A stretch of DNA of 64,000 bases from assembly GCA_012103255.1 (NCBI GenBank), contig WLXD01000002.1, positions 1 through 64,000 of the forward strand. Direction: 5' to 3'. Below are positions 1 to 64,000 of this stretch, in pieces (position 1 is the first letter of the stretch; every line of letters starts with the position of its first letter). Origin of the DNA: Acidobacteriota bacterium (GTDB lineage: Bacteria > Acidobacteriota > UBA890 > WLXD01). The position numbers and the translations under genes are program-made. The notes beneath the pieces are model-generated. The model was not told the DNA's origin and did no database searches. It was given only the letters and a program-made list of their open reading frames with translations.

Positions 1-126
1 GAACTCCATCAGGGCGGCGCCACCATCTGCATGGTTACGCACGATCCTCGCTGGGCCGAGCACGCCGAGCGCACGATCCACTTGTTCGACGGCATGGTCG
101 TCGACGAGAAGGTCGCGGTCGTCTAG
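1..126 (+). CDS. ABC transporter ATPase, C-terminal end (partial)
   Basis: The window opens inside this gene and only the last 41 codons are present, read in the frame starting at base 1. They contain the H-loop (MVTHD) and a tail reading ERTIHLFDGMVV, typical of MacB/LolD-class ATPases that energise FtsX-fold permeases for export of lipoproteins, peptides or drugs. Walker A, the signature motif and Walker B must lie upstream. The gene ends about 50 bp before iadA and is probably unrelated to the cyanophycin operon. Its class is the one that would serve an ADOP-type permease such as that at 26 kb, but nothing here links the two. Confidence 0.8.
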   Translation, partial: ELHQGGATICMVTHDPRWAEHAERTIHLFDGMVVDEKVAVV

Positions 127-141
127 ATAGATCCCCGGGGT

Positions 142-159
142 CGATGCGCTCGCGCATCG
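142..159. terminator. Stem-loop between ABC ATPase and iadA
   Basis: Perfect inverted repeat, CGATGCGC-TC-GCGCATCG, lying 16 bp after the ATPase stop and 16 bp before the iadA start. No T-run follows on either strand, so it is not a clear intrinsic terminator. It could be a weak terminator, an mRNA-stabilising hairpin or a palindromic operator for the cyanophycin operon. Confidence 0.3.
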
Positions 160-174
160 GCCGCCCACAGGATT

Positions 175-1368
175 GTGGAGCGCATGGCAGAATCGCCTGC
201 CATGTTCTCCCTCCTCCGCAACGCCCGCGTATGGGCGCCTGAAGCCCTGGGTGTGTGCGATCTTGCCGTTGTTAACGGCCGGATCGCCGCGCTTGCACCG
301 GCTCTCGACTCGTTCCCCTCGTGGTGCAATGCAATCGAGACGGATCTCGAGGGCCGGACCGTCATTCCCGCTCTGATTGACGGGCACGTCCACATCACGG
401 GCGGTGGCGGCGAGGCGGGGCCGGGTTCGCGCATCCCACCACTCTCAGCCGAGACGTTCCGCGCCGCGGGCATTGGGACCGTTGTGGGCTTGCTAGGGAC
501 GGACGATACGACGCGGACGACCGGTGATCTCGTGGCCTGGACCCGCGAGTTGGGTGCACAGGACGTATCCGCCTACTGCTTGACCGGCGGCTACCACGTT
601 CCGCTGACCACGCTAACCGGATCCGTTCGCGGCGACATGGCCTGGATCGATGTCGTCATCGGCGTCGGCGAACTTGCCATCAGTGATCATCGTTCGAGCC
701 GGCCGAGCAATGAAGAGCTCGTGCGGATCGCCGCCGACGCGCACGTCGGGGGGCTGATGTCCGGCAAGGCCGGGATACTGCATCTGCACATAGGCGACGG
801 TCCGGCGGGACTCGATCCGATACGCAAAGCCCTGGCTTCGAGTGATCTACCGGCAGCAGTCTTCCACCCCACACACGTGAATCGCCGGAAGGCTCTGTTC
901 GAAGAGGCACTGGATCTTGCTCGTCAGGGTTCGCCAGTCGACGTCACCGCGTTTCCCGTCGCGGCCGACGAGGATGGATGGGCGGCGCCGGACGCGTTGA
1001 TTCGATACCTGGAAAGCGACGCGCCGGATGACTTGATCACAATGACGTCTGATGGCGGTGGATGCCTCCCGGCATTCGACACCGATGGCCAGGTAACGTC
1101 CTATGAAGTGGCTGCCCCGCGGGCGCTGGCGGACGCTTTTCGCGCCGCCGTTGTTGCCGGCGTCCCGATCGAGACCGCTCTGCCTTGCCTGACGACAAAC
1201 CCCGCTCGCGTGTTTGGCCTCGTGGGCAAGGGGGCACTCGAACGCGGCAAAGCGGCAGATCTCGTGGTTCTAGACGATCTTCTGATGCCTCAGCGCGTGA
1301 TGCTTGGCGGGACCTGGTATGGCCCTGATGGGACCGCGTCCCCCCGCATGCGGAGCAACGATGACTAG
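175..1368 (+). CDS. iadA: Isoaspartyl dipeptidase IadA
   Basis: Amidohydrolase-fold zinc enzyme that splits beta-aspartyl dipeptides. Beside cphB and cphA its likely substrate is beta-Asp-Arg, the product of cyanophycinase. The 397-residue length matches the family (about 390). Visible motifs are the metal-binding HVH (H71, H73) followed by GGGGEAGP, then GLLGTD, YHVP, SDHRSS, HPTHVNR and TSDGGG, all in the order seen in E. coli IadA. Where E. coli has the carboxylated lysine (GVKCAISDHR), this protein reads GVGELAISDHR, so a Glu probably bridges the metals. The GTG start at 175 has an adjacent AGGA; ATG at 184 or 202 are alternatives. The gene overlaps cphB by 8 bp. Confidence 0.92.
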   Translation: MERMAESPAMFSLLRNARVWAPEALGVCDLAVVNGRIAALAPALDSFPSWCNAIETDLEGRTVIPALIDGHVHITGGGGEAGPGSRIPPLSAETFRAAGIGTVVGLLGTDDTTRTTGDLVAWTRELGAQDVSAYCLTGGYHVPLTTLTGSVRGDMAWIDVVIGVGELAISDHRSSRPSNEELVRIAADAHVGGLMSGKAGILHLHIGDGPAGLDPIRKALASSDLPAAVFHPTHVNRRKALFEEALDLARQGSPVDVTAFPVAADEDGWAAPDALIRYLESDAPDDLITMTSDGGGCLPAFDTDGQVTSYEVAAPRALADAFRAAVVAGVPIETALPCLTTNPARVFGLVGKGALERGKAADLVVLDDLLMPQRVMLGGTWYGPDGTASPRMRSNDD

Positions 1369-2203
1369 CGAACAAACGACCCAACCGGGCTACCTGATTC
1401 CGATCGGCGGTGCTGAGCGAAAACGTCGCAGTCCGACGATATTGCGCCGTTTCGTCGAACTCGCCGGGGGCAATGACGCGCGCATTGCGGTGATACCGAC
1501 CGCGTCGAAGCTCGATACGACGGGCCCGACCTACGAAGAGGTCTTCCGTGGTCTCGGTGCGGAGGACGCCCGGTCGCTCCCGTTCCGCAGTCGCAGCGAC
1601 TGTGACAACCCCGAGTGGCTCGAAGTGTTGAATGCCAGCACCGGTATCTTCATGACAGGCGGTTCCCAGCTGCGTTTGAGTCGAACTCTGGGCGCGACAC
1701 CAGTGGCCCGTGCAATTCGAGATGCGCATGCCAAAGGAACCCACGTGGCCGGCACGTCCGCGGGGGCGAGCTACATGTCGGAGCACATGATCGCGTTCGG
1801 GGACGCGGGTGCGTCGCCGGTAACACATATGGTCGCGCTGGCACCCGGACTCGGTTTGACACAGGAACTCACGATAGACCAGCACTTTCGCGAGCGTGAC
1901 AGGCTGGGACGGCTGCTTACCGTGCTTGCCTACAATCCTGACATCGTGGGTCTTGGCCTTGATGAGGACACGGCGGCATTCATCGGGCCCGACAAAGTCC
2001 TCGAAGTTGTGGGCTCCGGCTCATGCACCCTGGTGGATGGCTCCGAGCTCGAGCATGCCTCCGTCGGCCATCAGCCCGGCGATCCTGTCTCCCTTCTTGG
2101 GGTGAAGCTCCACATCCTGTTGCCAGGAGCCCGGTACGAGGTTCAGAATCGGCGAGCGATTCCACCGCAGGGCATTCTCGACCGGGAGGTCCAGGCGCTA
2201 TGA
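1361..2203 (+). CDS. cphB: Cyanophycinase
   Basis: Intracellular S51-family serine peptidase that cuts the cyanophycin polymer (poly-Asp backbone with Arg side chains) into beta-Asp-Arg dipeptides. The start is ATG 1361, inside the last codons of iadA, giving 280 residues against about 270 for the Synechocystis enzyme. The nucleophile elbow GTSAGAS puts the catalytic Ser at 133. DQHFRERDR supplies the conserved His at 175, and GLGLDEDTA holds the conserved Asp/Glu region near 200. No signal peptide is seen, so this is the intracellular type rather than a secreted one. Its stop overlaps the cphA start in an ATGA arrangement, implying translational coupling. Confidence 0.95.
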   Translation: MTSEQTTQPGYLIPIGGAERKRRSPTILRRFVELAGGNDARIAVIPTASKLDTTGPTYEEVFRGLGAEDARSLPFRSRSDCDNPEWLEVLNASTGIFMTGGSQLRLSRTLGATPVARAIRDAHAKGTHVAGTSAGASYMSEHMIAFGDAGASPVTHMVALAPGLGLTQELTIDQHFRERDRLGRLLTVLAYNPDIVGLGLDEDTAAFIGPDKVLEVVGSGSCTLVDGSELEHASVGHQPGDPVSLLGVKLHILLPGARYEVQNRRAIPPQGILDREVQAL

Positions 2204-4986
2204 AGATTCTCGAGTCACGGGTCTATGTGGGCCCCAGTCTGTACGCTCACTTTCCGGTGATTCAGCTACTGCTGGATCTCGGAGAGCTCGAGGAATGGCC
2301 CACCGGGCGGCTCGGGGAAGAGTTCACCGAAGGGCTCCTCAGCGCGTTGCCGGGATTGCACGAGCACGGCTGTTCGTATCGCGAGCCGGGCGGTTTCGTT
2401 CGCCGAATGCGTGAAGGTGAAGGAACCTGGCTCGGTCATGTGCTCGAACACGTTGCGCTGGAACTTCAGAACGTGGCCGGCAATCGGGCGACCTTCGGCC
2501 GCACGCGTTCAACTGATGACCCCGGCGTCTATACGGTGGTCTATCAGTACGTTCAGAGAGATGTCGGGAAAGCTGCCGGTCGTCTCGCGTTGGACCTTCT
2601 CCACAGCTTGCTTCCTGCGGAACTTCGCACCGACGAGCTCGGCGATGATTGGGACTTTGAGTCTGAGCGCGCCTCAATGGTGCGCTGGGCGCAGCGCCGA
2701 GCGCTCGGTCCAAGCACCGCATCGCTCGTTCGGGCGGCGGAAGATCGCGACATACCGTGGCTTCGACTCAACGACTACAGTCTCGTTCAGCTCGGCCATG
2801 GATGCCACCAGCGCAGGATTCAGGCGACTATCACCTCCGAGACTCGCCACATCGCTGTCGAGATCGCCTCGGACAAGGAAGAAACCAACGGGGTTCTGAG
2901 CGGGCTCGGTCTCCCCGTCCCACGGCAGCGCCTCGTACGTAGCAGCCGCGATGCAGTTCGTGCCGCCCGGCGCATTGGTTACCCGGTGGTACTGAAGCCT
3001 TTCAACGCGAACCATGGCCGAGGGGTGTCGATCGGCGTGGCCGACGACGACCAGGTACGCGAGGCATTCGACCAGGCGGCCAAACACTCCAGAAGTGTTC
3101 TCGTCGAAAGCCTCATCCAGGGGTTCGATCATCGAATGCTCGTGATCAATGGCGAACTCGTAGCCGTCGCGAAGCGGGTGCCCGCCCACGTCGTCGGCGA
3201 CGGCGAGCGTTCTATCGCGGAGTTGGTCGACCTTGTGAATGAGGACCCGCGTCGCGGTATCGGGCACGAGAAGGTACTTACCGAGATCGACTTCAACCAC
3301 CAGTCGGACAAGCTTCTGAAGGAGCTTGGCTACGACCGCCGGACCGTTGCTCCCGCAGGAGAAATTGTCTATCTGTGCTCCACAGCCAACCTGTCAACCG
3401 GTGGCACGGCGATTGATGTCACCGACATCGTTCACGCCGACAATCGCGAGATGGCAGTGCGTGCCGCGCAGGCGATCGGCCTCGACGTAGCTGGAATCGA
3501 CTTCCTCACGGATGACATCACTCAGTCGTACCGTGACACCGGTGGCGCTATCTGCGAGGTCAACGCCGCCCCGGGATTCCGCATGCACGTTGCCCCCTCG
3601 GAAGGTGAATCGCGCGATGCCGGCGGTGCCGTCATTGACCTGCTGTTCCCTGCCGGGAGTACGTCGCGCATACCGATCGCAGCAATCACCGGGACCAACG
3701 GAAAGACGACCACATCGCGGATGCTCGCTCACATCTTGAAGTTCACCGGTGAGCGCGTCGGACTGACCTCTACCGATGGCGTCTACGTGGATGGTCGACT
3801 CACTGTGAAGGGTGACATGACCGGACCGGTTGCGGCCCGCATGGTGCTGCAGGATCCAGGCGTCGATGTGGCCGTATTGGAGACGGCACGAGGCGGTCTG
3901 TTGCGCGCCGGCCTCGGGTATCGCAAGTGCGACGTCGCCTGCTGCCTCAACGTCTCAGAGGACCATCTTGGCCTTCGAGGAATCAACACCGTTGAGCAAC
4001 TGGCCGAAGTGAAGCGCATCCCGATTGAGGTGGCTTCAGATGCCGCGGTGCTCAACGCGGACGATCCGCTGTGCCTGCGGATGGCCGCCTATTCCGACGC
4101 CGAGCACATTTGCTACGTGACGATGTCGAAGGACCATCCCTTGGTGCAGGAGCACATCCGCGCAGGTGGTCGGGCGATCGCTTTGGAAGAGGGACTCAAC
4201 GGTCACATGATCACCCTCTATGACGGCACTGCGCACATGCCTCTGCTGTGGACTCACCTCATTCCCGCGACGCTTGAAGGGCGCGCGATGCACAACGTGC
4301 AGAACGCCATGTTCGCCGCGGCGATGGCCTATTGCATGGAAGTGAGTCTCGACAATATCCGCCAAGGTCTGCGCACGTTCGATACGACGTTCTTCCAGGC
4401 TCCGGGTCGCATGAATGTTTTCGACGAGCACCCATTCAAGGTGATCCTGGACTACGGACACAACGCAGCCGCTGTGGACGCGATGTGCAGCCTTGTCTCA
4501 AGGCTGGAATGCACTGGCCGCCGGATCGTCGTACTCGCAGCTCCGGGCGATCGTCGAGATGAGGACATCGAGAACATCGCCCGGATCGCAGCGCCGCACT
4601 TCGACCAGTTCGTCTGCAAGCGCGATGACAACGTTCGCGGCCGAGGCGAAACCGAGGTGCCCGACATGCTTGCCGCGACCTTGCGCGATGCCGGTGTGGG
4701 TGAAGACGCTATCGAGATAATCCCCGACGAAGCTGAAGCGATCACGCAGGCCCTCAGTCTTGCCCAGGCTGGCGATCTGGTCTTGATCTTCGCGGACAAC
4801 CTGACCCGCGGCTGGAAGCAGGTCATCCACTTCGAATCGGACATCGAAGTTCCCGAGGAGATCGAGACGCCATCGGCAGCTGTCTCGCTCCAGGCGCCTC
4901 CCCCCGAAGCGTTTCCGCTGGACGACGACCTGATCCGTGACGAGCGCGGAGTGCGCCTCGCCCGGGTCCACGAGGAAGCGGACTAG
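2200..4986 (+). CDS. cphA: Cyanophycin synthetase
   Basis: ATP-dependent, ribosome-independent polymerase that adds Asp to the growing backbone and then Arg to each beta-carboxyl. The start is ATG 2200, overlapping the cphB stop, giving 928 residues (family about 870-900). The N domain occupies about 1-160 (HEHGCSYREPGGF and LGHVLEHVALELQ). The ATP-grasp domain spans about 210-480 (VVLKPFNANHGRGVSIG, ending ICEVNAAPGF). The Mur-ligase domain begins near 490, with P-loop GTNGKTTT at 498-505, ETARGGLLRAG, and DYGHNAAA near 751. All three functional modules are intact. The tail after about 880 is acidic and a little longer than usual. The gene is followed 6 bp later by a second Mur-ligase gene. 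Confidence 0.96.
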   Translation: MKILESRVYVGPSLYAHFPVIQLLLDLGELEEWPTGRLGEEFTEGLLSALPGLHEHGCSYREPGGFVRRMREGEGTWLGHVLEHVALELQNVAGNRATFGRTRSTDDPGVYTVVYQYVQRDVGKAAGRLALDLLHSLLPAELRTDELGDDWDFESERASMVRWAQRRALGPSTASLVRAAEDRDIPWLRLNDYSLVQLGHGCHQRRIQATITSETRHIAVEIASDKEETNGVLSGLGLPVPRQRLVRSSRDAVRAARRIGYPVVLKPFNANHGRGVSIGVADDDQVREAFDQAAKHSRSVLVESLIQGFDHRMLVINGELVAVAKRVPAHVVGDGERSIAELVDLVNEDPRRGIGHEKVLTEIDFNHQSDKLLKELGYDRRTVAPAGEIVYLCSTANLSTGGTAIDVTDIVHADNREMAVRAAQAIGLDVAGIDFLTDDITQSYRDTGGAICEVNAAPGFRMHVAPSEGESRDAGGAVIDLLFPAGSTSRIPIAAITGTNGKTTTSRMLAHILKFTGERVGLTSTDGVYVDGRLTVKGDMTGPVAARMVLQDPGVDVAVLETARGGLLRAGLGYRKCDVACCLNVSEDHLGLRGINTVEQLAEVKRIPIEVASDAAVLNADDPLCLRMAAYSDAEHICYVTMSKDHPLVQEHIRAGGRAIALEEGLNGHMITLYDGTAHMPLLWTHLIPATLEGRAMHNVQNAMFAAAMAYCMEVSLDNIRQGLRTFDTTFFQAPGRMNVFDEHPFKVILDYGHNAAAVDAMCSLVSRLECTGRRIVVLAAPGDRRDEDIENIARIAAPHFDQFVCKRDDNVRGRGETEVPDMLAATLRDAGVGEDAIEIIPDEAEAITQALSLAQAGDLVLIFADNLTRGWKQVIHFESDIEVPEEIETPSAAVSLQAPPPEAFPLDDDLIRDERGVRLARVHEEAD

Positions 4987-4992
4987 CGCTCG

Positions 4993-6711
4993 ATGGAACG
5001 GACGCCCACGGGGTCACGGCGACTGACCGGGCCGAATCTCTTCCTCGATTCGTTCGGGGTCGCTCTCGAAGCACCGCTCCGGGAGTCGGAGATCGAGCTC
5101 GCGGAACAGTGGCGCCAGGCAGTGCAAGCACTGTGGAACGATCTCGGATGGGGCAATCCGACGACGACTCGCCGAGCCTACGGTAGCCACACGACGCTGG
5201 CTGCGTCAGTGCCGGAGGACGTTCTCTATACGGCATGCGAGGCGCTTGAGACTGCCTGGGCCCAAGCGGTTGAGGCGTGTGACGGAGAGGCCGCTAGGCC
5301 CCCTGCGAAGTCGTTTGCAGACCTTGGGCGCATGTCGGCTGAGGAACGATCGCCGCGTCGGCTCCAGATCGCAGATCTTGCTGCCGAGCATGGAGTGCGT
5401 TTCTTTGCCGACGACGAATTCGTATCCGTGGGGAGTGGCGTTGGGTGTCAGGTGTGGCCAGTCGATGGGTTGCCCGCTCCAGATCAGATTGACTGGGCGT
5501 CGGTGAGCGACATTCCCGTGGCGTTGGTCACAGGAACGAATGGGAAGACAACCACTGTGCGGATGCTCGCGGCCATAGCCCGCGCGGCTGGTCTCACGGC
5601 TGGAAACACGTCCACTGACGGGGTGGAACTGGCTGGCCGAACCATCCTCGAAGGCGACTACACCGGCGGCGAAGGGGCCCGTGCCCTTATGCGCGATTCT
5701 CGCGTCGAGGTGGCCTTCCTGGAGGTGGCGCGCGGAGGGATGCTCCGTCGCGGGCTTCCCGTGGAACGCGCCGACGTGGCCTACGTGAGCAACATCGGAA
5801 CCGATCATCTTGGCGAATATGGGATCGAGTCACTGGACGAACTCGCTCAGGTGAAACTGATTGTTGGCCAGGCTGTCCAAGACAGCGGCGAGCTCGTCCT
5901 CAACGCTGACGATCCTGTTTTGTTGCGCGTCGCCGCGGATCTCGGGTACTCATGGGACGGCGTGAGCGCGGGAGAACCTGCGAGCGAACGCGATCCTGCA
6001 TTTCTACGACGCCGCGGACGTCTCGGTGTCGACCGTGGCAAGGGCTTCGTGGCCTGGATGGAACAGGCTGATGCCCCCGCTACCCTAGGCGGCGTGGCCG
6101 TGCACAACGTTTACAACGCCCTGGGCGCGATGGCCGTCGCTGATCGCCTCGGACTTTCGCGTGCGGCGATTACCGATGGCCTCGCGAGTTTCCGGAGCGA
6201 TCCGGCGACCAACCCCGGGCGCTTGAACCACTTCCAGTTCGGTGGAATGTCCGCAATTGTGGACTACGCCCACAACCCCGAAGGGCTCGACTTGGTCATG
6301 CGGATGGCGCGCGACCTCGATCCGAGGCGTCTCCTGGTTGTGATCGGCCAGGCCGGCGACCGGGACGATGCGTCGATCGCCGCCATGGTCAACCGTTGCG
6401 CGGCGGCAGAGCCCGACAAGGTGATTGTGAAGACCATGGAGAAGTACGGCCGCGGGCGCGATCCGCATCAGGTGGCAGACCTGGTGGCGCAACGCTTCCG
6501 CGACGCGGGCCTTCCCGAAGCCGCGTTGGGCAGAGCGAACGATGAACTCACTGCGGTGATGGACGCGCTGCGCTGGGGCCGCGACGGTGATCTCCTCTTG
6601 CTGCTGAGTCACGCGGCGCGCGTGAACGTACTGCAGCTGATGCAGACTCTGATCGAGCAAGACTGGCATCCTGGGCAGGAACTTCCCGAACCCGACAGGA
6701 GCACGGTTTGA
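4993..6711 (+). CDS. CphA-associated Mur-ligase protein lacking ATP-grasp
   Basis: This 572-residue protein resembles only the third module of cyanophycin synthetase. Residues from about 170 form a Mur-ligase domain: P-loop GTNGKTTT at 181-188, STDGVELAG, EVARGGMLRRG, NIGTDHLGEYG and DYAHNPEGLD. The first 170 residues contain GPNLF near the start, reminiscent of the CphA N domain, but there is no ATP-grasp region. It is thus the reverse of CphA2, whose working module is ATP-grasp. It sits 6 bp after cphA and overlaps the OsmC gene, so it is surely part of the operon. Its amino-acid ligation reaction, if any, is unknown; a helper in priming, branching or recycling of the polymer is conceivable. 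Confidence 0.85.
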   Translation: MERTPTGSRRLTGPNLFLDSFGVALEAPLRESEIELAEQWRQAVQALWNDLGWGNPTTTRRAYGSHTTLAASVPEDVLYTACEALETAWAQAVEACDGEAARPPAKSFADLGRMSAEERSPRRLQIADLAAEHGVRFFADDEFVSVGSGVGCQVWPVDGLPAPDQIDWASVSDIPVALVTGTNGKTTTVRMLAAIARAAGLTAGNTSTDGVELAGRTILEGDYTGGEGARALMRDSRVEVAFLEVARGGMLRRGLPVERADVAYVSNIGTDHLGEYGIESLDELAQVKLIVGQAVQDSGELVLNADDPVLLRVAADLGYSWDGVSAGEPASERDPAFLRRRGRLGVDRGKGFVAWMEQADAPATLGGVAVHNVYNALGAMAVADRLGLSRAAITDGLASFRSDPATNPGRLNHFQFGGMSAIVDYAHNPEGLDLVMRMARDLDPRRLLVVIGQAGDRDDASIAAMVNRCAAAEPDKVIVKTMEKYGRGRDPHQVADLVAQRFRDAGLPEAALGRANDELTAVMDALRWGRDGDLLLLLSHAARVNVLQLMQTLIEQDWHPGQELPEPDRSTV

Positions 6712-7109
6712 GCAACACGGTCGAGGCAAGCCTGGTCTGGAAGGCCGAACAGTCGTTCGAAGCGACCAGCGGCGCACGGGGCATGATCGTTGACGGTGAA
6801 CAGACGGCCGGATGGTCGCCGATGCAACACCTTCTGGTGGCGCTGGGCGGATGCATGGGCATCGACATCGCCGACATCCTGATGAAGATGCGCACGCCGC
6901 CGACGCGACTCGGACTCGAACTTGTTGGTGAGCGACCCGAAGATCCGCCACGTCGGTTCAATCGAATCACCCTGCTGCTTAAGGTCGAGGGCGACGTTCC
7001 TCTCAAGAACGTGGACCGCGCTGTGGAGCTGTCTCGCGATCGCTACTGCTCGGTCTGGCGAACCTTTTCGCAGGACACCGAGTTCAACGTCGACATAGAG
7101 ATCAGCTAG
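6708..7109 (+). CDS. OsmC-like protein
   Basis: Small (133-residue) OsmC/Ohr-fold cytoplasmic protein with the two conserved cysteines of the family, C49 in LGGCMGID and C114 in YCSVWRTF. Members reduce organic or lipid hydroperoxides, though many have unknown thiol chemistry. The start is TTG 6708, overlapping the previous stop (TTGA), which makes this the last gene of the cyanophycin operon by coupling. No direct role in cyanophycin metabolism is known to me. It converges with the DUF819 gene, overlapping its 3' end by 8 bp. Confidence 0.85.
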   Translation: MSNTVEASLVWKAEQSFEATSGARGMIVDGEQTAGWSPMQHLLVALGGCMGIDIADILMKMRTPPTRLGLELVGERPEDPPRRFNRITLLLKVEGDVPLKNVDRAVELSRDRYCSVWRTFSQDTEFNVDIEIS

Positions 7110-8349
7110 CGACCACGCGCATGATCTGTCCGCACAGGTACGCGCCGTAGGTCCCGACGGCGTATCCCAACACCGCGAGTAGCGCACCAACCGGGGCGAG
7201 CGCTGGGTGCACCGCTGACGCGACTACGGGCGCGGATGCTGCCCCACCAACGTTGGCTTGGCTGCCGACGGCCATGAAGAACACCGGTGCCTTGATCGCC
7301 TTGGCCACTCCGAGCATGAGCGCGGCGTGAAACAACATCCAGAGCCCACCGATCAGGAATAGCAGCGGGCGGTCGAAGATGGCCGCCAGATTCATGCGCA
7401 TCCCGATGGTCGCAATCAGAACGTACAAGCACGCGGAACCGATCTTGGAGGCCCCGGCATGCTCGAGATTGCGCGCGCGTGTGTACGACATGACCAACGC
7501 CACGGAGGTGGCCAACACAACCAGCCAGAAGAAGCGTGAGGTGAGGTTGTAGATCGCGAGGCCCGGGGCCACGGTCTCGATCGCCGGAGCGATGCGATCG
7601 GCAAGGAAGTGAGACAGCGCCGTGACCCCGAACCCGACCGCGAGGATCTGCATCAGGTCGGTCAGAGTCGGAATGCGCGCGTTCTCCTTTTCGTGTTTCT
7701 CGACCCGGCGTCGGAGCGCATCGATGGCCGACGTGTCGGCGCCGGTTCGGGCGTCAATGGCCTCGGCGCGGCCGACCATGAGGAGTAGCACGGCCATCCA
7801 GATATTCGCCACGACGACGTCGACTGCAATCATTGCACTGAAGAGGTCATCGCCGACCTCGAAGACCTCTTTCATGGCCGCCTGATTCGCGCCGCCGCCG
7901 ATCCAGCTTCCTGCCACGGTTGTCAGGCCACGCCACACGGCGGCGGGCCCATCACCGCCGATGGCCTCCGGCGCGATCGTCCCCACCACGAGTAGCGCCA
8001 GAGGGCCGCCGATCACGATCCCAACGGTGCCGGTCAGGAACATGATGAGTGCCTTGGGTCCCAGCCGGAGGATCCCTGGAATGTCGACGCTCAGGGTCAG
8101 GAGTACGAGGCTGGTGGGCAGCAGGTATCGCGAGGCCACGAAGTAGAGCTGCGATGCCTCACCGTCGATGATTCCTGCGGTGGCGAACAACGAGGGCAGG
8201 AAATAGCAGACGAGGATTGAAGGCACTACTCCATAGAACTTCTGCCAGAAGGGTCTCTTGCTGCTGTGCGTGCTGAACACGAAGGCCAGCATCGCCATCA
8301 AAATTCCGAGAACAACGGCGTCGTTCGTGATCAGTGCCTGTGATTCCAT
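7102..8349 (-). CDS. DUF819 (YjcL-type) integral membrane protein
   Basis: A 415-residue polytopic inner-membrane protein with roughly ten hydrophobic helices spread along its length and one charged cytoplasmic loop near residues 205-230. Two glycine-rich stretches, VAGSWIGGGANQAA and GSQANVGGAASAP, are the internal pseudo-repeat characteristic of DUF819 proteins, which look like transporters with an inverted-repeat fold. The substrate is not known. A GGAGG ribosome site lies 4 bp before the ATG. The gene is tail-to-tail with the cyanophycin operon and divergent from the amine oxidase. Confidence 0.85.
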   Translation of the reverse strand: MESQALITNDAVVLGILMAMLAFVFSTHSSKRPFWQKFYGVVPSILVCYFLPSLFATAGIIDGEASQLYFVASRYLLPTSLVLLTLSVDIPGILRLGPKALIMFLTGTVGIVIGGPLALLVVGTIAPEAIGGDGPAAVWRGLTTVAGSWIGGGANQAAMKEVFEVGDDLFSAMIAVDVVVANIWMAVLLLMVGRAEAIDARTGADTSAIDALRRRVEKHEKENARIPTLTDLMQILAVGFGVTALSHFLADRIAPAIETVAPGLAIYNLTSRFFWLVVLATSVALVMSYTRARNLEHAGASKIGSACLYVLIATIGMRMNLAAIFDRPLLFLIGGLWMLFHAALMLGVAKAIKAPVFFMAVGSQANVGGAASAPVVASAVHPALAPVGALLAVLGYAVGTYGAYLCGQIMRVVAS

Positions 8350-8441
8350 CCGGCCTCCAGGGAGCTAGGCGCGCAAGAATAGCAGCGCTCTGCGCGTTTC
8401 ACCGAAAAGCGCTACGCTGCCGATCCATCAAGGAGCTAAAA

Positions 8442-9575
8442 ATGTCCTATGACGTGATCGTGTTGGGCCTCGGAGGCATGGGAAGCGCGGCGGCCGATTT
8501 TGCGGCGCAGCGCGGCGCGCGTGTGCTTGGATTCGATCGTTACGACCCGCCGCACACGATGGCCTCCACCCACGGCCGGTCGCGCATCATCCGTCTGGCG
8601 TACATGGAGCACCCGGCCTATGTTCCGCTTCTGCGCCGTGCCTATGAGCTCTGGCACGACCTGGAGGCGCAGACCGGTCGGGAGGTGATGCGGATTACCG
8701 GCGGACTGATGATCGGTCGGGAAGACTCCGAGGCCGTTGATGGGAGTTTGCGCTCTGCTCGAGAACACGACATTCCGCACCGCATGATGAGCGCTGCAGA
8801 AGCCAGAAACGAATACCCACCGTTCGCGATCCCGGACGATTTCCTGGCCCTCCTGGATGGGAGCGCGGGTGTGTTGTCCCCGGAAGAGTGCATCCGCGCC
8901 TATCTCGCGCGTGCCCGGCATGCTGGGGCCGAGCTACGAACCCACACCGTGGTCGATGAAGTGGAGATCGAGAGCGAACGGGTTCGAGTCAGGGTTGGCG
9001 GCGAAGTTCATGAGGCATCACAGCTCATCGTGACGGCCGGGGCATGGACCGGCAGCCTCTTGCCGGACCTTGCTGCCCACCTGACGCCCACGCGAGAAGT
9101 CATGCACTGGTTCAACCCGACCAGCGGGATCGAGCAGTACCAGCCAGAGGTTTTTCCCATCTTCTTCTGGGAACCGCCCGACGGCGATCAGATTTATGGG
9201 TTCCCGGCTCTCGACGGTCCCGATGGAGGCGTCAAGGTAGCCATCCAGCACGGCGGCGGGCCGATTGATCCGAACAGTCCGGATCGTGACGTCCGGGACG
9301 ACGATATTGCGCGGGTGCGCGCATCGATTCAGGACGCGATGCCCACGCTTAACGGCGAATGGCTTGAAGGTGCGGTTTGTATCTATACGAACACGCCCGA
9401 CCACCACTTTCTGCTGGGCACTCACCCGGGCGCGAGTCGAGTTCATATTGCCGGAGGGCTTTCGGGACACGGCTTCAAGTTCGCCAGCGTCGTCGGCGAA
9501 GTGCTGGCAGATCTGGCCCTGCAAGGTGGTACGTCCCTTGCTCTCGATCCCTTCGCCATCGGCAGGTTTGGTTAG
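8442..9575 (+). CDS. solA: Monomeric sarcosine / N-methyltryptophan oxidase-like FAD enzyme
   Basis: Flavoprotein of the monomeric sarcosine oxidase family, which oxidises N-methyl amino acids with O2 to give formaldehyde and H2O2. ATG 8442 follows a good AAGGAG site and gives 377 residues (SolA 372). The N-terminal dinucleotide-binding motif GLGGMGSAA is at 10-18. C313 in AVCIYTNTPD matches the cysteine that carries covalent FAD in MSOX/MTOX. The C-terminal GLSGHGFKFA is diagnostic. The exact substrate cannot be read from sequence. The 3' end overlaps the convergent PLP-lyase gene by 4 bp. Confidence 0.85.
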   Translation: MSYDVIVLGLGGMGSAAADFAAQRGARVLGFDRYDPPHTMASTHGRSRIIRLAYMEHPAYVPLLRRAYELWHDLEAQTGREVMRITGGLMIGREDSEAVDGSLRSAREHDIPHRMMSAAEARNEYPPFAIPDDFLALLDGSAGVLSPEECIRAYLARARHAGAELRTHTVVDEVEIESERVRVRVGGEVHEASQLIVTAGAWTGSLLPDLAAHLTPTREVMHWFNPTSGIEQYQPEVFPIFFWEPPDGDQIYGFPALDGPDGGVKVAIQHGGGPIDPNSPDRDVRDDDIARVRASIQDAMPTLNGEWLEGAVCIYTNTPDHHFLLGTHPGASRVHIAGGLSGHGFKFASVVGEVLADLALQGGTSLALDPFAIGRFG

Positions 9576-10516
9576 CGGCGAATCGTCGACGGGTCCGTGT
9601 TGGCTCCGCAGATCACGACGCCGACACGCTCGCCAGGTTGAGCGACGTAGGCTCCCGCGGCCAATGCCGCCAGCGCCGTAGCGCCACCTGGCTCCGCGAC
9701 AATTCGTAGTCGATCCCACAGCAACGCCTGGGCGTCGCGAATCGCGGCTTCGGCAACCAGTACCGCCTCTACCCCATGCTTCGATATCGACGCGAAGGCA
9801 TGCGTACCCAGTTCTCGGGCCCCGAGCGAATCGACTGCCAACCCGCCAACCTGGACTGCGACGGGTTCCCCGGCCGCGAGCGCAGCAGCCATGGTGGGAC
9901 AACCCTCCGGCTCAACCCCGACTACCCGCACGTCAGGTCCGTACCAGGCCGCCATTCCGCCGATCAATCCCCCGCCACCCACTGCCACGAGGAGCGTGTC
10001 CAGATCCGGGACCTGTTTCTCGAATTCGAGGCCGACAGTCCCGGCACCGGCCATCACATCCGGTTGGTCGTACGCATGAATCAAGAGAGCGCCCGTTTCG
10101 GCGGCCCTCGCCTCGCAAGCTTGACGCGCGTCGTCGTAGGTCGGCCCGGCAAGAGTGACTTCGGCACCAAGTTGACGGATAGCGCTGAGCTTTATGGGTG
10201 GCACCGTCTCAGGCACAAAGATCTCGGCGTGGACGCGCCGACTCCGGGCGACATGCGCAACAGCCAGGCCATGGTTTCCACCCGAGGCGGCGATCAGGCC
10301 GGCGGGAGGCTCCCCGACCGTGAGGGCGCGATTGAACGCACCGCGAGGCTTGAACGAGCCAGTATGTTGTAGTTGCTCAAGTTTGAGGCTGACGGGCTCC
10401 CCCGACAGCGCGAGGTCGTCCGCTTCCAGAGTGACCACGGGGGTTTCGCGAATCGACGCAGACACAGTGTCGGCGGCCGCGGCAATGTCCCGACGTGACG
10501 GCACTTCGACTGACAT
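9572..10516 (-). CDS. Threonine/serine dehydratase-like PLP enzyme
   Basis: Fold-type II PLP enzyme of the threonine dehydratase / serine racemase group, expected to deaminate a hydroxy amino acid to a 2-keto acid plus ammonia. Starting at the ATG at 10516 it has 314 residues. The PLP lysine is K56 in GSFKPRGA, the substrate loop is SGGNHG at 78-83, and the phosphate-binding glycine loop is VGGGGLIGG. There is no C-terminal ACT domain, so it is the catabolic, non-feedback-inhibited type. A longer frame to 10561 exists but lacks family similarity. It could also be an ectoine-type or 3-hydroxyaspartate dehydratase. Confidence 0.85.
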   Translation of the reverse strand: MSVEVPSRRDIAAAADTVSASIRETPVVTLEADDLALSGEPVSLKLEQLQHTGSFKPRGAFNRALTVGEPPAGLIAASGGNHGLAVAHVARSRRVHAEIFVPETVPPIKLSAIRQLGAEVTLAGPTYDDARQACEARAAETGALLIHAYDQPDVMAGAGTVGLEFEKQVPDLDTLLVAVGGGGLIGGMAAWYGPDVRVVGVEPEGCPTMAAALAAGEPVAVQVGGLAVDSLGARELGTHAFASISKHGVEAVLVAEAAIRDAQALLWDRLRIVAEPGGATALAALAAGAYVAQPGERVGVVICGANTDPSTIRR

Positions 10517-10616
10517 GCGATCCTTCCGGCTGGGCCGGCCGCGAGTTGATCCGTTGCACACCCCATCTGGCGCTCCGTGCGCCTGGCAATTGTGCCCCTA
10601 GTTCGAGCAGGCGTCC

Positions 10617-12242
10617 ATGCAGGAAAGCACACCGTCACCCACAGTCCGCCGCAACTCGGTGCTGCTCGCGAGCAGCATCGTGTTCACGAGTTCGGCGTTC
10701 ATCATGACGCTCGAGATCGTGGCGGCCCGGCTCCTCGCCCAGCATCTCGGGGTCTCGCTCTACACGTGGACGGCGGTGATTGGCGTGATCCTCGCCGGGA
10801 TCACCCTTGGCAACTACGCCGGCGGCAAGTTGGCCGACATCTATTCGCCACGGGGTTTGCTAACAAGCCTCTTCTTCCTGTCCTCGATTACCAGCCTGAG
10901 CGTGCTGCTGCTCGTGGACTGGATGGGGAGTTGGGAGCGTCCTGACTACCTATCGTGGCCACTGTGGATCCTGTGGAGCGTAACGCTGACGTTCCTGACT
11001 CCCGCGGTCATTCTCGGTACGATCTCCCCGGCGGCTGCGCGCGTCGCGCTCACGGCGGGAGGACAAGTGGGCTCCACGCTCGGTTCCGTATACGCCGCTG
11101 GCGCGGCCGGCAGCATCGTCGGGACGTTTCTGACGGGCTACGTTCTCGTCGAGTGGTTCGGATCGAAAGCGATCGTGGTCGGCATCGCGGCGGGCCTCGC
11201 CTTGCTAGCACTCGTCGCCGGGCTGGGGCTTCGGCGGAAGCCGACAGGCTTTCTCATGTGGTGGATCGCGTGGGTTTCCCTCGTTGGAGCGGCAACGATC
11301 GGTCCATGGCAGTGGGCACAGCACTGGGGTCACTTCTTCGGTTTGCGTTTCGACACGTCGGAGTACCACTTCGAGGATGAGAGCAGCTACTTCGCGATCG
11401 AGGTCTACGACGCCGACGAAATGGACAACACCAGGGTTCTGGCTCTGGATCACCTCGTTCACAGCTACGTGAACCTGGATGACCCCACGGAACTCGTATA
11501 CGCCTACGAGCTTGTCTACGCGGATCTGACGGCCTCGCTTGCACCGAGCGGCACGTGGGGCGCTTTCTTCATCGGCGGCGGCGGATACACGTTCCCTCGC
11601 TATCTGGAGGTGCTGTATCCGGGCTCGGCCATCGATGTGGCGGAGATCGACCCGGCGGTAACCACTGCCGCGCACGAAGCGCTCGGCTTGCCGGTCGACA
11701 CTCGCATCAGTACCTGGAACATGGACGCACGGAATTTCGTCGCCGACCGGGCACGAGCGATCGCAGCGGGTGAGGCGGATCCGTACCACTTCATCTATGG
11801 CGACGCCTTCAACGATCTCGGCGTTCCCTACCACCTCACCACGCGCGGCTTCAACGAAGAGCTTGTTTCGATCATGGCACCCGACGGCGTGTACCTGATC
11901 AACGTGATCGACGTCTACCGCCCGGAATTCGGCCGCTTCATCGGAGCTGTGGTCGGGACCCTTTCGGAAACATTCCCCTACGTTTATCTGTTCTCCGGAG
12001 AGGCCGACGGAACGAGCGAGGAGCGTGACACTTTCGTCGTCGTCAGCTCCCGCATTGCCCTTCCACGCGACCAACTCGCGCGGCAGATCAATCCGAATTC
12101 AGGGACCCTCTTCGCATGGACCGAAGCCGGGGAACTTGGTGGTGACATGCGAACTTTGCTGCAGCGGGCCAACCGCCTGGTGCTCACCGATGATCACGCG
12201 CCGGTAGACAACCTGCTGGCCCCAGTATTCGCTCTGCAGTAA
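10617..12242 (+). CDS. Membrane-fused spermidine synthase-like protein
   Basis: A 541-residue protein with a polytopic N-terminal half (about seven hydrophobic helices up to residue 235) joined to a Rossmann-type spermidine-synthase/methyltransferase domain. Soluble-domain motifs are FIGGGGYTFPRYL near 316-328, AEIDPAV near 341 and the signature GDAFNDLGVPYHLTT near 395. This MFS-plus-spermidine-synthase architecture is widespread, but polyamine synthase activity is unproven for most members. The charged periplasmic or cytoplasmic insert around 250-310 (EYHFEDESSYFAIEV) is usual for the group. The gene is followed 26 bp later by an MFS transporter. Confidence 0.8.
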   Translation: MQESTPSPTVRRNSVLLASSIVFTSSAFIMTLEIVAARLLAQHLGVSLYTWTAVIGVILAGITLGNYAGGKLADIYSPRGLLTSLFFLSSITSLSVLLLVDWMGSWERPDYLSWPLWILWSVTLTFLTPAVILGTISPAAARVALTAGGQVGSTLGSVYAAGAAGSIVGTFLTGYVLVEWFGSKAIVVGIAAGLALLALVAGLGLRRKPTGFLMWWIAWVSLVGAATIGPWQWAQHWGHFFGLRFDTSEYHFEDESSYFAIEVYDADEMDNTRVLALDHLVHSYVNLDDPTELVYAYELVYADLTASLAPSGTWGAFFIGGGGYTFPRYLEVLYPGSAIDVAEIDPAVTTAAHEALGLPVDTRISTWNMDARNFVADRARAIAAGEADPYHFIYGDAFNDLGVPYHLTTRGFNEELVSIMAPDGVYLINVIDVYRPEFGRFIGAVVGTLSETFPYVYLFSGEADGTSEERDTFVVVSSRIALPRDQLARQINPNSGTLFAWTEAGELGGDMRTLLQRANRLVLTDDHAPVDNLLAPVFALQ

Positions 12243-12256
12243 ATCGGATGCGGCGC

Positions 12257-12262
12257 TAGACT
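12257..12262 (+). promoter_or_regulatory. Possible -10 element of a leaderless transcript
   Basis: TAGACT lies only 6 bp before the MFS start codon and no Shine-Dalgarno sequence is present. A transcript started from it would begin at or next to the ATG. No convincing -35 box is visible 16-18 bp upstream, so the call is weak. Confidence 0.3.
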
Positions 12263-12268
12263 AAAGCA

Positions 12269-13444
12269 ATGTCCACCGCACAACAGAGTGACCCACGGCT
12301 TCTGCGGCCCGTCTGCCTGGCGGTGTTCCTCGATATGGTCGCGTTCGCGATCATCTTGCCGGTGCTTCCGTTCTACGCGATGAATCTCGGTGCTACGGGG
12401 CTCTGGCTGGGCGTGCTGCTCACGTCCTATTCGGCCGCCAAGCTTGTCGGGGCATCGGTGGCCGGGCGCCTGTCGGATCGATTCGGACGCAAACCACTGC
12501 TCGTGGCGTGTCTTCTCGGCTCAGGGCTCTCGTTCCTGCTCACGGCGGTCTCCGGATCGCTCCTCGCCCTAGCGCTCGCTCGCGCTGTTGCCGGTCTGTT
12601 CGGCGGAACGGTGACTACCGCGCAGGCGTACGTCGCCGATGTCACCGGGCCGAGGAATCGAGCGCGCTACATGGGCCTTCTGGGCGCTTCTATCGGCCTG
12701 GGCTTCATCGTAGGGCCTGGTTTGGGTGCAGCCCTGGGGCGCTATGGATTCGTCGTGGTTACTTCGGTGGCGGCGGCAGTGGCACTGGCGAACGGCTTGC
12801 TGGCTACGGTCACGCTGAAGGAATCCGGTGCTACTCGTTCGGACGCCCGGCCACCTTGGAGCTGGAACGACGTTGCAGCTCAGCCGGCGAGCCTCACGAT
12901 TCTGGCCGCGACATTCCTTACCCTATTCGCGTTCGTTTCGATGGAAACGACGCTGGCGTTTGTTGCCAGCGACGAGTACGGACTGGATGAGCGCGGGTTC
13001 GGAATGATCCTCGTCTACGTCGGCCTGATCATGATTCTGGTGCAAGGTGGGATCGTCGGTCGACTGGCTCCGCGCATCGGAGAGCGCAAGATTGCGGCAG
13101 CCGGCGCCCTCCTGCTGGGTTCGTCTCTATTCCTGCTTCCGTTTGCGACTAGCTTCGGCACGGCGATGGCGTTTCTCGGCACGCTGGCTCTCGGGCAGGG
13201 GTTGGCGTCCCCCACTCTGTCTACGCTCCTGTCGCGCGCTACACGTGACGGACTGCAAGGCGGCATGCTCGGCCTCGGTCAATCAGTTGCTTCTGCTGCC
13301 CGAGCGATCGCCCCCGTTCTCGCGGGCTGGCTCTACGACCAGGGCACCTCGTGGCCCTTCGTTCTTGCTGGCGTCGCCGCCATGCTCGCCGGAGCAGGAC
13401 TCGCGCGGCTACGCAGTCCGGATGCAGTGAGCGTCGAAGCCTAG
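12269..13444 (+). CDS. MFS transporter, TetA/DHA1-like
   Basis: A 391-residue protein with twelve predicted membrane helices. Motif A, GRLSDRFGRKP, is between helices 2 and 3 (about 66-76), and the motif-C-like glycine-rich helix GLGFIVGPGLG is in helix 5, as in drug:H+ antiporters. It is probably an exporter of drugs or metabolites, but the substrate is not predictable. No ribosome site precedes the ATG and a -10-like hexamer sits 6 bp upstream, so translation may be leaderless. It is convergent with the inositol monophosphatase gene. Confidence 0.85.
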   Translation: MSTAQQSDPRLLRPVCLAVFLDMVAFAIILPVLPFYAMNLGATGLWLGVLLTSYSAAKLVGASVAGRLSDRFGRKPLLVACLLGSGLSFLLTAVSGSLLALALARAVAGLFGGTVTTAQAYVADVTGPRNRARYMGLLGASIGLGFIVGPGLGAALGRYGFVVVTSVAAAVALANGLLATVTLKESGATRSDARPPWSWNDVAAQPASLTILAATFLTLFAFVSMETTLAFVASDEYGLDERGFGMILVYVGLIMILVQGGIVGRLAPRIGERKIAAAGALLLGSSLFLLPFATSFGTAMAFLGTLALGQGLASPTLSTLLSRATRDGLQGGMLGLGQSVASAARAIAPVLAGWLYDQGTSWPFVLAGVAAMLAGAGLARLRSPDAVSVEA

Positions 13445-13460
13445 GCTTCTCATCGGAAGA

Positions 13461-14246
13461 CTAGAGTTCGCGAAGTTCCTCGAGCCGTTCTGCGATCTGC
13501 GTATGAAGGTGCCCGTTCGACGCAACGATGTTGCGGCCGAAGAGGAGCTTCTGGAGTTCGGACTCGCCGCGAAAGTCAGTGACTGTGCCCCCGGCCTCCC
13601 GCACGAGAAGGATTCCGGCAGCCACGTCCCAGGCGCTCAGATGGAGTTCCCAGTAGCCGTCGAGCCGCCCGGCCGCCGTGAAGGCAAGATCCAGGGCAGC
13701 GGAACCCATGCGTCGCAAACCGCCGACGGCGATTCCCAGGCGGGGGACGTTGTCGAGATTGTTGTCGGCGAGGGTGTCCCGCGCGTATGGGAAACCGGTC
13801 GCAAGGATGGCATCGCCGAGTTCCCGCGTGCCGGAGACGGTAACTAGCTCTCCGTTCAGGAGCACGCCGTCGCCCGCTCTGCCGACGAAGGTCAGCCCGA
13901 GTTGCGGTGCGTGGATCACCCCTTCCACGAGGTCGCCGTCTTCCACCACCGCGATCGAGACGCACCAGAACGGGATCTGGTGCAAGAAATTGATCGTCCC
14001 ATCGAGAGGGTCGACGATCCACCAGCGACCCGAGCCCGGACGCTCCCCGGATTCTTCCGACAGCACACGGTCGCTTGCCGGAATGGAGTCGAGGATCAAG
14101 CGCTCCGCCTCGATATCGGCTCGACTTACCAGATCCCGGCTCAGGTCACCTTTGCGGTCAGCGTCGGCCGCGCCTATCCGGCCATAGAAGCCAGACAGGA
14201 GATCACCAGCGTTCCGCGCAATATCCAGTAGCACCCGTTCCCCCAT
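13461..14246 (-). CDS. Inositol-1-monophosphatase family protein
   Basis: Mg2+-dependent sugar-phosphate phosphatase of 261 residues. Motifs are EESGE near 64-68, WWIVDPLDGTINF with D79/D82 metal ligands, and the C-terminal SAWDVAAG that completes the metal site. In proteobacteria the housekeeping member is SuhB, but family members also act on histidinol phosphate or 3'-phosphoadenosine phosphate, so the substrate is left open. It lies 52 bp downstream of the Crp/Fnr regulator gene on the same strand and may share its transcript. Confidence 0.85.
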   Translation of the reverse strand: MGERVLLDIARNAGDLLSGFYGRIGAADADRKGDLSRDLVSRADIEAERLILDSIPASDRVLSEESGERPGSGRWWIVDPLDGTINFLHQIPFWCVSIAVVEDGDLVEGVIHAPQLGLTFVGRAGDGVLLNGELVTVSGTRELGDAILATGFPYARDTLADNNLDNVPRLGIAVGGLRRMGSAALDLAFTAAGRLDGYWELHLSAWDVAAGILLVREAGGTVTDFRGESELQKLLFGRNIVASNGHLHTQIAERLEELREL

Positions 14247-14298
14247 GTCCGACTCCGCACGCTTGTTGATCGTCGGCGGAGTATAGGGGCGCAGGAGC

Positions 14299-14997
14299 CT
14301 AGCAGGTAGCGAGCGCCTCGCTGTCGAGCACCCAGATCACCCGATCCTTCGCATCCACAAGTCCGTCCCGACGGAAGGCGTTGAAAGCCATGCTCGTGGT
14401 CTCTCGAGTCGATCCCACGAGCTGGCCTAGGTCGGTTTGGGTAAGCCGGAGATCCACTCGCTTGCCCTGCTCGTCGTCCAGTCCATGTTCGTCGGCCAGA
14501 CGCACCAGAGTCCTGGCCAGACGGGTTCGAACGTCTTGCGACAACAGCGCCTCGGTCGTCTCTTCGGCACGGCGCCGCCGTTCGGCCACGATTCCGCTGA
14601 TGTGCAACGCGATATCGGGATGCTCCCGGAGGTATCCAGCGAACTGGTCGCGGTCGATAACGCACACGAACGCGTCGTCCACGACTACGGCGTTCTCCCA
14701 GCGAGTCTCTTCGCCGAGCGCTGCGCCCTCGCCGAAAACGGCGCCCATGCCCTGGTAGTCCAAGATGATTCGTTTGCCGTCCGGCAGGTCCCGATACAGC
14801 TTCACCTTGCCCGATCGGATGACGTAGAAATGGTGCGCCAGATCACCCCTGCGATAGACCTCGGTCCCGGTCTTGACCAGGCGAAGGTCGGCGATGTTCA
14901 CGAGTTGCTTGAGTTCCCAGTCTGCGAGCGACCGGAACACACCCATTTGACGCAGGTGCCAATACTTGGCCTGCGACACTGCCAGTGCGGTCCCCAT
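14299..14997 (-). CDS. Crp/Fnr family transcription regulator
   Basis: A 232-residue regulator with an N-terminal cyclic-nucleotide-type beta-roll (about 20-130, with FYVIRSGKVKLY and FGEGAAL) and a C-terminal winged helix. The recognition region reads LTQTDLGQLVGSTRETTSMAF. There is no N-terminal cysteine cluster, so it is not an Fnr-type oxygen sensor. The EGAALGEE region differs from the cAMP-binding RRTA pattern, so the ligand is uncertain. It may control its own neighbour, the phosphatase gene, or distant targets. Confidence 0.85.
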   Translation of the reverse strand: MGTALAVSQAKYWHLRQMGVFRSLADWELKQLVNIADLRLVKTGTEVYRRGDLAHHFYVIRSGKVKLYRDLPDGKRIILDYQGMGAVFGEGAALGEETRWENAVVVDDAFVCVIDRDQFAGYLREHPDIALHISGIVAERRRRAEETTEALLSQDVRTRLARTLVRLADEHGLDDEQGKRVDLRLTQTDLGQLVGSTRETTSMAFNAFRRDGLVDAKDRVIWVLDSEALATC

Positions 14998-15113
14998 TTG
15001 GACAGTCCTCCAACACGGCGAATCGACGGCGCCCCGGGCCCGAGACCGTGGCGAATTTCACTGTACAGAGGATGCTTTGCGTCTCCGCGGCGACCGGTTT
15101 CCGAAAAACTCGA

Positions 15114-15791
15114 TCAGCCTGCGGCAGCGCGATCCTGGTAGACGCTCCAAACGTACCCCAACAGGAAGCCTGTGAGGCCCATGATGAGGATTCCGCCGGT
15201 GTGTCCGAGAAGGACATGGCCCGGGTCCGAATAGGCGCAAAACATGCGCCACGAGGCCTCGGCCGCGAACCCTGCGCCGGTGCCTGCCAGGAATCCGGCG
15301 AGGAGCGGCCGGCTCGGAAGTGCTCGGCTCACCATCCATGCGACCAGCACGAGGATCGGGATCCCGATAAGGCTCTCGATCCCGAAGCAACTCATCCACA
15401 TCGCCAGCGCTCCGGCGCCTCCACCATCCATCGGCATCCGCATGAAGATCAGTAAGTTCACGATGATCTGCAACGAGTAGGCCACCAGGACAACGGCGAA
15501 GATCTGTTTGGTGGACACACGCCAGCCGGGGATTCCTTCGCGAAGCGCGATCACGAGGAGTCCGAACGCGAGCAGCACCTGGAGCGCTACCGGGACCCAG
15601 CTGAGCATGACGCCCAGATCGCCGATCTCACGCATCCGGTGGTATGCGAGCGGCATCGCAAGAATGCCGATCACGAACGGGGCCGCCAGCAAGGCGCGGC
15701 GTCCAGGCGAAAGGAGCGGCTTCACGGGCTTCAGGTCTGCAGTGATCGCTGACCGGAGATCTGGGGGCATCACAGGCGGAGTCTCGCTCAT
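15114..15791 (-). CDS. NrsF/DUF1109-type membrane anti-sigma factor
   Basis: A 225-residue protein with a short charged N-terminus followed by about six membrane helices. The N-terminal DLKPVKPLLSPGRR matches the motif of DUF1109/NrsF proteins, which bind and silence ECF sigma factors from the membrane. A Cys-x(4)-P-x-H-x(4)-H element near the C-terminus (residues around 188-200) also fits. The start overlaps the sigma-factor stop by 4 bp, the classical sigma/anti-sigma arrangement. Assignment is by motif and context; sequence similarity to characterised NrsF is only moderate. Confidence 0.75.
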   Translation of the reverse strand: MSETPPVMPPDLRSAITADLKPVKPLLSPGRRALLAAPFVIGILAMPLAYHRMREIGDLGVMLSWVPVALQVLLAFGLLVIALREGIPGWRVSTKQIFAVVLVAYSLQIIVNLLIFMRMPMDGGGAGALAMWMSCFGIESLIGIPILVLVAWMVSRALPSRPLLAGFLAGTGAGFAAEASWRMFCAYSDPGHVLLGHTGGILIMGLTGFLLGYVWSVYQDRAAAG

Positions 15792-16345
15792 GAGGCCCCC
15801 TCCGTCTTGATCGAGGTCCGGAGTCCCTGAATGCCTCTGAATGAGCGAAGTTTCGCTGCACGCTCGCTGATGCCGAGCATCTCTCCGATTTCACGGAAAG
15901 AGAATCCCCAAACGTGATGCAAGAGAACGGCCTCGCGCCGATCTTCCGGTACGTCCTTAAGTGCGGCCGCCAGTTCCTGTCGGTCCGGGAGAAGCTCTGC
16001 GAGGCCCAGGGTGGGGGTCTCCGGGAGTTCCTCGAACGTCCCCGCTTCGTACTTGGCACGCCGGGCTGTCGAACGTCGGTGCATCAGATACACGTTCCTA
16101 GCGATGCCGAACGCCCACGGTTTCACGGGACGTCCTGGCATGTAGGTGCGCCGCGACCGGTGCATTTGCAGGAACGTTTCCTGCATGAGGTCTTCTCCCC
16201 GGGCTCTGTCTCTCGTGAGTGACGTCAGGTAATTGCGCAATGGGACTGCGAGTGCGCCGAAGATTTGATCGAAGGCGTCGGCCGACCCCTGTTGGTAGGC
16301 CTCCATCAGTTCGATCAATCGCTCCGAGGCGACGTCTTGTCCCAC
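15788..16345 (-). CDS. ECF RNA polymerase sigma factor
   Basis: Extracytoplasmic-function sigma factor of 185 residues from a GTG at 16345 preceded by AAAGG, which gives the usual ECF length. A TTG at 16486 would add 47 residues of non-conserved sequence. Region 2 (RDRARGEDLMQETFLQMHRSR and the PVKPWAFGIARNVY helix, each conserved in the family) and region 4 (VLLHHVWGFSFREIGEMLGI, the helix-turn-helix) are intact. It is co-translated with an NrsF-like membrane anti-sigma factor and divergent from an outer-membrane barrel gene that may be a target. The inducing signal is unknown. Confidence 0.9.
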   Translation of the reverse strand: MGQDVASERLIELMEAYQQGSADAFDQIFGALAVPLRNYLTSLTRDRARGEDLMQETFLQMHRSRRTYMPGRPVKPWAFGIARNVYLMHRRSTARRAKYEAGTFEELPETPTLGLAELLPDRQELAAALKDVPEDRREAVLLHHVWGFSFREIGEMLGISERAAKLRSFRGIQGLRTSIKTEGAS

Positions 16346-16574
16346 TGAGGTTCCCTTTGCCTGTCGCGCGCCGGCGGTTTCAGCGACCACCGGCTGGGGG
16401 TGTAATCGACGCTCCCCGCAAAAAGGGCTAGGGAACGGTCGACGCAGGAGATTACCATTCAGGACAGCCACCTCCTCCCGGCTCAAACTACAAGAATTTC
16501 AAGTCGCGCACGGACCCCGTTCCGGCGCTGCGCGGCCGATCGCATAAACAGGTCCGCGTCGAAGGAGGGATCCC

Positions 16575-17168
16575 ATGAAGAAAGCACTGCTTCTCAGCGC
16601 CCTGAGCGCCGTCGTACTGAGTCTCGCCGTTCCGGTTGCTGCCCAGACCCGGGACCAGGAAGCCGCATTCTTCCTGGGCTATTCGTACATGAACTTCGAG
16701 GTGGAAGAGGAAGACGGTAACCGTGGCGGCAGCCATGGTGTCACCGCGGACTACACGTACCTCATGGACCGCCGGTTCGGTTTCGTCGTGAGTGCCGCCG
16801 TCAACTGGGGCAGCGCCGACTCGAAGACGAACCCCTTCGAAATCACGGGCACCGATGTCCGACAGTCCACGTTCCTCGTCGGGCCACACGCCACTCTGTG
16901 GCGGACGTTGACATCGGAGTTCGGTATCCGCGCCCTTGCAGGTGCCGCCTGGCGAACCCGCGAGGGTTCCAATACGGGCATCGAGATCGGGGACGAGTGG
17001 GGATTTGCTGCGGGAGCCAATGCGCATCTGGATTTCCGATTGTCAGATCACATTTGGTTGCGCGCCATCCAGCCCGGCGTCGAGTGGACGCGCTTCAATG
17101 ACCGCTGGCAGATGAACTGGCGAATCTCCGCGGGCTTCGTGCTGCAGGCCGGCGAAATCCTTCAGTAG
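16575..17168 (+). CDS. Small outer-membrane beta-barrel protein
   Basis: A 197-residue protein with a clear signal peptide (MKKALLLSALSAVVLSLAVPVAA, cleavage around residue 23) and strongly alternating polar/aromatic strands, for example VTADYTYLMDRRFGFVVSAA, as in eight-stranded OmpX/OmpA-like barrels. GAAGGAGGG lies 6 bp before the ATG. It is divergent from the ECF sigma factor with 229 bp between them. The function is probably structural, adhesive or lipid-related; the sequence does not say which. Confidence 0.75.
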   Translation: MKKALLLSALSAVVLSLAVPVAAQTRDQEAAFFLGYSYMNFEVEEEDGNRGGSHGVTADYTYLMDRRFGFVVSAAVNWGSADSKTNPFEITGTDVRQSTFLVGPHATLWRTLTSEFGIRALAGAAWRTREGSNTGIEIGDEWGFAAGANAHLDFRLSDHIWLRAIQPGVEWTRFNDRWQMNWRISAGFVLQAGEILQ

Positions 17169-17183
17169 GGAGCGGCGCTCCCT
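17167..17183 (+). terminator. Hairpin at the end of the barrel gene
   Basis: AGGGAGC-GGC-GCTCCCT forms a perfect 7-bp stem that starts within the stop codon of the barrel gene. No T-run follows, so termination would be weak or Rho-assisted. It separates this gene from the aceE operon. Confidence 0.4.
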
Positions 17184-17248
17184 GGTGGCAGCGTGACGGC
17201 GACGGCCGGCCATAGGGCTTAGAATCCTCATCTGGAGGTTGCCCTGCT

Positions 17249-19912
17249 ATGACCGAAAGGCCGAAGTCCGTGCCCGATATCGACCCACAAGAAACCCTCG
17301 AGTGGCTGGAGAGTCTCGACGCGGTTGTTGCCCGTGATGGCACCGAACGCGCAGAGTTTCTACTCTCGCAGGTTGGTTTGCGGGCCCGCGAGCGCGGAGT
17401 TGCTGACGCTCACCTGCCGGCGCCGTACGTGAATTCGATCTCGCCGGCGGCACAACCCGACTACCCCGGCGATCTCGACCTCGAATGGCGCATCGCCGCC
17501 CATGCTCGCTGGAATGCGATGGCAATGGTGGTCCGAGCGAACCGGGCCTCGGCCGAACTGGGCGGGCACATCTCGACCTTCGCCTCCGCCGCGACCCTCT
17601 ATGAGGTGGGGTTCAACCACTTCTTCCAAGCTCCACACGACGGGCACGCAGGCGACCTGCTCTACGTTCAGGGGCACTCGTCGCCTGGTATCTACGGGCG
17701 CGCTTTTCTTGAAGGGCGACTCGATGAGTCCCAGCTCGAGCGGTTCCGCCGGGAGGTCGAACCCGGCGGTATCTCGTCGTATCCGCACCCGTGGTTGATG
17801 AACGACTTCTGGCAATTCGCCACGGTATCCATGGGGCTCGGCCCCTTGATGGCGATCTATCAGGCGCGCTTCATGAAGTACCTCGGCAAGCGCGGGCTGA
17901 TCGATCCGTCAGATCGCCGCGTCTGGGCCTTCCTGGGCGATGGCGAGATGGACGAGCCGGAGTCCCTGGGCGCGCTGACCGTCGCGGCACGCGAGGGACT
18001 TGGCAATCTGACCTTTGTGGTGAACTGCAACCTCCAGCGCCTCGACGGCCCGGTACGTGGCAACGCCAGCATCGTGCGCGAGCTGGAGTCGTTGTTCCGA
18101 GGCGCCGGTTGGAACGTCATCAAGGTCCTCTGGGGCACGCAATGGGACGAATGGCTGGCGGGCCCACAGGGGAATCTACTGCGCCAGCGAATGGAAGACG
18201 CCGTGGACGGCGACTACCAGGCCTACGCCGCCGACAGCAGTGGCACGCTAATCCGTGAACACTTCTTCGGGCGCCACCCCGAGTTGCTCAAACTCGTCGA
18301 GCACATGAGCGACTCCGAGCTGGCCCAGCTTCCAATGGGCCGTGGCGGGCACGACCCGCGCAAGATCTACGCAGCATATGCGGCGGCGGCCGCCGATGGA
18401 CGTCCCAGCGTGATTCTCGCCAAGACCATCAAGGGCCACGGGCTGGGCGAGGTCGCTCAGGCGCGCAACGCGACGCATCAACAGAAGAAACTCCCCAGTG
18501 AAGGAATCGCCGGCTACCGCGACTGGCTCGGTCTCGATATCCCCGACAGCGAGGTCGACGCCCTCCCCTTCCTGCGGCCAGCGGCAGATTCACCGGAGGC
18601 CAAGTATCTGAACGACCGGCGTGAGGCCCTGGGAGGGAGTCTTCCCGTGCGCAAGGTGACGGCCGAAGCACTACCGGTGCCGCCTGTCGATACGTTCAAG
18701 GCGCAACTCGATGGCTCTGGCGAGCGCGAAATTTCGACCACGATGGCTTTCGGCCGCGTGCTGTCGACTCTTCTGCGGGACGACGACCTGAAAGAACGCG
18801 TGGTGCCGATCCTCGCGGATGAAGCACGGACTTTCGGAATGGAAGGCCTCTTCCGCCAGATCGGGATCTACGCGCCCCATGGGCAGTTGTATACGCCCGT
18901 TGATCGAGATCAACTCGCCTACTACCGCGAGGACGAGGCGGGGCAGATCCTTCAGGAAGGAATTTCGGAGGGGGGAGCATTCGCCTCGTGGACGGCTGCG
19001 GCAACCGCCTACGCCAACCACGGCATCCAGATGCTGCCCTTCTACATCTACTACTCCATGTTCGGCCTCCAGCGCATTGGTGACATGGCCTGGGCGGCAG
19101 CCGACATGCAGGCCCGCGGCTTCCTTCTCGGGGCGACGTCCGGCCGAACGACCCTAGCCGGTGAAGGGTTGCAGCACCAGGACGGTCACAGTCACCTGCT
19201 CGCCTCGACCATCCCCAACTGCCGCGCCTATGACCCGACTTACGCCTACGAGCTCGCGGTCATCATTCAGGACGGGCTGGACGCAATGCTCCGCCGGGAC
19301 GAGGGCGTCTTCTACTACCTCACAGTGATGAACGAGAACTACGCGCATCCGGCGATGCCAGAGGGTGCTGCGGAAGGAATCCTGCGCGGCATGCATCCGC
19401 TGCGTTCAGATAGGAAGGCAGCGATTCAGTTGATGGGCTCAGGGGCGATTCTCCGTGAGGTGGAGGCAGCGGCCGACATACTTGCCGAGGACTACGACAT
19501 CGCTGCCGACGTCTGGAGCGCTACGAGTTTCACCGAACTCCGCCGCGAAGCTATGGCTGTACGGCGCTGGAACCGCCTGCATCCCACCCGTAAGGCGAAA
19601 GTGCCTTGGGTGGCGCAGCAATTCGAGGGGCGGCAGGGCCCGATTGTCGCAGCGACGGACTATATGGAAGCAGTACCGGAGCAGATACGACCCTTTCTAG
19701 ACCGTCGGTTCGCCGTGTTGGGCACCGATGGGTTTGGCCGCAGCGACACGCGGGCGCAACTCCGCTCGTTCTTCGAGGTCGACAGGCGCCACATCGCAGT
19801 CGCCGCGCTCCATGCACTCGCGGAGGAAGGCGTGGTGAAGGCCAAGGTCGTGAGCGACGCGATCAAGCGCTACGGTATCGATCCCGACCTACCCGACCCC
19901 ACTACGGTCTGA
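17249..19912 (+). CDS. aceE: Pyruvate dehydrogenase E1 component (homodimeric)
   Basis: Thiamine-diphosphate enzyme that decarboxylates pyruvate and acetylates the lipoyl group of E2. The 887-residue length matches the homodimeric E1 of E. coli (887), as opposed to the split alpha/beta type. The ThDP motif runs from GDGEMDEPE (about 230) to NCNLQ (about 262). HGHSSPG-type residues appear near 143 (QGHSSPGIYGR), and the C-terminal third carries TTLAGEGLQHQDGHSH. A GGAGG site lies 10 bp before the ATG. It is the first gene of the complete PDH operon, 21 bp from aceF. Confidence 0.97.
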   Translation: MTERPKSVPDIDPQETLEWLESLDAVVARDGTERAEFLLSQVGLRARERGVADAHLPAPYVNSISPAAQPDYPGDLDLEWRIAAHARWNAMAMVVRANRASAELGGHISTFASAATLYEVGFNHFFQAPHDGHAGDLLYVQGHSSPGIYGRAFLEGRLDESQLERFRREVEPGGISSYPHPWLMNDFWQFATVSMGLGPLMAIYQARFMKYLGKRGLIDPSDRRVWAFLGDGEMDEPESLGALTVAAREGLGNLTFVVNCNLQRLDGPVRGNASIVRELESLFRGAGWNVIKVLWGTQWDEWLAGPQGNLLRQRMEDAVDGDYQAYAADSSGTLIREHFFGRHPELLKLVEHMSDSELAQLPMGRGGHDPRKIYAAYAAAAADGRPSVILAKTIKGHGLGEVAQARNATHQQKKLPSEGIAGYRDWLGLDIPDSEVDALPFLRPAADSPEAKYLNDRREALGGSLPVRKVTAEALPVPPVDTFKAQLDGSGEREISTTMAFGRVLSTLLRDDDLKERVVPILADEARTFGMEGLFRQIGIYAPHGQLYTPVDRDQLAYYREDEAGQILQEGISEGGAFASWTAAATAYANHGIQMLPFYIYYSMFGLQRIGDMAWAAADMQARGFLLGATSGRTTLAGEGLQHQDGHSHLLASTIPNCRAYDPTYAYELAVIIQDGLDAMLRRDEGVFYYLTVMNENYAHPAMPEGAAEGILRGMHPLRSDRKAAIQLMGSGAILREVEAAADILAEDYDIAADVWSATSFTELRREAMAVRRWNRLHPTRKAKVPWVAQQFEGRQGPIVAATDYMEAVPEQIRPFLDRRFAVLGTDGFGRSDTRAQLRSFFEVDRRHIAVAALHALAEEGVVKAKVVSDAIKRYGIDPDLPDPTTV

Positions 19913-19933
19913 GCTCGGCAGAGGAGCCGCATA

Positions 19934-21205
19934 GTGTCCGAACCCACTCCCATCACGGTCCCCGCCATCGGCGGTGCCGAGGATGTGACGATCGCCGAGG
20001 TGCTTGTCGCCGCGGGCGATGAAGTGCGCGCCGATCAGTCGCTCGTGATTCTCGGGAGCGATAAGGCCTCGATGGAGGTTCCTGCTCCCTCGGCAGGTAC
20101 GGTGATGGCAATCAGCGTTTCCGTCGGCGACACCGTGAGTGAAGGAAGCGTCATCCTGAGTCTTGACTCGGCGAAGAACGACCCCGCCCCGGCGGAGACA
20201 TCGCCGCCAGTCGAGCCAGCGGCTCCCACACCGAAGTCCGTACCTCACGAGCCCGCCGTTGAGACGCGACCTGCGCCCGTGATCGAACCCTCGGTCGCTC
20301 TGACGGCCGCCGACCTGCCGTATGCGAGCCCCGGTGTTCGGCGCATGGCGCGCGAAAAGAACGTCGATCTCGCCGGCGTGAGCGGCACGGGCCGGAACGG
20401 ACGCATCACGACTTCCGATGTCGAGGCCGCGGCCTCAGGCCCGTCGTCCGCGACCGGCCCCGGCGCGATGGGCACAATCCCGATGCCGGACGTCGACTTC
20501 TCTCAGTTCGGCGAGGTTGAGCACGTTCGACTCACCCGGATCAATCGACTCACCGGCGAGAATCTTCACCGCAGCTGGGTGAACGTCCCTCACGTCACGC
20601 AATTCGATGAAGCCGACATCACCGAACTCGAGGCGTTCAGGAAATCCCGCAAGGCGGAGGCAGAAGCTAAGGGCGTCAAACTCACCTTCGTCTCCTTTCT
20701 GCTCGCTGCGTCTGCCGCCGCGCTACGGGAATTTTCGCGATTTAATTCCTCTTTGTCCAACGATGGTTCCGAGGTAGTCCTCAAGAAGTATGTGAACATT
20801 GGAATCGCGGTGGATACGCCTAAGGGACTCGTCGTGCCGGTGGTCAAAGACGTCGACAAGAAGCGACTGTTCGAGCTCGCAGCCGACCTGATGGATATCT
20901 CATCGCGAGCGCGCGAAGGGAAACTCACGCCTGCCGACTTTCAGGGCGGGTGTTTCACGATCTCGAGTCTCGGAGGGATCGGCGGCACCGCGTTCACCCC
21001 CATTGTCAACGCTCCGGAGGTCGCTATCCTCGGTGCCTCGCGCTCTCGAATGCAACCGGTCTGGAATGGCGAGGAGTTCACGCCACGGCTGATGCTTCCG
21101 CTCTCACTCTCATACGACCATCGGGTCATTGATGGTGCGGCCGCGGCCCGGTTTACGACCCGGTTGGGACAGATTCTGGCCGATCTCCGTAATCTTCTCC
21201 TCTAA
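19934..21205 (+). CDS. aceF: Dihydrolipoyl acetyltransferase E2
   Basis: Core of the pyruvate dehydrogenase complex. From a GTG start it has 423 residues: one lipoyl domain (1-80, lipoylated lysine K44 in GSDKASMEVP), an Ala/Pro-rich linker, a peripheral-subunit-binding domain (about 133-171, ASPGVRRMAREKNVDL), and the catalytic domain ending with DHRVIDGAAA, which holds the active-site His. E. coli AceF has three lipoyl domains; here there is one, and the following dehydrogenase carries another. It is coupled to lpd with a 15-bp gap. Confidence 0.96.
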   Translation: MSEPTPITVPAIGGAEDVTIAEVLVAAGDEVRADQSLVILGSDKASMEVPAPSAGTVMAISVSVGDTVSEGSVILSLDSAKNDPAPAETSPPVEPAAPTPKSVPHEPAVETRPAPVIEPSVALTAADLPYASPGVRRMAREKNVDLAGVSGTGRNGRITTSDVEAAASGPSSATGPGAMGTIPMPDVDFSQFGEVEHVRLTRINRLTGENLHRSWVNVPHVTQFDEADITELEAFRKSRKAEAEAKGVKLTFVSFLLAASAAALREFSRFNSSLSNDGSEVVLKKYVNIGIAVDTPKGLVVPVVKDVDKKRLFELAADLMDISSRAREGKLTPADFQGGCFTISSLGGIGGTAFTPIVNAPEVAILGASRSRMQPVWNGEEFTPRLMLPLSLSYDHRVIDGAAAARFTTRLGQILADLRNLLL

Positions 21206-21220
21206 GCCTGGAGCTTCGTC

Positions 21221-23041
21221 TTGAGCGACGTGATCGACGTAGTGATTCCGGATATTGGCGACGTCGACGGTGTCGAGATCTCCGAGCTACTCGTTGCCGC
21301 CGGGGATCGCGTCGCCGCCGAGCAATCGCTCATCACCTTGGAGAGCGACAAGGCTTCCATGGAGATACCGGCCCCGGCTGCCGGTGTGATCCGCGAGATC
21401 AAGGTCGCGGTCGGCGACATGGTGAACGAAGGACACGTCATCGCGACGCTCGAGATCGAGGCGGCCGCCTCGGAAGCGGCGCCCGAGGCGACGCCGACGG
21501 AATCCGGTACCGAGGCGAAGACAGCAACTCCCCTTCCCCCTCCGCCCGTCGACAGCGGCGCGGACACCACGACCAGTCCACACAGCGCAACCTCGACCGA
21601 CGTCCCAGAGTTGTCGGCGCTCCCTGCCGCGGATCATGTCTGCGACGTCGTTGTGATCGGCGCCGGACCGGGTGGGTACACCGCTGCGTTCCGTGCTGCG
21701 GATCTCGGCCTGAAAGTAGTCCTGGTCGAACGCGACTCGCGTCTCGGAGGCGTTTGCCTCAACGTGGGATGCATCCCGTCGAAGGCGATGCTGCACGCCG
21801 CAGCGATACTCGATGAGGCTGAAGAGTTCTCGAGCCGAGGAATCACTTTCGGCAAGCCGAAGATCGACCTGCCGCGCCTCAACGAATGGAAGGATGGCGT
21901 TGTCGGACGACTGACCAAGGGTCTGGGAGCTCTCGCAAAGACGCGGAAAGTGGAAGTCATCCATGGGTCGGCAGCCTTCACGGCCGCCCATACGCTGGCA
22001 GTTGAGTCCAATGCGGATGACCCGGTTTCGGTCTCATTCCGGCACGCGATCATCGCCGTGGGCTCGCGCCCCGTTCAGTTGCCGGGACTCCCGGACGACG
22101 AACGTATCTGGACATCCAACGAGGCCATTCAGGTCAAGCGGGTTCCCAGGAGACTCTTGGTCGTCGGCGGTGGGATTATCGGTCTGGAAATGGCTCAGAT
22201 CTACTCGTCTTTGGGTAGCGCAGTGAGCGTGGTTGAGCTGCTCGACGGGATTATGGCCGGCGCGGATCGTGATCTCGTCCGCCCGCTGGAGCGCCGCCTG
22301 AACCGCCGATACGAGACCATTCGAACGAAAACCAAAGTGACCGAGATCAAGGCCCTCAAGAAGGCGCTGAAGGTCACCTTCGAGGACGCCAAGGGCACCG
22401 ATACCGCAGAATTCGATGCCGTTCTGGTTGCCGTCGGCCGCGCGCCGAATGGCGCAGCCGTGGCGGCCGAGAACGCCGGCGTGGCCGTCAGCGATCGCGG
22501 GTTCATTGCGGTCGACGATCAGCAACGCACCAACGTGGCACACATCTTCGCGATTGGTGATGTCGTGGGGCAACCAATGCTGGCCCACAAGGCAACCCAC
22601 GAAGGGAAGGTCGCGGCCGAAGTCTGCGCAGGGCAGCCGTCCCATTTCGACGCTCGCGTCATTCCTTCCGTCGCCTACACCGATCCTGAAGTGGCATGGG
22701 TCGGGATCACGGAAGAAGAGGCGAAGGCGCAAGAACTCGATATCGAGGTGGGCAGGATTCCCTGGGCGGCGAGCGGGCGTGCGCTAGGGATGGGACGAAC
22801 CGATGGTCTTACGAAGGCTATCTTCGACAAGAAGACAGAGCGGCTCATCGGCGTGGGGATCGTCGGTCCTCACGCGGGAGACCTTGTTGGGGAAGCTGCA
22901 CTGGCAATCGAGATGGGTGCGATGCCGGCTGACGTCGGCCTGACGATACACGCCCATCCGACTCTGTCGGAGACCTTGGCCTTCGCGGCCGAGGCGGTAG
23001 AGGGCACGATCACGGATCTCTACATGCCGAAGAAGGGCTAA
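21221..23041 (+). CDS. lpdA: Dihydrolipoamide dehydrogenase with N-terminal lipoyl domain
   Basis: FAD- and NAD-dependent E3 that reoxidises the lipoyl arms of E2. From a TTG start it has 606 residues, about 130 more than plain E3, because residues 1-80 are a full lipoyl domain (lysine K44 in [10 protein letters not shown]) joined by a Pro/Ala/Thr linker. The E3 part begins at [14 protein letters not shown] (near 145). It has the redox pair C179/C184 in [12 protein letters not shown], a second nucleotide motif [12 protein letters not shown], and the C-terminal HAHPTLSE with the catalytic His. This fused form is known in some beta- and gammaproteobacteria. Confidence 0.95.
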
Positions 23042-23054
23042 GGCGTCGCCAGCC

Positions 23055-23330
23055 CTACGCGAGCGGTCGCGGTCGGAACTTCACGACGCGAGCCAACTGC
23101 GGCTTGAAGCGAAATTCCCAATCGCTGCCACCGGCATCAAGCTTAACCACCCTGCAATCCCACTGTCCCTTCCCGTTCTGCTTGATCAACTCAAGCGCAA
23201 CCGATTCTGCCTGCGCTGCGGAGATCGTCGTCTCGCAGCGGTAGTGGAAGAGACAGGCCCGCCGCTCTCGCATGCTGTCGCACCAACGGGGCGGTAGGCG
23301 TCTGGGATATTCCATGAAGCTCCGGCTCAA
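23055..23330 (-). CDS. Small protein of unknown function
   Basis: A 91-residue frame (86 from the ATG at 23315) that starts with TTG overlapping the stop of the preceding small gene. The composition is balanced (WDCRVVKLDAGGSDWEFRF) and looks like a genuine compact protein with about three strands, but I recognise no family. It is tail-to-tail with lpd, 13 bp away. The coupling to the upstream 56-codon gene supports it being expressed. Confidence 0.55.
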   Translation of the reverse strand: MSRSFMEYPRRLPPRWCDSMRERRACLFHYRCETTISAAQAESVALELIKQNGKGQWDCRVVKLDAGGSDWEFRFKPQLARVVKFRPRPLA

Positions 23331-23497
23331 CCGCTGGGCTTGTCGTCGACGGGCGGAATGTAGGACGGCTGCGGCTCGCGCGACCGCGGCGCTTCCACCG
23401 GCTTCTGCGATTTCTTGGCCAGCTTGGCTTCCTTCTTCTTGCGCTTGCGCATCTCACGCTGCTGCTTCTCGTACGAGTAGTTCGGTCGACGCCCCAA
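23327..23497 (-). CDS. Small Lys-rich basic protein
   Basis: A 56-residue protein read from TTG 23497, which has a strong AGGAGG about 5 bp upstream; a longer frame to 23539 is not needed. The middle is a lysine/arginine-rich helix (EKQQREMRKRKKKEAKLAKK) followed by a Pro-rich tail. Similar short basic proteins occur as unannotated genes in many proteobacteria; the function is unknown, with nucleic-acid binding a guess. It overlaps the next small gene (TTGA). Confidence 0.6.
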   Translation of the reverse strand: MGRRPNYSYEKQQREMRKRKKKEAKLAKKSQKPVEAPRSREPQPSYIPPVDDKPSG

Positions 23498-23805
23498 TCT
23501 TCCTCCTAGCTTCGGTGAATCCAACGAGCGACCCCTCATCGGGTCGCGAGTTCCCTCGGGTCTCTACCACTACCATACCGCGCGAACAGATCGTCGTTTG
23601 AAACACCATGGGTCGCTGCGTACCGGCAGCACGCACGCGTCCGGCCGTGCCGGCGCTTGGAGCAGCGTGAACCGTTCCCTACACCCCGGCATTTGCGGAC
23701 GTCGCGGGACGCTCGCGATGAGCCGCTGCCGCGCCGCCGAGCGCCCGTTGGGGTTAAGATCCGGAGCCCCACTGGCTACGCGTCCTCAACTGGTTCGGAG
23801 CTCAC
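23498..23805. other. Intergenic region between small genes and serine hydrolase
   Basis: This 308-bp stretch separates the minus-strand small genes from the plus-strand serine hydrolase. It contains the AGGAGG of the 56-codon gene at its left edge and the doubtful Cys-rich frame. A TTAAGAT element near 23755 is a possible -10 for the hydrolase. No tRNA, hairpin with T-run or repeat was found. Confidence 0.4.
23536..23772 (-). CDS. Doubtful Cys-rich small reading frame
   Basis: A 78-codon frame whose last 45 codons look protein-like, with several Cys residues (RCSKRRHG, ACCRYA) and a C-terminal DDLFARYGSGRDP segment. The N-terminal part is low-complexity Arg/Gly. The third codon position is less GC-biased than in neighbouring genes and I recognise no family. 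If real it would be the first gene of the small-gene operon ending at 23055. Confidence 0.22.
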   Translation of the reverse strand: MGLRILTPTGARRRGSGSSRASRDVRKCRGVGNGSRCSKRRHGRTRACCRYAATHGVSNDDLFARYGSGRDPRELATR

Positions 23806-25794
23806 ATGAAGCGTCCCTTCTCTCTCCTGTGCCTCATCGCAGCCGCCTCCGTCACCGTTCCGACTGTCTTCGCACAGACCGACTCGCTCCGGGTCGGCAC
23901 GGCGATGCCGGGCACGCTGGCCGAGGGCGACGCTGCCCTGTACACGGTCGAAACGAGCGGCGACTACTTCCTCTTCGGTGAAGTCGACCAGATCTCGGTC
24001 GACGTCGTGGTGAGGATCCTGGGGCCGGACGGCGCGGAGGTCGCAAGCTTCGATGGCCCGGCGCGCGGGCCGGAGCGTTTCGTGAGGCAGCTGGACGGAG
24101 CCGGGATCTACCAGATCGAGGTGACCCCGTTTGAAGAAGAGTCGGGCGACTACGAGATCGAACTCTTTCGACTGGAACCCGTGGAAACCAGGCCTGACGG
24201 ACTTACCGATCAGTTGATGTCGCCCTACTCCACTCCCGATTCTCCCGGCGCTGCGGTGCAGGTGTGGCGCGACGGCGAGACGGTGTACTCGCGCGCCTAC
24301 GGTTCGGCCAACCTCGCCCATGGACTCGATTTTGCGACGGACACGCGGACCAACATCGGCTCCACCTCGAAACAGTTCACAGCGTTCGCCATCATGTTGC
24401 AGGCCGACCGCGGACTGCTATCGCTGGACGACGACATCCGGACGCATATCCCCGAACTGCCGGAGTTCGACGAAACGATCACCGTTCGACATCTGATCAC
24501 CCACACGTCGGGTCTGCGCGAGTTCCTGAACCTTCTGATGATGTCAGGGCGGCGGCTGGATCACGGCGACTGGATCGGTCGCGACGAACTGATTGGCATC
24601 GTGCAACGGCAGCCCAAGCTGCAGAACGCGCCGGGGGCGGAGTTCAACTACAACAACACCGCGTTCGGTTTGGCCGCGGAGATCGTGGAGCGCACCTCCG
24701 GACAGGACTTTCACGAGTTCATGCAGGACAGCGTTTTCGGTCCGCTCGACATGAGCGGCACGATGGTCCGCCCTTCGCCGGAACACATCGTGCCAAACAG
24801 CTCCGAGGGATACACACCAGGCAGCGATGGCTACCGACAAATCGGTGACCTGGGCGGAGCCGTGGGCGCAGGGGGGATGTATTCAACTGTCGAGGACCTT
24901 CAAACGTGGGTCCAAAACTATGCACAGCCCCACGTAGGGAGCGCCGACATCTTCGAAGAGATGATGACGCCGTATGTGCTTACCAACGGTGAAGAAACCG
25001 GGTACGGCTACGGCCTGTTCGTGGACGAGCAACGCGGCCTGCGACGCGTTCACCATGGCGGCGCTGATGTGGCGCACCGTTCGATGCTTGTGTACTACCC
25101 GGAAATCAACGCGGGCGTTACGGTGCAGAGCAACCACGCCAGCTTCAACGCTGGCGTCGCCTTCGAACTCGCCGCGGCATTCTTCGACGATGCGATGGAT
25201 CCTGAAGAGGAAGAGGCCGAGAGCGACTTCGATCCCACGAGCTACGCCCCCGAGAATTTCGACGAGTTCGTCGGGCGCTACTCACTCGACCCGGCGCCGG
25301 ACTTCATCCTCACGTTCACGCGCGACGAGGGCGTCTTCTACACGCAGGCAACCGGACAGCAGCAGCTCGAGATCGTCCCCACCTCGGCGACCACGTTCGA
25401 ACTCGTCGGCGTCGACGCCTCAATCGAGTTCCTGCGCAACGACGATGACGAGGTCGACGGCCTGACCCTCTTCCAGAACGGCGAGAACCACGCCACGCGC
25501 CTTGACGACGAGGGAAGCGCCCCTTGGGAGCCCACGACCGAGGACCTGGCCGACTTCGAGGGGCGATTCTTCAGCGAAGAACTCGAGACCTTCTACACGA
25601 TCGTTCTTCAGGAAGAATCCCTGGTGATGCAGCACCGGCGACTCGACGACGCCAACCTGAGTCCCGGCGAGGAAGACCGGTTCTCCGGAGGTGGCCTGAG
25701 CTACACCTTCGAGCGCGACCGCAACGGTCAGGTGATCGGGTTCTACATCGCCAACGGCCGCACGCGCGATGTGCGGTTCGAGCGCGTTCGCTAG
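23806..25794 (+). CDS. Secreted serine hydrolase, beta-lactamase (S12) family
   Basis: A 662-residue exported protein. A signal peptide (to about residue 23, ending TVFAQ) is followed by a domain like bacterial pre-peptidase C-terminal (PPC) beta-sandwiches (about 30-130). The S12 hydrolase domain has SxxK at S186-K189 (GSTSKQF), a YxN-type tyrosine at Y282 (YNNT) and HGG as third motif (HHGGADVAHRS, near 417). A C-terminal beta region follows (480-662). The set resembles D-aminopeptidase/esterase EstB-like proteins rather than true beta-lactamases; the natural substrate is unknown. It has its own promoter region and is not in an operon. Confidence 0.85.
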   Translation: MKRPFSLLCLIAAASVTVPTVFAQTDSLRVGTAMPGTLAEGDAALYTVETSGDYFLFGEVDQISVDVVVRILGPDGAEVASFDGPARGPERFVRQLDGAGIYQIEVTPFEEESGDYEIELFRLEPVETRPDGLTDQLMSPYSTPDSPGAAVQVWRDGETVYSRAYGSANLAHGLDFATDTRTNIGSTSKQFTAFAIMLQADRGLLSLDDDIRTHIPELPEFDETITVRHLITHTSGLREFLNLLMMSGRRLDHGDWIGRDELIGIVQRQPKLQNAPGAEFNYNNTAFGLAAEIVERTSGQDFHEFMQDSVFGPLDMSGTMVRPSPEHIVPNSSEGYTPGSDGYRQIGDLGGAVGAGGMYSTVEDLQTWVQNYAQPHVGSADIFEEMMTPYVLTNGEETGYGYGLFVDEQRGLRRVHHGGADVAHRSMLVYYPEINAGVTVQSNHASFNAGVAFELAAAFFDDAMDPEEEEAESDFDPTSYAPENFDEFVGRYSLDPAPDFILTFTRDEGVFYTQATGQQQLEIVPTSATTFELVGVDASIEFLRNDDDEVDGLTLFQNGENHATRLDDEGSAPWEPTTEDLADFEGRFFSEELETFYTIVLQEESLVMQHRRLDDANLSPGEEDRFSGGGLSYTFERDRNGQVIGFYIANGRTRDVRFERVR

Positions 25795-25851
25795 AGCCTC
25801 GGCCAGCGAGGGTCTCCGGAGCGCCCCACCCATTTAGGCCTGATAACTGGG

Positions 25852-25865
25852 GGGTGTAAACACCC
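25852..25865. promoter_or_regulatory. Palindromic operator candidate
   Basis: GGGTGT-AA-ACACCC is a perfect 14-bp inverted repeat about 90 bp upstream of the HTH-permease start and 57 bp after the serine-hydrolase stop. Its size and symmetry suit a dimeric XRE-type repressor, and the downstream gene begins with such a domain. Autoregulation is an inference. Confidence 0.35.
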
Positions 25866-25954
25866 TGTGAGCGCTTTGAAGGCCCCTGGGGGTAACCTCG
25901 GGAGGGCCAACGGCGTATCACTGGCGGTACGCACAACCGTCATCGGAGCGAATC

Positions 25955-28672
25955 GTGCCGACTCGATACCGACTCAAGAATCATCAACTTGCGGCAGAGC
26001 TGGCCAAGAAGCGGCACAGCCAGAACCGCTGGGCTGATGTTCTGGGTGTCGGTCGGGCGCATCTTTCGCTTCTGGTGAACGGTAAGCGACCCTATCCGTC
26101 CGAGGACACCCGCCGGAAGCTGCTCCAGGGACTCGACGTCCCCTTCTCGACTCTGTTCGAGATCGAGGAGGTGCCGATGCCCGGCAGCGACCGACCGCGT
26201 CACCACGCGTGGATGCCTCGGCCTGAACCGCCAGGAATCGTCATGCCACTCGAAAGCACCTTCCAGGAAATCCGCTACGCCCTGCGCACGATCGTGCTGC
26301 GGCCGATGTTCAGTCTCATCGTCGTCGTCATGCTCGCACTTGGAATCGCAGGCAACAGTGCGATGTTCTCCTGGGTGGACGGCATGCTGCTCCGTCCGCT
26401 ACGGGTCGAGCAGCCCGAACAGTGGGCGCAGCTCGGAATCGAAACCGCGAGCGGCTTCGTCTCGAGCTACTCATATCCAACGTTCATCGATCACCTGGCG
26501 ATGAACGAGGTCTTTGAGGAGATGTTCGCCATTCGGGTGTTCCCTGTGAGCTTCTCGAGTGGTGGAGAGAACACGAGGGCCAACGCCGCCATGGTGAACG
26601 GCGCCTATTTCCGCGCGCTTGGGGGCACCGCCGCGATCGGAAGGACGTTCAACGAGGCAGAGGATCGGGTCCCGGGAAACGAAACCGTCGCGGTTCTCGG
26701 GTACGGGTTCTGGCAGCGCCACTTTGCCGGTGATCCGGAAGTTGTCGGCACGGAGGTGTTGATCAACTCCCGCGCCTTCACAGTGATCGGCGTGATGCCC
26801 GAGAACTTCGGTTTTGCCCGAGTCGAGGTCGCCGCGGACATGTGGACTCCTCTTGTGATGCAGGAGGTCTTGCGTCCGGGGTCCGGCACACTGGAGTGTC
26901 GCGGGTGTGGGTTCCTGCAGGTGTCTGCGCGGGTGAAGCCTGGACTGACGATCGCGCAGGCCGACACTCGAATGAACGACACCCATGCCCGTCTGATCGA
27001 GGAATACCCGGATCAACTGAACCAGACGACGGTATCCGTGCGACCGGCGACGCGGGCCTATCTTGGGCCCATAGGTGACGCCATCACGGTGGTGTTTGCG
27101 GTTCTCATGGGTGTGATCGGTTCAGTGCTGCTCATCGCGTGCATCAACGTGGCGAACCTGCTTCTGGCACGGGGCGCGGACCGTAGCGGCGAGATGGCCG
27201 TGAGGGTCGCTCTTGGCGCAAGCCGGAGCCGCATCGTGAAGCAGTTGCTCACCGAGAGCCTGATTCTCTCCGCTGCCGCCGCCGCCCTCGGGATCGTGCT
27301 GGCGGCCTGGATCAACAACCTCTTGCTTTCTTTCCAGCCTCCAACGGCCACGCCGGTTTCGATCACGGTAGCGCTCGATGGGCGTGTGCTTCTGTTTACG
27401 ACGGTCATCGCGGTTGTGACTGGACTCGTCTTCGGCATCGTGCCCGCGCTGCGCGCAGCAGGCACGAACGTAGTCAGCGCGATTCATGGTGCCGGCCGCG
27501 TCTCGGGCGGCAATCGCCTCCGCAGCACTCTCGTCGTCATCCAGATCGCGACTTCCGTCGCGCTCCTGATCGGCGCTGGCCTGTTCGTGCGAAGTCTGCA
27601 GAACGCGACGACGATCGATCCCGGCTTCGACAGCGATCGCATGCTCCTTGCGACCGTGGACCCAGGATTGCAGGGCTATTCGACCGAAGACACCAGGGCG
27701 TTCTACGAGGAGCTTCTGCAGCGTCTCCAGGCGAATCAGAGTATTCAGCGCGCCGCCATGGCCGAGATGATGCCTATGTCGCTTGGCAATCAGCAGTGGG
27801 GAGCCTCGATCGAGGGGTACGACGCTGCCGAGAACGAGCGCATGAACCTCGACTACAACTACGTCGAAACCGGGTATTTCGAGACCATGGGGATCGCCCT
27901 GTTGCGCGGTCGAGACTTCGACGAGAACGACGATCCGGCAGGCACCGGCGCGATCATCGTCAACGAGACGATGGCTCGACGCTACTGGCCTGAAGGCGAT
28001 GCACTCGGTGGTGTCGTGCGTAGCGGCGGAATGGAAAGGACGGTGATCGGAGTGGTTGCCGACGCGAAGTACTACACACTCGGCGAAACGCCCATGCCCT
28101 TCATGTACTTCCCGTTCGGCCAGTCGACGCAGTCGTCGATGACGCTGCACGTCAGGGCCGAGAGCGATGTCGCGGCCGTTACCGCCGCGGTGCGGGGCGA
28201 AGTGCAAAGCATGGATGCGGCCATGCCGATCTTTGACATTCGGTCGCTCGAGGCTCAGATGTCCGTCGCATTGCTCCCGGCCCGGATGACAGCGGGTCTG
28301 CTGGCGGTCTTCGGAGGGTTCGCCCTGTTGCTCGCCGCGGTGGGGCTCTATGGAGTGATGGCCTACGTTGTTGGGCAGAGGACTCGCGAGATTGGTATTC
28401 GCATGGCGCTCGGCGCGCGGCAGGAAGGGGTGCTTCAGATGGTGATCGGAAGCGCCGCACGGCTTCTGGTGGTCGGCGCCTCCCTCGGTCTGCTCGCGGG
28501 CGTCGGCCTCGGTCAGGTGGCGCAAGGGGTGTTGTACGGTGTCGGCGCACTGGATCCGGTCGCGTTGATCGGCGCTCTTGGGATCATCAGCGCTGCCGTG
28601 ATGCTGGCGGCCTGGCTCCCGGCCCGGCGAGCGGCGCGAGTGAATCCCGTCGAGGCGCTTCGAGCAGACTGA
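25955..28672 (+). CDS. ADOP-type ABC permease with N-terminal XRE-like HTH
   Basis: A 905-residue protein from a GTG start preceded by GGAG at 6 bp. Residues about 12-62 look like an XRE-type helix-turn-helix (RWADVLGVGRAHLSLLVNGK). After a linker, M97 begins a typical orphan duplicated permease: first helix about 113-138 (LALGIAGNSAMFS), a MacB-type periplasmic domain, three helices about 380-500, then a second copy ending in an FtsX domain with three helices (770-900). No ATPase gene is adjacent. ATG 26243, with AGGA upstream, could start a free permease lacking the HTH. Fusion of a cytosolic DNA-binding domain to a MacB-like permease suggests a membrane-bound sensor or regulator, but this is inference. 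Confidence 0.82.
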   Translation: MPTRYRLKNHQLAAELAKKRHSQNRWADVLGVGRAHLSLLVNGKRPYPSEDTRRKLLQGLDVPFSTLFEIEEVPMPGSDRPRHHAWMPRPEPPGIVMPLESTFQEIRYALRTIVLRPMFSLIVVVMLALGIAGNSAMFSWVDGMLLRPLRVEQPEQWAQLGIETASGFVSSYSYPTFIDHLAMNEVFEEMFAIRVFPVSFSSGGENTRANAAMVNGAYFRALGGTAAIGRTFNEAEDRVPGNETVAVLGYGFWQRHFAGDPEVVGTEVLINSRAFTVIGVMPENFGFARVEVAADMWTPLVMQEVLRPGSGTLECRGCGFLQVSARVKPGLTIAQADTRMNDTHARLIEEYPDQLNQTTVSVRPATRAYLGPIGDAITVVFAVLMGVIGSVLLIACINVANLLLARGADRSGEMAVRVALGASRSRIVKQLLTESLILSAAAAALGIVLAAWINNLLLSFQPPTATPVSITVALDGRVLLFTTVIAVVTGLVFGIVPALRAAGTNVVSAIHGAGRVSGGNRLRSTLVVIQIATSVALLIGAGLFVRSLQNATTIDPGFDSDRMLLATVDPGLQGYSTEDTRAFYEELLQRLQANQSIQRAAMAEMMPMSLGNQQWGASIEGYDAAENERMNLDYNYVETGYFETMGIALLRGRDFDENDDPAGTGAIIVNETMARRYWPEGDALGGVVRSGGMERTVIGVVADAKYYTLGETPMPFMYFPFGQSTQSSMTLHVRAESDVAAVTAAVRGEVQSMDAAMPIFDIRSLEAQMSVALLPARMTAGLLAVFGGFALLLAAVGLYGVMAYVVGQRTREIGIRMALGARQEGVLQMVIGSAARLLVVGASLGLLAGVGLGQVAQGVLYGVGALDPVALIGALGIISAAVMLAAWLPARRAARVNPVEALRAD

Positions 28673-28699
28673 ACCGACTACGTTCGAGGGTCTGCGTTC

Positions 28700-28714
28700 T
28701 TTACATTTCTTTGC
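28700..28714 (-). promoter_or_regulatory. CpxR-box-like direct repeat
   Basis: On the minus strand the bases read GCAAA-GAAAT-GTAAA, one mismatch from the enterobacterial CpxR consensus GTAAA-N5-GTAAA. It lies 83 bp upstream of the CpxR-like response regulator, a suitable place for autoregulation. Confidence 0.45.
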
Positions 28715-28796
28715 GTGTCCCTCGGCGGGCGTATCTCGGGGCAATGCTAAGCTCGCTTGATAGGCTCCAACCGCTCCCCCGTCTGTCTGTCACGCA

Positions 28797-29510
28797 ATGT
28801 CTGAACAGCGCATTCTCGTTATCGATGACGACCACGAACTGTGCGAACTCGTTACCGAGTACGTCAGCGCGGAAGGTTTCGATATCGACACGGTGCACGA
28901 CGGGGAAACCGGTCTTAGCCAGGCGCTCGCAGGCGACTACGCGTTGGTTCTCCTGGACGTGATGCTTCCGGGTGCAAATGGTTTCGAGGTGCTGAGTCGG
29001 CTGCGGAAGACATCGAATCTTCCCGTGATCATGCTTACGGCTCGTGGCGACGATGTCGATCGGATCGTGGGACTTGAGATGGGTGCCGACGATTACCTCC
29101 CGAAGCCGTTCAATCCACGCGAACTCGTCGCGCGAGTCCGGGCGATTCTCCGGCGTGCGGACGCGCCAGCCGATGGCCGCGCACTCATCGAGGTGGGCGA
29201 TGTGCGACTCGATTCTGGTGCCCGCACGGTATCGGTCAACGACGATGAATTACGCGTCACCGCCGTCGAGTTCGAGGTTCTCGAGCGACTCCTGCGGGCA
29301 GCGGGAAGCATCGTGTCACGCGAGCAACTGACCCGCGACGTGCTCGACCGGGAATACTCCGCGCTCGACCGCGCCATCGACATGCATGTTTCGAACCTGC
29401 GAAAGAAGCTGGGAGCGGAATACGAGGGCGCAGAACGAATCAAGACGGTGCGCGGCGTCGGATATGTCTACACGTTGCCGCGCTCCGAATCGCCCGAGGA
29501 GTCCGCATGA
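28797..29510 (+). CDS. OmpR-family response regulator, CpxR-like
   Basis: A 237-residue regulator with a receiver domain (acidic D10-D12, phospho-acceptor D54 in LLDVMLPG, K103 in YLPKPFNPRELVARVRAILR) and a C-terminal winged-helix DNA-binding domain. The receiver segment PVIMLTARG...GADDYLPKPF is closest to CpxR among the regulators I know. It overlaps the histidine-kinase gene by 4 bp and has a CpxR-box-like site upstream. The likely role is control of envelope-stress genes. Confidence 0.9.
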   Translation: MSEQRILVIDDDHELCELVTEYVSAEGFDIDTVHDGETGLSQALAGDYALVLLDVMLPGANGFEVLSRLRKTSNLPVIMLTARGDDVDRIVGLEMGADDYLPKPFNPRELVARVRAILRRADAPADGRALIEVGDVRLDSGARTVSVNDDELRVTAVEFEVLERLLRAAGSIVSREQLTRDVLDREYSALDRAIDMHVSNLRKKLGAEYEGAERIKTVRGVGYVYTLPRSESPEESA

Positions 29511-30874
29511 ATCGACTCTTCTTCAAGATCTTTATCTCGTTCTGGTTGGCCATGGCTCTGGTCTGGTCTGCTGGTCTTCTGCGCACGCAGCTCAGCCGGG
29601 ACGACGAGCTACGCGCGCGGTTCGCCGCGCTGACCGATCAACGTCTGATCGTTGCCGGCCGCGTGGCGGTCGGCACACGAGGGGCGCCGGAGTTCTTCGA
29701 GGAGTTCAAGAGCGAGATCGAGCAGCAGGGTGCTCCGTATCCCTTGGTCTTCGATGACACCGGACTCGAAGTTACGGGCCGTGAGGCTCCGGCCGCGGCT
29801 CACGACCTCGCCATGACGGTTCTCGAAACCCGAGAGCCGGACCGCGTGTTTCTGCAGAGCGGCGGCGTCTGGGCGGGCCTCAGTTTCGAGCGAGAAGGCC
29901 TCGTTTACGCGGTGGTGCAGCAAATACCCAGTCGACTCGATTACCCGGAGCGGGCCTGGTACCCGAGAGCGGTCGAGTGGATCGCAATCCTGCTGTCGTC
30001 TGGGTTGGTCTGTTTCGCCCTGGCCCGGTATCTCGTGTCGCCGGTCACGACGCTGCGAGACGCGACGCGTTCGATCGCGCAAGGCGATCTGGGCGTTCGG
30101 GTCGGTGGTCAACTGGGTCGCCGGCGTGATGAGCTGTCCGAGCTCGGTGAGGACTTTGACTTCATGGCCGGGCGTCTCGAGGACCTCTTGGCTCACCAAC
30201 GCCAGCTCCTTAGTGACATCTCGCATGAACTTCGTTCGCCGCTGGCCCGCTTGAGCGTGGCTCTTGGCCTGGCTCGGCAGAAGTCTGGTGACACTGCGAC
30301 GGACTCGCTGGAGCGGATCGAGCAGGAGTCCGAGCGGCTGAACTCCATGATTGGGGAACTTCTGACCCTGACGCGACTGGACGATCCTCGAAATCTGCCG
30401 GAACGGCACATGGTCGATCTTGCTGCGATCGTGAAGGAAATCGCCGAAAACGGCGACTACGAAGCGCGCGCCCGCGGTCGTGGCGTCGAGATTGTGGCGA
30501 CTATCGATGCCACCATCGATGGGTATGGGGACCTGCTGACACGCGCCGTGGACAACGTCGTCCGGAACGCCATCCGATACACGCCAGAAAACACCGCGGT
30601 TTCGGTTTCCATGCGGGGTGCTGCCGGCCGAGGCGTGGTGATTACGGTGCACGACAAGGGACCGGGAGTGCCCGAAGAAGCACTCGGCTCCCTGTTCGAG
30701 CCCTTCTACCGTGTCGGCGATGCCAGAGACCGCGCCTCCGGCGGGACGGGGCTAGGCCTATCGATTAGCGAGCGGGCGGTTCGGGCCCACGGCGGCAGCA
30801 TCGTTGCACGGAACGCCGAACCAACCGGTCTTGAGATCGAGATCCGACTACCCGGTGCGGTGACGGGCGACTGA
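29507..30874 (+). CDS. Sensor histidine kinase, CpxA-like
   Basis: Inner-membrane sensor of 455 residues: helix 1 (about 7-25), a periplasmic domain of about 130 residues, helix 2 (about 158-180), HAMP, then a dimerisation domain with phospho-acceptor H240 in SDISHELRSPLARL. The ATPase domain has the N box (DNVVRNAIRY), G1 (HDKGPGVPEE) and G2 (GGTGLGLSI). The residues around the His match CpxA (SDISHELRTPL). It is translationally coupled to the response regulator. The sensed signal is not evident, since the periplasmic domain is divergent. Confidence 0.9.
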   Translation: MNRLFFKIFISFWLAMALVWSAGLLRTQLSRDDELRARFAALTDQRLIVAGRVAVGTRGAPEFFEEFKSEIEQQGAPYPLVFDDTGLEVTGREAPAAAHDLAMTVLETREPDRVFLQSGGVWAGLSFEREGLVYAVVQQIPSRLDYPERAWYPRAVEWIAILLSSGLVCFALARYLVSPVTTLRDATRSIAQGDLGVRVGGQLGRRRDELSELGEDFDFMAGRLEDLLAHQRQLLSDISHELRSPLARLSVALGLARQKSGDTATDSLERIEQESERLNSMIGELLTLTRLDDPRNLPERHMVDLAAIVKEIAENGDYEARARGRGVEIVATIDATIDGYGDLLTRAVDNVVRNAIRYTPENTAVSVSMRGAAGRGVVITVHDKGPGVPEEALGSLFEPFYRVGDARDRASGGTGLGLSISERAVRAHGGSIVARNAEPTGLEIEIRLPGAVTGD

Positions 30875-30891
30875 ATGGGGTCGAGCCGTTT

Positions 30892-30911
30892 CCTCGATGG
30901 GAAAGTCGAGG
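30892..30911. terminator. Stem-loop after the two-component genes
   Basis: CCTCGA and TCGAGG form a 6-bp stem around an 8-base loop, 18 bp after the kinase stop. No T-run follows, so it is at most a weak terminator. Confidence 0.25.
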
Positions 30912-30980
30912 GGACTTGCGCATCCCTAGCCCACTCAGGGCAGAATAGGCGCAACACGCGATTCCTCACTCGGAGCTTCC

Positions 30981-31838
30981 ATGCCACCGGCCTCGAATTG
31001 GTCCCCTCGCGGGTTGTACACCTTCGGTCTTCTCGCCGCGATCTCCGTCAGTGCAACGATAGGCGCCCAGGAACGGGCCTATCGAGGCCGTGATGGGAGT
31101 CTGCTCGAACTGACAGACGACCAGGTTCTCGCCGTTTTGCAAGACGGAGAGATACTCGCCGATCAGGCCCTTGGCTCCGGGACAACCGGCGTCCGGCGCC
31201 TCGAACTGAATCTCGACGGCGTAGTGCTGCGCGCCGTGTTCCGGCACGTCGACAGGTACGAGACCGACCTCCGGATGCGCGACGGCACGAACTACGCAGG
31301 CTTCTACGACCGATACTCGGCTGAGTGCGCCGCGTACGAACTCGGGGTGATGTTGGGTCTCGACATGATCCCGCCAGCGGCATTGCGACGGGTTTCAGGT
31401 GATCCCGGATCGGTTCAGCTCTGGGTCGAAGATGCCATGACCGAGGGCGACCGCGGCGAGCGGGGTCTGGAGCCACCGGATACGGCCCTGTGGAGCCGAC
31501 AGCAAGCGATTCTGCGAGGCTTCGATGCCCTGATCGCTAACCACGATCGGAACACCGGTAACAGCCTCATTGATCCAGATTGGAATCTCTGGCTCATCGA
31601 CCATTCGCGCGCCTTCCAGGTTCCGCGAGGCCGTGTTTCGTACGATCGCGTGAATCAACTCCCGCGCGAGTTCTGGAATGCGATCGTCAACCTCGACGTA
31701 GATGAAGCCCGGAACAGGCTCGGCGACTATCTAGACAGGTCTCAGATCCGGGCGCTGTTCGGACGGCATCAGGAGCTGATCGCGCACGTCGAGAACCTGA
31801 TCGCCCAGCGGGGCACAGAAGCCGTACTGATCGACTGA
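30981..31838 (+). CDS. Exported PI3/4-kinase-like protein
   Basis: A 285-residue protein with an N-terminal hydrophobic stretch (about 11-29, ending TIGAQ) that looks like a signal peptide, followed by a domain resembling the PI3/4-kinase-like fold. The catalytic loop is NHDRNTGN (187-194, D189 and N194) and the metal motif is IDHSRAF (206-212, D207). A helix-C glutamate candidate is E115 or E120 in AECAAYELG. The strand that should supply the ATP-binding lysine reads AVFRHV, with Arg at 88. It could be an atypical secreted kinase or a pseudokinase. GGAG lies 5 bp before the ATG. It follows the CpxRA-like genes on the same strand, 106 bp away. Confidence 0.65.
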   Translation: MPPASNWSPRGLYTFGLLAAISVSATIGAQERAYRGRDGSLLELTDDQVLAVLQDGEILADQALGSGTTGVRRLELNLDGVVLRAVFRHVDRYETDLRMRDGTNYAGFYDRYSAECAAYELGVMLGLDMIPPAALRRVSGDPGSVQLWVEDAMTEGDRGERGLEPPDTALWSRQQAILRGFDALIANHDRNTGNSLIDPDWNLWLIDHSRAFQVPRGRVSYDRVNQLPREFWNAIVNLDVDEARNRLGDYLDRSQIRALFGRHQELIAHVENLIAQRGTEAVLID

Positions 31839-31845
31839 GTTCCGC

Positions 31846-33447
31846 CTACCGGAAAGGACCGCGTCCAGGCTGCGTGATCTCGAATCCTTCGTGATCCTTG
31901 GCCGATCGCACCATGTCGCGAACGTCCTGAAGAAGGGCACGAGCGTCGTAGATGATCCCGTCCTTGATGGTGTACTTCACGCTACCAACTCGCTCCACCT
32001 CATTAGCATCGCTGAGCCTGATGGCACCCATGCCGTAGAGGGTCTTCAGGTTGGCAAGGGGGTTCTCGTCGAGCACGACGAAGTCCGCATACTTTCCGAC
32101 TTCGATCGTCCCCACCTGATCGGCGACTCCGAGCGCCTCCGCACCGTGCAGCGTGGCCGATCGCAAGATCTCAAGTGGGTGAAAACCTGCCTCGCGCAGC
32201 AATTCCATCTCACGCACGAAAGAGAAGCCGTAGAGATTGTACGAATAGCCTGAGTCCGTCCCGATCGCGACACGGCCGCCGCGATTCTTGTACTCATTCA
32301 CAAACGTGAACCACAGCTGGTAGTTCTTCTTCCAGGCGACCTCCTCCTCAGTTCCCCAGTCGAACCAGTAGGAAGCGTGCGCCGCGCGGTTGGGCGAGTA
32401 GAACCGCCAGAGCGAGGGCAGCGTGTGCTCCTCGTGCCATTCTGCGCGCGCCATCCTCATGAAGTCGCGCGTCGTCTCGTACGCGACGAAGGTGGGCACG
32501 AGGGTGAAGTCGAGCTCCAGCAACTCGTTCATCACCGCGTTCCAGTGGTCGGAGTGCGGCGGCGCGGCTTGCTCCCACAACCGTCCGGCCTCCGAGAAGC
32601 GATCCTGTTCGTTGTTGTAGTCGTAGTCGAGAGGGTAGTTCTGCACCACGCGATCGGTGAAGAGAGCCTCGGGCAGACCGTACCAATGCTGCATCGAGGT
32701 GAGGCCAAGGCGCGCAGAATCAATGACGTTCATCCACGCCACATTCAACTGCGCGTGATGCATGGTCGAATAGAGGCCCCGCTCTCCTGCGGTCTCGAGC
32801 GCAGCCTGCATGATGTCCGGTCGCATACCGAAGAACTTGATTCCATGGGCACCGAGATCCGCCATCTCCGCGACCCATGCTCGCGCCTGCTCAGGCGTCG
32901 AAATCGGACCATCGTGCCCCTGGCCAAAGCCGGCAGACGGAAGAAGCCGTGGCGCCACGATCTGGTTCTGTGCGCTGCGTTCCTGGTGCTCCAGCATCCA
33001 ACCGATGCCATTGCCGCTACCCGGATCAGCGCTCGTGGTAATCCCGTGAGCCATCCAGAGCTTCAGGATGTATTCGGCGGGAGTGCTCGGCCCCGAAAGA
33101 TGGCCATGCAGGTCAACGAAACCGGGCAGCACGAAATGCCCCTCGAGCTCGATCTCGTGTCCATCCGGACCCAGCACGGGGCGACGTCGAGGATCAATCG
33201 GGACTCCGGGGAAACCAACGTCGACGATGTCGACGATACGGTTGTTCTCCACCACGATGTCCACCGGACTACGCGGAGGCGCCCCGCTCCCATCGATCAG
33301 TGTGGCGCCCCGGAGAATGAGTCGGGAATACGGTCCGTTGCCTTCGGTGCGTTCGGGGGCTGCGGGGTTCTGTCCGAATGCGCTCGAGGCCATGACTCCG
33401 AACAGGGCGAATGTGATGAGCCCGAGAAATCGCGAGGTACGTCGCAT
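31846..33447 (-). CDS. Secreted metal-dependent amidohydrolase
   Basis: A 533-residue amidohydrolase of the imidazolonepropionase/prolidase-like group with a signal peptide (cleavage after SSAFGQ, about 26). Metal-binding HGH is at H114/H116, histidines follow in MHHAQ and MQHWYG, and the catalytic Asp is in AIGTDSGYS near 397. Homologues are often annotated as Xaa-Pro dipeptidases or cyclic-imide hydrolases, so the true substrate is open. The gene starts 12 bp after the sugar-dehydrogenase stop, so the two are co-transcribed. Confidence 0.83.
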   Translation of the reverse strand: MRRTSRFLGLITFALFGVMASSAFGQNPAAPERTEGNGPYSRLILRGATLIDGSGAPPRSPVDIVVENNRIVDIVDVGFPGVPIDPRRRPVLGPDGHEIELEGHFVLPGFVDLHGHLSGPSTPAEYILKLWMAHGITTSADPGSGNGIGWMLEHQERSAQNQIVAPRLLPSAGFGQGHDGPISTPEQARAWVAEMADLGAHGIKFFGMRPDIMQAALETAGERGLYSTMHHAQLNVAWMNVIDSARLGLTSMQHWYGLPEALFTDRVVQNYPLDYDYNNEQDRFSEAGRLWEQAAPPHSDHWNAVMNELLELDFTLVPTFVAYETTRDFMRMARAEWHEEHTLPSLWRFYSPNRAAHASYWFDWGTEEEVAWKKNYQLWFTFVNEYKNRGGRVAIGTDSGYSYNLYGFSFVREMELLREAGFHPLEILRSATLHGAEALGVADQVGTIEVGKYADFVVLDENPLANLKTLYGMGAIRLSDANEVERVGSVKYTIKDGIIYDARALLQDVRDMVRSAKDHEGFEITQPGRGPFR

Positions 33448-33459
33448 GGGCGGAATCTC

Positions 33460-34800
33460 CTAGTTGCCGGCAGCGCGGAGACGCCAGATCTGGCCGCCGG
33501 CGTCGTCGATGATGTAGAGACTCCCGTCTGGGCCTTCCGCCAGGCCCGTGGGACGATGCGCCGCGTCGCGCGGGCTCATGATTTCGCCTTCGGCCGCGAA
33601 GCTGTCTGCAACGACCTCGTAGTCGCCAGAGGGGCTACCGTTCGCAAACGGAACAAACACCACGTTGTACCCGGCCTGCGCGAACGGCATGCGATTCCAG
33701 GAACCGTGGAAGGCGACGAAAGCGCCGCCGCGATAGCGCTCGGGGAGCCCTGCACCCCGGTAGAAGTGCAAGTCGTTTGGTGCCCAATGCGCCGGAAACG
33801 CGAGAAGCGTGGGCGCAGTATCCGCGCAGCGGCCCAGGGCAACACCGTCACCTCCGTACTCGGGGGCAAGTACCTTCTGATCGGTGTTCGGGTCGTGATA
33901 GCAGTAGGGCCACCCGAAGTCGTCGCCGTCACCCACTCGGAACATCTCCTCCGACGGAATCTCTGCAGACTGCTCGGTACTGAACATCTCGCCCCAGAGA
34001 TCGAACAGTGAATCGCGACCGTGCTGAAGCGCGTACAGCGCCGACACGTCATGGTTCCAATCCAGGGCCATCGCGTTGCGGATGCCCGTGCCATAGCGCC
34101 GGCCATCCGCCCCGTGTTCCTGCTCGAGATCGCCGGCCGCATATACCCAGATACCAGCCTGCAGTTCCAATTGGCTGCAGGGCTCCTCACCCATTGAGCC
34201 AGGGGTTCTCATGTCCACCTGACAGGCGTTGGACGGAGCACCGACGTTTACGTACAGATTGCCGCTATCGTCGAACGTCATCGGCTTCGACGCGTGTTGT
34301 CCCTGCTGCGGGAAACCCCATACCACTCGTTCGGGTTGGCCGGTCGGCACAAGCTCCTCGGTCGCCCGGGCCACACGCCAGATCTCGGTGGTCGACGCGT
34401 AGTACAGGTAGCCATCGTGCAGGGCGATACCTGTCTCGCCTACTTCATTGACTGCCTCTTGTTGATCGGCAACGCCGTCTCCGTCGGTGTCACGTAGGGC
34501 GTAGACCCCAGCAGGCGCGTCGATCACGATTTCGCCCTCTGGATTACGGCGACGGATAGCCTGTCGGGCCACATACAGGTCGCCGTTGTCGGCAACCGCG
34601 GCGTGCCTCGGGCGACCCAGGTCTGCCGCAAAAACCGTCGCGCAGAGGTCATCGGCGAGCGCAATGCCCCCGTCGTCGACCGCGCACTCGAACGTCGGAC
34701 TTGGCGCGGTCACCGGCGAAGCCGGTTCGTTCGCAGCCGGAGCGCAGCCGGCGGCGAGAAGTAGAACGAGAACGGACAGACAGCGCGAGCGGTTGATCAT
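33460..34800 (-). CDS. PQQ-dependent sugar dehydrogenase-like lipoprotein
   Basis: A 446-residue protein with a lipoprotein signal (LVLLLAAGC, lipid Cys 19). The rest is a six-bladed propeller of the soluble aldose/glucose dehydrogenase class, with blade motifs such as GIRNAMALDW, GWPYCYHDPNTD, FPAHWAPNDLHFY and AFHGSWNR, and a closing RPTGLAEGPDGSLYIIDD. Such enzymes use PQQ to oxidise sugars or alcohols in the periplasm. Some relatives lack PQQ chemistry, so the activity is probable but not certain. The gene heads a two-gene unit with the amidohydrolase, 80 bp after arcC. Confidence 0.82.
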   Translation of the reverse strand: MINRSRCLSVLVLLLAAGCAPAANEPASPVTAPSPTFECAVDDGGIALADDLCATVFAADLGRPRHAAVADNGDLYVARQAIRRRNPEGEIVIDAPAGVYALRDTDGDGVADQQEAVNEVGETGIALHDGYLYYASTTEIWRVARATEELVPTGQPERVVWGFPQQGQHASKPMTFDDSGNLYVNVGAPSNACQVDMRTPGSMGEEPCSQLELQAGIWVYAAGDLEQEHGADGRRYGTGIRNAMALDWNHDVSALYALQHGRDSLFDLWGEMFSTEQSAEIPSEEMFRVGDGDDFGWPYCYHDPNTDQKVLAPEYGGDGVALGRCADTAPTLLAFPAHWAPNDLHFYRGAGLPERYRGGAFVAFHGSWNRMPFAQAGYNVVFVPFANGSPSGDYEVVADSFAAEGEIMSPRDAAHRPTGLAEGPDGSLYIIDDAGGQIWRLRAAGN

Positions 34801-34880
34801 GGAACGGCCTCGTGCGGGACTTTGCGCGGGTTTGGATTGGCCGCGAATCTATCACGGTCAGGAGACCAACCCGGCGCTCG

Positions 34881-35819
34881 CTAGAGTCCCGGCAAACGCA
34901 CGTCCGACGGGTCTTCGGCCGCGACTACGCGGGTGCCTGCCGCGCCATTGACCATCTGGTCGATCGTCTCCAGGCTGCCGATTACGGCAGTCCCCTGGGT
35001 GGCCTCGACAAAGGCACAGGCAGCCTCGACCTTCGGCCGCATACTGCCTGCCGCGAGATCGAGATCGGCCAGGTCCGCGGGCTTCACCGTGCCCAGCCGT
35101 TCCGCGTCGTGGGTTCCCCAGTGGGAGTAGACACCATCGACATCCGTCGCCATGACGAGCAAATCGGCGCCAAGTTGTTTCGCAAGCAGGGCGCTCGCGA
35201 GGTCCTTGTCCACGACGACCTCGGCCCCGACCAGCCGGCCGTCGCGATACATCGTGGGGATCCCTCCCCCTCCGGTGCAGATGACCACGACCCCCTGGTC
35301 AACAAGCCACTGAATGGGACGGGCTTCGAAGATGTGCTTGGGGCGCGGCGAGGGCACCACTCTGCGCCACCCCGAATCCTCCGAGGCGATCGTCCACCCG
35401 TGTTTGGCCGCCAGCTCTCGAGCGTCTGCCTCGGGGTAGACCGGGCCGATCGGCTTGGTGGGGTTGTCGAACGCCGGATCTTCCGGGTCTACCTCCACCA
35501 TTGTGAGGATCGTGGCGAAGGGCTGTTCGTAGGCCAGTTCGTTGCCCAGTTCCTGCTCGATCAGGTACCCGATCATCCCTTCGGTCTGCGCCCCGAGGAC
35601 ATCGAGTGGATACGGCTCCGCATCGTCGTACGAGGCCGCCTGCAGCGCCAGGAGACCCACCTGCGGGCCGTTGCCGTGGGAGATGATCAGCTCGTGTTCG
35701 CGAGCTACAGGGGCGAGCACGCGCGCGGCAGTGCGCACGTTGTCGCGCTGCTGGGCTGCCGACGGCACCTCTCCACGACGGAGAAGCGCGTTTCCTCCCA
35801 ATGCCACGACTACCCGCAT
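34881..35819 (-). CDS. arcC: Carbamate kinase
   Basis: Last enzyme of the arginine deiminase pathway, transferring phosphate from carbamoyl phosphate to ADP to make ATP, ammonia and CO2. The 312-residue length is standard. Motifs are ALGGNALL at the start, [32 protein letters not shown] and ATDVDGVY. It starts 10 bp after the arcA stop. Ornithine carbamoyltransferase, which would make its substrate from citrulline, is not between arcA and arcC as it often is elsewhere. Confidence 0.95.
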
Positions 35820-35829
35820 CGTCTGGCCG

Positions 35830-37083
35830 TCAGATCGCGTCGCGCAGAAGTGGGCATGTCATGCAGTGGCCCCCGCCGCGCCCGCGCCCGAGTTCAGAAC
35901 CGTCGATCTCGATCACTTCGATCCCGGCAGCCCGCATCCGGGCGTTCGTTTGCTCGTTCTTCGAGTAGGCGATGACGGCGCCGGGGCGAATGGCTACGAC
36001 GTTATTTCCGTCGTCCCACTGCTCGCGCACCGTTTGGAACTCATCACCACCGGTAGGGACGACCCGAAGTTGATCAACGCCAAGTGCATCCGTAACGGCC
36101 TCCAGGAGACCCTTCTCTTCGCGGATTTCGATACCGCCACCATCGCGTGGACGCATGCTCAGGGCACGGATTGCGTGCACGACCTTGGGATAGATAGTGA
36201 CCGCGTCACGATCCAGCATCGTGAAAACCGTATCGAGGTGCATGTGGGCGCGATCACGGGTCATCTGACAGGCGATCACGCGCTCGGCAGCGCCCCCCGC
36301 AAACAACGACCTGGCGAGCTGCTCCGCCATCTGTGCGGTGGAACGTTCACTGATACCGATCAGGACCGTACCGTTTCCGATCGGCATCACGTCGCCGCCT
36401 TCAACCGAACTTCGGCCGTAGTCCTCGCGGGTACGCACGCCTGCATCTCCGCCACCGGGATACCAGAAGTCGAAATCCGCTGACTCGAACATCGGGTGAT
36501 GTCGATAGATCAATCCGACGTTCAGAGTCTCGCGGCGCCGCGCGTGGAAGTACATAGGATTCAGCGAGACCCCGCCGTAGATCCAGCAAGATGAATCGCG
36601 CGTGAACAGCGAGTTCGGGAGTGGCGGCACCACGAAGTCCGTCGGTGCGAGAATTCTATGCGCGAGCGAGTCCCCGCCCAGGTCATCTACGTCGATCTCG
36701 CCCCGCGACAAGCCTCCAATCAGGTGCTTGGCGAACTGGGCCCCGCTCATTGCGGTCAGATGTGCGCGCATCTCGTCGACCAAACCCTGTCCCACGGTGA
36801 GTTCGTCGATCACGGCACGCGTGGCGAGATCGCGGGCGTAACTGGAGGCGTCTAGCGTTTCCGCGAGTAGCTCCTCCAGGTAGAACACCTCCACATCTTG
36901 ATCGCGCAGCACGTCCACGAAGGCATCGTGCTCCTCCTGGGCTCGACGCACCCAGACGATGTCGTCGTAGAGAAGCTCGGCGTGGTTGTCCGGGGTCAAC
37001 CGGCGCAGATCGAGACCGGGACGATGGACCAGCACCTTCCGGAGCTGTCCTACTTCGGAGTCAACGCGGAAATCGCCGGTCAC
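35830..37083 (-). CDS. arcA: Arginine deiminase
   Basis: Hydrolyses arginine to citrulline and ammonia. The 417 residues match the family. The catalytic Cys is C407 in GGGHCMTCP at the C-terminus, with the partner His in MHLDTVF and Asp/Glu-rich substrate motifs LYDDIVWVR and GGDVMPIGN. The start overlaps the stop of the upstream multihaem gene by 4 bp, so it is translationally coupled to it, and arcC follows after 10 bp. Arginine released from cyanophycin by the 1-7 kb operon is a natural substrate. Confidence 0.95.
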
Positions 37084-39413
37084 GGGGCGCCCTGTGCGGC
37101 TTCGAGTTCACTGACCAGCTGCTGCACGCCGCGGTCGTTGGGGAGAATCTCAAGCAGTCGACGAGCGTACTCCAGGGCGGCCGATCCATTCCCGCCCTTA
37201 CGCGCCGCCTGCACAAGCGACGAGAGGACGCGCGGATCGGTGGGGTGTCGCCTCTCGACCTCCTGCAGAACGGTCCAGGCGCCGGCGAGATCGCCGCCAC
37301 TATCCAACGCCAGCGCATAGGCAACGCCGTAGCCTGCGTTGTCCGGAGCAAGTCGCCATGCCCTCTCGAGCTCCTGCGCGGCCTCGACACGCTGATTGCG
37401 TCGGATCAGATTGAGACCGAGCGCGTGCCTCACGTCGGCATTGTCGGGGGCCAGGGCGACCGCCTCGCGGAGCAACGGCTCGCCTTCGGCGTCACGTGCC
37501 TGGGCTCGGTACATATCAGCCAGGTTGACCCGAGCCGCAACATCGTTCGGAGCAAGGCTGATAGCTAGTCGATAGGCGGCCTCTGCCTCTGCGGCGCGTC
37601 CGGTCGCGGCATAGAGGAAACCGATGTTGAGCTGAAATTCCGCCCGCTCGGCGTTCACAGCAAGAGCTTCGATCAGTTCGTGCACCCCGGCGAGAATTGT
37701 TGCGCGCTCAACGTCCGGAACCTCGTTGAGTGGCACGTTCACAAGCACCCGCGCGGCTTGCAGTCGAACGGAGAGATTCCGATCGCGCAGCAACGGATAT
37801 GCCATCCGCACCTGAGTTCCCGAGTCGTAGGTCCGCAGAGCACCGACGGCAGCCGCGCGAATGAGCGAATTCCCGTTGGAAAGGCCGCGACCGATTGAAT
37901 CCAGAGTCAGGGCCTCAGGATAGGTCTCGAGGAGAGTCAAGGCTGTGGCGCGGGCTATGGCGGGCTGTTCCCAGTTGTCGGCGAGGTCTCGAAGTTGTCT
38001 CGCCGCATCCGGGGCTCGGCTCCGACCTGCGGCAAGAGCCTCCGTAAAGCCGCTCGTCCGAGTGGTCGAGTCCGGGAACCATTCCGCCACCGTGCTGGCC
38101 GCCCACGTGTCACTCTGGTTCGTGTGGCAGCTCGTGCATGCGTTTGGCGTACCGAACGCGACACTGTGGTCGGGACGCGGGACCTTGAAGCTGTGATCAC
38201 GTCGGTCGTCGAGAACCATGTACGTGCGCTCGGGCATATGGCAGTTCGCACACAGCGCACCCTCGGTTCCAACGTCGTGTCGAGTATGGTCGGGCACGTC
38301 GAACTTGTCGGCGAGGTGACACTGGTTGCAGAGCCCGTTGCCGTCGACGAGGACTTCCCCAGAGTGCGGTTGATGACAATCGGAGCAGGTCACACCGGAC
38401 GAGTACATCTTGCTCTGCAAGAACGACCCGTAGACGTAGACCTCGTCCCGGATCTGGCCGTCCGGGAAGTAGAGATTCTCGTCGAGAAGCGCTATCCGGT
38501 GCGTCTCGGATAGGTCCTTGCCGTGTGCGTACTCCGCCTGCGTTGAACGGCGGGCGTGGCATCGGGCGCAGCCTTCTACCTGCGTGTTCCGTTCAAGCTG
38601 CGGGAAGCGTTCCGCCAGACCGGTGGACTCGTCGATCCTCCATTCGCGGTCGCCTGGATCAAGATCGATCTCCAGACCCATCTCCGCGGAGAACACGAGC
38701 TCGTTGCCGTCGCGCTGAGCCTCGGCCCATCGCACATGGTTCGAACCGGGGCTGTGACATGCCTCGCAGCTTACGTTCGCATCAGTCCACTGTGTGTCAA
38801 AAGTGCGCGCGACCGGATCGTAGTTCTTCTGCAGGTCCGTCGAGTGGCATTCAGCGCACATGTAGTTCCAGTTCATGTCCGGACTATCCCAGTGCAGCTG
38901 ATCGCCCGGTGGCGTCTGCTCGTCCGGGTAGAGGTGGAACCAGCGCTGGCCGCCGTCTGAGGCCGGGCGGGTGTCCCAGGCCACATTGAGTGCCTGCAAA
39001 CGTCCGCCAGGCATCTCGAGCAGATACTGCTGCAGAGGCTCAACACCGAAGGTGTACGCCACGTTGAAAATGCCTGCCTCGCCCTGCGCGTCGCGACCCG
39101 CAACTTCGAAACCGCCGGCCTCGCTACGTTGGAAGCGCAGGTCCACGCCATTGCCGCGAAAGCGGGTGTTGTCGAAATCGGCGAGCACGCTTGCTTCAGC
39201 GGTTGGCTGCATCGCGAGGTCATGGTCGGATCCGGCCCAGAGCTGGGTCGCCTCGGCGTGGCAATCGGCACACGCAGCTCCGCCGACGAACCCTGCAGGA
39301 GTCGTGTCGGGAGCCGGCTGGGTTGCTGTCTCGCCAGCACACCCGGCCGTCAACAGTGTCAGGCCCGCGAGAGCACCCAGGCGCCTCAACAAGTCGGACT
39401 CGCGGGGCCACAA
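37080..39413 (-). CDS. Eight-haem cytochrome c lipoprotein with TPR tail
   Basis: A 777-residue periplasmic protein from TTG 39413. The lipobox LLTAGC gives lipid Cys 25. Eight CxxCH haem sites lie in the first 420 residues (CADCH at 48, then CAECH, CEACH, CARCH, CSDCH, CNQCH, CANCH and CTSCH). The region after about 430 is helical, with HEAT-like and then TPR repeats (about 585-770, e.g. [20 protein letters not shown]). Similar proteins are usually annotated only as cytochrome/TPR proteins; some multihaem relatives reduce nitrogen or sulfur oxyanions. Coupling to arcA is unusual. Confidence 0.83.
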
Positions 39414-39550
39414 CCTTGCCGGTGTCGAGCAAACATAGCCGATCCAAGTTCGCGTTCGAAGATGTCCATGGCGGTTCTCCTAGATCCACATCTCACGGGC
39501 AGCGCCCTGACGGGTCACAGAATAGGCACGCAGAGGTCGCCGGGCAAACG

Positions 39551-40291
39551 CTAGCTAAGTAGACGCTGTAACTGGCGTAGTCGGGCCTGAATTCTTCCCA
39601 CGTTCGCGGGGCCGGTTCGCAGCAGGTGTTTCTGCGGGAGCGTCAAACGTTCAAGGGATTCGTCCGCGTATTCATACCGATTTATCGCGTCGATCAACTC
39701 GGGCGGATCGAGCACGACCGGGACGTCTAGCAGCACTCGTAGCGCGCGGACCAGGACTGGGCGAAACTCGCTCGGCTGCCCCACGATCTCGGTGTAGACC
39801 TCGTCCGCTAGCGGTTCGATGCGGCGGAAGGCAGCCGCGGCCGCCTCGGCGTCTATGCTGGCGATCGCCTCTCCTACGGCGTCGTAGCGCGCGTACGAAT
39901 TCGGATCGACGAAAAACCGCTCGCCGTCGCGTCTCGCATCGAAGGCTGACGAGGGTGCGAGCAAGCCAAGATCGCGTTCCAGGCTGCCGCCGGTCGCCAC
40001 GGCATCGGTTACGCGGACGAAGCGGCTGACGAGTTCTTCCTGGCCCAAGAGTCGTTCAGCTAGTACGCCATACATCCCGAAGCCGGCTGCTAGATCGCGG
40101 GTCAGAGCGTCCGACTCTCCGATGTCGGGCAGTTCTTCGACGGGCTCGGCCGGCGCCTCAACCACGGGCGCAGCCACTTCTGGGACAGGCTCGACAACGG
40201 GTTCAGGCTGTGAACCGCTCGACAAGAACCACCAGGCAACCCCGACGACGAGAACAAGAATTCCCGCCGCGATCCCAACCGTTCGATTCAC
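39551..40291 (-). CDS. DUF3014 membrane-anchored protein
   Basis: A 246-residue protein with one N-terminal membrane anchor (about 7-24), a Pro/Glu/Val-rich linker (30-60), and a helical periplasmic domain matching DUF3014, with SDALTRDLAAGFG, FVVRVTDAVATGG-type and YARYDAVGEAIASID segments. No enzymatic motif is visible. It lies 83 bp downstream of hflC on the same strand and may be the last gene of that run. Function unknown. Confidence 0.75.
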   Translation of the reverse strand: MNRTVGIAAGILVLVVGVAWWFLSSGSQPEPVVEPVPEVAAPVVEAPAEPVEELPDIGESDALTRDLAAGFGMYGVLAERLLGQEELVSRFVRVTDAVATGGSLERDLGLLAPSSAFDARRDGERFFVDPNSYARYDAVGEAIASIDAEAAAAAFRRIEPLADEVYTEIVGQPSEFRPVLVRALRVLLDVPVVLDPPELIDAINRYEYADESLERLTLPQKHLLRTGPANVGRIQARLRQLQRLLS

Positions 40292-40374
40292 TTGCGCCCT
40301 TCCTCGCTCGCGTACTGAACCACTTGCTTCATCCTACCGGGCACACCCTTACGGATGCACGGCGGTAGCGCGTG

Positions 40375-41316
40375 TCATCGAGAGTTCTCCAGATACCGCA
40401 AGAACTCACCGTCGGTGCCGAGCAGGAGCGTCGTGTCCATCCGAAGCGTCTCCCGATAGGTCTCCAACGTCTTCACGAACCGGTAGAAGTCCGCGTCGCG
40501 CCCATAGGCCGCCGCATACACGTCAGCGGCGGTGGCATCGGCGGCACCCATGATCTCCTGGGCTTCGCGGTATGCCTGTGAACCGATCGTGCGGAGCTCG
40601 CGCTCCTTCTCACCGCGGATCCGGGCCGCCTCGCCGGCGCCCTCGGAGCGGAACTGTTCAGCAATGCGCTGGCGCTCTGAGATCATCCGGCTGTATACCT
40701 CGCGGCGCACTTCCTCGACGTAGTTGATGCGTTTGAAGCGGAAGTCGAGGATCTCGATGCCCAGATCGGATGTCCGGCCTTGCGCGGCGAGGAGAACCTC
40801 GGCTGCCAGGGCATCGCGTCCATTCGCGATCTCCCGCACAGTGTCGCCGTCATCCACGGCCACACCCAGATCCTCGGTAACGGCGAAGTCGCGGTTGCTG
40901 GTTCGCACCACTTCGATGAGATCGTGGTTGGCGATCGTGTTTCGAGTCTCGCCATCGAGGATGTCATCGAGGCGTGACTGGGCCCCACGCTCGTCAGTGA
41001 GCCGCTGGAAAAACAGCAGCGGATCCGTCACTCGCCATCGGGCGTACGTATCAACGTGGATGAACCGCTTGTCACGAGTCGGCAGCTGATTGCTGGCTCC
41101 ATCCCATTCGAGAAAGCGCTTTTCGAAGAAATTCGCCTTGTGGACGAACGGAAGTTTGACGTGCAGACCCGGCTCAACGATAGGGTCGCCAACCGGCTCC
41201 CCGAACCGCGTGATGACTACCTGCTGTGTTTCGTCAACCGTGTAGAAAGCGCCGGCAAAGGTAAGCAAGCCGGCGACTAGGATTCCGCCCAATACAACGA
41301 GGACTAGGCGTTTCAT
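40375..41316 (-). CDS. hflC: HflC, FtsH protease modulator subunit
   Basis: SPFH-domain inner-membrane protein (313 residues; E. coli 334) that forms the HflKC cage around FtsH on the periplasmic side. It has one N-terminal helix (about 4-22), then the SPFH/band-7 domain (VDETQQVVITRFGEPVG, FPFVHK-type segment, KRFIHVDTYARWRV). A long helix follows (EVYSRMISERQRIAEQFRSE). The start overlaps the hflK stop by 4 bp. Confidence 0.95.
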   Translation of the reverse strand: MKRLVLVVLGGILVAGLLTFAGAFYTVDETQQVVITRFGEPVGDPIVEPGLHVKLPFVHKANFFEKRFLEWDGASNQLPTRDKRFIHVDTYARWRVTDPLLFFQRLTDERGAQSRLDDILDGETRNTIANHDLIEVVRTSNRDFAVTEDLGVAVDDGDTVREIANGRDALAAEVLLAAQGRTSDLGIEILDFRFKRINYVEEVRREVYSRMISERQRIAEQFRSEGAGEAARIRGEKERELRTIGSQAYREAQEIMGAADATAADVYAAAYGRDADFYRFVKTLETYRETLRMDTTLLLGTDGEFLRYLENSR

Positions 41317-42341
41317 TGGCCTTCCTCCTGCGCAGCCGCGGCTGCTGCCGCGGGCGTGACGATTTCGCCTTGGAGATTGAGTAGCGGCATGAGCCCATCG
41401 ATATCCTGGTCGATCACGATCTTCTGTCGAACCTGTGGGAGAAGCTCGAGCATCGTTTCGAGGTAGAGCCGCCGTCGTGTGACCTCAGGCGCGCGGCGAT
41501 AGGCGTCGTACAGCGCTACGAAACGCGATGCGTCGCCCTCAGACCTGTTGACACGATCCACCGCGTAGCCGCGAGCCTGCTCAACTACCCTGAGCGCCTC
41601 GCCTCGGGCGGCTGGGACCTCACGGTTGAAGTCGGAACGCGCTTCGTTGATAAGCCGCTCGCGCTCCTGCTGAGCCTGGTTCACTTCGTTAAACGACGGC
41701 TTCACAGTCTCCGGCGGGTTCACGTCCTGCAGCACGATTTGTTCGATACGAATTCCGGTTTCGTACTGGTCGCACAGTGCCTGGAGACGGCGCTCGACCT
41801 CCGAGGCGATCTCCTGTCGTCCGACGGTCAGGACCTCGCTCACCGAGCGGTCGCCGACGACCGTTCGCATGACGGCCTCGTTCATGTCGCGGAACGTCTC
41901 CTCAACGTTGCGCACTCTGAACATGAAGAGTTCTGGGTTAGTAACTCGGTACTGGGTAGTCCACTCAACAACGGCGACGTTGAGGTCGCCGGTCAGCATC
42001 TGTGACTCACCTTCCACACTGGCGCCGAACTCGCTCCGCACGCCGGCTCGGGTAGTTCGGAACCCGAACTCCTGTTTGAGCTGCCGTTGCACCGGCACCA
42101 ACTGATAAGTCTGAATTGGCGCCGGGAGTTTGAAGTGCAGCCCCGGGTCGCTGACGCCGGTGAACTCGCCGAAGGTGAGCACCACCGCAACTTCCTCAGG
42201 ATTAACGGTGTAGACCGTCGACCACATGAGAAACACGACCAGGATGATCGCCGGAAGTGCCGTGAAAAGGCCCGGTGGCAGTTTGACGGTCGGGGGCTTG
42301 AAGTCCCCTACCCGGACGTTGCCGAAGTCATTGCTATTCAT
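41313..42341 (-). CDS. hflK: HflK, FtsH protease modulator subunit
   Basis: Partner of HflC in the HflKC complex. The 342 residues are shorter than E. coli HflK (419), mainly because the Gly-rich N-terminus is missing. One membrane helix (about 23-45) precedes the SPFH domain (VNPEEVAVVLTFGEF, DLNVAVVEWTTQYRV), then VLQDVNPPETVKPSFNEVN and an Ala/Gln-rich end. It starts only 7 bp after the multicopper-oxidase stop, unlike the usual hfq-hflX-hflK neighbourhood. Confidence 0.95.
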   Translation of the reverse strand: MNSNDFGNVRVGDFKPPTVKLPPGLFTALPAIILVVFLMWSTVYTVNPEEVAVVLTFGEFTGVSDPGLHFKLPAPIQTYQLVPVQRQLKQEFGFRTTRAGVRSEFGASVEGESQMLTGDLNVAVVEWTTQYRVTNPELFMFRVRNVEETFRDMNEAVMRTVVGDRSVSEVLTVGRQEIASEVERRLQALCDQYETGIRIEQIVLQDVNPPETVKPSFNEVNQAQQERERLINEARSDFNREVPAARGEALRVVEQARGYAVDRVNRSEGDASRFVALYDAYRRAPEVTRRRLYLETMLELLPQVRQKIVIDQDIDGLMPLLNLQGEIVTPAAAAAAAQEEGQ

Positions 42342-42348
42342 AGGTTGC

Positions 42349-44049
42349 CTATTCGACGCTGAACGAGAGCATCATTCCGGAATGCAGGTGCTCTGCGATG
42401 TGGCAATGCACCATCCATTCACCGGGATTGGTCATCTCTATCAGCATGTCGACGGTAGAGGCCACGGGAACGATGGCCGTGTCTTTCCAGACTAGGTTTG
42501 AGTTTGGAACACCGTCCACGGAGGTCACCAAGTAGCGCTGACCATGCACGTGGATTGGGTGATGCATCGGATGCAGTGTTTCGGGGTTGTTGAAGACTCG
42601 AAGTTTGACGATGTCGCCCTTCTTGAACTCCCAACGGATATCCATGTTCTCCCGGCCGCTCGCCCGGTCGCGGAGAATCCATCGGACCTCCTCACCGGTG
42701 GAGAGCCAGTTCATCATGGGCATCGTGTCGTTCCACTCGACCGGCGGAACGTAGAGTCCCTTCTCGAACTCCATCGACTGGATGATCGGGAGCGGCAGGT
42801 CGCCGATCTCGAGCGTCAGTTCGATCTCGTGGTCTGGGGCTCGATCAAAGTGGGCTCGGTAGCTGTCGACATCGGCGGCCACGTCCAAGTTCGACCGTAG
42901 GGTCGCGAAGCCGTCTGCAAGGTCGCGATCGGTCATCGAGTCCGCAACGCTGACGTTGCCGAGATGATCAACGTGCGGATAGAACTCCCCACGAAAATGG
43001 TCTATGGCCTGGATGGTGTTCTCGATCGGCACGGTGCCGGACTCATCGAACCTGACTTCGATCACGTAACGCTCGGCCGGGGCGATGGGAACGCTATCCA
43101 CCCAGACTTCGTGCTCATACTTGCTCAGGTCCGAAGCCACTACCTTGATCGGAGCACCGCCGAACGTCACGTTGAACGTTCGCGCGTTGGCGACATTCGT
43201 AACGTAGAAGCGCACCACTTCGCCCCGATCCACATCCAACCGATAGTCCGTCGCCCCATTCGTCAGCATGACGTTGCCGAAACGGCCCATCAACGTATGG
43301 GTGGGCGCTGCGTCGCCGTACGGAACGATGCCCGCGTCGTCGATCAGCATGTCGTCGAGAATCAGGAATTCCTCGCGATTCACCTCGGCGTAGTAGTCAG
43401 GCTGCGTCGGTACCGCGAGGAGGTTGCCGTAGAGGCCCAGATCCTGCTGGATATCCTCGCGCATATGCGGGTGGTACCAGTACACGCCCGTGTCGGCGAA
43501 TAGCACCTCGTAGCGGAAGCTCTCGCCAGGCAGGACGGGCGCCTGAGTCACGCCCGGGACGCCGTCGAACCGATTGTCGAGACGCAACCCATGCCAGTGC
43601 ACAGTCGTCGCCTGGTCGATCTCGTTCTCGAAATTCACGACCACCGTGGCACCGGTCGGCGCCCGGAGAAGGGGACCTGGATACTGCTGGTTGTACGCGA
43701 AAACGAGGTATTGCCGACCCGCGATCATACGCCGCACCACGGACGCCGTCAGAGTGATTTCCTGCCCGTCTACTAGGTCCATCACCTCCCGAGGGCGCGC
43801 CTCGGGATAATCCATCGGGTCGAGGCCAAAGCCCGGGAGGATCGGACCGACGGCGGGCAGCGCGCCCATAAGGCCCGGCATCATCGGCATGTTCGGGTCC
43901 ATGGGCGGCATGCGCCAGCTGAGCTCACCGTTGGCGTCCATTTCCATGGCGCCATGATCGTGGGCCATCTGCATCTGCTCTTGCTGCGCCCCGGCAGCGC
44001 TCGTCAGCACAAGAACTCCCAGCGCGACTACGAGTGTTGCCCGACGCAT
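42349..44049 (-). CDS. Multicopper oxidase
   Basis: A 566-residue periplasmic copper oxidase with a signal peptide (to about residue 21) and a His/Met-rich segment (23-60) like the copper-binding parts of CopA/PcoA. All four copper motifs are present: HWHG (151-154), HPH (193-195), HPMHHPIHVHG (from 493) and HCHIAEHLHSGM (548-559, with the axial Met). Likely roles are Cu(I) oxidation or copper tolerance. It overlaps the upstream small secreted protein by 1 bp (TGATG). Confidence 0.92.
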   Translation of the reverse strand: MRRATLVVALGVLVLTSAAGAQQEQMQMAHDHGAMEMDANGELSWRMPPMDPNMPMMPGLMGALPAVGPILPGFGLDPMDYPEARPREVMDLVDGQEITLTASVVRRMIAGRQYLVFAYNQQYPGPLLRAPTGATVVVNFENEIDQATTVHWHGLRLDNRFDGVPGVTQAPVLPGESFRYEVLFADTGVYWYHPHMREDIQQDLGLYGNLLAVPTQPDYYAEVNREEFLILDDMLIDDAGIVPYGDAAPTHTLMGRFGNVMLTNGATDYRLDVDRGEVVRFYVTNVANARTFNVTFGGAPIKVVASDLSKYEHEVWVDSVPIAPAERYVIEVRFDESGTVPIENTIQAIDHFRGEFYPHVDHLGNVSVADSMTDRDLADGFATLRSNLDVAADVDSYRAHFDRAPDHEIELTLEIGDLPLPIIQSMEFEKGLYVPPVEWNDTMPMMNWLSTGEEVRWILRDRASGRENMDIRWEFKKGDIVKLRVFNNPETLHPMHHPIHVHGQRYLVTSVDGVPNSNLVWKDTAIVPVASTVDMLIEMTNPGEWMVHCHIAEHLHSGMMLSFSVE

Positions 44050-44609
44050 CAGTAGCCGTACTTCGCGCAGGCTTCTGCCTGAAAGGGCCCGTGGCCCGCC
44101 ATGGTGTGCATCCGGCCGCTTCGTGACATCCCACGGAACACGATCGGGCCGTCCCAGCTCTCACCCGGCTCGGCACCGTTGGCCTCGAGGGTGACGATCA
44201 CGAGGAACTTGTTCCAGGAGGCTTCAGCCTTGAGGTTGCCCGCCTCGTCGAGAACGCCGATGTAGTGAATCTCCGACAGGTCCGCGGTGGCTACCCAGAC
44301 GGCGAAGTCTCGAGCGCGCGGGACGAGGCCGCGAAAGGACACGGCCAGATCCACTGAGTAGCGCCCGGAAGAAGTGACGGCCACTCCGAAGGGTGATCCG
44401 GTCGAGTTCACCCGGGCGAGACCGGCTGCCCGTCGCGTCCCTGGAACGCGTCCGGTCGGCACCAGCTCGATGTCGTAATACGGGGTCCCGGGCTCCAACG
44501 CCGGTAGCGCAGCGGGCGCCGCGCACAGGAAGGGCACTGGGCTGGCCAACGCGGGCGCCGCGCACGTCGCGGCGAGGGCGAGGCCTGCCAACCGTAGCGC
44601 TACCTTCAT
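44049..44609 (-). CDS. Small secreted protein of the copper-oxidase operon
   Basis: A 186-residue exported protein starting at ATG 44609 (overlapping the LVIVD stop), with a signal peptide (about 1-22, ending APALAS). The mature part is probably a beta-sandwich (TPYYDIELVPTGRVPGTRRA, SGRYSVDLAVSFRGL) with two Cys and a C-terminal HTMAGHGPFQAEAC stretch that includes His and Cys. I recognise no named family. By context it may bind copper or serve as a partner of the oxidase. Confidence 0.7.
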   Translation of the reverse strand: MKVALRLAGLALAATCAAPALASPVPFLCAAPAALPALEPGTPYYDIELVPTGRVPGTRRAAGLARVNSTGSPFGVAVTSSGRYSVDLAVSFRGLVPRARDFAVWVATADLSEIHYIGVLDEAGNLKAEASWNKFLVIVTLEANGAEPGESWDGPIVFRGMSRSGRMHTMAGHGPFQAEACAKYGY

Positions 44610-45937
44610 TGCTCGGAACCGGGACTCATGTCCCAGTCCTGCGCGCTGGAACGTTCTGGCATTCCCCACGAAGCTCCTGACCAGCCGCTGAAGCCTTCCA
44701 TCCTGAAGGCCCAGAAGCCCGTCGACATATCGGATCCGACAATGAGTCCGTCAGCGTTGCGCACATCCACGCCGAAGAGACCGTTGAACATCGCGGGACG
44801 ATCCGCATTCGGCGCGCCCAGGTATGTATCGTAGTAGGCCACGGTCACTGGATTGTTCGGGTCCATGAGGCTGAACACCTGCAAACCGTCCAGATAGCCC
44901 GAAACGAATACATAGGGCCACCGGACCTCGTGGTTATGGACCAGGTTTCGCCAATCCGCGGTCCACGCGCTGATGGGTTGGCGGATGTTCTTGGTCTCGC
45001 CTTCGAGCGCCGGCTGCAGGTCGAAGATCCGCAGCGGTGCGTACTGATATTCGGTCTCCGCGATCACGTAGCGGCCATCAGGCGAGGGGGTGAACGTATG
45101 CCCAAAGTTGACGCCCGAAACGCCGGTCAGGGACACGACCAGGCTCGGATTCTCGAGATCGGTCACGTCGTAGACGTAGTACCCACCTGTACCGCCACCG
45201 TAGAAACGATCCGACTGCGTGTCGTCGTGCCACCCGGCATACATGTCGTGGTACCCGCGGAACGGACTCGTGCCATCGTCACCAACCGGAACCTTGGCGA
45301 CGAGCGCATCGTCCATGGCGCCTTCCACGACATTCGCCATGTCGTAGACGTGAGCGTACGGACCACCGACGGTGGTGAACAGCAGGGGGCGTCCGTTCGA
45401 GTGCTTGTACATGAAGATGTTGTGGAATCCGCCTGGATGTTCAGGAGCCCGGATCCGAGCGACCTCCGTGAACTTCTCGGGCAAATCGGTAGCGTCGAAG
45501 ACCACCGCTCCGAGGTCCGGGTTTGGTCCACCCTGCCGGAACTGGAGTGACTGCACCACGTAGTAACGGTCGTTCCACTTGAAGTACTTCACGTCCATCG
45601 CGCCGGTCCCGAGATGCAGATCCTGGTCCTCGATCCGCCAGCGATGAATGACCTTCGGATTAGACGGGTCGGACAGATCGATGACGTCCGTTCCGCGTTC
45701 ACCTGCGTCGCCATAGACCATGCGTCCTACGTAGGCGTACGGACGCGAAAGCTCTTGCTCCAACTCGATGTCCGAGACATTGAGTCGAGGCCCAAGGGGC
45801 AGATGCGACAACACTTCGATGTTGTCGCTGCCGGGTTTGTCCGGAGTCCACATCGGGACGCCCTGTGCGAGAGCGTCGGCGCTCCAACCTGCGAGGGCTA
45901 CGAGGGCAATCAAAGACAGCAAGCAGCGACGCGACAT
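44606..45937 (-). CDS. LVIVD-repeat beta-propeller protein
   Basis: A 443-residue exported protein (signal peptide to about residue 24) built of LVIVD-type propeller blades, seen as repeats such as TDVIDLSDPSNPKVIHRW and YYVYDVTDLENPSLVVSL. Histidines recur at equivalent blade positions (GGFHNIFMYKHS, RGYHDMYAGWHD, NFGHTFTPSPD, VHNHEVRW), which could form a metal site on the propeller axis, as in selenium-binding-protein-type methanethiol oxidases. It heads the operon that continues with a small secreted protein and a multicopper oxidase. No catalytic activity is established for this family as far as I know. Confidence 0.8.
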   Translation of the reverse strand: MSRRCLLSLIALVALAGWSADALAQGVPMWTPDKPGSDNIEVLSHLPLGPRLNVSDIELEQELSRPYAYVGRMVYGDAGERGTDVIDLSDPSNPKVIHRWRIEDQDLHLGTGAMDVKYFKWNDRYYVVQSLQFRQGGPNPDLGAVVFDATDLPEKFTEVARIRAPEHPGGFHNIFMYKHSNGRPLLFTTVGGPYAHVYDMANVVEGAMDDALVAKVPVGDDGTSPFRGYHDMYAGWHDDTQSDRFYGGGTGGYYVYDVTDLENPSLVVSLTGVSGVNFGHTFTPSPDGRYVIAETEYQYAPLRIFDLQPALEGETKNIRQPISAWTADWRNLVHNHEVRWPYVFVSGYLDGLQVFSLMDPNNPVTVAYYDTYLGAPNADRPAMFNGLFGVDVRNADGLIVGSDMSTGFWAFRMEGFSGWSGASWGMPERSSAQDWDMSPGSEQ

Positions 45938-46080
45938 GAATCCACCTCGGGTTCTATCCGGACATCGACGGGCTTTTCAGCACCACAATGATACCGTCCG
46001 GCGATGAAGTCCACCGCGCTCCGGCGCGGCGGCGATGCGTTGTACGATCGGGTCCCTCCTGCTCTCAACCTCGGAAACAT

Positions 46081-47208
46081 ATGGGCCTAGATTTCAGCGA
46101 CCGTCAGTCCCGCACGATCGCCGCGGCGATCACGACGGTGGCGACGCTCGTTATTCTGATCGCTGTGGGCCTGCTCGGCTGGCTAGCGGCCCTGTTCCTT
46201 CGAACATTCTCAGGGGTCTTCCTCCCGCTAGCGCTAGGCGGTGTTGCAGCACTCGTGTGCCGGCCGTACTACGCATGGCTGCGGCAAAGGCTGCATCTGC
46301 CGGCAGCGGCGGCGGTGCTCGCGGTGTTCGCGTCGGTCTTACTTCCTCTGACTGCGTTCGCCAGTTTCTTCGGCGGAATTCTCATACAGCAGCTGCTTGA
46401 ACTCGCGTCCCACGCTCCAGAATGGTGGGAAGCCGGTCGTGCATGGGCAGCAACCCGCGCCCCTCAGGTGAGCGAGGCGCTACGGAATTCTGGCCTCGAT
46501 CAACGCCTCCGTGAAGCTGCGGAGCAACAGTGGGCCACATTGCTTCAAGGGCTCCAGGTAGTAGGAGCACAGGCCTTCTCGGCGGGGATCGGTATTGCCC
46601 GCGGCGTGGGCGCGGTTCTCAGCTGGGCGGTGTTTCCCGTCTATTTTGCCTATTTCCTGACCGTGGAGCCCGGCAAGGTCGACGGCGACGCACTCCTGCC
46701 GTTCTTGAAGTCAGAGACTCGCAAAGATGTGATGTACCTGGTCCGCGAGTTCGTGGACATCATTGTGGCCTTCTTCCGTGGCCAGCTAGTCGTGGCGTTG
46801 TTGCAGGGCCTCCTGTTCGCGGCAGGATTCAGCCTCGTTGGTCTGCGCTACGGCTTTGCCGTGGGCTTGCTGCTCGGCATGCTCAACGTCGTGCCGTATC
46901 TCGGCAGTATCATCGGATTGACCATGGCGCTGCCGATGGCTTTCTTCCAGGATGGCGGTGGCACGACCACGCTGCTGCTCGTCCTCGGCGTTTTCGTCAT
47001 CGTGCAGCAGATCGAGGGCTGGTTCCTGACGCCGCGAATCATGGGCGACCGGACAGGGCTTCATTTCATGGCGATCATCGTGGCGATCTTCTTCTGGGGC
47101 TCGGCGCTCGGCGGCATCCTCGGCATGGTTCTCGCCATACCGCTTACCGCATTCCTCGCTTCGCTCTGGCGACTGGTACGTGACAAGTACATCGCCGAGC
47201 TGATCTGA
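46081..47208 (+). CDS. AI-2E/PerM family transporter
   Basis: A 375-residue polytopic protein starting at ATG 46081 (MGLDFSDRQ); a longer frame to 45988 lacks similarity. About eight helices are seen, with a soluble amphipathic segment (about 95-150) after the first pair and a conserved GLRYGFAVGLLLGMLNVVPYLG-region near 250-275, as in TqsA/PerM exporters and Na+/H+ antiporter relatives. The substrate is not predictable. It is 9 bp upstream of the acetoacetyl-CoA synthetase gene, likely co-transcribed. Confidence 0.85.
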   Translation: MGLDFSDRQSRTIAAAITTVATLVILIAVGLLGWLAALFLRTFSGVFLPLALGGVAALVCRPYYAWLRQRLHLPAAAAVLAVFASVLLPLTAFASFFGGILIQQLLELASHAPEWWEAGRAWAATRAPQVSEALRNSGLDQRLREAAEQQWATLLQGLQVVGAQAFSAGIGIARGVGAVLSWAVFPVYFAYFLTVEPGKVDGDALLPFLKSETRKDVMYLVREFVDIIVAFFRGQLVVALLQGLLFAAGFSLVGLRYGFAVGLLLGMLNVVPYLGSIIGLTMALPMAFFQDGGGTTTLLLVLGVFVIVQQIEGWFLTPRIMGDRTGLHFMAIIVAIFFWGSALGGILGMVLAIPLTAFLASLWRLVRDKYIAELI

Positions 47209-47217
47209 GGACACGCG

Positions 47218-49164
47218 TTGGAACCGCTTTGGGAGCCCGACGGCGAACGCATTCGGGCCACGCTGCTCGATGGGTTCCGGCGCAACGCCGAGCAGGTGGC
47301 CCGGAAACCGTTGCCCGACTATGACGCGCTTCATGCATGGTCTGTCGATGAACCCGAGGCCTTCTGGGAACTCGTGTGGGAGGACTCAGACGTCATTTCC
47401 GCCACGCGCGGGGATCGATCCCTTACGAATCCCGGTGCGATGCCGGGCGCTCGTTTCTTCCCCGACGCCCGGCTCAACTTCGCCGAGAACCTTCTCCGCG
47501 GCCCGGCAGAGCAGGACGCGATCGTATTCCAGCCGGAGGGCGGTCCCTCGGTACGTCTTTCGTTCGGTGAACTGCGTGATGAAGTAGCCGCGATGACGGC
47601 ATTCCTGCGCACTCAGGGCGTGGGGCGAGACGACATCGTTGCGGGACTCCTCCCGAATCTGCCGGCCGCGATCGTAGGCATGCTCGCCTCCGCGTCGATC
47701 GGGGCTGTGTGGACATCCTGCTCGCCCGACTTCGGCGTGCGCGGCATCATCGATCGCTTCGGACAGACTCGACCGAAGGTCTTGTTCTACGCGAACGGCT
47801 ATCTCTACAAAGGGCGAGCGATCGACGGCCGCACAAAGGCCGCCCAGGTTATCGAGAGCCTTCCGTCGGTCGATTGCGCCGTCGAGGTGGAATACCCGGG
47901 ACTCGAGATCCCGTCGACACCACAGAGCGGCGCCATCACCTGGGACGCCGCGATCTCCGCGCACGCCAACGCGACCCTCGAGTTCGCTTCTCTGCCCTTC
48001 AACCAGGCGCTATACGTGCTCTACTCGTCCGGGACGACTGGCCCACCCAAGTGCATCCACCACGGTGCCGGCGGCACGCTTCTGAAGCACCTCGCTGAGC
48101 ATCGCCTCATGTGCGATATCCGGCCGGGTGATCGGGTGTTCTACTTCACGACGTGCGGCTGGATGATGTGGAACTGGCTCGCGAGCGCACTAGCTTCCCA
48201 GGCAACGGTGCTCCTGTTCGATGGAAACCCGATGCACCCGGGTCCGGACGCCCTCTTCGATTACGCGTCTCGTGAGTCTTGTACCTTCTTCGGTACGTCC
48301 GCCAAGTATCTGGACGCGTTGGCGAAAGAAAGCGCGCGCCCGCGGGACGCCTACGACCTTCGGAGCCTGCGTACGGTCGCGTCCACAGGGTCTCCGCTCG
48401 CGCCCGCCAGTTTCGATTACGTCTATGACGCCGTTCATCCAGACGTCTGCTTGTCCTCTATATCTGGCGGGACGGACATCGTCGGCTGCTTTGTTGGTGG
48501 CAACCCGATCGGGCCCGTGTGGCGCGGCGAGATTCAGGCTCCGGCGTTGGGCATGGCGGTATCTATCGTTGACCCTTCCGGAGCGGCCATCTCGGAGGGT
48601 AAGGGCGAGCTCATTTGCACCCGGCCTTTCCCTTCGATGCCCATCGGATTCTGGGGCGACGCCGACGGCAGTCGGTATGAAGCCGCCTACTACGAACGCT
48701 TTCCAGGGGTCTGGCATCACGGCGACTACGCCGAGTTCACAGAACATGGCGGTGTGATTATCCATGGTCGATCCGATGCGACGCTCAATCCTGGCGGAGT
48801 GCGAATCGGAACGGCGGAAATCTACCGTGTCGTGGAGGCCATCGACGCCATTCAGGAGGCACTCGTAGTTGGACAGGAACGCGACGGCGACGTCAGCGTC
48901 GTGCTCTTCGTGAAACTCCGTGAAGGACACGAACTCGACGAGGCCATGACGACCGCCATTCGAGGGCGAATACGTAGCGAGTGCACCCCGCGCCACGTCC
49001 CCGACAAGATCCTCGCGATTACCGACATTCCTCGCACTCGGAGCGGGAAGATCGTTGAACTCGCAGTGCGCGACGTGATCAACGGGAAGGTCCCCGGAAA
49101 CCTCGAAGCGCTTGCAAATCCCGAGGCGCTCGAGCAGTTCCGCGACCGACCGGAGCTCGCCTAG
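47218..49164 (+). CDS. Acetoacetyl-CoA synthetase
   Basis: ANL-superfamily ligase that activates acetoacetate with ATP and CoA. The 648 residues fit acetoacetyl-CoA ligases. Motifs are the N-terminal FPDARLNFAENLL, the P-loop YSSGTTGPPK, CGWMMWNWL, SGGTDIVGCFVGGNP and the C-terminal RTRSGKIVELAV with the adenylating lysine. It starts at TTG with GAGG 8 bp upstream. It probably feeds acetoacetate from ketone bodies, leucine breakdown or storage polymer into acetyl-CoA. It is tail-to-tail with the outer-membrane protein, 3 bp apart. Confidence 0.93.
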   Translation: MEPLWEPDGERIRATLLDGFRRNAEQVARKPLPDYDALHAWSVDEPEAFWELVWEDSDVISATRGDRSLTNPGAMPGARFFPDARLNFAENLLRGPAEQDAIVFQPEGGPSVRLSFGELRDEVAAMTAFLRTQGVGRDDIVAGLLPNLPAAIVGMLASASIGAVWTSCSPDFGVRGIIDRFGQTRPKVLFYANGYLYKGRAIDGRTKAAQVIESLPSVDCAVEVEYPGLEIPSTPQSGAITWDAAISAHANATLEFASLPFNQALYVLYSSGTTGPPKCIHHGAGGTLLKHLAEHRLMCDIRPGDRVFYFTTCGWMMWNWLASALASQATVLLFDGNPMHPGPDALFDYASRESCTFFGTSAKYLDALAKESARPRDAYDLRSLRTVASTGSPLAPASFDYVYDAVHPDVCLSSISGGTDIVGCFVGGNPIGPVWRGEIQAPALGMAVSIVDPSGAAISEGKGELICTRPFPSMPIGFWGDADGSRYEAAYYERFPGVWHHGDYAEFTEHGGVIIHGRSDATLNPGGVRIGTAEIYRVVEAIDAIQEALVVGQERDGDVSVVLFVKLREGHELDEAMTTAIRGRIRSECTPRHVPDKILAITDIPRTRSGKIVELAVRDVINGKVPGNLEALANPEALEQFRDRPELA

Positions 49165-49167
49165 CGC

Positions 49168-50538
49168 CTACTGGCCCTGGGGTAGGTCGGCGAAGCCGAA
49201 CGAGAAACCGAGTATCGCCGTGATCCGGAAGTAGCTGCTGTCGACCTGAACGCTCTCGATCCGTGGCGGCGAATTGGATGATCCAAATGCAACGATCGCC
49301 CCTGTAGTGAACTCCACGCTATCGGTCCGCACCGTCGCGCCCGCGGACAAGTGGTAGAGATTCCACTCGGTGAAGGCCAGGTTGCTCACCGATTCATCCA
49401 CGGCCGAACTGAAGTCGGTGCGCAGGCTGGCGTAGCCAGAGAGTCGGTCGTTGAAAGTGTGCGCGACGCCTGCCGAGGCGTTCAGGACCGCCGCGGATTC
49501 GTGACGAACAGTGGGATCGGTCGGTTGCCCGCCCACGATCGGTGTGACCAGTTCCCCCGGCAGCACATCGTAGAGTCCGACCGGAGCGAACCACTCGATA
49601 CCGAGATGCACTTCCGTCTGTTCGAACGTCCGCGAACCACCGAGAGCAACCGACCAGGGAGACTTGTAGGTCGCTGCGAGATCGTCCTGCTGCATGAATA
49701 TCAGCAGTCCGGGGTCGCCCGGAATCCCTGTTCGACTCCGATCACCCGCGATCTCGCCACCGCCAAAGAGCTTCAGCCCTGGGGTGGTGATCGTAAGGCC
49801 CATATCCCAATCGTTTACCTTCGCCCCTGCACCGATCTTCCAAAGCGCGCGCCAGTGATTGTAGCGATACTCGTCCGTACCCTGGACAGCCGCCGGCGTT
49901 CCGTCAAAGGCGCCCAGGGTGGTGCGCTGAACCAGGCCGCGTTGGTTGCGGGCCGCGACGAAAGTCGAGATCCCGAATCCGACCGGACCGACCGGCTTCG
50001 CCCACGTAACACCGCCCCAGTACTCCGTCATCTTCTGATCAACTCTGATCGAATCGGCCAGAAAATCCAGATTCGCTGCCGGCAGATTCGGTTCCAGCGT
50101 TGATGTCCGTCCCTGCGTGTTGAACTCGGATGAGTTCCTCGTGAGGAACGAGTAGGCAAGCCGACTGTCGCCGAGCCAGCCAAACCGAAACTCGCCAGCG
50201 AAGAGCGACGGCGTCAGACTGAACCGCGATGACTTGATGTTCTGGTCCGCCTGCTCTTCCTTCAGCGTGATCACGGAATACTCGAACACGTTGCCCGCCA
50301 GCAGGAGTTCGGGCGAGGTCACCAACGCCAGGCGACCCGGGTTGTAGTAGACCGAACTCAGGTCACTCGAGCTACCGATCACGGCGCCGCCTAGCAGCCT
50401 CGCGCGGTTCCCGTACTGCTCGGTCCAGTAGTGAGTGTCCTGGCCAAGCGCCGTCCCTGAGATTGCCGCGGCCAGCAACAGGCCGACGCTCCACATGACC
50501 CGCGCAGTCGCAAGTGCGTTGCCTCTGTACGGGCCCAA
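49168..50538 (-). CDS. Outer-membrane beta-barrel, FadL/OMPP1-like size
   Basis: A 456-residue outer-membrane protein. The chosen start is TTG 50538, because a perfect Shine-Dalgarno GGAGGTGA lies 5 bp upstream inside the aldehyde-dehydrogenase end, and this start gives the signal peptide a positively charged N-region before WSVGLLLAAAISGTALG. ATG 50496 is the alternative. The mature part has many amphipathic strands, an N-terminal YYNPGRLAL-type segment typical of OMPP1/FadL/TodX-like transporters, and ends in a strand-rich region. It may import hydrophobic substrates for the coupled dehydrogenase. Confidence 0.75.
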   Translation of the reverse strand: MGPYRGNALATARVMWSVGLLLAAAISGTALGQDTHYWTEQYGNRARLLGGAVIGSSSDLSSVYYNPGRLALVTSPELLLAGNVFEYSVITLKEEQADQNIKSSRFSLTPSLFAGEFRFGWLGDSRLAYSFLTRNSSEFNTQGRTSTLEPNLPAANLDFLADSIRVDQKMTEYWGGVTWAKPVGPVGFGISTFVAARNQRGLVQRTTLGAFDGTPAAVQGTDEYRYNHWRALWKIGAGAKVNDWDMGLTITTPGLKLFGGGEIAGDRSRTGIPGDPGLLIFMQQDDLAATYKSPWSVALGGSRTFEQTEVHLGIEWFAPVGLYDVLPGELVTPIVGGQPTDPTVRHESAAVLNASAGVAHTFNDRLSGYASLRTDFSSAVDESVSNLAFTEWNLYHLSAGATVRTDSVEFTTGAIVAFGSSNSPPRIESVQVDSSYFRITAILGFSFGFADLPQGQ

Positions 50539-50539
50539 G

Positions 50540-52099
50540 TCACTCACCTCCGAACGTGATGCCCTGTGCCAACGGCAGATCGGTGCTCCAGTTGATGGTG
50601 TTGGTCTGCCGGCGCATGTACACCTTCCACGCATCCGATCCGGATTCGCGACCGCCGCCAGTCTCCTTCTCGCCGCCGAACGCGCCGCCGATCTCGGCAC
50701 CGCTGGTTCCGATGTTGACGTTCGCGATCCCGCAATCGGACCCGCGGTGGGACAGGAAGTACTCGATCTCTCGCATGTGGTCCGAAAAGATTGATGAGGA
50801 CAGTCCCTGCGGCACACCGTTGTGCAACGCCAGGGCTTCGTCCATCTCTGCGACCGCCTCTGCAGGGGTCGCATCCGCTGAGCCGTAACCGATGAGATAT
50901 AGAATCGGCGCAAACGTCTCGTCCTGCACGATCTGGTACTGGTTCTCCGCGCGGGCAAGGCACGGGGTGACGTAATGACCGCCCGGATACTGCTCGCCGC
51001 TGAGGAGTTCACCGCCGCATAGCACCTCACCGCCCTCTTCCTTCAGTTTCGCGATGGCCGCCATCATGTCGTCGACGGCGCCCTCGGTCACGAGGGGGCC
51101 CATCAGCGTGTTGGCGTCACGAGGATCGCCGATCTGAATGTCCTGGTATGCACGAACCAGGCGTTCGGTGAGTTCCTTCTCAACCGACCTGTGCACGATG
51201 ATGCGACGGGTTGACGTGCATCGTTGGCCCGCTGTTCCTACAGCACCAAACAGGATCGCCGGCAGCGTCAGCTCCATGTTTGCGGAAGGCGTAACCACGA
51301 TGGCGTTATTGCCGCCAAGTTCCAGAATCGTGCGGCCAAGCCGCTCTCCGACGACGCTGGCAACGCGGTATCCCATGCGGCAGCTGCCGGTGGCGGACAC
51401 CAGCGGAATGCGCCGATCGTTGAGCATGCGCTCGCCCACGGTTCGGCCCGGACCGACGGCCAGAGAGAAGATCGCCGGGTCGACGTCGTTGTCTCTACAG
51501 ACCTGCTCGGCCAGGCGAATGCACGCGATCGCGGTTAGCGGCGTCCCACTGGCGGGCTTCCACACACTGGAGTCTCCACAGACCGCGGCAATAGCGACAT
51601 TCCACGACCACACCGCGACCGGAAAGTTGAAGGCGCTGATAACCCCGACAACGCCAAGCGGATGCCATTGTTCGTACATCCGATGATCGGGACGTTCCGA
51701 GTGCATTGTCAGTCCGTATAGCTGACGCGACAGGCCCGTCGCGAAGTCGCAGATATCAATCATCTCCTGGACCTCGCCTTCACCCTCGGCGCCGATCTTG
51801 CCCATCTCGAGAGTCACGAGCGCACCCAGTTCGCTCTTCACCTCACGCAGCCGATTGCCGAGTTGACGGACGATCTCGCCCCGCTTCGGCGCGGGGAGTT
51901 TGCGCCACTCCAGGAAAGCGGCGTGCGCCCGATCCACGATGGCGTCGTATTCGTCTTCGGTCACTTGCGTGACGGAGGCGATGCGTTCCCCGTTGACCGG
52001 ACTGTGGACGTCGAGCACGTCGCCCGATCCGGTCCAGTCCCCACCGAAACCGCCGGGATTGATGTCCTCGATACCGAGCTTTGCCAGGATGTCATTCAT
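50540..52099 (-). CDS. Aldehyde dehydrogenase, ALDH7 type
   Basis: NAD-dependent aldehyde dehydrogenase of 519 residues, closest to the ALDH7/antiquitin group (alpha-aminoadipic semialdehyde dehydrogenase, AmaB). The general base is E260 in TILELGGNN, the nucleophile is C294 in GTAGQRCTSTRR, and cofactor motifs include ISAFNFPVAVWSWN and KPASGTPLTA. Lysine or pipecolate catabolism is the most likely pathway, but betaine or other semialdehydes are possible. It starts 40 bp after the tRNA-Arg gene on the same strand and is coupled to the downstream barrel gene. Confidence 0.9.
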   Translation of the reverse strand: MNDILAKLGIEDINPGGFGGDWTGSGDVLDVHSPVNGERIASVTQVTEDEYDAIVDRAHAAFLEWRKLPAPKRGEIVRQLGNRLREVKSELGALVTLEMGKIGAEGEGEVQEMIDICDFATGLSRQLYGLTMHSERPDHRMYEQWHPLGVVGVISAFNFPVAVWSWNVAIAAVCGDSSVWKPASGTPLTAIACIRLAEQVCRDNDVDPAIFSLAVGPGRTVGERMLNDRRIPLVSATGSCRMGYRVASVVGERLGRTILELGGNNAIVVTPSANMELTLPAILFGAVGTAGQRCTSTRRIIVHRSVEKELTERLVRAYQDIQIGDPRDANTLMGPLVTEGAVDDMMAAIAKLKEEGGEVLCGGELLSGEQYPGGHYVTPCLARAENQYQIVQDETFAPILYLIGYGSADATPAEAVAEMDEALALHNGVPQGLSSSIFSDHMREIEYFLSHRGSDCGIANVNIGTSGAEIGGAFGGEKETGGGRESGSDAWKVYMRRQTNTINWSTDLPLAQGITFGGE

Positions 52100-52140
52100 C
52101 GATTCGTTCCGTTCATCGTGGTTGTGTGACGATCGCCAAG

Positions 52141-52214
52141 TGCGCCCGGCAGGAGTCGAACCTGCGGCCTACCGCTTAGGAGGCGGTCGCTCTATCCAGC
52201 TGAGCTACGGGCGC
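52141..52214 (-). tRNA. tRNA-Arg (anticodon CCU)
   Basis: A complete cloverleaf on the minus strand: acceptor GCGCCCG/CGGGCGC, D arm with GCTCAGCTGGATAGAGC, anticodon stem ACCGC/GCGGT around loop CTCCTAA (anticodon CCT), and T arm with GTTCGACTC. The discriminator is A and CCA is not encoded. Confidence 0.96.
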
Positions 52215-52332
52215 GCTGGCCCTAACTTAGCGCATCCTGTCCGCGGCCAACTGCGGTTCGGAGACGGCCGAAAACACTGGCACCCAGCCCCGTCGATCGG
52301 AAGATGAGGAGTCGACTCGGCGTGGACGAAGC

Positions 52333-52338
52333 TATGCT
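52333..52338 (+). promoter_or_regulatory. Possible -10 element of a leaderless transcript
   Basis: TATGCT ends 7 bp before the ATP-grasp start codon at 52346 and there is no ribosome site, so a transcript from it would begin at about the ATG. No strong -35 is visible. Confidence 0.3.
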
Positions 52339-52345
52339 ACGCCAG

Positions 52346-53566
52346 ATGAGCAACGTTCTGATTCTCCTACCTACCAACAGCTACCGCGCCGCCGACGTAT
52401 TGGGTGCCGCGCGCAGGCTCGATATCACCGCGATCATCGGATCCGACCGAGCCCAGGTGCTGGAGCCCTTGACCGGCGGGACGACGCTCACTTTCTCGTT
52501 CAACGAGGAACGGCTTCCCAAGGTCGTCCGAGACGCGCACGCCAACGCACCATTCAGCGGTGTTGTCGGTCTCGATGATGAAACCGTGGCGTGCGCGGCA
52601 CGGATCGCGCGATGGCTCAATCTCCGAGGTAGCAGTCCTGACGCCGCGCGTGACGGCCGTAGCAAGCTCCGCGTGCGCCAGGCCCTGGCCGCAGCCGGGA
52701 TACGTGGACCCGGATTCCGGTCGATTCACTGGCAGGATGCGTCGCGGGAAGCATCGAAGCAGACGTATCCGTGTGTGCTCAAGCCGACCTTTCTCTCTGC
52801 CTCTCGTGGCGTGATCCGAACAGACACTCCCTCCGAGTTCATGGCTGCCGCCGCGAGGATCGGCGCGATCCTTCAGCAGTCTGAGCCACCCGACGATCTG
52901 GTCACCGAATCTGATCTGCTCCTGGTCGAGGAATACCTGCCCGGCAAGGAATTTGCCCTGGACGGCTACCTAGACGACGGACTGCAGCCATTCCTGATCT
53001 TCGAGAAGCCTGATCCGCTCGAGGGCCCCTTCTTCGAAGAGACTCTCTACCTCACTCCCCCCGCGGAGCCGGCTGAGGTTCTGCGAGCGCTCGCGGACGA
53101 GGTGGAGATCGCCGCTGCGGCGCTCGGATACACCCACGGTCCCGTGCACGCGGAGCTGAGATTGCGGGACGGAGTACCCACTCTTCTGGAGGTGGCCCCG
53201 CGGCCCATCGGTGGTCTGTGCCCCAGAGTCGTTCCTCTGGCAAAGGGCGTGCATCTCGAGGAGGTCGCACTGCGTGGTGCTATGGGCCTGCCACTGCCCG
53301 CCCTCGCTGAGACCAGACCCGCCGGGGTCATGATGGTCCCGATTCCGAAGGCCGGGCGACTGCAGGCCGTGACAGGCAAGAAGGCGGCCCTAGCAGAGCC
53401 AGGGGTCGAAGATCTCGTAGTGTCGATCGGGCCAGGTCAGGAGGTCGCTCCCCTACCCGAGGGGAATCGCTATCTCGCCTTCATCTTCGCGACCGGCGCG
53501 GACACGACGGCCGTGGACCGCACGCTTCGCAGGGCTCATGCGCACCTGCACTTCGAGATCGTCTAG
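52346..53566 (+). CDS. ATP-grasp ligase of unknown specificity
   Basis: A 407-residue enzyme from ATG 52346 of the ATP-grasp superfamily, joining a carboxylate to an amine or thiol with ATP. It has an N-terminal Rossmann-like domain (ILLPTNSYRAADVLGAA), an ATP-grasp centre with YPCVLKPTFLSASRGV and LLVEEYLPGKEFALDG, and metal-site residues in LLEVAPRPIGG. The pattern is like L-amino-acid ligases and BL00235-type dipeptide ligases. No biosynthetic neighbours indicate the substrates. Translation may be leaderless. Confidence 0.8.
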   Translation: MSNVLILLPTNSYRAADVLGAARRLDITAIIGSDRAQVLEPLTGGTTLTFSFNEERLPKVVRDAHANAPFSGVVGLDDETVACAARIARWLNLRGSSPDAARDGRSKLRVRQALAAAGIRGPGFRSIHWQDASREASKQTYPCVLKPTFLSASRGVIRTDTPSEFMAAAARIGAILQQSEPPDDLVTESDLLLVEEYLPGKEFALDGYLDDGLQPFLIFEKPDPLEGPFFEETLYLTPPAEPAEVLRALADEVEIAAAALGYTHGPVHAELRLRDGVPTLLEVAPRPIGGLCPRVVPLAKGVHLEEVALRGAMGLPLPALAETRPAGVMMVPIPKAGRLQAVTGKKAALAEPGVEDLVVSIGPGQEVAPLPEGNRYLAFIFATGADTTAVDRTLRRAHAHLHFEIV

Positions 53567-53573
53567 GAGACCG

Positions 53574-54170
53574 CTACTTGCCCTGGGTGTAGTACGGGTT
53601 GCTACCCGACGCGTGATCGGTCGTGTCGAGCACCTCGACCACTTCGGGAATCTCGCTACGCAGCAGCGTTTCGATTCCCTGCTTCAGGGTCACGTCCGCC
53701 ATGCCGCAGCCCTGGCAGCCACCGCCGAGTTGCACGTAGACGCGCCCCTCGACGTAGTCGATGAGCTGAACGGTACCTCCATGCGAGGCAACGCTAGGTC
53801 GGATCCGTTCCTCGAGCACCTCGTTGACGCGGCGAGCGACGGGATCCTGCATGAGCGGCGGCAGGTTCGGGTTGTCGACTACGAAACCGCTGCCGCGGAG
53901 ATCGTCGACGAAGTCAACGACGCTGCCAGTCATATACATCAGCGAGAACGGGTCGACGAGAACTTCGATAGAACCTTGTTCGAGGCGCTGGTCGGAAGCT
54001 CCGCCCTCATCGAAGGTAAAGCCGTATTCATAGCTCGCCTTGCTGCCGCCCTGAATCGAGATCCGGAGTTGCTTACCCTCTGCTTCCGGATGCATGGAAG
54101 CAAATTCCTGCACTTTCTCCACGGCCTTGTCGGTCAGTGTGACTGTGCCTTGAGATTCCTGAGCTTCCAT
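53574..54170 (-). CDS. nfuA: Fe-S biogenesis protein NfuA
   Basis: Fe-S cluster carrier of 198 residues (E. coli 191) from ATG 54170 with GAGG upstream. Residues about 8-100 are an A-type (IscA/HesB-like) domain that lacks the metal-binding cysteines, as in E. coli NfuA. Residues 110-185 are a NifU C-terminal domain with the CxxC pair C152/C155 in GGGCQGCGMAD. It delivers 4Fe-4S clusters, probably to lipoate synthase and aconitase, and so supports the PDH complex encoded at 17-23 kb. It is downstream of the channel gene on the same strand. Confidence 0.93.
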   Translation of the reverse strand: MEAQESQGTVTLTDKAVEKVQEFASMHPEAEGKQLRISIQGGSKASYEYGFTFDEGGASDQRLEQGSIEVLVDPFSLMYMTGSVVDFVDDLRGSGFVVDNPNLPPLMQDPVARRVNEVLEERIRPSVASHGGTVQLIDYVEGRVYVQLGGGCQGCGMADVTLKQGIETLLRSEIPEVVEVLDTTDHASGSNPYYTQGK

Positions 54171-54218
54171 GTGTCCTCGCGTTGCGCGTTCAATACCTTG
54201 CAATTCTACCAAGGCGGG

Positions 54219-54896
54219 CTAGCTGCGCTCGCTCTTGTTCTTTCCGTACATCGCAACCAAGCGGGATACGAGAACGGCCAGATAGAGCACGCCCGTAATC
54301 GCCTCAAGCATCGCGAGGGATCGCGCCTTGACCGTCACTGGAACGATGTCGCCATACCCAAGAGTGGTCAGCGTCACGAAGCTGAAGTAGAAGAGGTCGC
54401 CATCCGTGGCGTACTCGCCCGTCGAGAGCCTTATCGAGAGCGGTTCCGACTCGATCAAGGTGGCGTAGGCGATGCCCCAGGTGTATCCGAGCATCAGATA
54501 TCCGCAAACCGCCCCGATCAAGGTGTCCCCGCGCACTCGCTGTTCGGTGACCACGTGGTAGCAGATGACAACGGTCGCGTAGACGTAGAACGCGAGTGGA
54601 GCGATGTTGAGGATCCAGCCCGGAACAAGGGCCGGCGCAGCGTCAACCAGAACGATCGAGATCGTGGCCGGAATTCCAAGCACCACCCCGAGGAGCAAGC
54701 GACGACGGTCCTCGACCAGGGCAACAATAGCCATCCCGGGAATCGCGGCGATCAGCGCGAGCAGCAACCAGTCGCGCCCGCCGTCGCCCGGATCCGCGCC
54801 GTACAGGTACGGGTGGATGAAGAGCAGGCCTACGAGCGCCGTTGAAAGGGGCACGTACTGGAACTGCCGCAACTGTTTGATCCAATCGAGAGCCAA
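54219..54896 (-). CDS. Potassium-channel-like membrane protein
   Basis: A 225-residue protein with about six membrane helices. The last pair flanks a pore loop carrying the K+ selectivity filter TTLGYGD (177-183). There is no cytoplasmic RCK domain. Several bacterial ion channels have this 6-helix, two-pore-helix layout. The function is probably K+ conductance or membrane-potential control; gating is unknown. It lies 48 bp upstream of nfuA. Confidence 0.83.
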   Translation of the reverse strand: MALDWIKQLRQFQYVPLSTALVGLLFIHPYLYGADPGDGGRDWLLLALIAAIPGMAIVALVEDRRRLLLGVVLGIPATISIVLVDAAPALVPGWILNIAPLAFYVYATVVICYHVVTEQRVRGDTLIGAVCGYLMLGYTWGIAYATLIESEPLSIRLSTGEYATDGDLFYFSFVTLTTLGYGDIVPVTVKARSLAMLEAITGVLYLAVLVSRLVAMYGKNKSERS

Positions 54897-55011
54897 GAAG
54901 TTCTCCAGCGGTCGATGCTTACGCGGAACGCGAGTATCCTAACGTCCGGTGGAGCCGATTGGCTCCCCCTGCCAGCAGGAGGGTCCTCAGTCTGGAGTGC
55001 GGCGCCCGCCC

Positions 55012-57285
55012 ATGAACCCGATTCAAGCTCTCGAACGCTGGCTCGACATTCGCCCGGACGACCGACGTGCGTTCTGGTTGTCGGCGAGCGGCGCGTTCAT
55101 CGTCATCGGTTTCTCGGTGACGGCGAGAGCACTCAGAGAAGCATTCTTCCTCGACGAGTTCGCCGTCGAGAACCTGCCCTACGTGACCCTGGCCGCCACC
55201 GGGCTGAGCCTGCCGGCGGTGGCGCTCTTCACGAAGCAGCTCGCGCGGACATCCGCGGATCGTGTGTACAACGCCCTGTTGATGGCCCTTGTGGCCGGCC
55301 TGACCGTGCTCTGGGCCGTCACTTCGGTCGTTACAGACGAGCGCGTCGTCCAGGTGACGACGATCGTCTTCTACCTGTTCACGGTGCTCGGGACGCTCCT
55401 ACTCACTTCAGGTTTCTGGGTAGTGACTTCCGAGCGATTCCAGCTCCGTGAGGCCAAGAGGCTCTTTGGACTGATCAGCGCGGGGGGAACCCTCGGCGCC
55501 ATGCTGGCCGGGTTCGCCATTGGCCCGCTGACCCAATCTGCTGGAAACGGGGCCGCGGTCCTCAGCTTGATTCTGGCGCTGTTGGTTGTCTCCGTATTGC
55601 AGCGTTTCCTTCCGGACGCTGGGACGCCCGTCGCGGCGACTCCCGGTGACGAAGGCCGCGCACGCGATGGCTTGAAGGAGGTTCTCGGCAACAAACACCT
55701 GCGCACCATGGCGCTCATCGTAGCGGTGGCCACGCTCGCGTCGTATCTCGTCGACTACGAGTTCAAAGAAGCGGCGAGTCTGGCGTACGACACCGATGAG
55801 GAACTCGCGGGCTTCTTCGGCCGTTTCTACGGTATTACCGGCGTTATTGCGTTGGCGGGCCAGGTGCTCCTTGCGTCGCGTTTGCTCGCGACGGCGGGCG
55901 TAGGGTGGAGTCTCGCGGTGCTTCCCTTTGCCCTCCTCTCGGGCAGCGCGCTCGTGCTGTTCGTGCCCGGTCTGTTTGCGGCCACCGTGCTGCGGGGCGC
56001 GGATGCTTCGCTGCGAAAGTCGTTGCATCGGGCAGTTCTCGAATTTCTATGGGTTCCGGTCTCGCCTGCACTCCGTCGCCGCACCAAGGCGTTCGTGGAC
56101 TCGTTCGTTGACAGCGCAGCAGAAGGCGTGGCCGCCTTGATCGTGTTCGCATGGATCACTCTGGGTGGCCTCTCCTCGACGGGACTCAATTTCTTTGTGG
56201 TCGCCGCCGCGATCGCGCTCTTTGTCTTTGCGCGCTCCATGGGAAAGACGTACTTCCAGACGGTGCTCGAACGGTTGGACAAGGGCCGCTCATCGCTGGA
56301 GGAGGAACTCGTCCAGACTCAGTTTGTCGGTGGCGAACTCACCATGACGGTGACTCAGTTCGACGTGAATGCCGCACTCACCGGGACCCTAGCGGGCGTA
56401 CCGATGCAAAAGGGGCAAACTCAAACCGGCGCTGTGACAGCCCCGGTCGACAGGTTGAACCGGCTTTCGTCAGCAGACAGCGTAGTCGTGGCGAACACGT
56501 TGAAGTCGCAGGACCCGTGGGACATGCATCACGTGCCGGCGCTGACCCGCCTGTTGGCCCGCGACGCTTTCTACCGACGGGCCGCGGCAACGCTCGCGGT
56601 CGCAGAAGGCGCGGCAGAGCACCTTGCGGAAGTGCTCCTCGACAACTCCGCCGACTTCGTGATTCGTCGTCGAATCCCTCGGGTGCTGTCGGGGATCGGC
56701 TCGGATGATGCGAACGACGCGCTTATCCAGGGGCTTACCACCGACAGATTCGAGGTTCGGTATCGAAGCGGCGTCGCGCTCGCGCGCAGGAGAAAGAGTG
56801 GGCTCTCCGTCGCCAAGCGGCCTGCGGACGACGAAGCGCTCTGGAATGCGATCCGCATAGAGCTCACGCGCGAGCGCCCGATCTGGGAACTCCAGAAGCT
56901 TCTCGACGACCAACCGGAGCAGGATGACTTCGTGGCTGGCAAGGTCTACGGGCGGGGCGAACTTTCGCTCGAGCACACTTTCAGGCTGCTCTCTCTCGTC
57001 TTGGATCCAGAACCGATCCGCACGGCCTTCCATGGGATCGTCCTGGAGGACACCCGGCTGCAAGGCCTGGCTCTCGAGTACCTTGAGCAGGTTCTACCTC
57101 GCGACGTACGCGACAACCTCTGGCCGTTCATCGGCGACTTGAGCGAACACCGACAGAAGAAGGCCATCCGGGGCCGCGAGGCTATCGCTGCTGACTTCCT
57201 GAAGACCGGGGCCACTCTGTTCGCGGATCCCGAAGAGCAAAAACGCCTGCGGGAGGCCCTGGATTCGCGTAACGAGGGGAGCTAG
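55012..57285 (+). CDS. Npt1/Npt2-type nucleotide transporter with HEAT-like tail
   Basis: A 757-residue protein from ATG 55012; an in-frame GTG 54997 is possible. The first 430 residues have about 12 helices and resemble the NTT/ADP-ATP translocase family (ARALREAFFLDEF, FWVVTSERFQLREAKRLFGLISAGGTL-region, SLRKSLHRAVLEFLWVPV-region). The rest (about 450-757) is a soluble alpha-helical, HEAT-like domain. True NTT exchangers belong to intracellular bacteria; free-living bacteria carry divergent members of unknown cargo, often with such repeat tails. It is followed directly (overlapping stop/start) by the isomerase gene. Confidence 0.78.
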   Translation: MNPIQALERWLDIRPDDRRAFWLSASGAFIVIGFSVTARALREAFFLDEFAVENLPYVTLAATGLSLPAVALFTKQLARTSADRVYNALLMALVAGLTVLWAVTSVVTDERVVQVTTIVFYLFTVLGTLLLTSGFWVVTSERFQLREAKRLFGLISAGGTLGAMLAGFAIGPLTQSAGNGAAVLSLILALLVVSVLQRFLPDAGTPVAATPGDEGRARDGLKEVLGNKHLRTMALIVAVATLASYLVDYEFKEAASLAYDTDEELAGFFGRFYGITGVIALAGQVLLASRLLATAGVGWSLAVLPFALLSGSALVLFVPGLFAATVLRGADASLRKSLHRAVLEFLWVPVSPALRRRTKAFVDSFVDSAAEGVAALIVFAWITLGGLSSTGLNFFVVAAAIALFVFARSMGKTYFQTVLERLDKGRSSLEEELVQTQFVGGELTMTVTQFDVNAALTGTLAGVPMQKGQTQTGAVTAPVDRLNRLSSADSVVVANTLKSQDPWDMHHVPALTRLLARDAFYRRAAATLAVAEGAAEHLAEVLLDNSADFVIRRRIPRVLSGIGSDDANDALIQGLTTDRFEVRYRSGVALARRRKSGLSVAKRPADDEALWNAIRIELTRERPIWELQKLLDDQPEQDDFVAGKVYGRGELSLEHTFRLLSLVLDPEPIRTAFHGIVLEDTRLQGLALEYLEQVLPRDVRDNLWPFIGDLSEHRQKKAIRGREAIAADFLKTGATLFADPEEQKRLREALDSRNEGS

Positions 57286-57953
57286 TGAAGACCGTCACGT
57301 TGCACCTCGATTTTGTCTCCCCCTACACCTACTTGCTGCTCACTCAATGCGATCGGTTCGCGCGAACCCATGGGGTCGAGTGGAGGATTCGGCCGGTGGT
57401 ATACGGCGCGATCCTGGACGCCACCGGGCTCGTCGGGCCCGTGGAAACCGACGCCAAAAGGGCGTACACGTTTCGCGACGTCGTCCGCGCAGCTCACATG
57501 TTGAACGTCCCGCTCAAGGGGCCGCCAGCTCATCCCTTCCGCTCACTGGGAGCGCTGCGCCTGCTCGCCGCGTACCAGGACGCGCAAGTAGCGATGCCGT
57601 TGGCCCAAGGGCTCGCCTCCGCTGCCTGGGCCGAGGGACGCGATCTAACTTCTACGAACGTATTGAGCGATGTTGCCGGTCATCTTGATCTTCAACTCGA
57701 TGTTGAAGACACCATAGCGGCGCCGGACATCAAGCTCACGCTGCGCGACAACACCACCGCCGCGCTGAGCGCGGGCGTATTCGGTGTGCCCACTGCTTCG
57801 CTCGAGGGCGAGCTGTTCTGGGGTCACGACCGACTCGGTCAACTTGGCGCTCGGCTCGACGGGTCGATGCCACCGGCGGGTGGCGCTGACGAGCAGATGC
57901 AGCGTCGTCCCCGCGGTGCTGATCGAGCACGGGCGAAAGAAAGCGATCAGTAG
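57285..57953 (+). CDS. 2-Hydroxychromene-2-carboxylate isomerase-like DsbA-fold protein
   Basis: A 222-residue protein of the DsbA/kappa-GST superfamily, starting with GTG that overlaps the transporter stop. It has no CxxC; the active-site serine is in FVSPYTYL, as in HCCA isomerases, and GVFGVPTASLEGELFWGHDR is the standard cis-Pro and C-terminal motif. Characterised enzymes use glutathione in naphthalene breakdown; most homologues have unknown roles. The last 25 residues are polar and probably disordered. Confidence 0.85.
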   Translation: MKTVTLHLDFVSPYTYLLLTQCDRFARTHGVEWRIRPVVYGAILDATGLVGPVETDAKRAYTFRDVVRAAHMLNVPLKGPPAHPFRSLGALRLLAAYQDAQVAMPLAQGLASAAWAEGRDLTSTNVLSDVAGHLDLQLDVEDTIAAPDIKLTLRDNTTAALSAGVFGVPTASLEGELFWGHDRLGQLGARLDGSMPPAGGADEQMQRRPRGADRARAKESDQ

Positions 57954-57971
57954 CGGCTCTCCGTTGCCGGA

Positions 57972-58691
57972 TCACTCTCTCTTGTCGAGGAGTCCGGCCA
58001 AGAGCGATTCTTGGCGCCGGGCGAGCCGGTCAAGTGCGACTTCGATCTTCAGGTCGGGAGCGTGGAAGGCGCGGTGGGCTGACTCGGCGTCTTTCGCGTT
58101 CGCCATAGCTCGCTGCTTGAGCGCAACCTCAGAGAGGAGATCAACTGCCTCTGCGCACCGCGTGACCGCCTCACGAACATCCTCCAAACGCTGTTTGTTC
58201 GTGGCGGCCGCAGTTCGCTGAGCGGCTACGTGATCCGAAAGAGCCTCGACGCATCGATGTGCGTGCGCCACCCCATCGACCAACGCCCCGTGGAGTTTCG
58301 CAGCCACTCCGGCAGCATCGTGCTCCAGGTCAAGACTCCGCGCCGCCAACGCTTCGTGGCGGGCATCGAGCACGACCAGATAATCACGGAGCAACCACGC
58401 CGTGAATCGGTTGAGAAGCCCGCGTATTCCCGCGCCCTTCGGCCAAGGCGCTTGATCAGGAAGCCTCGGCGATCCCGTCGTGGGCGACTCTGCTCTCGGT
58501 AACCCGGGCAGTTCAAAGTCAGCGGCCGGCGTCTCTTGTGTTGCAGCGCTGACCGCAGCGATCTCGACCGCCTCGGTCAGTCGCTTGGCCCGTGACTCCA
58601 ACTCAGTCACGCTGGCCAGGAAATCGCCTTCTGCCTCGGCGCGCACTTCGGCCAGCTCCGCCGAAGTCGACTGCGCCGATTGATCGCTCAT
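57972..58691 (-). CDS. Predicted helical protein of unknown function
   Basis: A 239-residue mostly alpha-helical protein, rich in Ala, Glu and Arg, with coiled-coil-like heptads (residues about 10-45 and 125-235) and a Pro-rich linker (55-90). A single weakly hydrophobic patch (GLLNRFTAWLLRDYLVVL) is too polar for a clear membrane helix. No family is recognised. It overlaps the glycerate-kinase stop by 4 bp, so the two are translationally coupled. Confidence 0.6.
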   Translation of the reverse strand: MSDQSAQSTSAELAEVRAEAEGDFLASVTELESRAKRLTEAVEIAAVSAATQETPAADFELPGLPRAESPTTGSPRLPDQAPWPKGAGIRGLLNRFTAWLLRDYLVVLDARHEALAARSLDLEHDAAGVAAKLHGALVDGVAHAHRCVEALSDHVAAQRTAAATNKQRLEDVREAVTRCAEAVDLLSEVALKQRAMANAKDAESAHRAFHAPDLKIEVALDRLARRQESLLAGLLDKRE

Positions 58692-59971
58692 TCCTGCTCC
58701 ATCTTGAGGCCAATGTGAAGATCCATCACGTTGGTCCCTGTAGCGCCTGTGTACACGAGGTCGCCAAGTTCGGCGAAGAAGTTATAGGAATCGTTCGCCC
58801 GGAGGTACCCGCCTGGATCCATCCCGAGGCGCCGAGCGCGACTCCACGTCGTTCCCGTTGCGATGGCCCCCGCCGCCGGCGTCGGCCCATCGATACCGTC
58901 GGTGCCGATGGCAGCCACGGCAACCCCGCGGACGCCGTCGAGTGCTCGGCTCGAAGCCAGAGCAACCTCCTGATTCCGACCTCCCAAACCGTCCCCGAAC
59001 ACCGCGACTGTCGTCTCGCCCGCCCGAAGCCAACAACGGCCGTCACCGACCTCCTCGGTCACTGCTCTGGCAAGGCTCTCGCCAGCTTCCTGGGCGTCCC
59101 CCGCGAAACCGTTGACGCATTCAACAACGCTGTAGCCGAGCCGCTCGGCGCTGCGCCTCGCAGCGACGAGACCGTCGGTCGCGGTCGCTACGAGCCGGTA
59201 GTCCCTCGGGCCGCGGGCGCCCGCTCCTGCACCCGGCTCCTGCGCCGCTTTGATCGCCGGTTCGATTACAGCCATTGGGAGTCGCAACGACCGGAATGTT
59301 GCGATCGAATCGTTCGTCTCGCAACGGCACGCGACCGTTGGCGCCGAACCAATGACTTCTGGGGCATCACCGACGACGTCGCTGATCGCCAGCGTCAGTA
59401 GCGGATGTTCGGCGATGGCGGCACCGAGGCCACCGCCTTTGATTTCCGACAAACATGTGCGGATCGCGTTCAAATCCTCGATGGCCGCTCCGCGCTGCAA
59501 CAGGGCTTCATTGATTGCGACGAGTGAGTCCAGTGGGATGCCTGCCCTCGGCCGCTCGAGCATCGCGGACGCCCCGCCCGAAAGCAGAAAGACGACGCCG
59601 TCGCCCGGCTCCAAGCCCGGAAGATAGGCGAGCATCTCGTTTCCCGCCTGCACGGACCCGGCGTCAGGGGTTGGGTGGCCTGCCGGAACGAGGTCCAGAG
59701 GCCCGATCTTCCCCGTCCCTAGCGGACCCGCCAGAACGCCACCCACTACTCGTGTCCCAAAGTAGTCCAAGGCGCCAGCAGCCATGCCGCTCACGGCTTT
59801 GCCTGCGCCGAGGAGATGGATACGAGGCGTGCCGCTCGCCTGGCCAACAGAGAGGATTTCTGTGGCTCCGCCGGCCAGTGCCTCCCGTGTCGATGACACC
59901 GGATCCGCAGCCCTCAAAGCTGCCTCGGCGATCTCGCGCACGTGGGCGCGTTGAGCGAGCGAGTCAGTCAC
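58688..59971 (-). CDS. Glycerate 2-kinase (GckA/TtuD, MOFRL family)
   Basis: A 427-residue glycerate kinase that makes 2-phosphoglycerate from D-glycerate and ATP, linking tartrate, glyoxylate or serine-cycle metabolism to lower glycolysis. Motifs are [20 protein letters not shown], the substrate segment [25 protein letters not shown], and the C-terminal MOFRL signature [14 protein letters not shown] and [11 protein letters not shown]. It is the first gene of a pair with the unknown helical protein. It lies 91 bp from tRNA-Pro(CGG). Confidence 0.9.
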
Positions 59972-60062
59972 GATCTCGACGGGCGGGGGGCAACAACGGG
60001 ACCTGAACCTCCATGGACGCGACCGAGAGCCGGTTCCGCTCCGCGTAGCAGAGAATTTAGAG

Positions 60063-60136
60063 TCGGGCCGAGAGGATTTGAACCTCCGACCTCTCCGTCC
60101 CGAACGGAGCGCGCTACCAAGCTGCGCTACGGCCCG
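60063..60136 (-). tRNA. tRNA-Pro (anticodon CGG)
   Basis: A complete minus-strand cloverleaf: acceptor CGGGCCG/CGGCCCG, D arm with GCGCAGCTTGGTAGCGC, anticodon stem CTCCG/CGGAG around TTCGGGA, and T arm GTTCAAATC. CCA is not encoded. The 5' half and T arm are nearly identical to tRNA-Pro(GGG) at 63066-63139. Confidence 0.96.
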
Positions 60137-60446
60137 ACCAAAATCTCTTGTTCTCGTTCGTTCTTGGCGTACCTGCTCCCAAGGCGACCGAGCGCCTACC
60201 CTGCCCGAGCGGACGCTCTATCGGCGGTAGGCCTTGTCACACCAAACCACGTCTGCAGCGCGCAAACTTGCGCTACGACCGACGCGATTTTCGTGCGGTT
60301 TGGCGATCTTAGCATGGCCCCCTTGAGCCCACTAGCAGTTGTTCGGCAAGCCGAGAGACGCGGATTTGGCAGAGGATCCGACTCGGGGCATACTCCCCGC
60401 CGCGGGAGTCCGCACTCTCCAACGTTGGACTACCTGAACCCAGAAG
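60137..60446. other. Divergent intergenic region, tRNA-Pro to DUF368 gene
   Basis: This 310-bp stretch must hold the tRNA promoter on the minus strand and the DUF368 promoter on the plus strand. The only structure I can point to is the perfect inverted repeat GCGCAA-AC-TTGCGC at 60260-60273. No extra gene is evident. Confidence 0.5.
60260..60273. repeat. Palindrome in the divergent region
   Basis: GCGCAA-AC-TTGCGC has perfect 6-bp arms. It could be an operator for either neighbour; no known family is indicated. Confidence 0.3.
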
Positions 60447-61445
60447 ATGATTGTGAATTTGCCCGAAAACGAAGCCTCGACCGCGCCCGTTCCGTACCTG
60501 AGAGCAGCGCTGGGAGGCGCGCTCATGGGTCTCGCGAACCTGGTCCCGGGGATCAGCGGCGGGACCATGCTTCTGGCGGCCGGTGTGTACACCGACTTCA
60601 TCGATGCCGTCGCATCGGTGAGTCGAATCAGGCTCAGCCGGCCCGCGATCATGCTCCTGTTGGTGATCGGCGGTGCGGCCGCCACGGCGATTGCGCTTCT
60701 CGCTGGGCCCGTGAAGAACGTAATCGTTGATCAGCGATGGCTCGCTTACAGCGTCTTCATCGGCCTTACGCTCGGAGGAATCCCTGCGTTGTGGCGCCTC
60801 GCGCGGGCGCGGGGCACTGCGCTCTGGGTGGGAGTAGCAGCCGGGTTCCTCGTGATGGCGGCGATCGGCCTGGCCCAACAGAGCGGTGTTATCGGTGGCG
60901 GTCTTCTCGGCGACGGCGTCGTCGCCAAACTGATCGCGGGCGCGGCTGGGGCAGCCTCCATGATTCTTCCCGGAATCAGTGGTGGGTATTTATTGCTGAT
61001 CCTGGGACAGTACCTGCCTATTCTCGGAGCAATCGAGGAGACCGTGCTCGCGCTTCGCGCTGGCGACATCGCCGCGATGGTCGGCCCTGTTGTGTACGTG
61101 GTGATCCCTGTGGGCGTGGGACTGGTGCTGGGCATCGCCGCGATGAGCAACGTTCTGAAGTACCTGCTCCGCTCCCATCGCGCGGCGACGTTCGGCGTTC
61201 TGCTGGGCCTTCTCGCGGGCGTGGTCGTTGGCCTATGGCCCTTCCAGGAAGGACACCTGCCCGAGATCGGATCAATCGTGAAGGGTGAGGTCGTGACCGA
61301 AGATCGAATGGCCTTGATCGACCCGGAAGATTGGCCCGTGCGGCGGTTCACCCCGACGGTGCCGCAGGCCCTGACGAGCCTGGTGCTGATCCTCGTGGGT
61401 GCCGGAATCACCTATGGCATCAGTCGCGGAAGGGCCGACGACTAG
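60447..61445 (+). CDS. DUF368 (PopT-type) polyprenyl-phosphate translocase
   Basis: A 332-residue polytopic protein. Its two halves each carry a copy of the family signature, LANLVPGISGGTMLL (about 29-43) and SMILPGISGGYLLLILG (near 171-187), an inverted-repeat design. DUF368 proteins such as PopT recycle undecaprenyl phosphate across the inner membrane for cell-wall and surface-glycan synthesis. The 3' end overlaps the convergent surE gene by 4 bp. Confidence 0.88.
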   Translation: MIVNLPENEASTAPVPYLRAALGGALMGLANLVPGISGGTMLLAAGVYTDFIDAVASVSRIRLSRPAIMLLLVIGGAAATAIALLAGPVKNVIVDQRWLAYSVFIGLTLGGIPALWRLARARGTALWVGVAAGFLVMAAIGLAQQSGVIGGGLLGDGVVAKLIAGAAGAASMILPGISGGYLLLILGQYLPILGAIEETVLALRAGDIAAMVGPVVYVVIPVGVGLVLGIAAMSNVLKYLLRSHRAATFGVLLGLLAGVVVGLWPFQEGHLPEIGSIVKGEVVTEDRMALIDPEDWPVRRFTPTVPQALTSLVLILVGAGITYGISRGRADD

Positions 61446-62245
61446 TCCTCGATGAACTCGGCAGCCAGAGGCGCCTCCCAGTCGGACTTCAGACGCTGCA
61501 ACGTCTCGCGGTGTGTCAGATCGAGGTGCAGTGGTGTGATCGACACGAAACCCTGTCGAACCGTGGTGTAGTCCGTGTCGTCGGTCTGCTCCAACCGCGT
61601 CGGCGCGCCGCTGCCCACCCAGTAGTAGACCTTGCCGCGAGGGTCGAGTGCCTCGTGCACCACCTGGTCGTAAAGATGTTTGCCCTGCCGCGTGATGCGA
61701 AGGCCCTCTGGGTCTCCAGCCGGCACGTTCACGTTGAGAAGCACGTCTTCCGGAAGTGGGTCGGCGAGGATCCGACGAGCGACAAGTGCGGACACCCGGG
61801 CTGCGTTGTCCCAGACGAATTCAGGCGATCCGGCGTGAGCACCTCGCTGCACGCCGAACGGGCGTAGTTGAGACACCGCGAATGACGGCACGCCGAGAAT
61901 CGTTCCCTCGAGCGCGGCCGCCACGGTGCCTGAGTAGGTCACGTCATCGCCGATGTTGCCGCCCCGATTGATGCCCGAAACCAGAAGATCCGGTTTCGAG
62001 TCCAAGATACTCAGTGCGCCGAGATAGACGCAGTCGGCCGGGGTTCCATCAACGGTGTAGACGGCGTCGCTGATCTGTCGGACCGCCACGGGTCGGTGCA
62101 ACGTAAGTGAGTGAGCTGACGCGCTCTTCTCACGGTCCGGCGCAACCACCGTCACGTCTCCGACTTCGCGAAGAGCATCGGCGAGCGCGTGAAGACCCGT
62201 CGAATGGATGCCGTCGTCATTGGATACGAGAATCGATGGGCGCAT
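61442..62245 (-). CDS. surE: 5'/3'-nucleotidase SurE
   Basis: Metal-dependent survival-protein E, dephosphorylating nucleoside monophosphates and short polyphosphate. The 267 residues fit. Metal ligands D10/D11 are in VSNDDGIHS, with SASAHSLTL, GTPADCV and LVSGINRGGNIGDDVTYSGT as the other family motifs. In gammaproteobacteria surE usually sits beside pcm and rpoS. Here it is between the DUF368 gene and an unknown secreted-protein gene. Confidence 0.93.
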   Translation of the reverse strand: MRPSILVSNDDGIHSTGLHALADALREVGDVTVVAPDREKSASAHSLTLHRPVAVRQISDAVYTVDGTPADCVYLGALSILDSKPDLLVSGINRGGNIGDDVTYSGTVAAALEGTILGVPSFAVSQLRPFGVQRGAHAGSPEFVWDNAARVSALVARRILADPLPEDVLLNVNVPAGDPEGLRITRQGKHLYDQVVHEALDPRGKVYYWVGSGAPTRLEQTDDTDYTTVRQGFVSITPLHLDLTHRETLQRLKSDWEAPLAAEFIED

Positions 62246-62261
62246 TGGACCCTCAATATGA

Positions 62262-62294
62262 AACGAGGGCTACCGGAGACCGGCAGCCCTCGTT
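62262..62294 (-). terminator. Strong bidirectional hairpin
   Basis: AACGAGGGCT and AGCCCTCGTT pair perfectly, with an inner CCGG/CCGG stem. On the minus strand the hairpin is followed by only TTT, just after the stop of the 62311 gene. It is a probable terminator between that gene and surE. Confidence 0.75.
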
Positions 62295-62310
62295 AGAGCG
62301 ATGGTCGAGC

Positions 62311-62904
62311 CTACTGTTCGACCCGGATGTTCCGGAGCCGCATTGGCTGCTGGTCGTAATTCTCGATAACGACCGTGCTTGCATCCGCGTCCCAACCGAG
62401 GGTCACACCGGCCGCGAGCACACCTTCGCCACGCAGGTCGTCGCGAGTGATTCGAAGCTCGGCGAGAGCGACGTCGTAGTCGAGTGTCCGAGTCCGGTAG
62501 TAGGACTCCCAGATATCGATATCGCGATCGGTGGCGAGCACGAGGCGATAATCCCCGTTCTCCAGCACGCTGAGCCCTGCGTACTGGATCGGGTACGAGT
62601 TCTCCGTACCGATTCGAATGCGACCGGCCTCTTCAAGGCCCTGCAGCTCTTTCCTGACCGCACCAGGGCCAAGTTCGCGAAGCGCACCGAGAACCTGGTC
62701 ACGCTCCGCGGGCGGCGACCAGCGCGTGATGCGAACCACCATACGGGTCTGTCCGGAGATCGAGTTACCGATGCTCTGTGCGTTCATCACGAGCGTTACA
62801 GGCAACTCCGGATACGGCTCCTGCGCGGCAGGGGCTGGGGTGGCTGTGGTGACCACGATCGCGGCCAGCAGGCCGAGAACCGTTACGAGGTGGCGAAGCT
62901 TCAT
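62311..62904 (-). CDS. Secreted protein of unknown function
   Basis: A 197-residue protein with a signal peptide (about 1-27, ending APAAQ). The mature part is mixed alpha/beta with a C-terminal strand-rich region (DYRLVLATDRDIDIWE, GVTLGWDADASTVVIENY). No family recognised. It is monocistronic: a hairpin terminator follows, and the nearest upstream gene is tRNA-Pro. Probably periplasmic. Confidence 0.7.
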   Translation of the reverse strand: MKLRHLVTVLGLLAAIVVTTATPAPAAQEPYPELPVTLVMNAQSIGNSISGQTRMVVRITRWSPPAERDQVLGALRELGPGAVRKELQGLEEAGRIRIGTENSYPIQYAGLSVLENGDYRLVLATDRDIDIWESYYRTRTLDYDVALAELRITRDDLRGEGVLAAGVTLGWDADASTVVIENYDQQPMRLRNIRVEQ

Positions 62905-63017
62905 GGCTCCCTCCCGGAAATTCTGTGTACAGGATTTGATGTGCGCGCCGTCGGAGCGCGAACGACCCTTTGACTCTAGTTCACGGGGACCGAGTCTGTC
63001 CGTCGTTGCTCCGACGC

Positions 63018-63051
63018 AAAAAAGGAGGGCGACCGCAAAGCGGCCACCCTC
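63018..63051 (-). terminator. Intrinsic terminator of tRNA-Pro(GGG)
   Basis: On the minus strand a 12-bp stem with two G-U pairs (GAGGGTGGCCGC / GCGGTCGCCCTC) around a TTT loop is followed by C and six T, just after the tRNA. A classical Rho-independent terminator. Confidence 0.8.
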
Positions 63052-63062
63052 AAGCTCGAATC

Positions 63063-63139
<77 letters not shown>

Positions 63140-63183
63140 TAAGCACGATCGGGCGGCGCCACCGGCGCTACGCGTGACCGCGA

Positions 63184-63522
63184 CTACAGAGTCTCATTGG
63201 CCTCCATCATGGTCAAGATCGCTTCTACCTCCAGTCGCGCCTCATCCACCGCGTCCAGAAGGTCCGTCGACCTCACCCCGGATGCGACATGCCGCCGAGC
63301 TCCAGCGATCGTAAAGCCGCGTTCCTGAACCAATTCCTTGATTCGCTGAATCAACTCGATGTCCTCTGGCCGGTAGAGCCGCTGTCCACCGCGACTCTTC
63401 GTAGGGCTCAACTGCGGAATCTCGGCTTCCCAATACCGCAGCACGTGGCTCTCGAGGTCAGTCAATTCACAGACCTCCCCCATGCGGTAGAAACGCTTCT
63501 GATAACCGGTCGCGAGGGCCAT
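63184..63522 (-). CDS. MerR-family regulator
   Basis: A 112-residue MerR-type protein with the N-terminal winged helix YRMGEVCELTDLESHVLRYW, then SRGGQRLYRPEDIELIQRIKELV, and a short helical C-terminus. There is no cysteine-rich metal-binding or ligand domain. It matches the small MerR homologue that follows ihfA in many gammaproteobacteria. It starts 1 bp after the HU/IHF stop. Confidence 0.88.
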   Translation of the reverse strand: MALATGYQKRFYRMGEVCELTDLESHVLRYWEAEIPQLSPTKSRGGQRLYRPEDIELIQRIKELVQERGFTIAGARRHVASGVRSTDLLDAVDEARLEVEAILTMMEANETL

Positions 63523-63523
63523 G

Positions 63524-63808
63524 TCAGTCGTTGATCGCGCGCAGCAGTGCTGGTGCGGGCTGGAAGGTAAGCGCCTTGTGGGCCGGAATCATCATGGGTT
63601 CTCGGGTTGCGGGGTTCACGCCTTGTCGAGCAGCCCTTTCGACCACCTCGAACGTACCGAAGTTGGTCACCATCACCTTGCCGTCCGCCACGAACCCATC
63701 CTTGACCTGGTCCATGAGGACATCCACGAGGGCCACGGCCTCCGTCAAGGAGATCCGTGGCTCTGCTTCGTGAATCGCACGCGCGATGTCTCGCTTTTTG
63801 AGGCTCAT
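63524..63808 (-). CDS. HU/IHF family DNA-binding protein
   Basis: A 94-residue nucleoid protein from ATG 63808 (MSLKKRDIARAIH); a longer frame to 63862 has no similarity. The family signature reads NFGTFEVVERAARQGVNP (DNA-intercalating Pro in RQGVNP), then IPAHKALTFQPAPALL. The position before a small MerR gene and tRNA-Pro(GGG) is the gammaproteobacterial ihfA position, but the sequence is intermediate between HU and IHF, so I give no symbol. Confidence 0.88.
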   Translation of the reverse strand: MSLKKRDIARAIHEAEPRISLTEAVALVDVLMDQVKDGFVADGKVMVTNFGTFEVVERAARQGVNPATREPMMIPAHKALTFQPAPALLRAIND

Positions 63809-63850
63809 GGCTCGCGGCGAGGGGATCGACCCGGAATCAACGCTCAACGC

Positions 63851-63856
63851 AGTATA
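63851..63856 (-). promoter_or_regulatory. -10 element for HU/IHF gene
   Basis: TATACT on the minus strand, 42 bp before the ATG at 63808. TTGTCG lies 19 bp upstream as a weak -35. AGCCC-AC-GGGCT at 63856-63867 overlaps it and could be the end hairpin of der or an operator. Confidence 0.4.
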
Positions 63857-63890
63857 GCCCACGGGCTGACGCCTCCGACAAGTCGATCAC

Positions 63891-64000
63891 CTACTCGGGG
63901 CGACGTCGGCGTTGGCGGATGTTGAGGCGCAGGGGTGTACCCGAGAACTCGAAAGTGCGGCGCAGCCGATTCTCGAGATAGCGGCGATAACTCGCCGGAA
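63891..64000 (-). CDS. der: GTPase Der (EngA), C-terminal end (partial)
   Basis: The last 35 codons of a gene that runs off the window. The peptide ASYRRYLENRLRRTFEFSG...GTPLRLNIRQRRRR matches the C-terminal KH-domain strand of Der, the double-GTPase ribosome-assembly factor (compare YKRYLMNYFR and GSPIRI in E. coli). It ends 82 bp before the HU/IHF start. Confidence 0.9.
   Translation of the reverse strand, partial: PASYRRYLENRLRRTFEFSGTPLRLNIRQRRRRPE

Follow-up and report, generated by a model that had tools for sequence, protein, structure and literature searches.

Is a DNA-binding domain at the N-terminus of a permease a genuine part of the protein, and, if so, what could such a protein regulate? 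The question is raised by an open frame at positions 25955–28672 (forward strand) of the window, that is, the whole analyzed stretch of 64,000 nucleotides from an Acidobacteriota bacterium. The frame is intact and encodes 905 amino acids plus stop; as originally predicted, it joins an XRE-like helix-turn-helix (HTH) domain to a whole duplicated permease, here a full ADOP. We refer to such fusions as HTH-ADOPs.

Architecture of the fusion protein

The full-length product starts at a GTG codon preceded by the Shine–Dalgarno (SD) sequence GGAG at 25945–25948 (together 25945–25957). Residues 103–905 align with positions 2–803 of the ADOP profile TIGR03434 at 856.8 bits, against a curated cut-off of 622.3. 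By profiles and structural modeling, the permease core (26243–28669) is built from MacB-type periplasmic domains and FtsX-type membrane units, two of each. It is separated from the HTH domain (residues 1–73, 25955–26173) by a weakly conserved linker, predicted to be disordered (residues 74–96, 26174–26242).

In the domain search, the N-terminal 96 amino acids match HTH_3 (E = 9e-4) and HTH_31 (E = 1e-3) below gathering (19.7 vs. a gathering score of 23); the gathering score of HTH_31 (27) is passed by the homologous N-termini of loci L110 and L111 (28.2 and 28.0). The AlphaFold2 model of this segment (pLDDT 95) has a strand, five helices, and a strand, i.e., the predicted five-helix XRE fold, and the best Foldseek matches in PDB are C.BclI, SinR, and CylR2 (TM about 0.7–0.75, best E = 2.6e-3). 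The XRE assignment is supported by the model, the fold matches, and L110/L111, and the segment also stands out in dN/dS (see below). In the model of the full protein, the HTH (4–71) is followed by a disordered linker (about 74–99) and by long helices from residue 117 on, eight in total, with two periplasmic domains; the predicted DNA-binding domain and the membrane helices belong to one chain. The best folds for the full model are YbbP and MacB, with BceAB also among the Foldseek matches. By analogy with MacB, the N-terminus is probably cytoplasmic.

No ABC ATPase was recognized by eye among the translated open reading frames at 22–34 kb, the family scan found no perm_prefix_1/2 domain at the N-terminus, and the PadR profile has no match in the window region. 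A response regulator and a sensor kinase are encoded on the same strand at 28797–30874, ~125 bp 3' of the fusion gene. Beside ortholog L093, another ADOP takes their place; because the pair is not kept there, we left it out of the proposed system.

Conservation and distribution

The fusion is genuine, conserved, and recurrent. The HTH query retrieved 23 loci at E < 1e-12 (the window's own included) from 60 related genomes, plus one further match, weak and ordinary; all 23 copies examined in detail read in-frame into an ADOP permease. Orthologs from two other genomes, L092 and L093, have 905 residues, as in the window protein, without indels. Given these same-length orthologs and some 20 paralogous fusions in the homolog survey, the fusion is not due to chance. 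A survey of 396 Acidobacteriota genomes yielded 26 clear copies (E < 1e-29) in six genomes from only two families, separated by a wide gap from ordinary XRE proteins, the best of which reaches E = 7e-10; when all candidates in the second family were rescored, 15 and 3 copies were obtained. All 26 clear members (phylum survey and follow-up) stand at the head of long frames. A seventh genome, LB_ACB_1, carries the fusion at locus L174. The named records with the HTH, from three loci retrieved with a 6-row alignment, are Acidobacteria/Acidobacteriota MAGs, and MAGs make up most of the genomes used.

The HTH is also the most constrained part of the protein, with dN/dS against the window gene of 0.055–0.065 vs. 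0.08–0.29 for other segments; the most variable folded part is the periplasmic domains. Identity between orthologs is 90% for the HTH vs. 67% for the permease, and between paralogs 45–61% vs. about 23–34%. The possibility that all homologs start at the position of M97 and that the segment upstream of it is not conserved was rejected: homologs do not begin there, and this segment is the best conserved one.

A tandem repeat upstream of the fusion genes

The window gene and its orthologs are preceded by otherwise diverged DNA in which the block TGTAAACACCCTGTGA is kept. Comparison with relatives delineates a tandem operator-like repeat at 25854–25878 of the forward strand, with TAAACAC (25857–25863), TGAGCGC (25868–25874), and TTTG (25875–25878). 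The palindrome expected at 25852 does exist as the inverted repeat GGGTGTAAACACCC (25852–25865); it is, however, a part of the tandem direct repeat, which replaced the single palindromic operator as our candidate. Paralogous upstream regions share the repeat, approximately (T/C)GAACAC-nn(n)-(T/C)GAACAC-TTT, with the repeats 10–11 bp apart.

The Gibbs search in 17 non-redundant upstream regions gave a score of 241, compared to 166–176 in four shuffles. With a leave-one-out PWM, 21 of the 25 HTH upstream regions scored above the best of 97 other ADOPs (p = 4e-13), among them L174 and L146, never used in training. An IUPAC pattern for the operator proved too rigid, and we used a sequence-only profile instead. 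In six whole genomes, this profile has 25 matches, 21 of them upstream of HTH-ADOP genes, including two in G171 outside the training set; the remaining four are weak (E = 0.42–0.92) and lie inside coding sequence. In ten genomes without the HTH, the same profile finds nothing better than E = 0.37, and the HTH family is found only in genomes that also have the site. In the sense of the whole-genome scan, the candidate site is private to HTH-ADOP genes. The window's own site taken alone is at noise level (E = 0.27), and it counts mainly through its conservation in orthologs. The site is absent at L100 (G015 C114), where the HTH is joined to a permease-like protein of divergent sequence whose gene directly follows another one, and the half-site spacing is wider (13 bp) in L004 and L109.

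A weak presumed promoter (25891–25921, forward strand), placed by paralog alignment, comprises the −35-like GGTAAC at 25891–25896 and the −10-like TATCAC at 25916–25921. A TTGAC-like box is observed 16 nt past the second half-site in about ten loci and 26 nt, i.e., one helical turn further, in two more; this spacing suggests class-I activation.

Permease phylogeny and PadR neighbors

ADOPs are abundant in this lineage: the genome of the window (G000, 4.8 Mb) has 67 above the cut-off, together with 150 PadR matches. The expectation that ADOPs often have a separate PadR gene holds in two genomes, the window's own and G015, where a same-strand PadR lies just upstream of 60 of the 120 other ADOPs vs. 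none of the 18 HTH fusions (Fisher p = 1.5e-5). The other half of these 120 likewise lack such a gene, which counts against the model proposed below. Two HTH fusions have a PadR nearby on the opposite strand.

Mapped on a phylogeny of 114 permease cores, the HTH requires 14 changes, at least 8 of which are forced by well-supported branches. By this reconstruction, the HTH is polyphyletic and was gained or swapped many times. In independent pairs that differ in PadR, the latter is always on the non-HTH side (5–6 of 8 pairs, median p = 0.03).

Other ADOPs have perm_prefix_1, perm_prefix_2, and prefix types without a family match. One recurrent prefix (L014, L066, L061, L074) has a P-R-(S/A/W)-F-R motif and, in two examples tested, no NCBIfam family match. 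In eight ADOPs of the window's genome, PadR lies shortly downstream instead of upstream. Two ADOP matches, L010 and L022, contain one in-frame stop codon each and may be pseudogenes.

A model of one-chain regulation

We consider it probable that the fusion protein, an ADOP with an XRE HTH, acts as a one-component, membrane-tethered regulator of its own gene and stands in for the prefix/PadR pair. The cytoplasmic HTH on an ADOP, a MacB-superfamily permease without its own ATPase, would make a one-piece membrane-anchored transcription regulator; its DNA target would be the tandem direct repeat, located about 60 bp before the presumed start of transcription. This repeat is probably a class-I-type activator site, and we infer activation rather than repression. 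The protein would regulate its own gene and, in multi-copy genomes, could also regulate sibling HTH-ADOP genes with similar sites; such cross-regulation is expected among G015 paralogs, since both their HTH domains and their sites are alike. The HTH would do the job ascribed in other ADOPs to the prefix domain and a separate PadR, while the periplasmic domains would probably carry the input, with the signal coming from the permease. Because the linker is predicted to be disordered, the mechanical coupling is not obvious. The ribosome-binding site at M97 would probably also yield an HTH-free permease core.

The idea of a membrane-tethered regulator, already part of the original prediction, is backed by strong circumstantial evidence, namely a conserved operator-like element found together with the HTH. 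Against the model, paralogous promoters may share ancestry. The fusion has a defined candidate binding site, which makes the role of ADOP as a sensor vs. a transporter directly testable; if true, permease lineages in which one-chain HTH and two-gene PadR regulation have been exchanged would offer a natural experiment on the rewiring of signaling.

A bolder scenario, in our opinion possible yet somewhat doubtful, is that a transporter-type permease now serves as receptor and transcription factor in one chain, with an operator of its own; that the promoter–operator–HTH module has been repeatedly transplanted onto different ADOPs, replacing PadR; and that the internal start provides two nested forms, a regulator and a plain permease, so that the response could depend on their ratio.

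A likely internal translation start

At the start of the permease core, the SD sequence AGGA (26233–26236) is followed after six bases by ATG (26243–26245, M97), a likely second start. Among HTH-ADOPs, 19 of 26 have an ATG no more than about 12 codons from the core start; among other prefixed ADOPs, 45 of 68 do. It lies mostly 4–5 codons before the core (64 sites). The SD energy peaks sharply 3–8 nt before this ATG and not elsewhere in the linker, resembling the start of ADOPs without a prefix. For the 64 sites it is −4.92, compared to −3.95 ± 0.25 under a synonymous-codon null, with none of 200 null means as low; amino acid usage alone, rejected as the source, explains only a part of the signal. 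The internal ATG with an SD at the core start is general in prefixed ADOPs (94 genes from G000, G015, and relatives). The sequence signature suggests nested products family-wide, predicting two products for many ADOP genes, and two nested products from the window gene are likely. A start at 26243 making both forms had been offered as an alternative to the membrane-tethered regulator; the SD-backed ATG is independently supported, as an additional feature and not as an alternative.

The two starts may also yield two functionally distinct proteins: the core from M97 would be the working permease, and the longer form with the HTH would act as a minor regulator or titrating partner. We hold this to be almost evenly balanced, and compatible with the membrane-tethered regulator. 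The fixed position of the ATG and the SD peak above the synonymous-codon null at 64 sites argue for it, as does retention of AGGA in ortholog L092. It rests, on the other hand, on a sequence signature that for the 19 HTH genes alone is matched by at least one of 200 null means lower than observed, and ortholog L093 has GGGGAA instead of AGGA; the site could also be a remnant of an ancestral start.

Alternative readings: feedback, docking, or artifact

An unlikely alternative to signaling by a membrane-tethered regulator is that the HTH acts on the repeats as simple feedback on the amount of permease, an ordinary transporter component that receives no signal, with tethering serving to limit or count copies. 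Such a role agrees with site matches almost solely before HTH-ADOP genes and with the predicted disorder of the linker; however, no ATPase that could power transport is seen by eye among the neighboring open reading frames, and the finding that different permeases acquired the HTH repeatedly, with PadR in their sister lineages, points to a wired-in input and not to dosage alone. Less probable still, and in our view improbable, is that the repeats are bound by another regulator while the HTH-like domain serves for protein–protein interaction or cytoplasmic docking: XRE folds can have other roles and the window HTH is below the Pfam cut-off, but the site goes with the HTH rather than with ADOPs of other types, and the HTH family occurs only in site-bearing genomes. 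Finally, an assembly or sequencing artifact, a frameshift, or chance read-through joining two genes, a concern as most relatives are MAGs, is practically untenable, having been refuted by conservation (same-length orthologs in two genomes, HTH dN/dS of 0.055, more than 20 fusions).

Comparison with known systems

The permease core is the same as in ADOPs (TIGR03434) with a PadR neighbor (compare TIGR03433, padR_acidobact), far above the curated cut-off; unlike those, the window protein has its regulatory HTH within the permease chain, the HTH is XRE and not PadR, and no same-strand PadR is adjacent. In BceAB–BceS, a MacB-superfamily permease serves as the sensor, as proposed for HTH-ADOP; BceAB, in contrast, includes its own ATPase and uses a histidine kinase, a separate protein, for signaling.

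In the HAAS–PadR dyad, N-terminal HAAS domains, found, e.g., on FtsX/MacB_PCD proteins, have been proposed to communicate with a separate PadR (PMC11237479). The prefix and PadR distribution among ADOPs described above agrees with this proposal. In both systems, a cytoplasmic module at the N-terminus of such a permease is proposed to couple it to transcription; the DNA-binding protein is separate there, whereas here one chain holds both. By analogy, with perm_prefix as a putative HAAS, HTH-ADOP would be the one-chain equivalent of HAAS–PadR. ToxR, CadC, TcpP, and BcrR (PMC10269533) similarly have a DNA-binding domain on a membrane protein, but none of them uses a full duplicated MacB-type permease as the sensor; the main text of the cited survey of transmembrane transcription regulators mentions neither MacB nor FtsX. 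In the open literature, with subscription journals mostly outside our coverage, we found no functional study of ADOPs, no paper on the HTH-ADOP fusion, and none that uses the term "permease prefix domain."

Kinase and PadR variants

In three loci (L005, L110, and L111), a Ser/Thr kinase domain with the AIK lysine, HCD-K-N, and DFG motifs is inserted between the HTH and the ADOP permease; L005 (C1 of the window's genome, about 1423108–1426491) has a stop, and its match to the ADOP profile extends to position 751 of 803. In L065:374-3433 (C9 of the same genome, 137.7–140.7 kb), a PadR domain above its gathering score is fused in-frame to perm_prefix_2 and ADOP; here too, by a different route, a DNA-binding domain is tethered directly to the permease.
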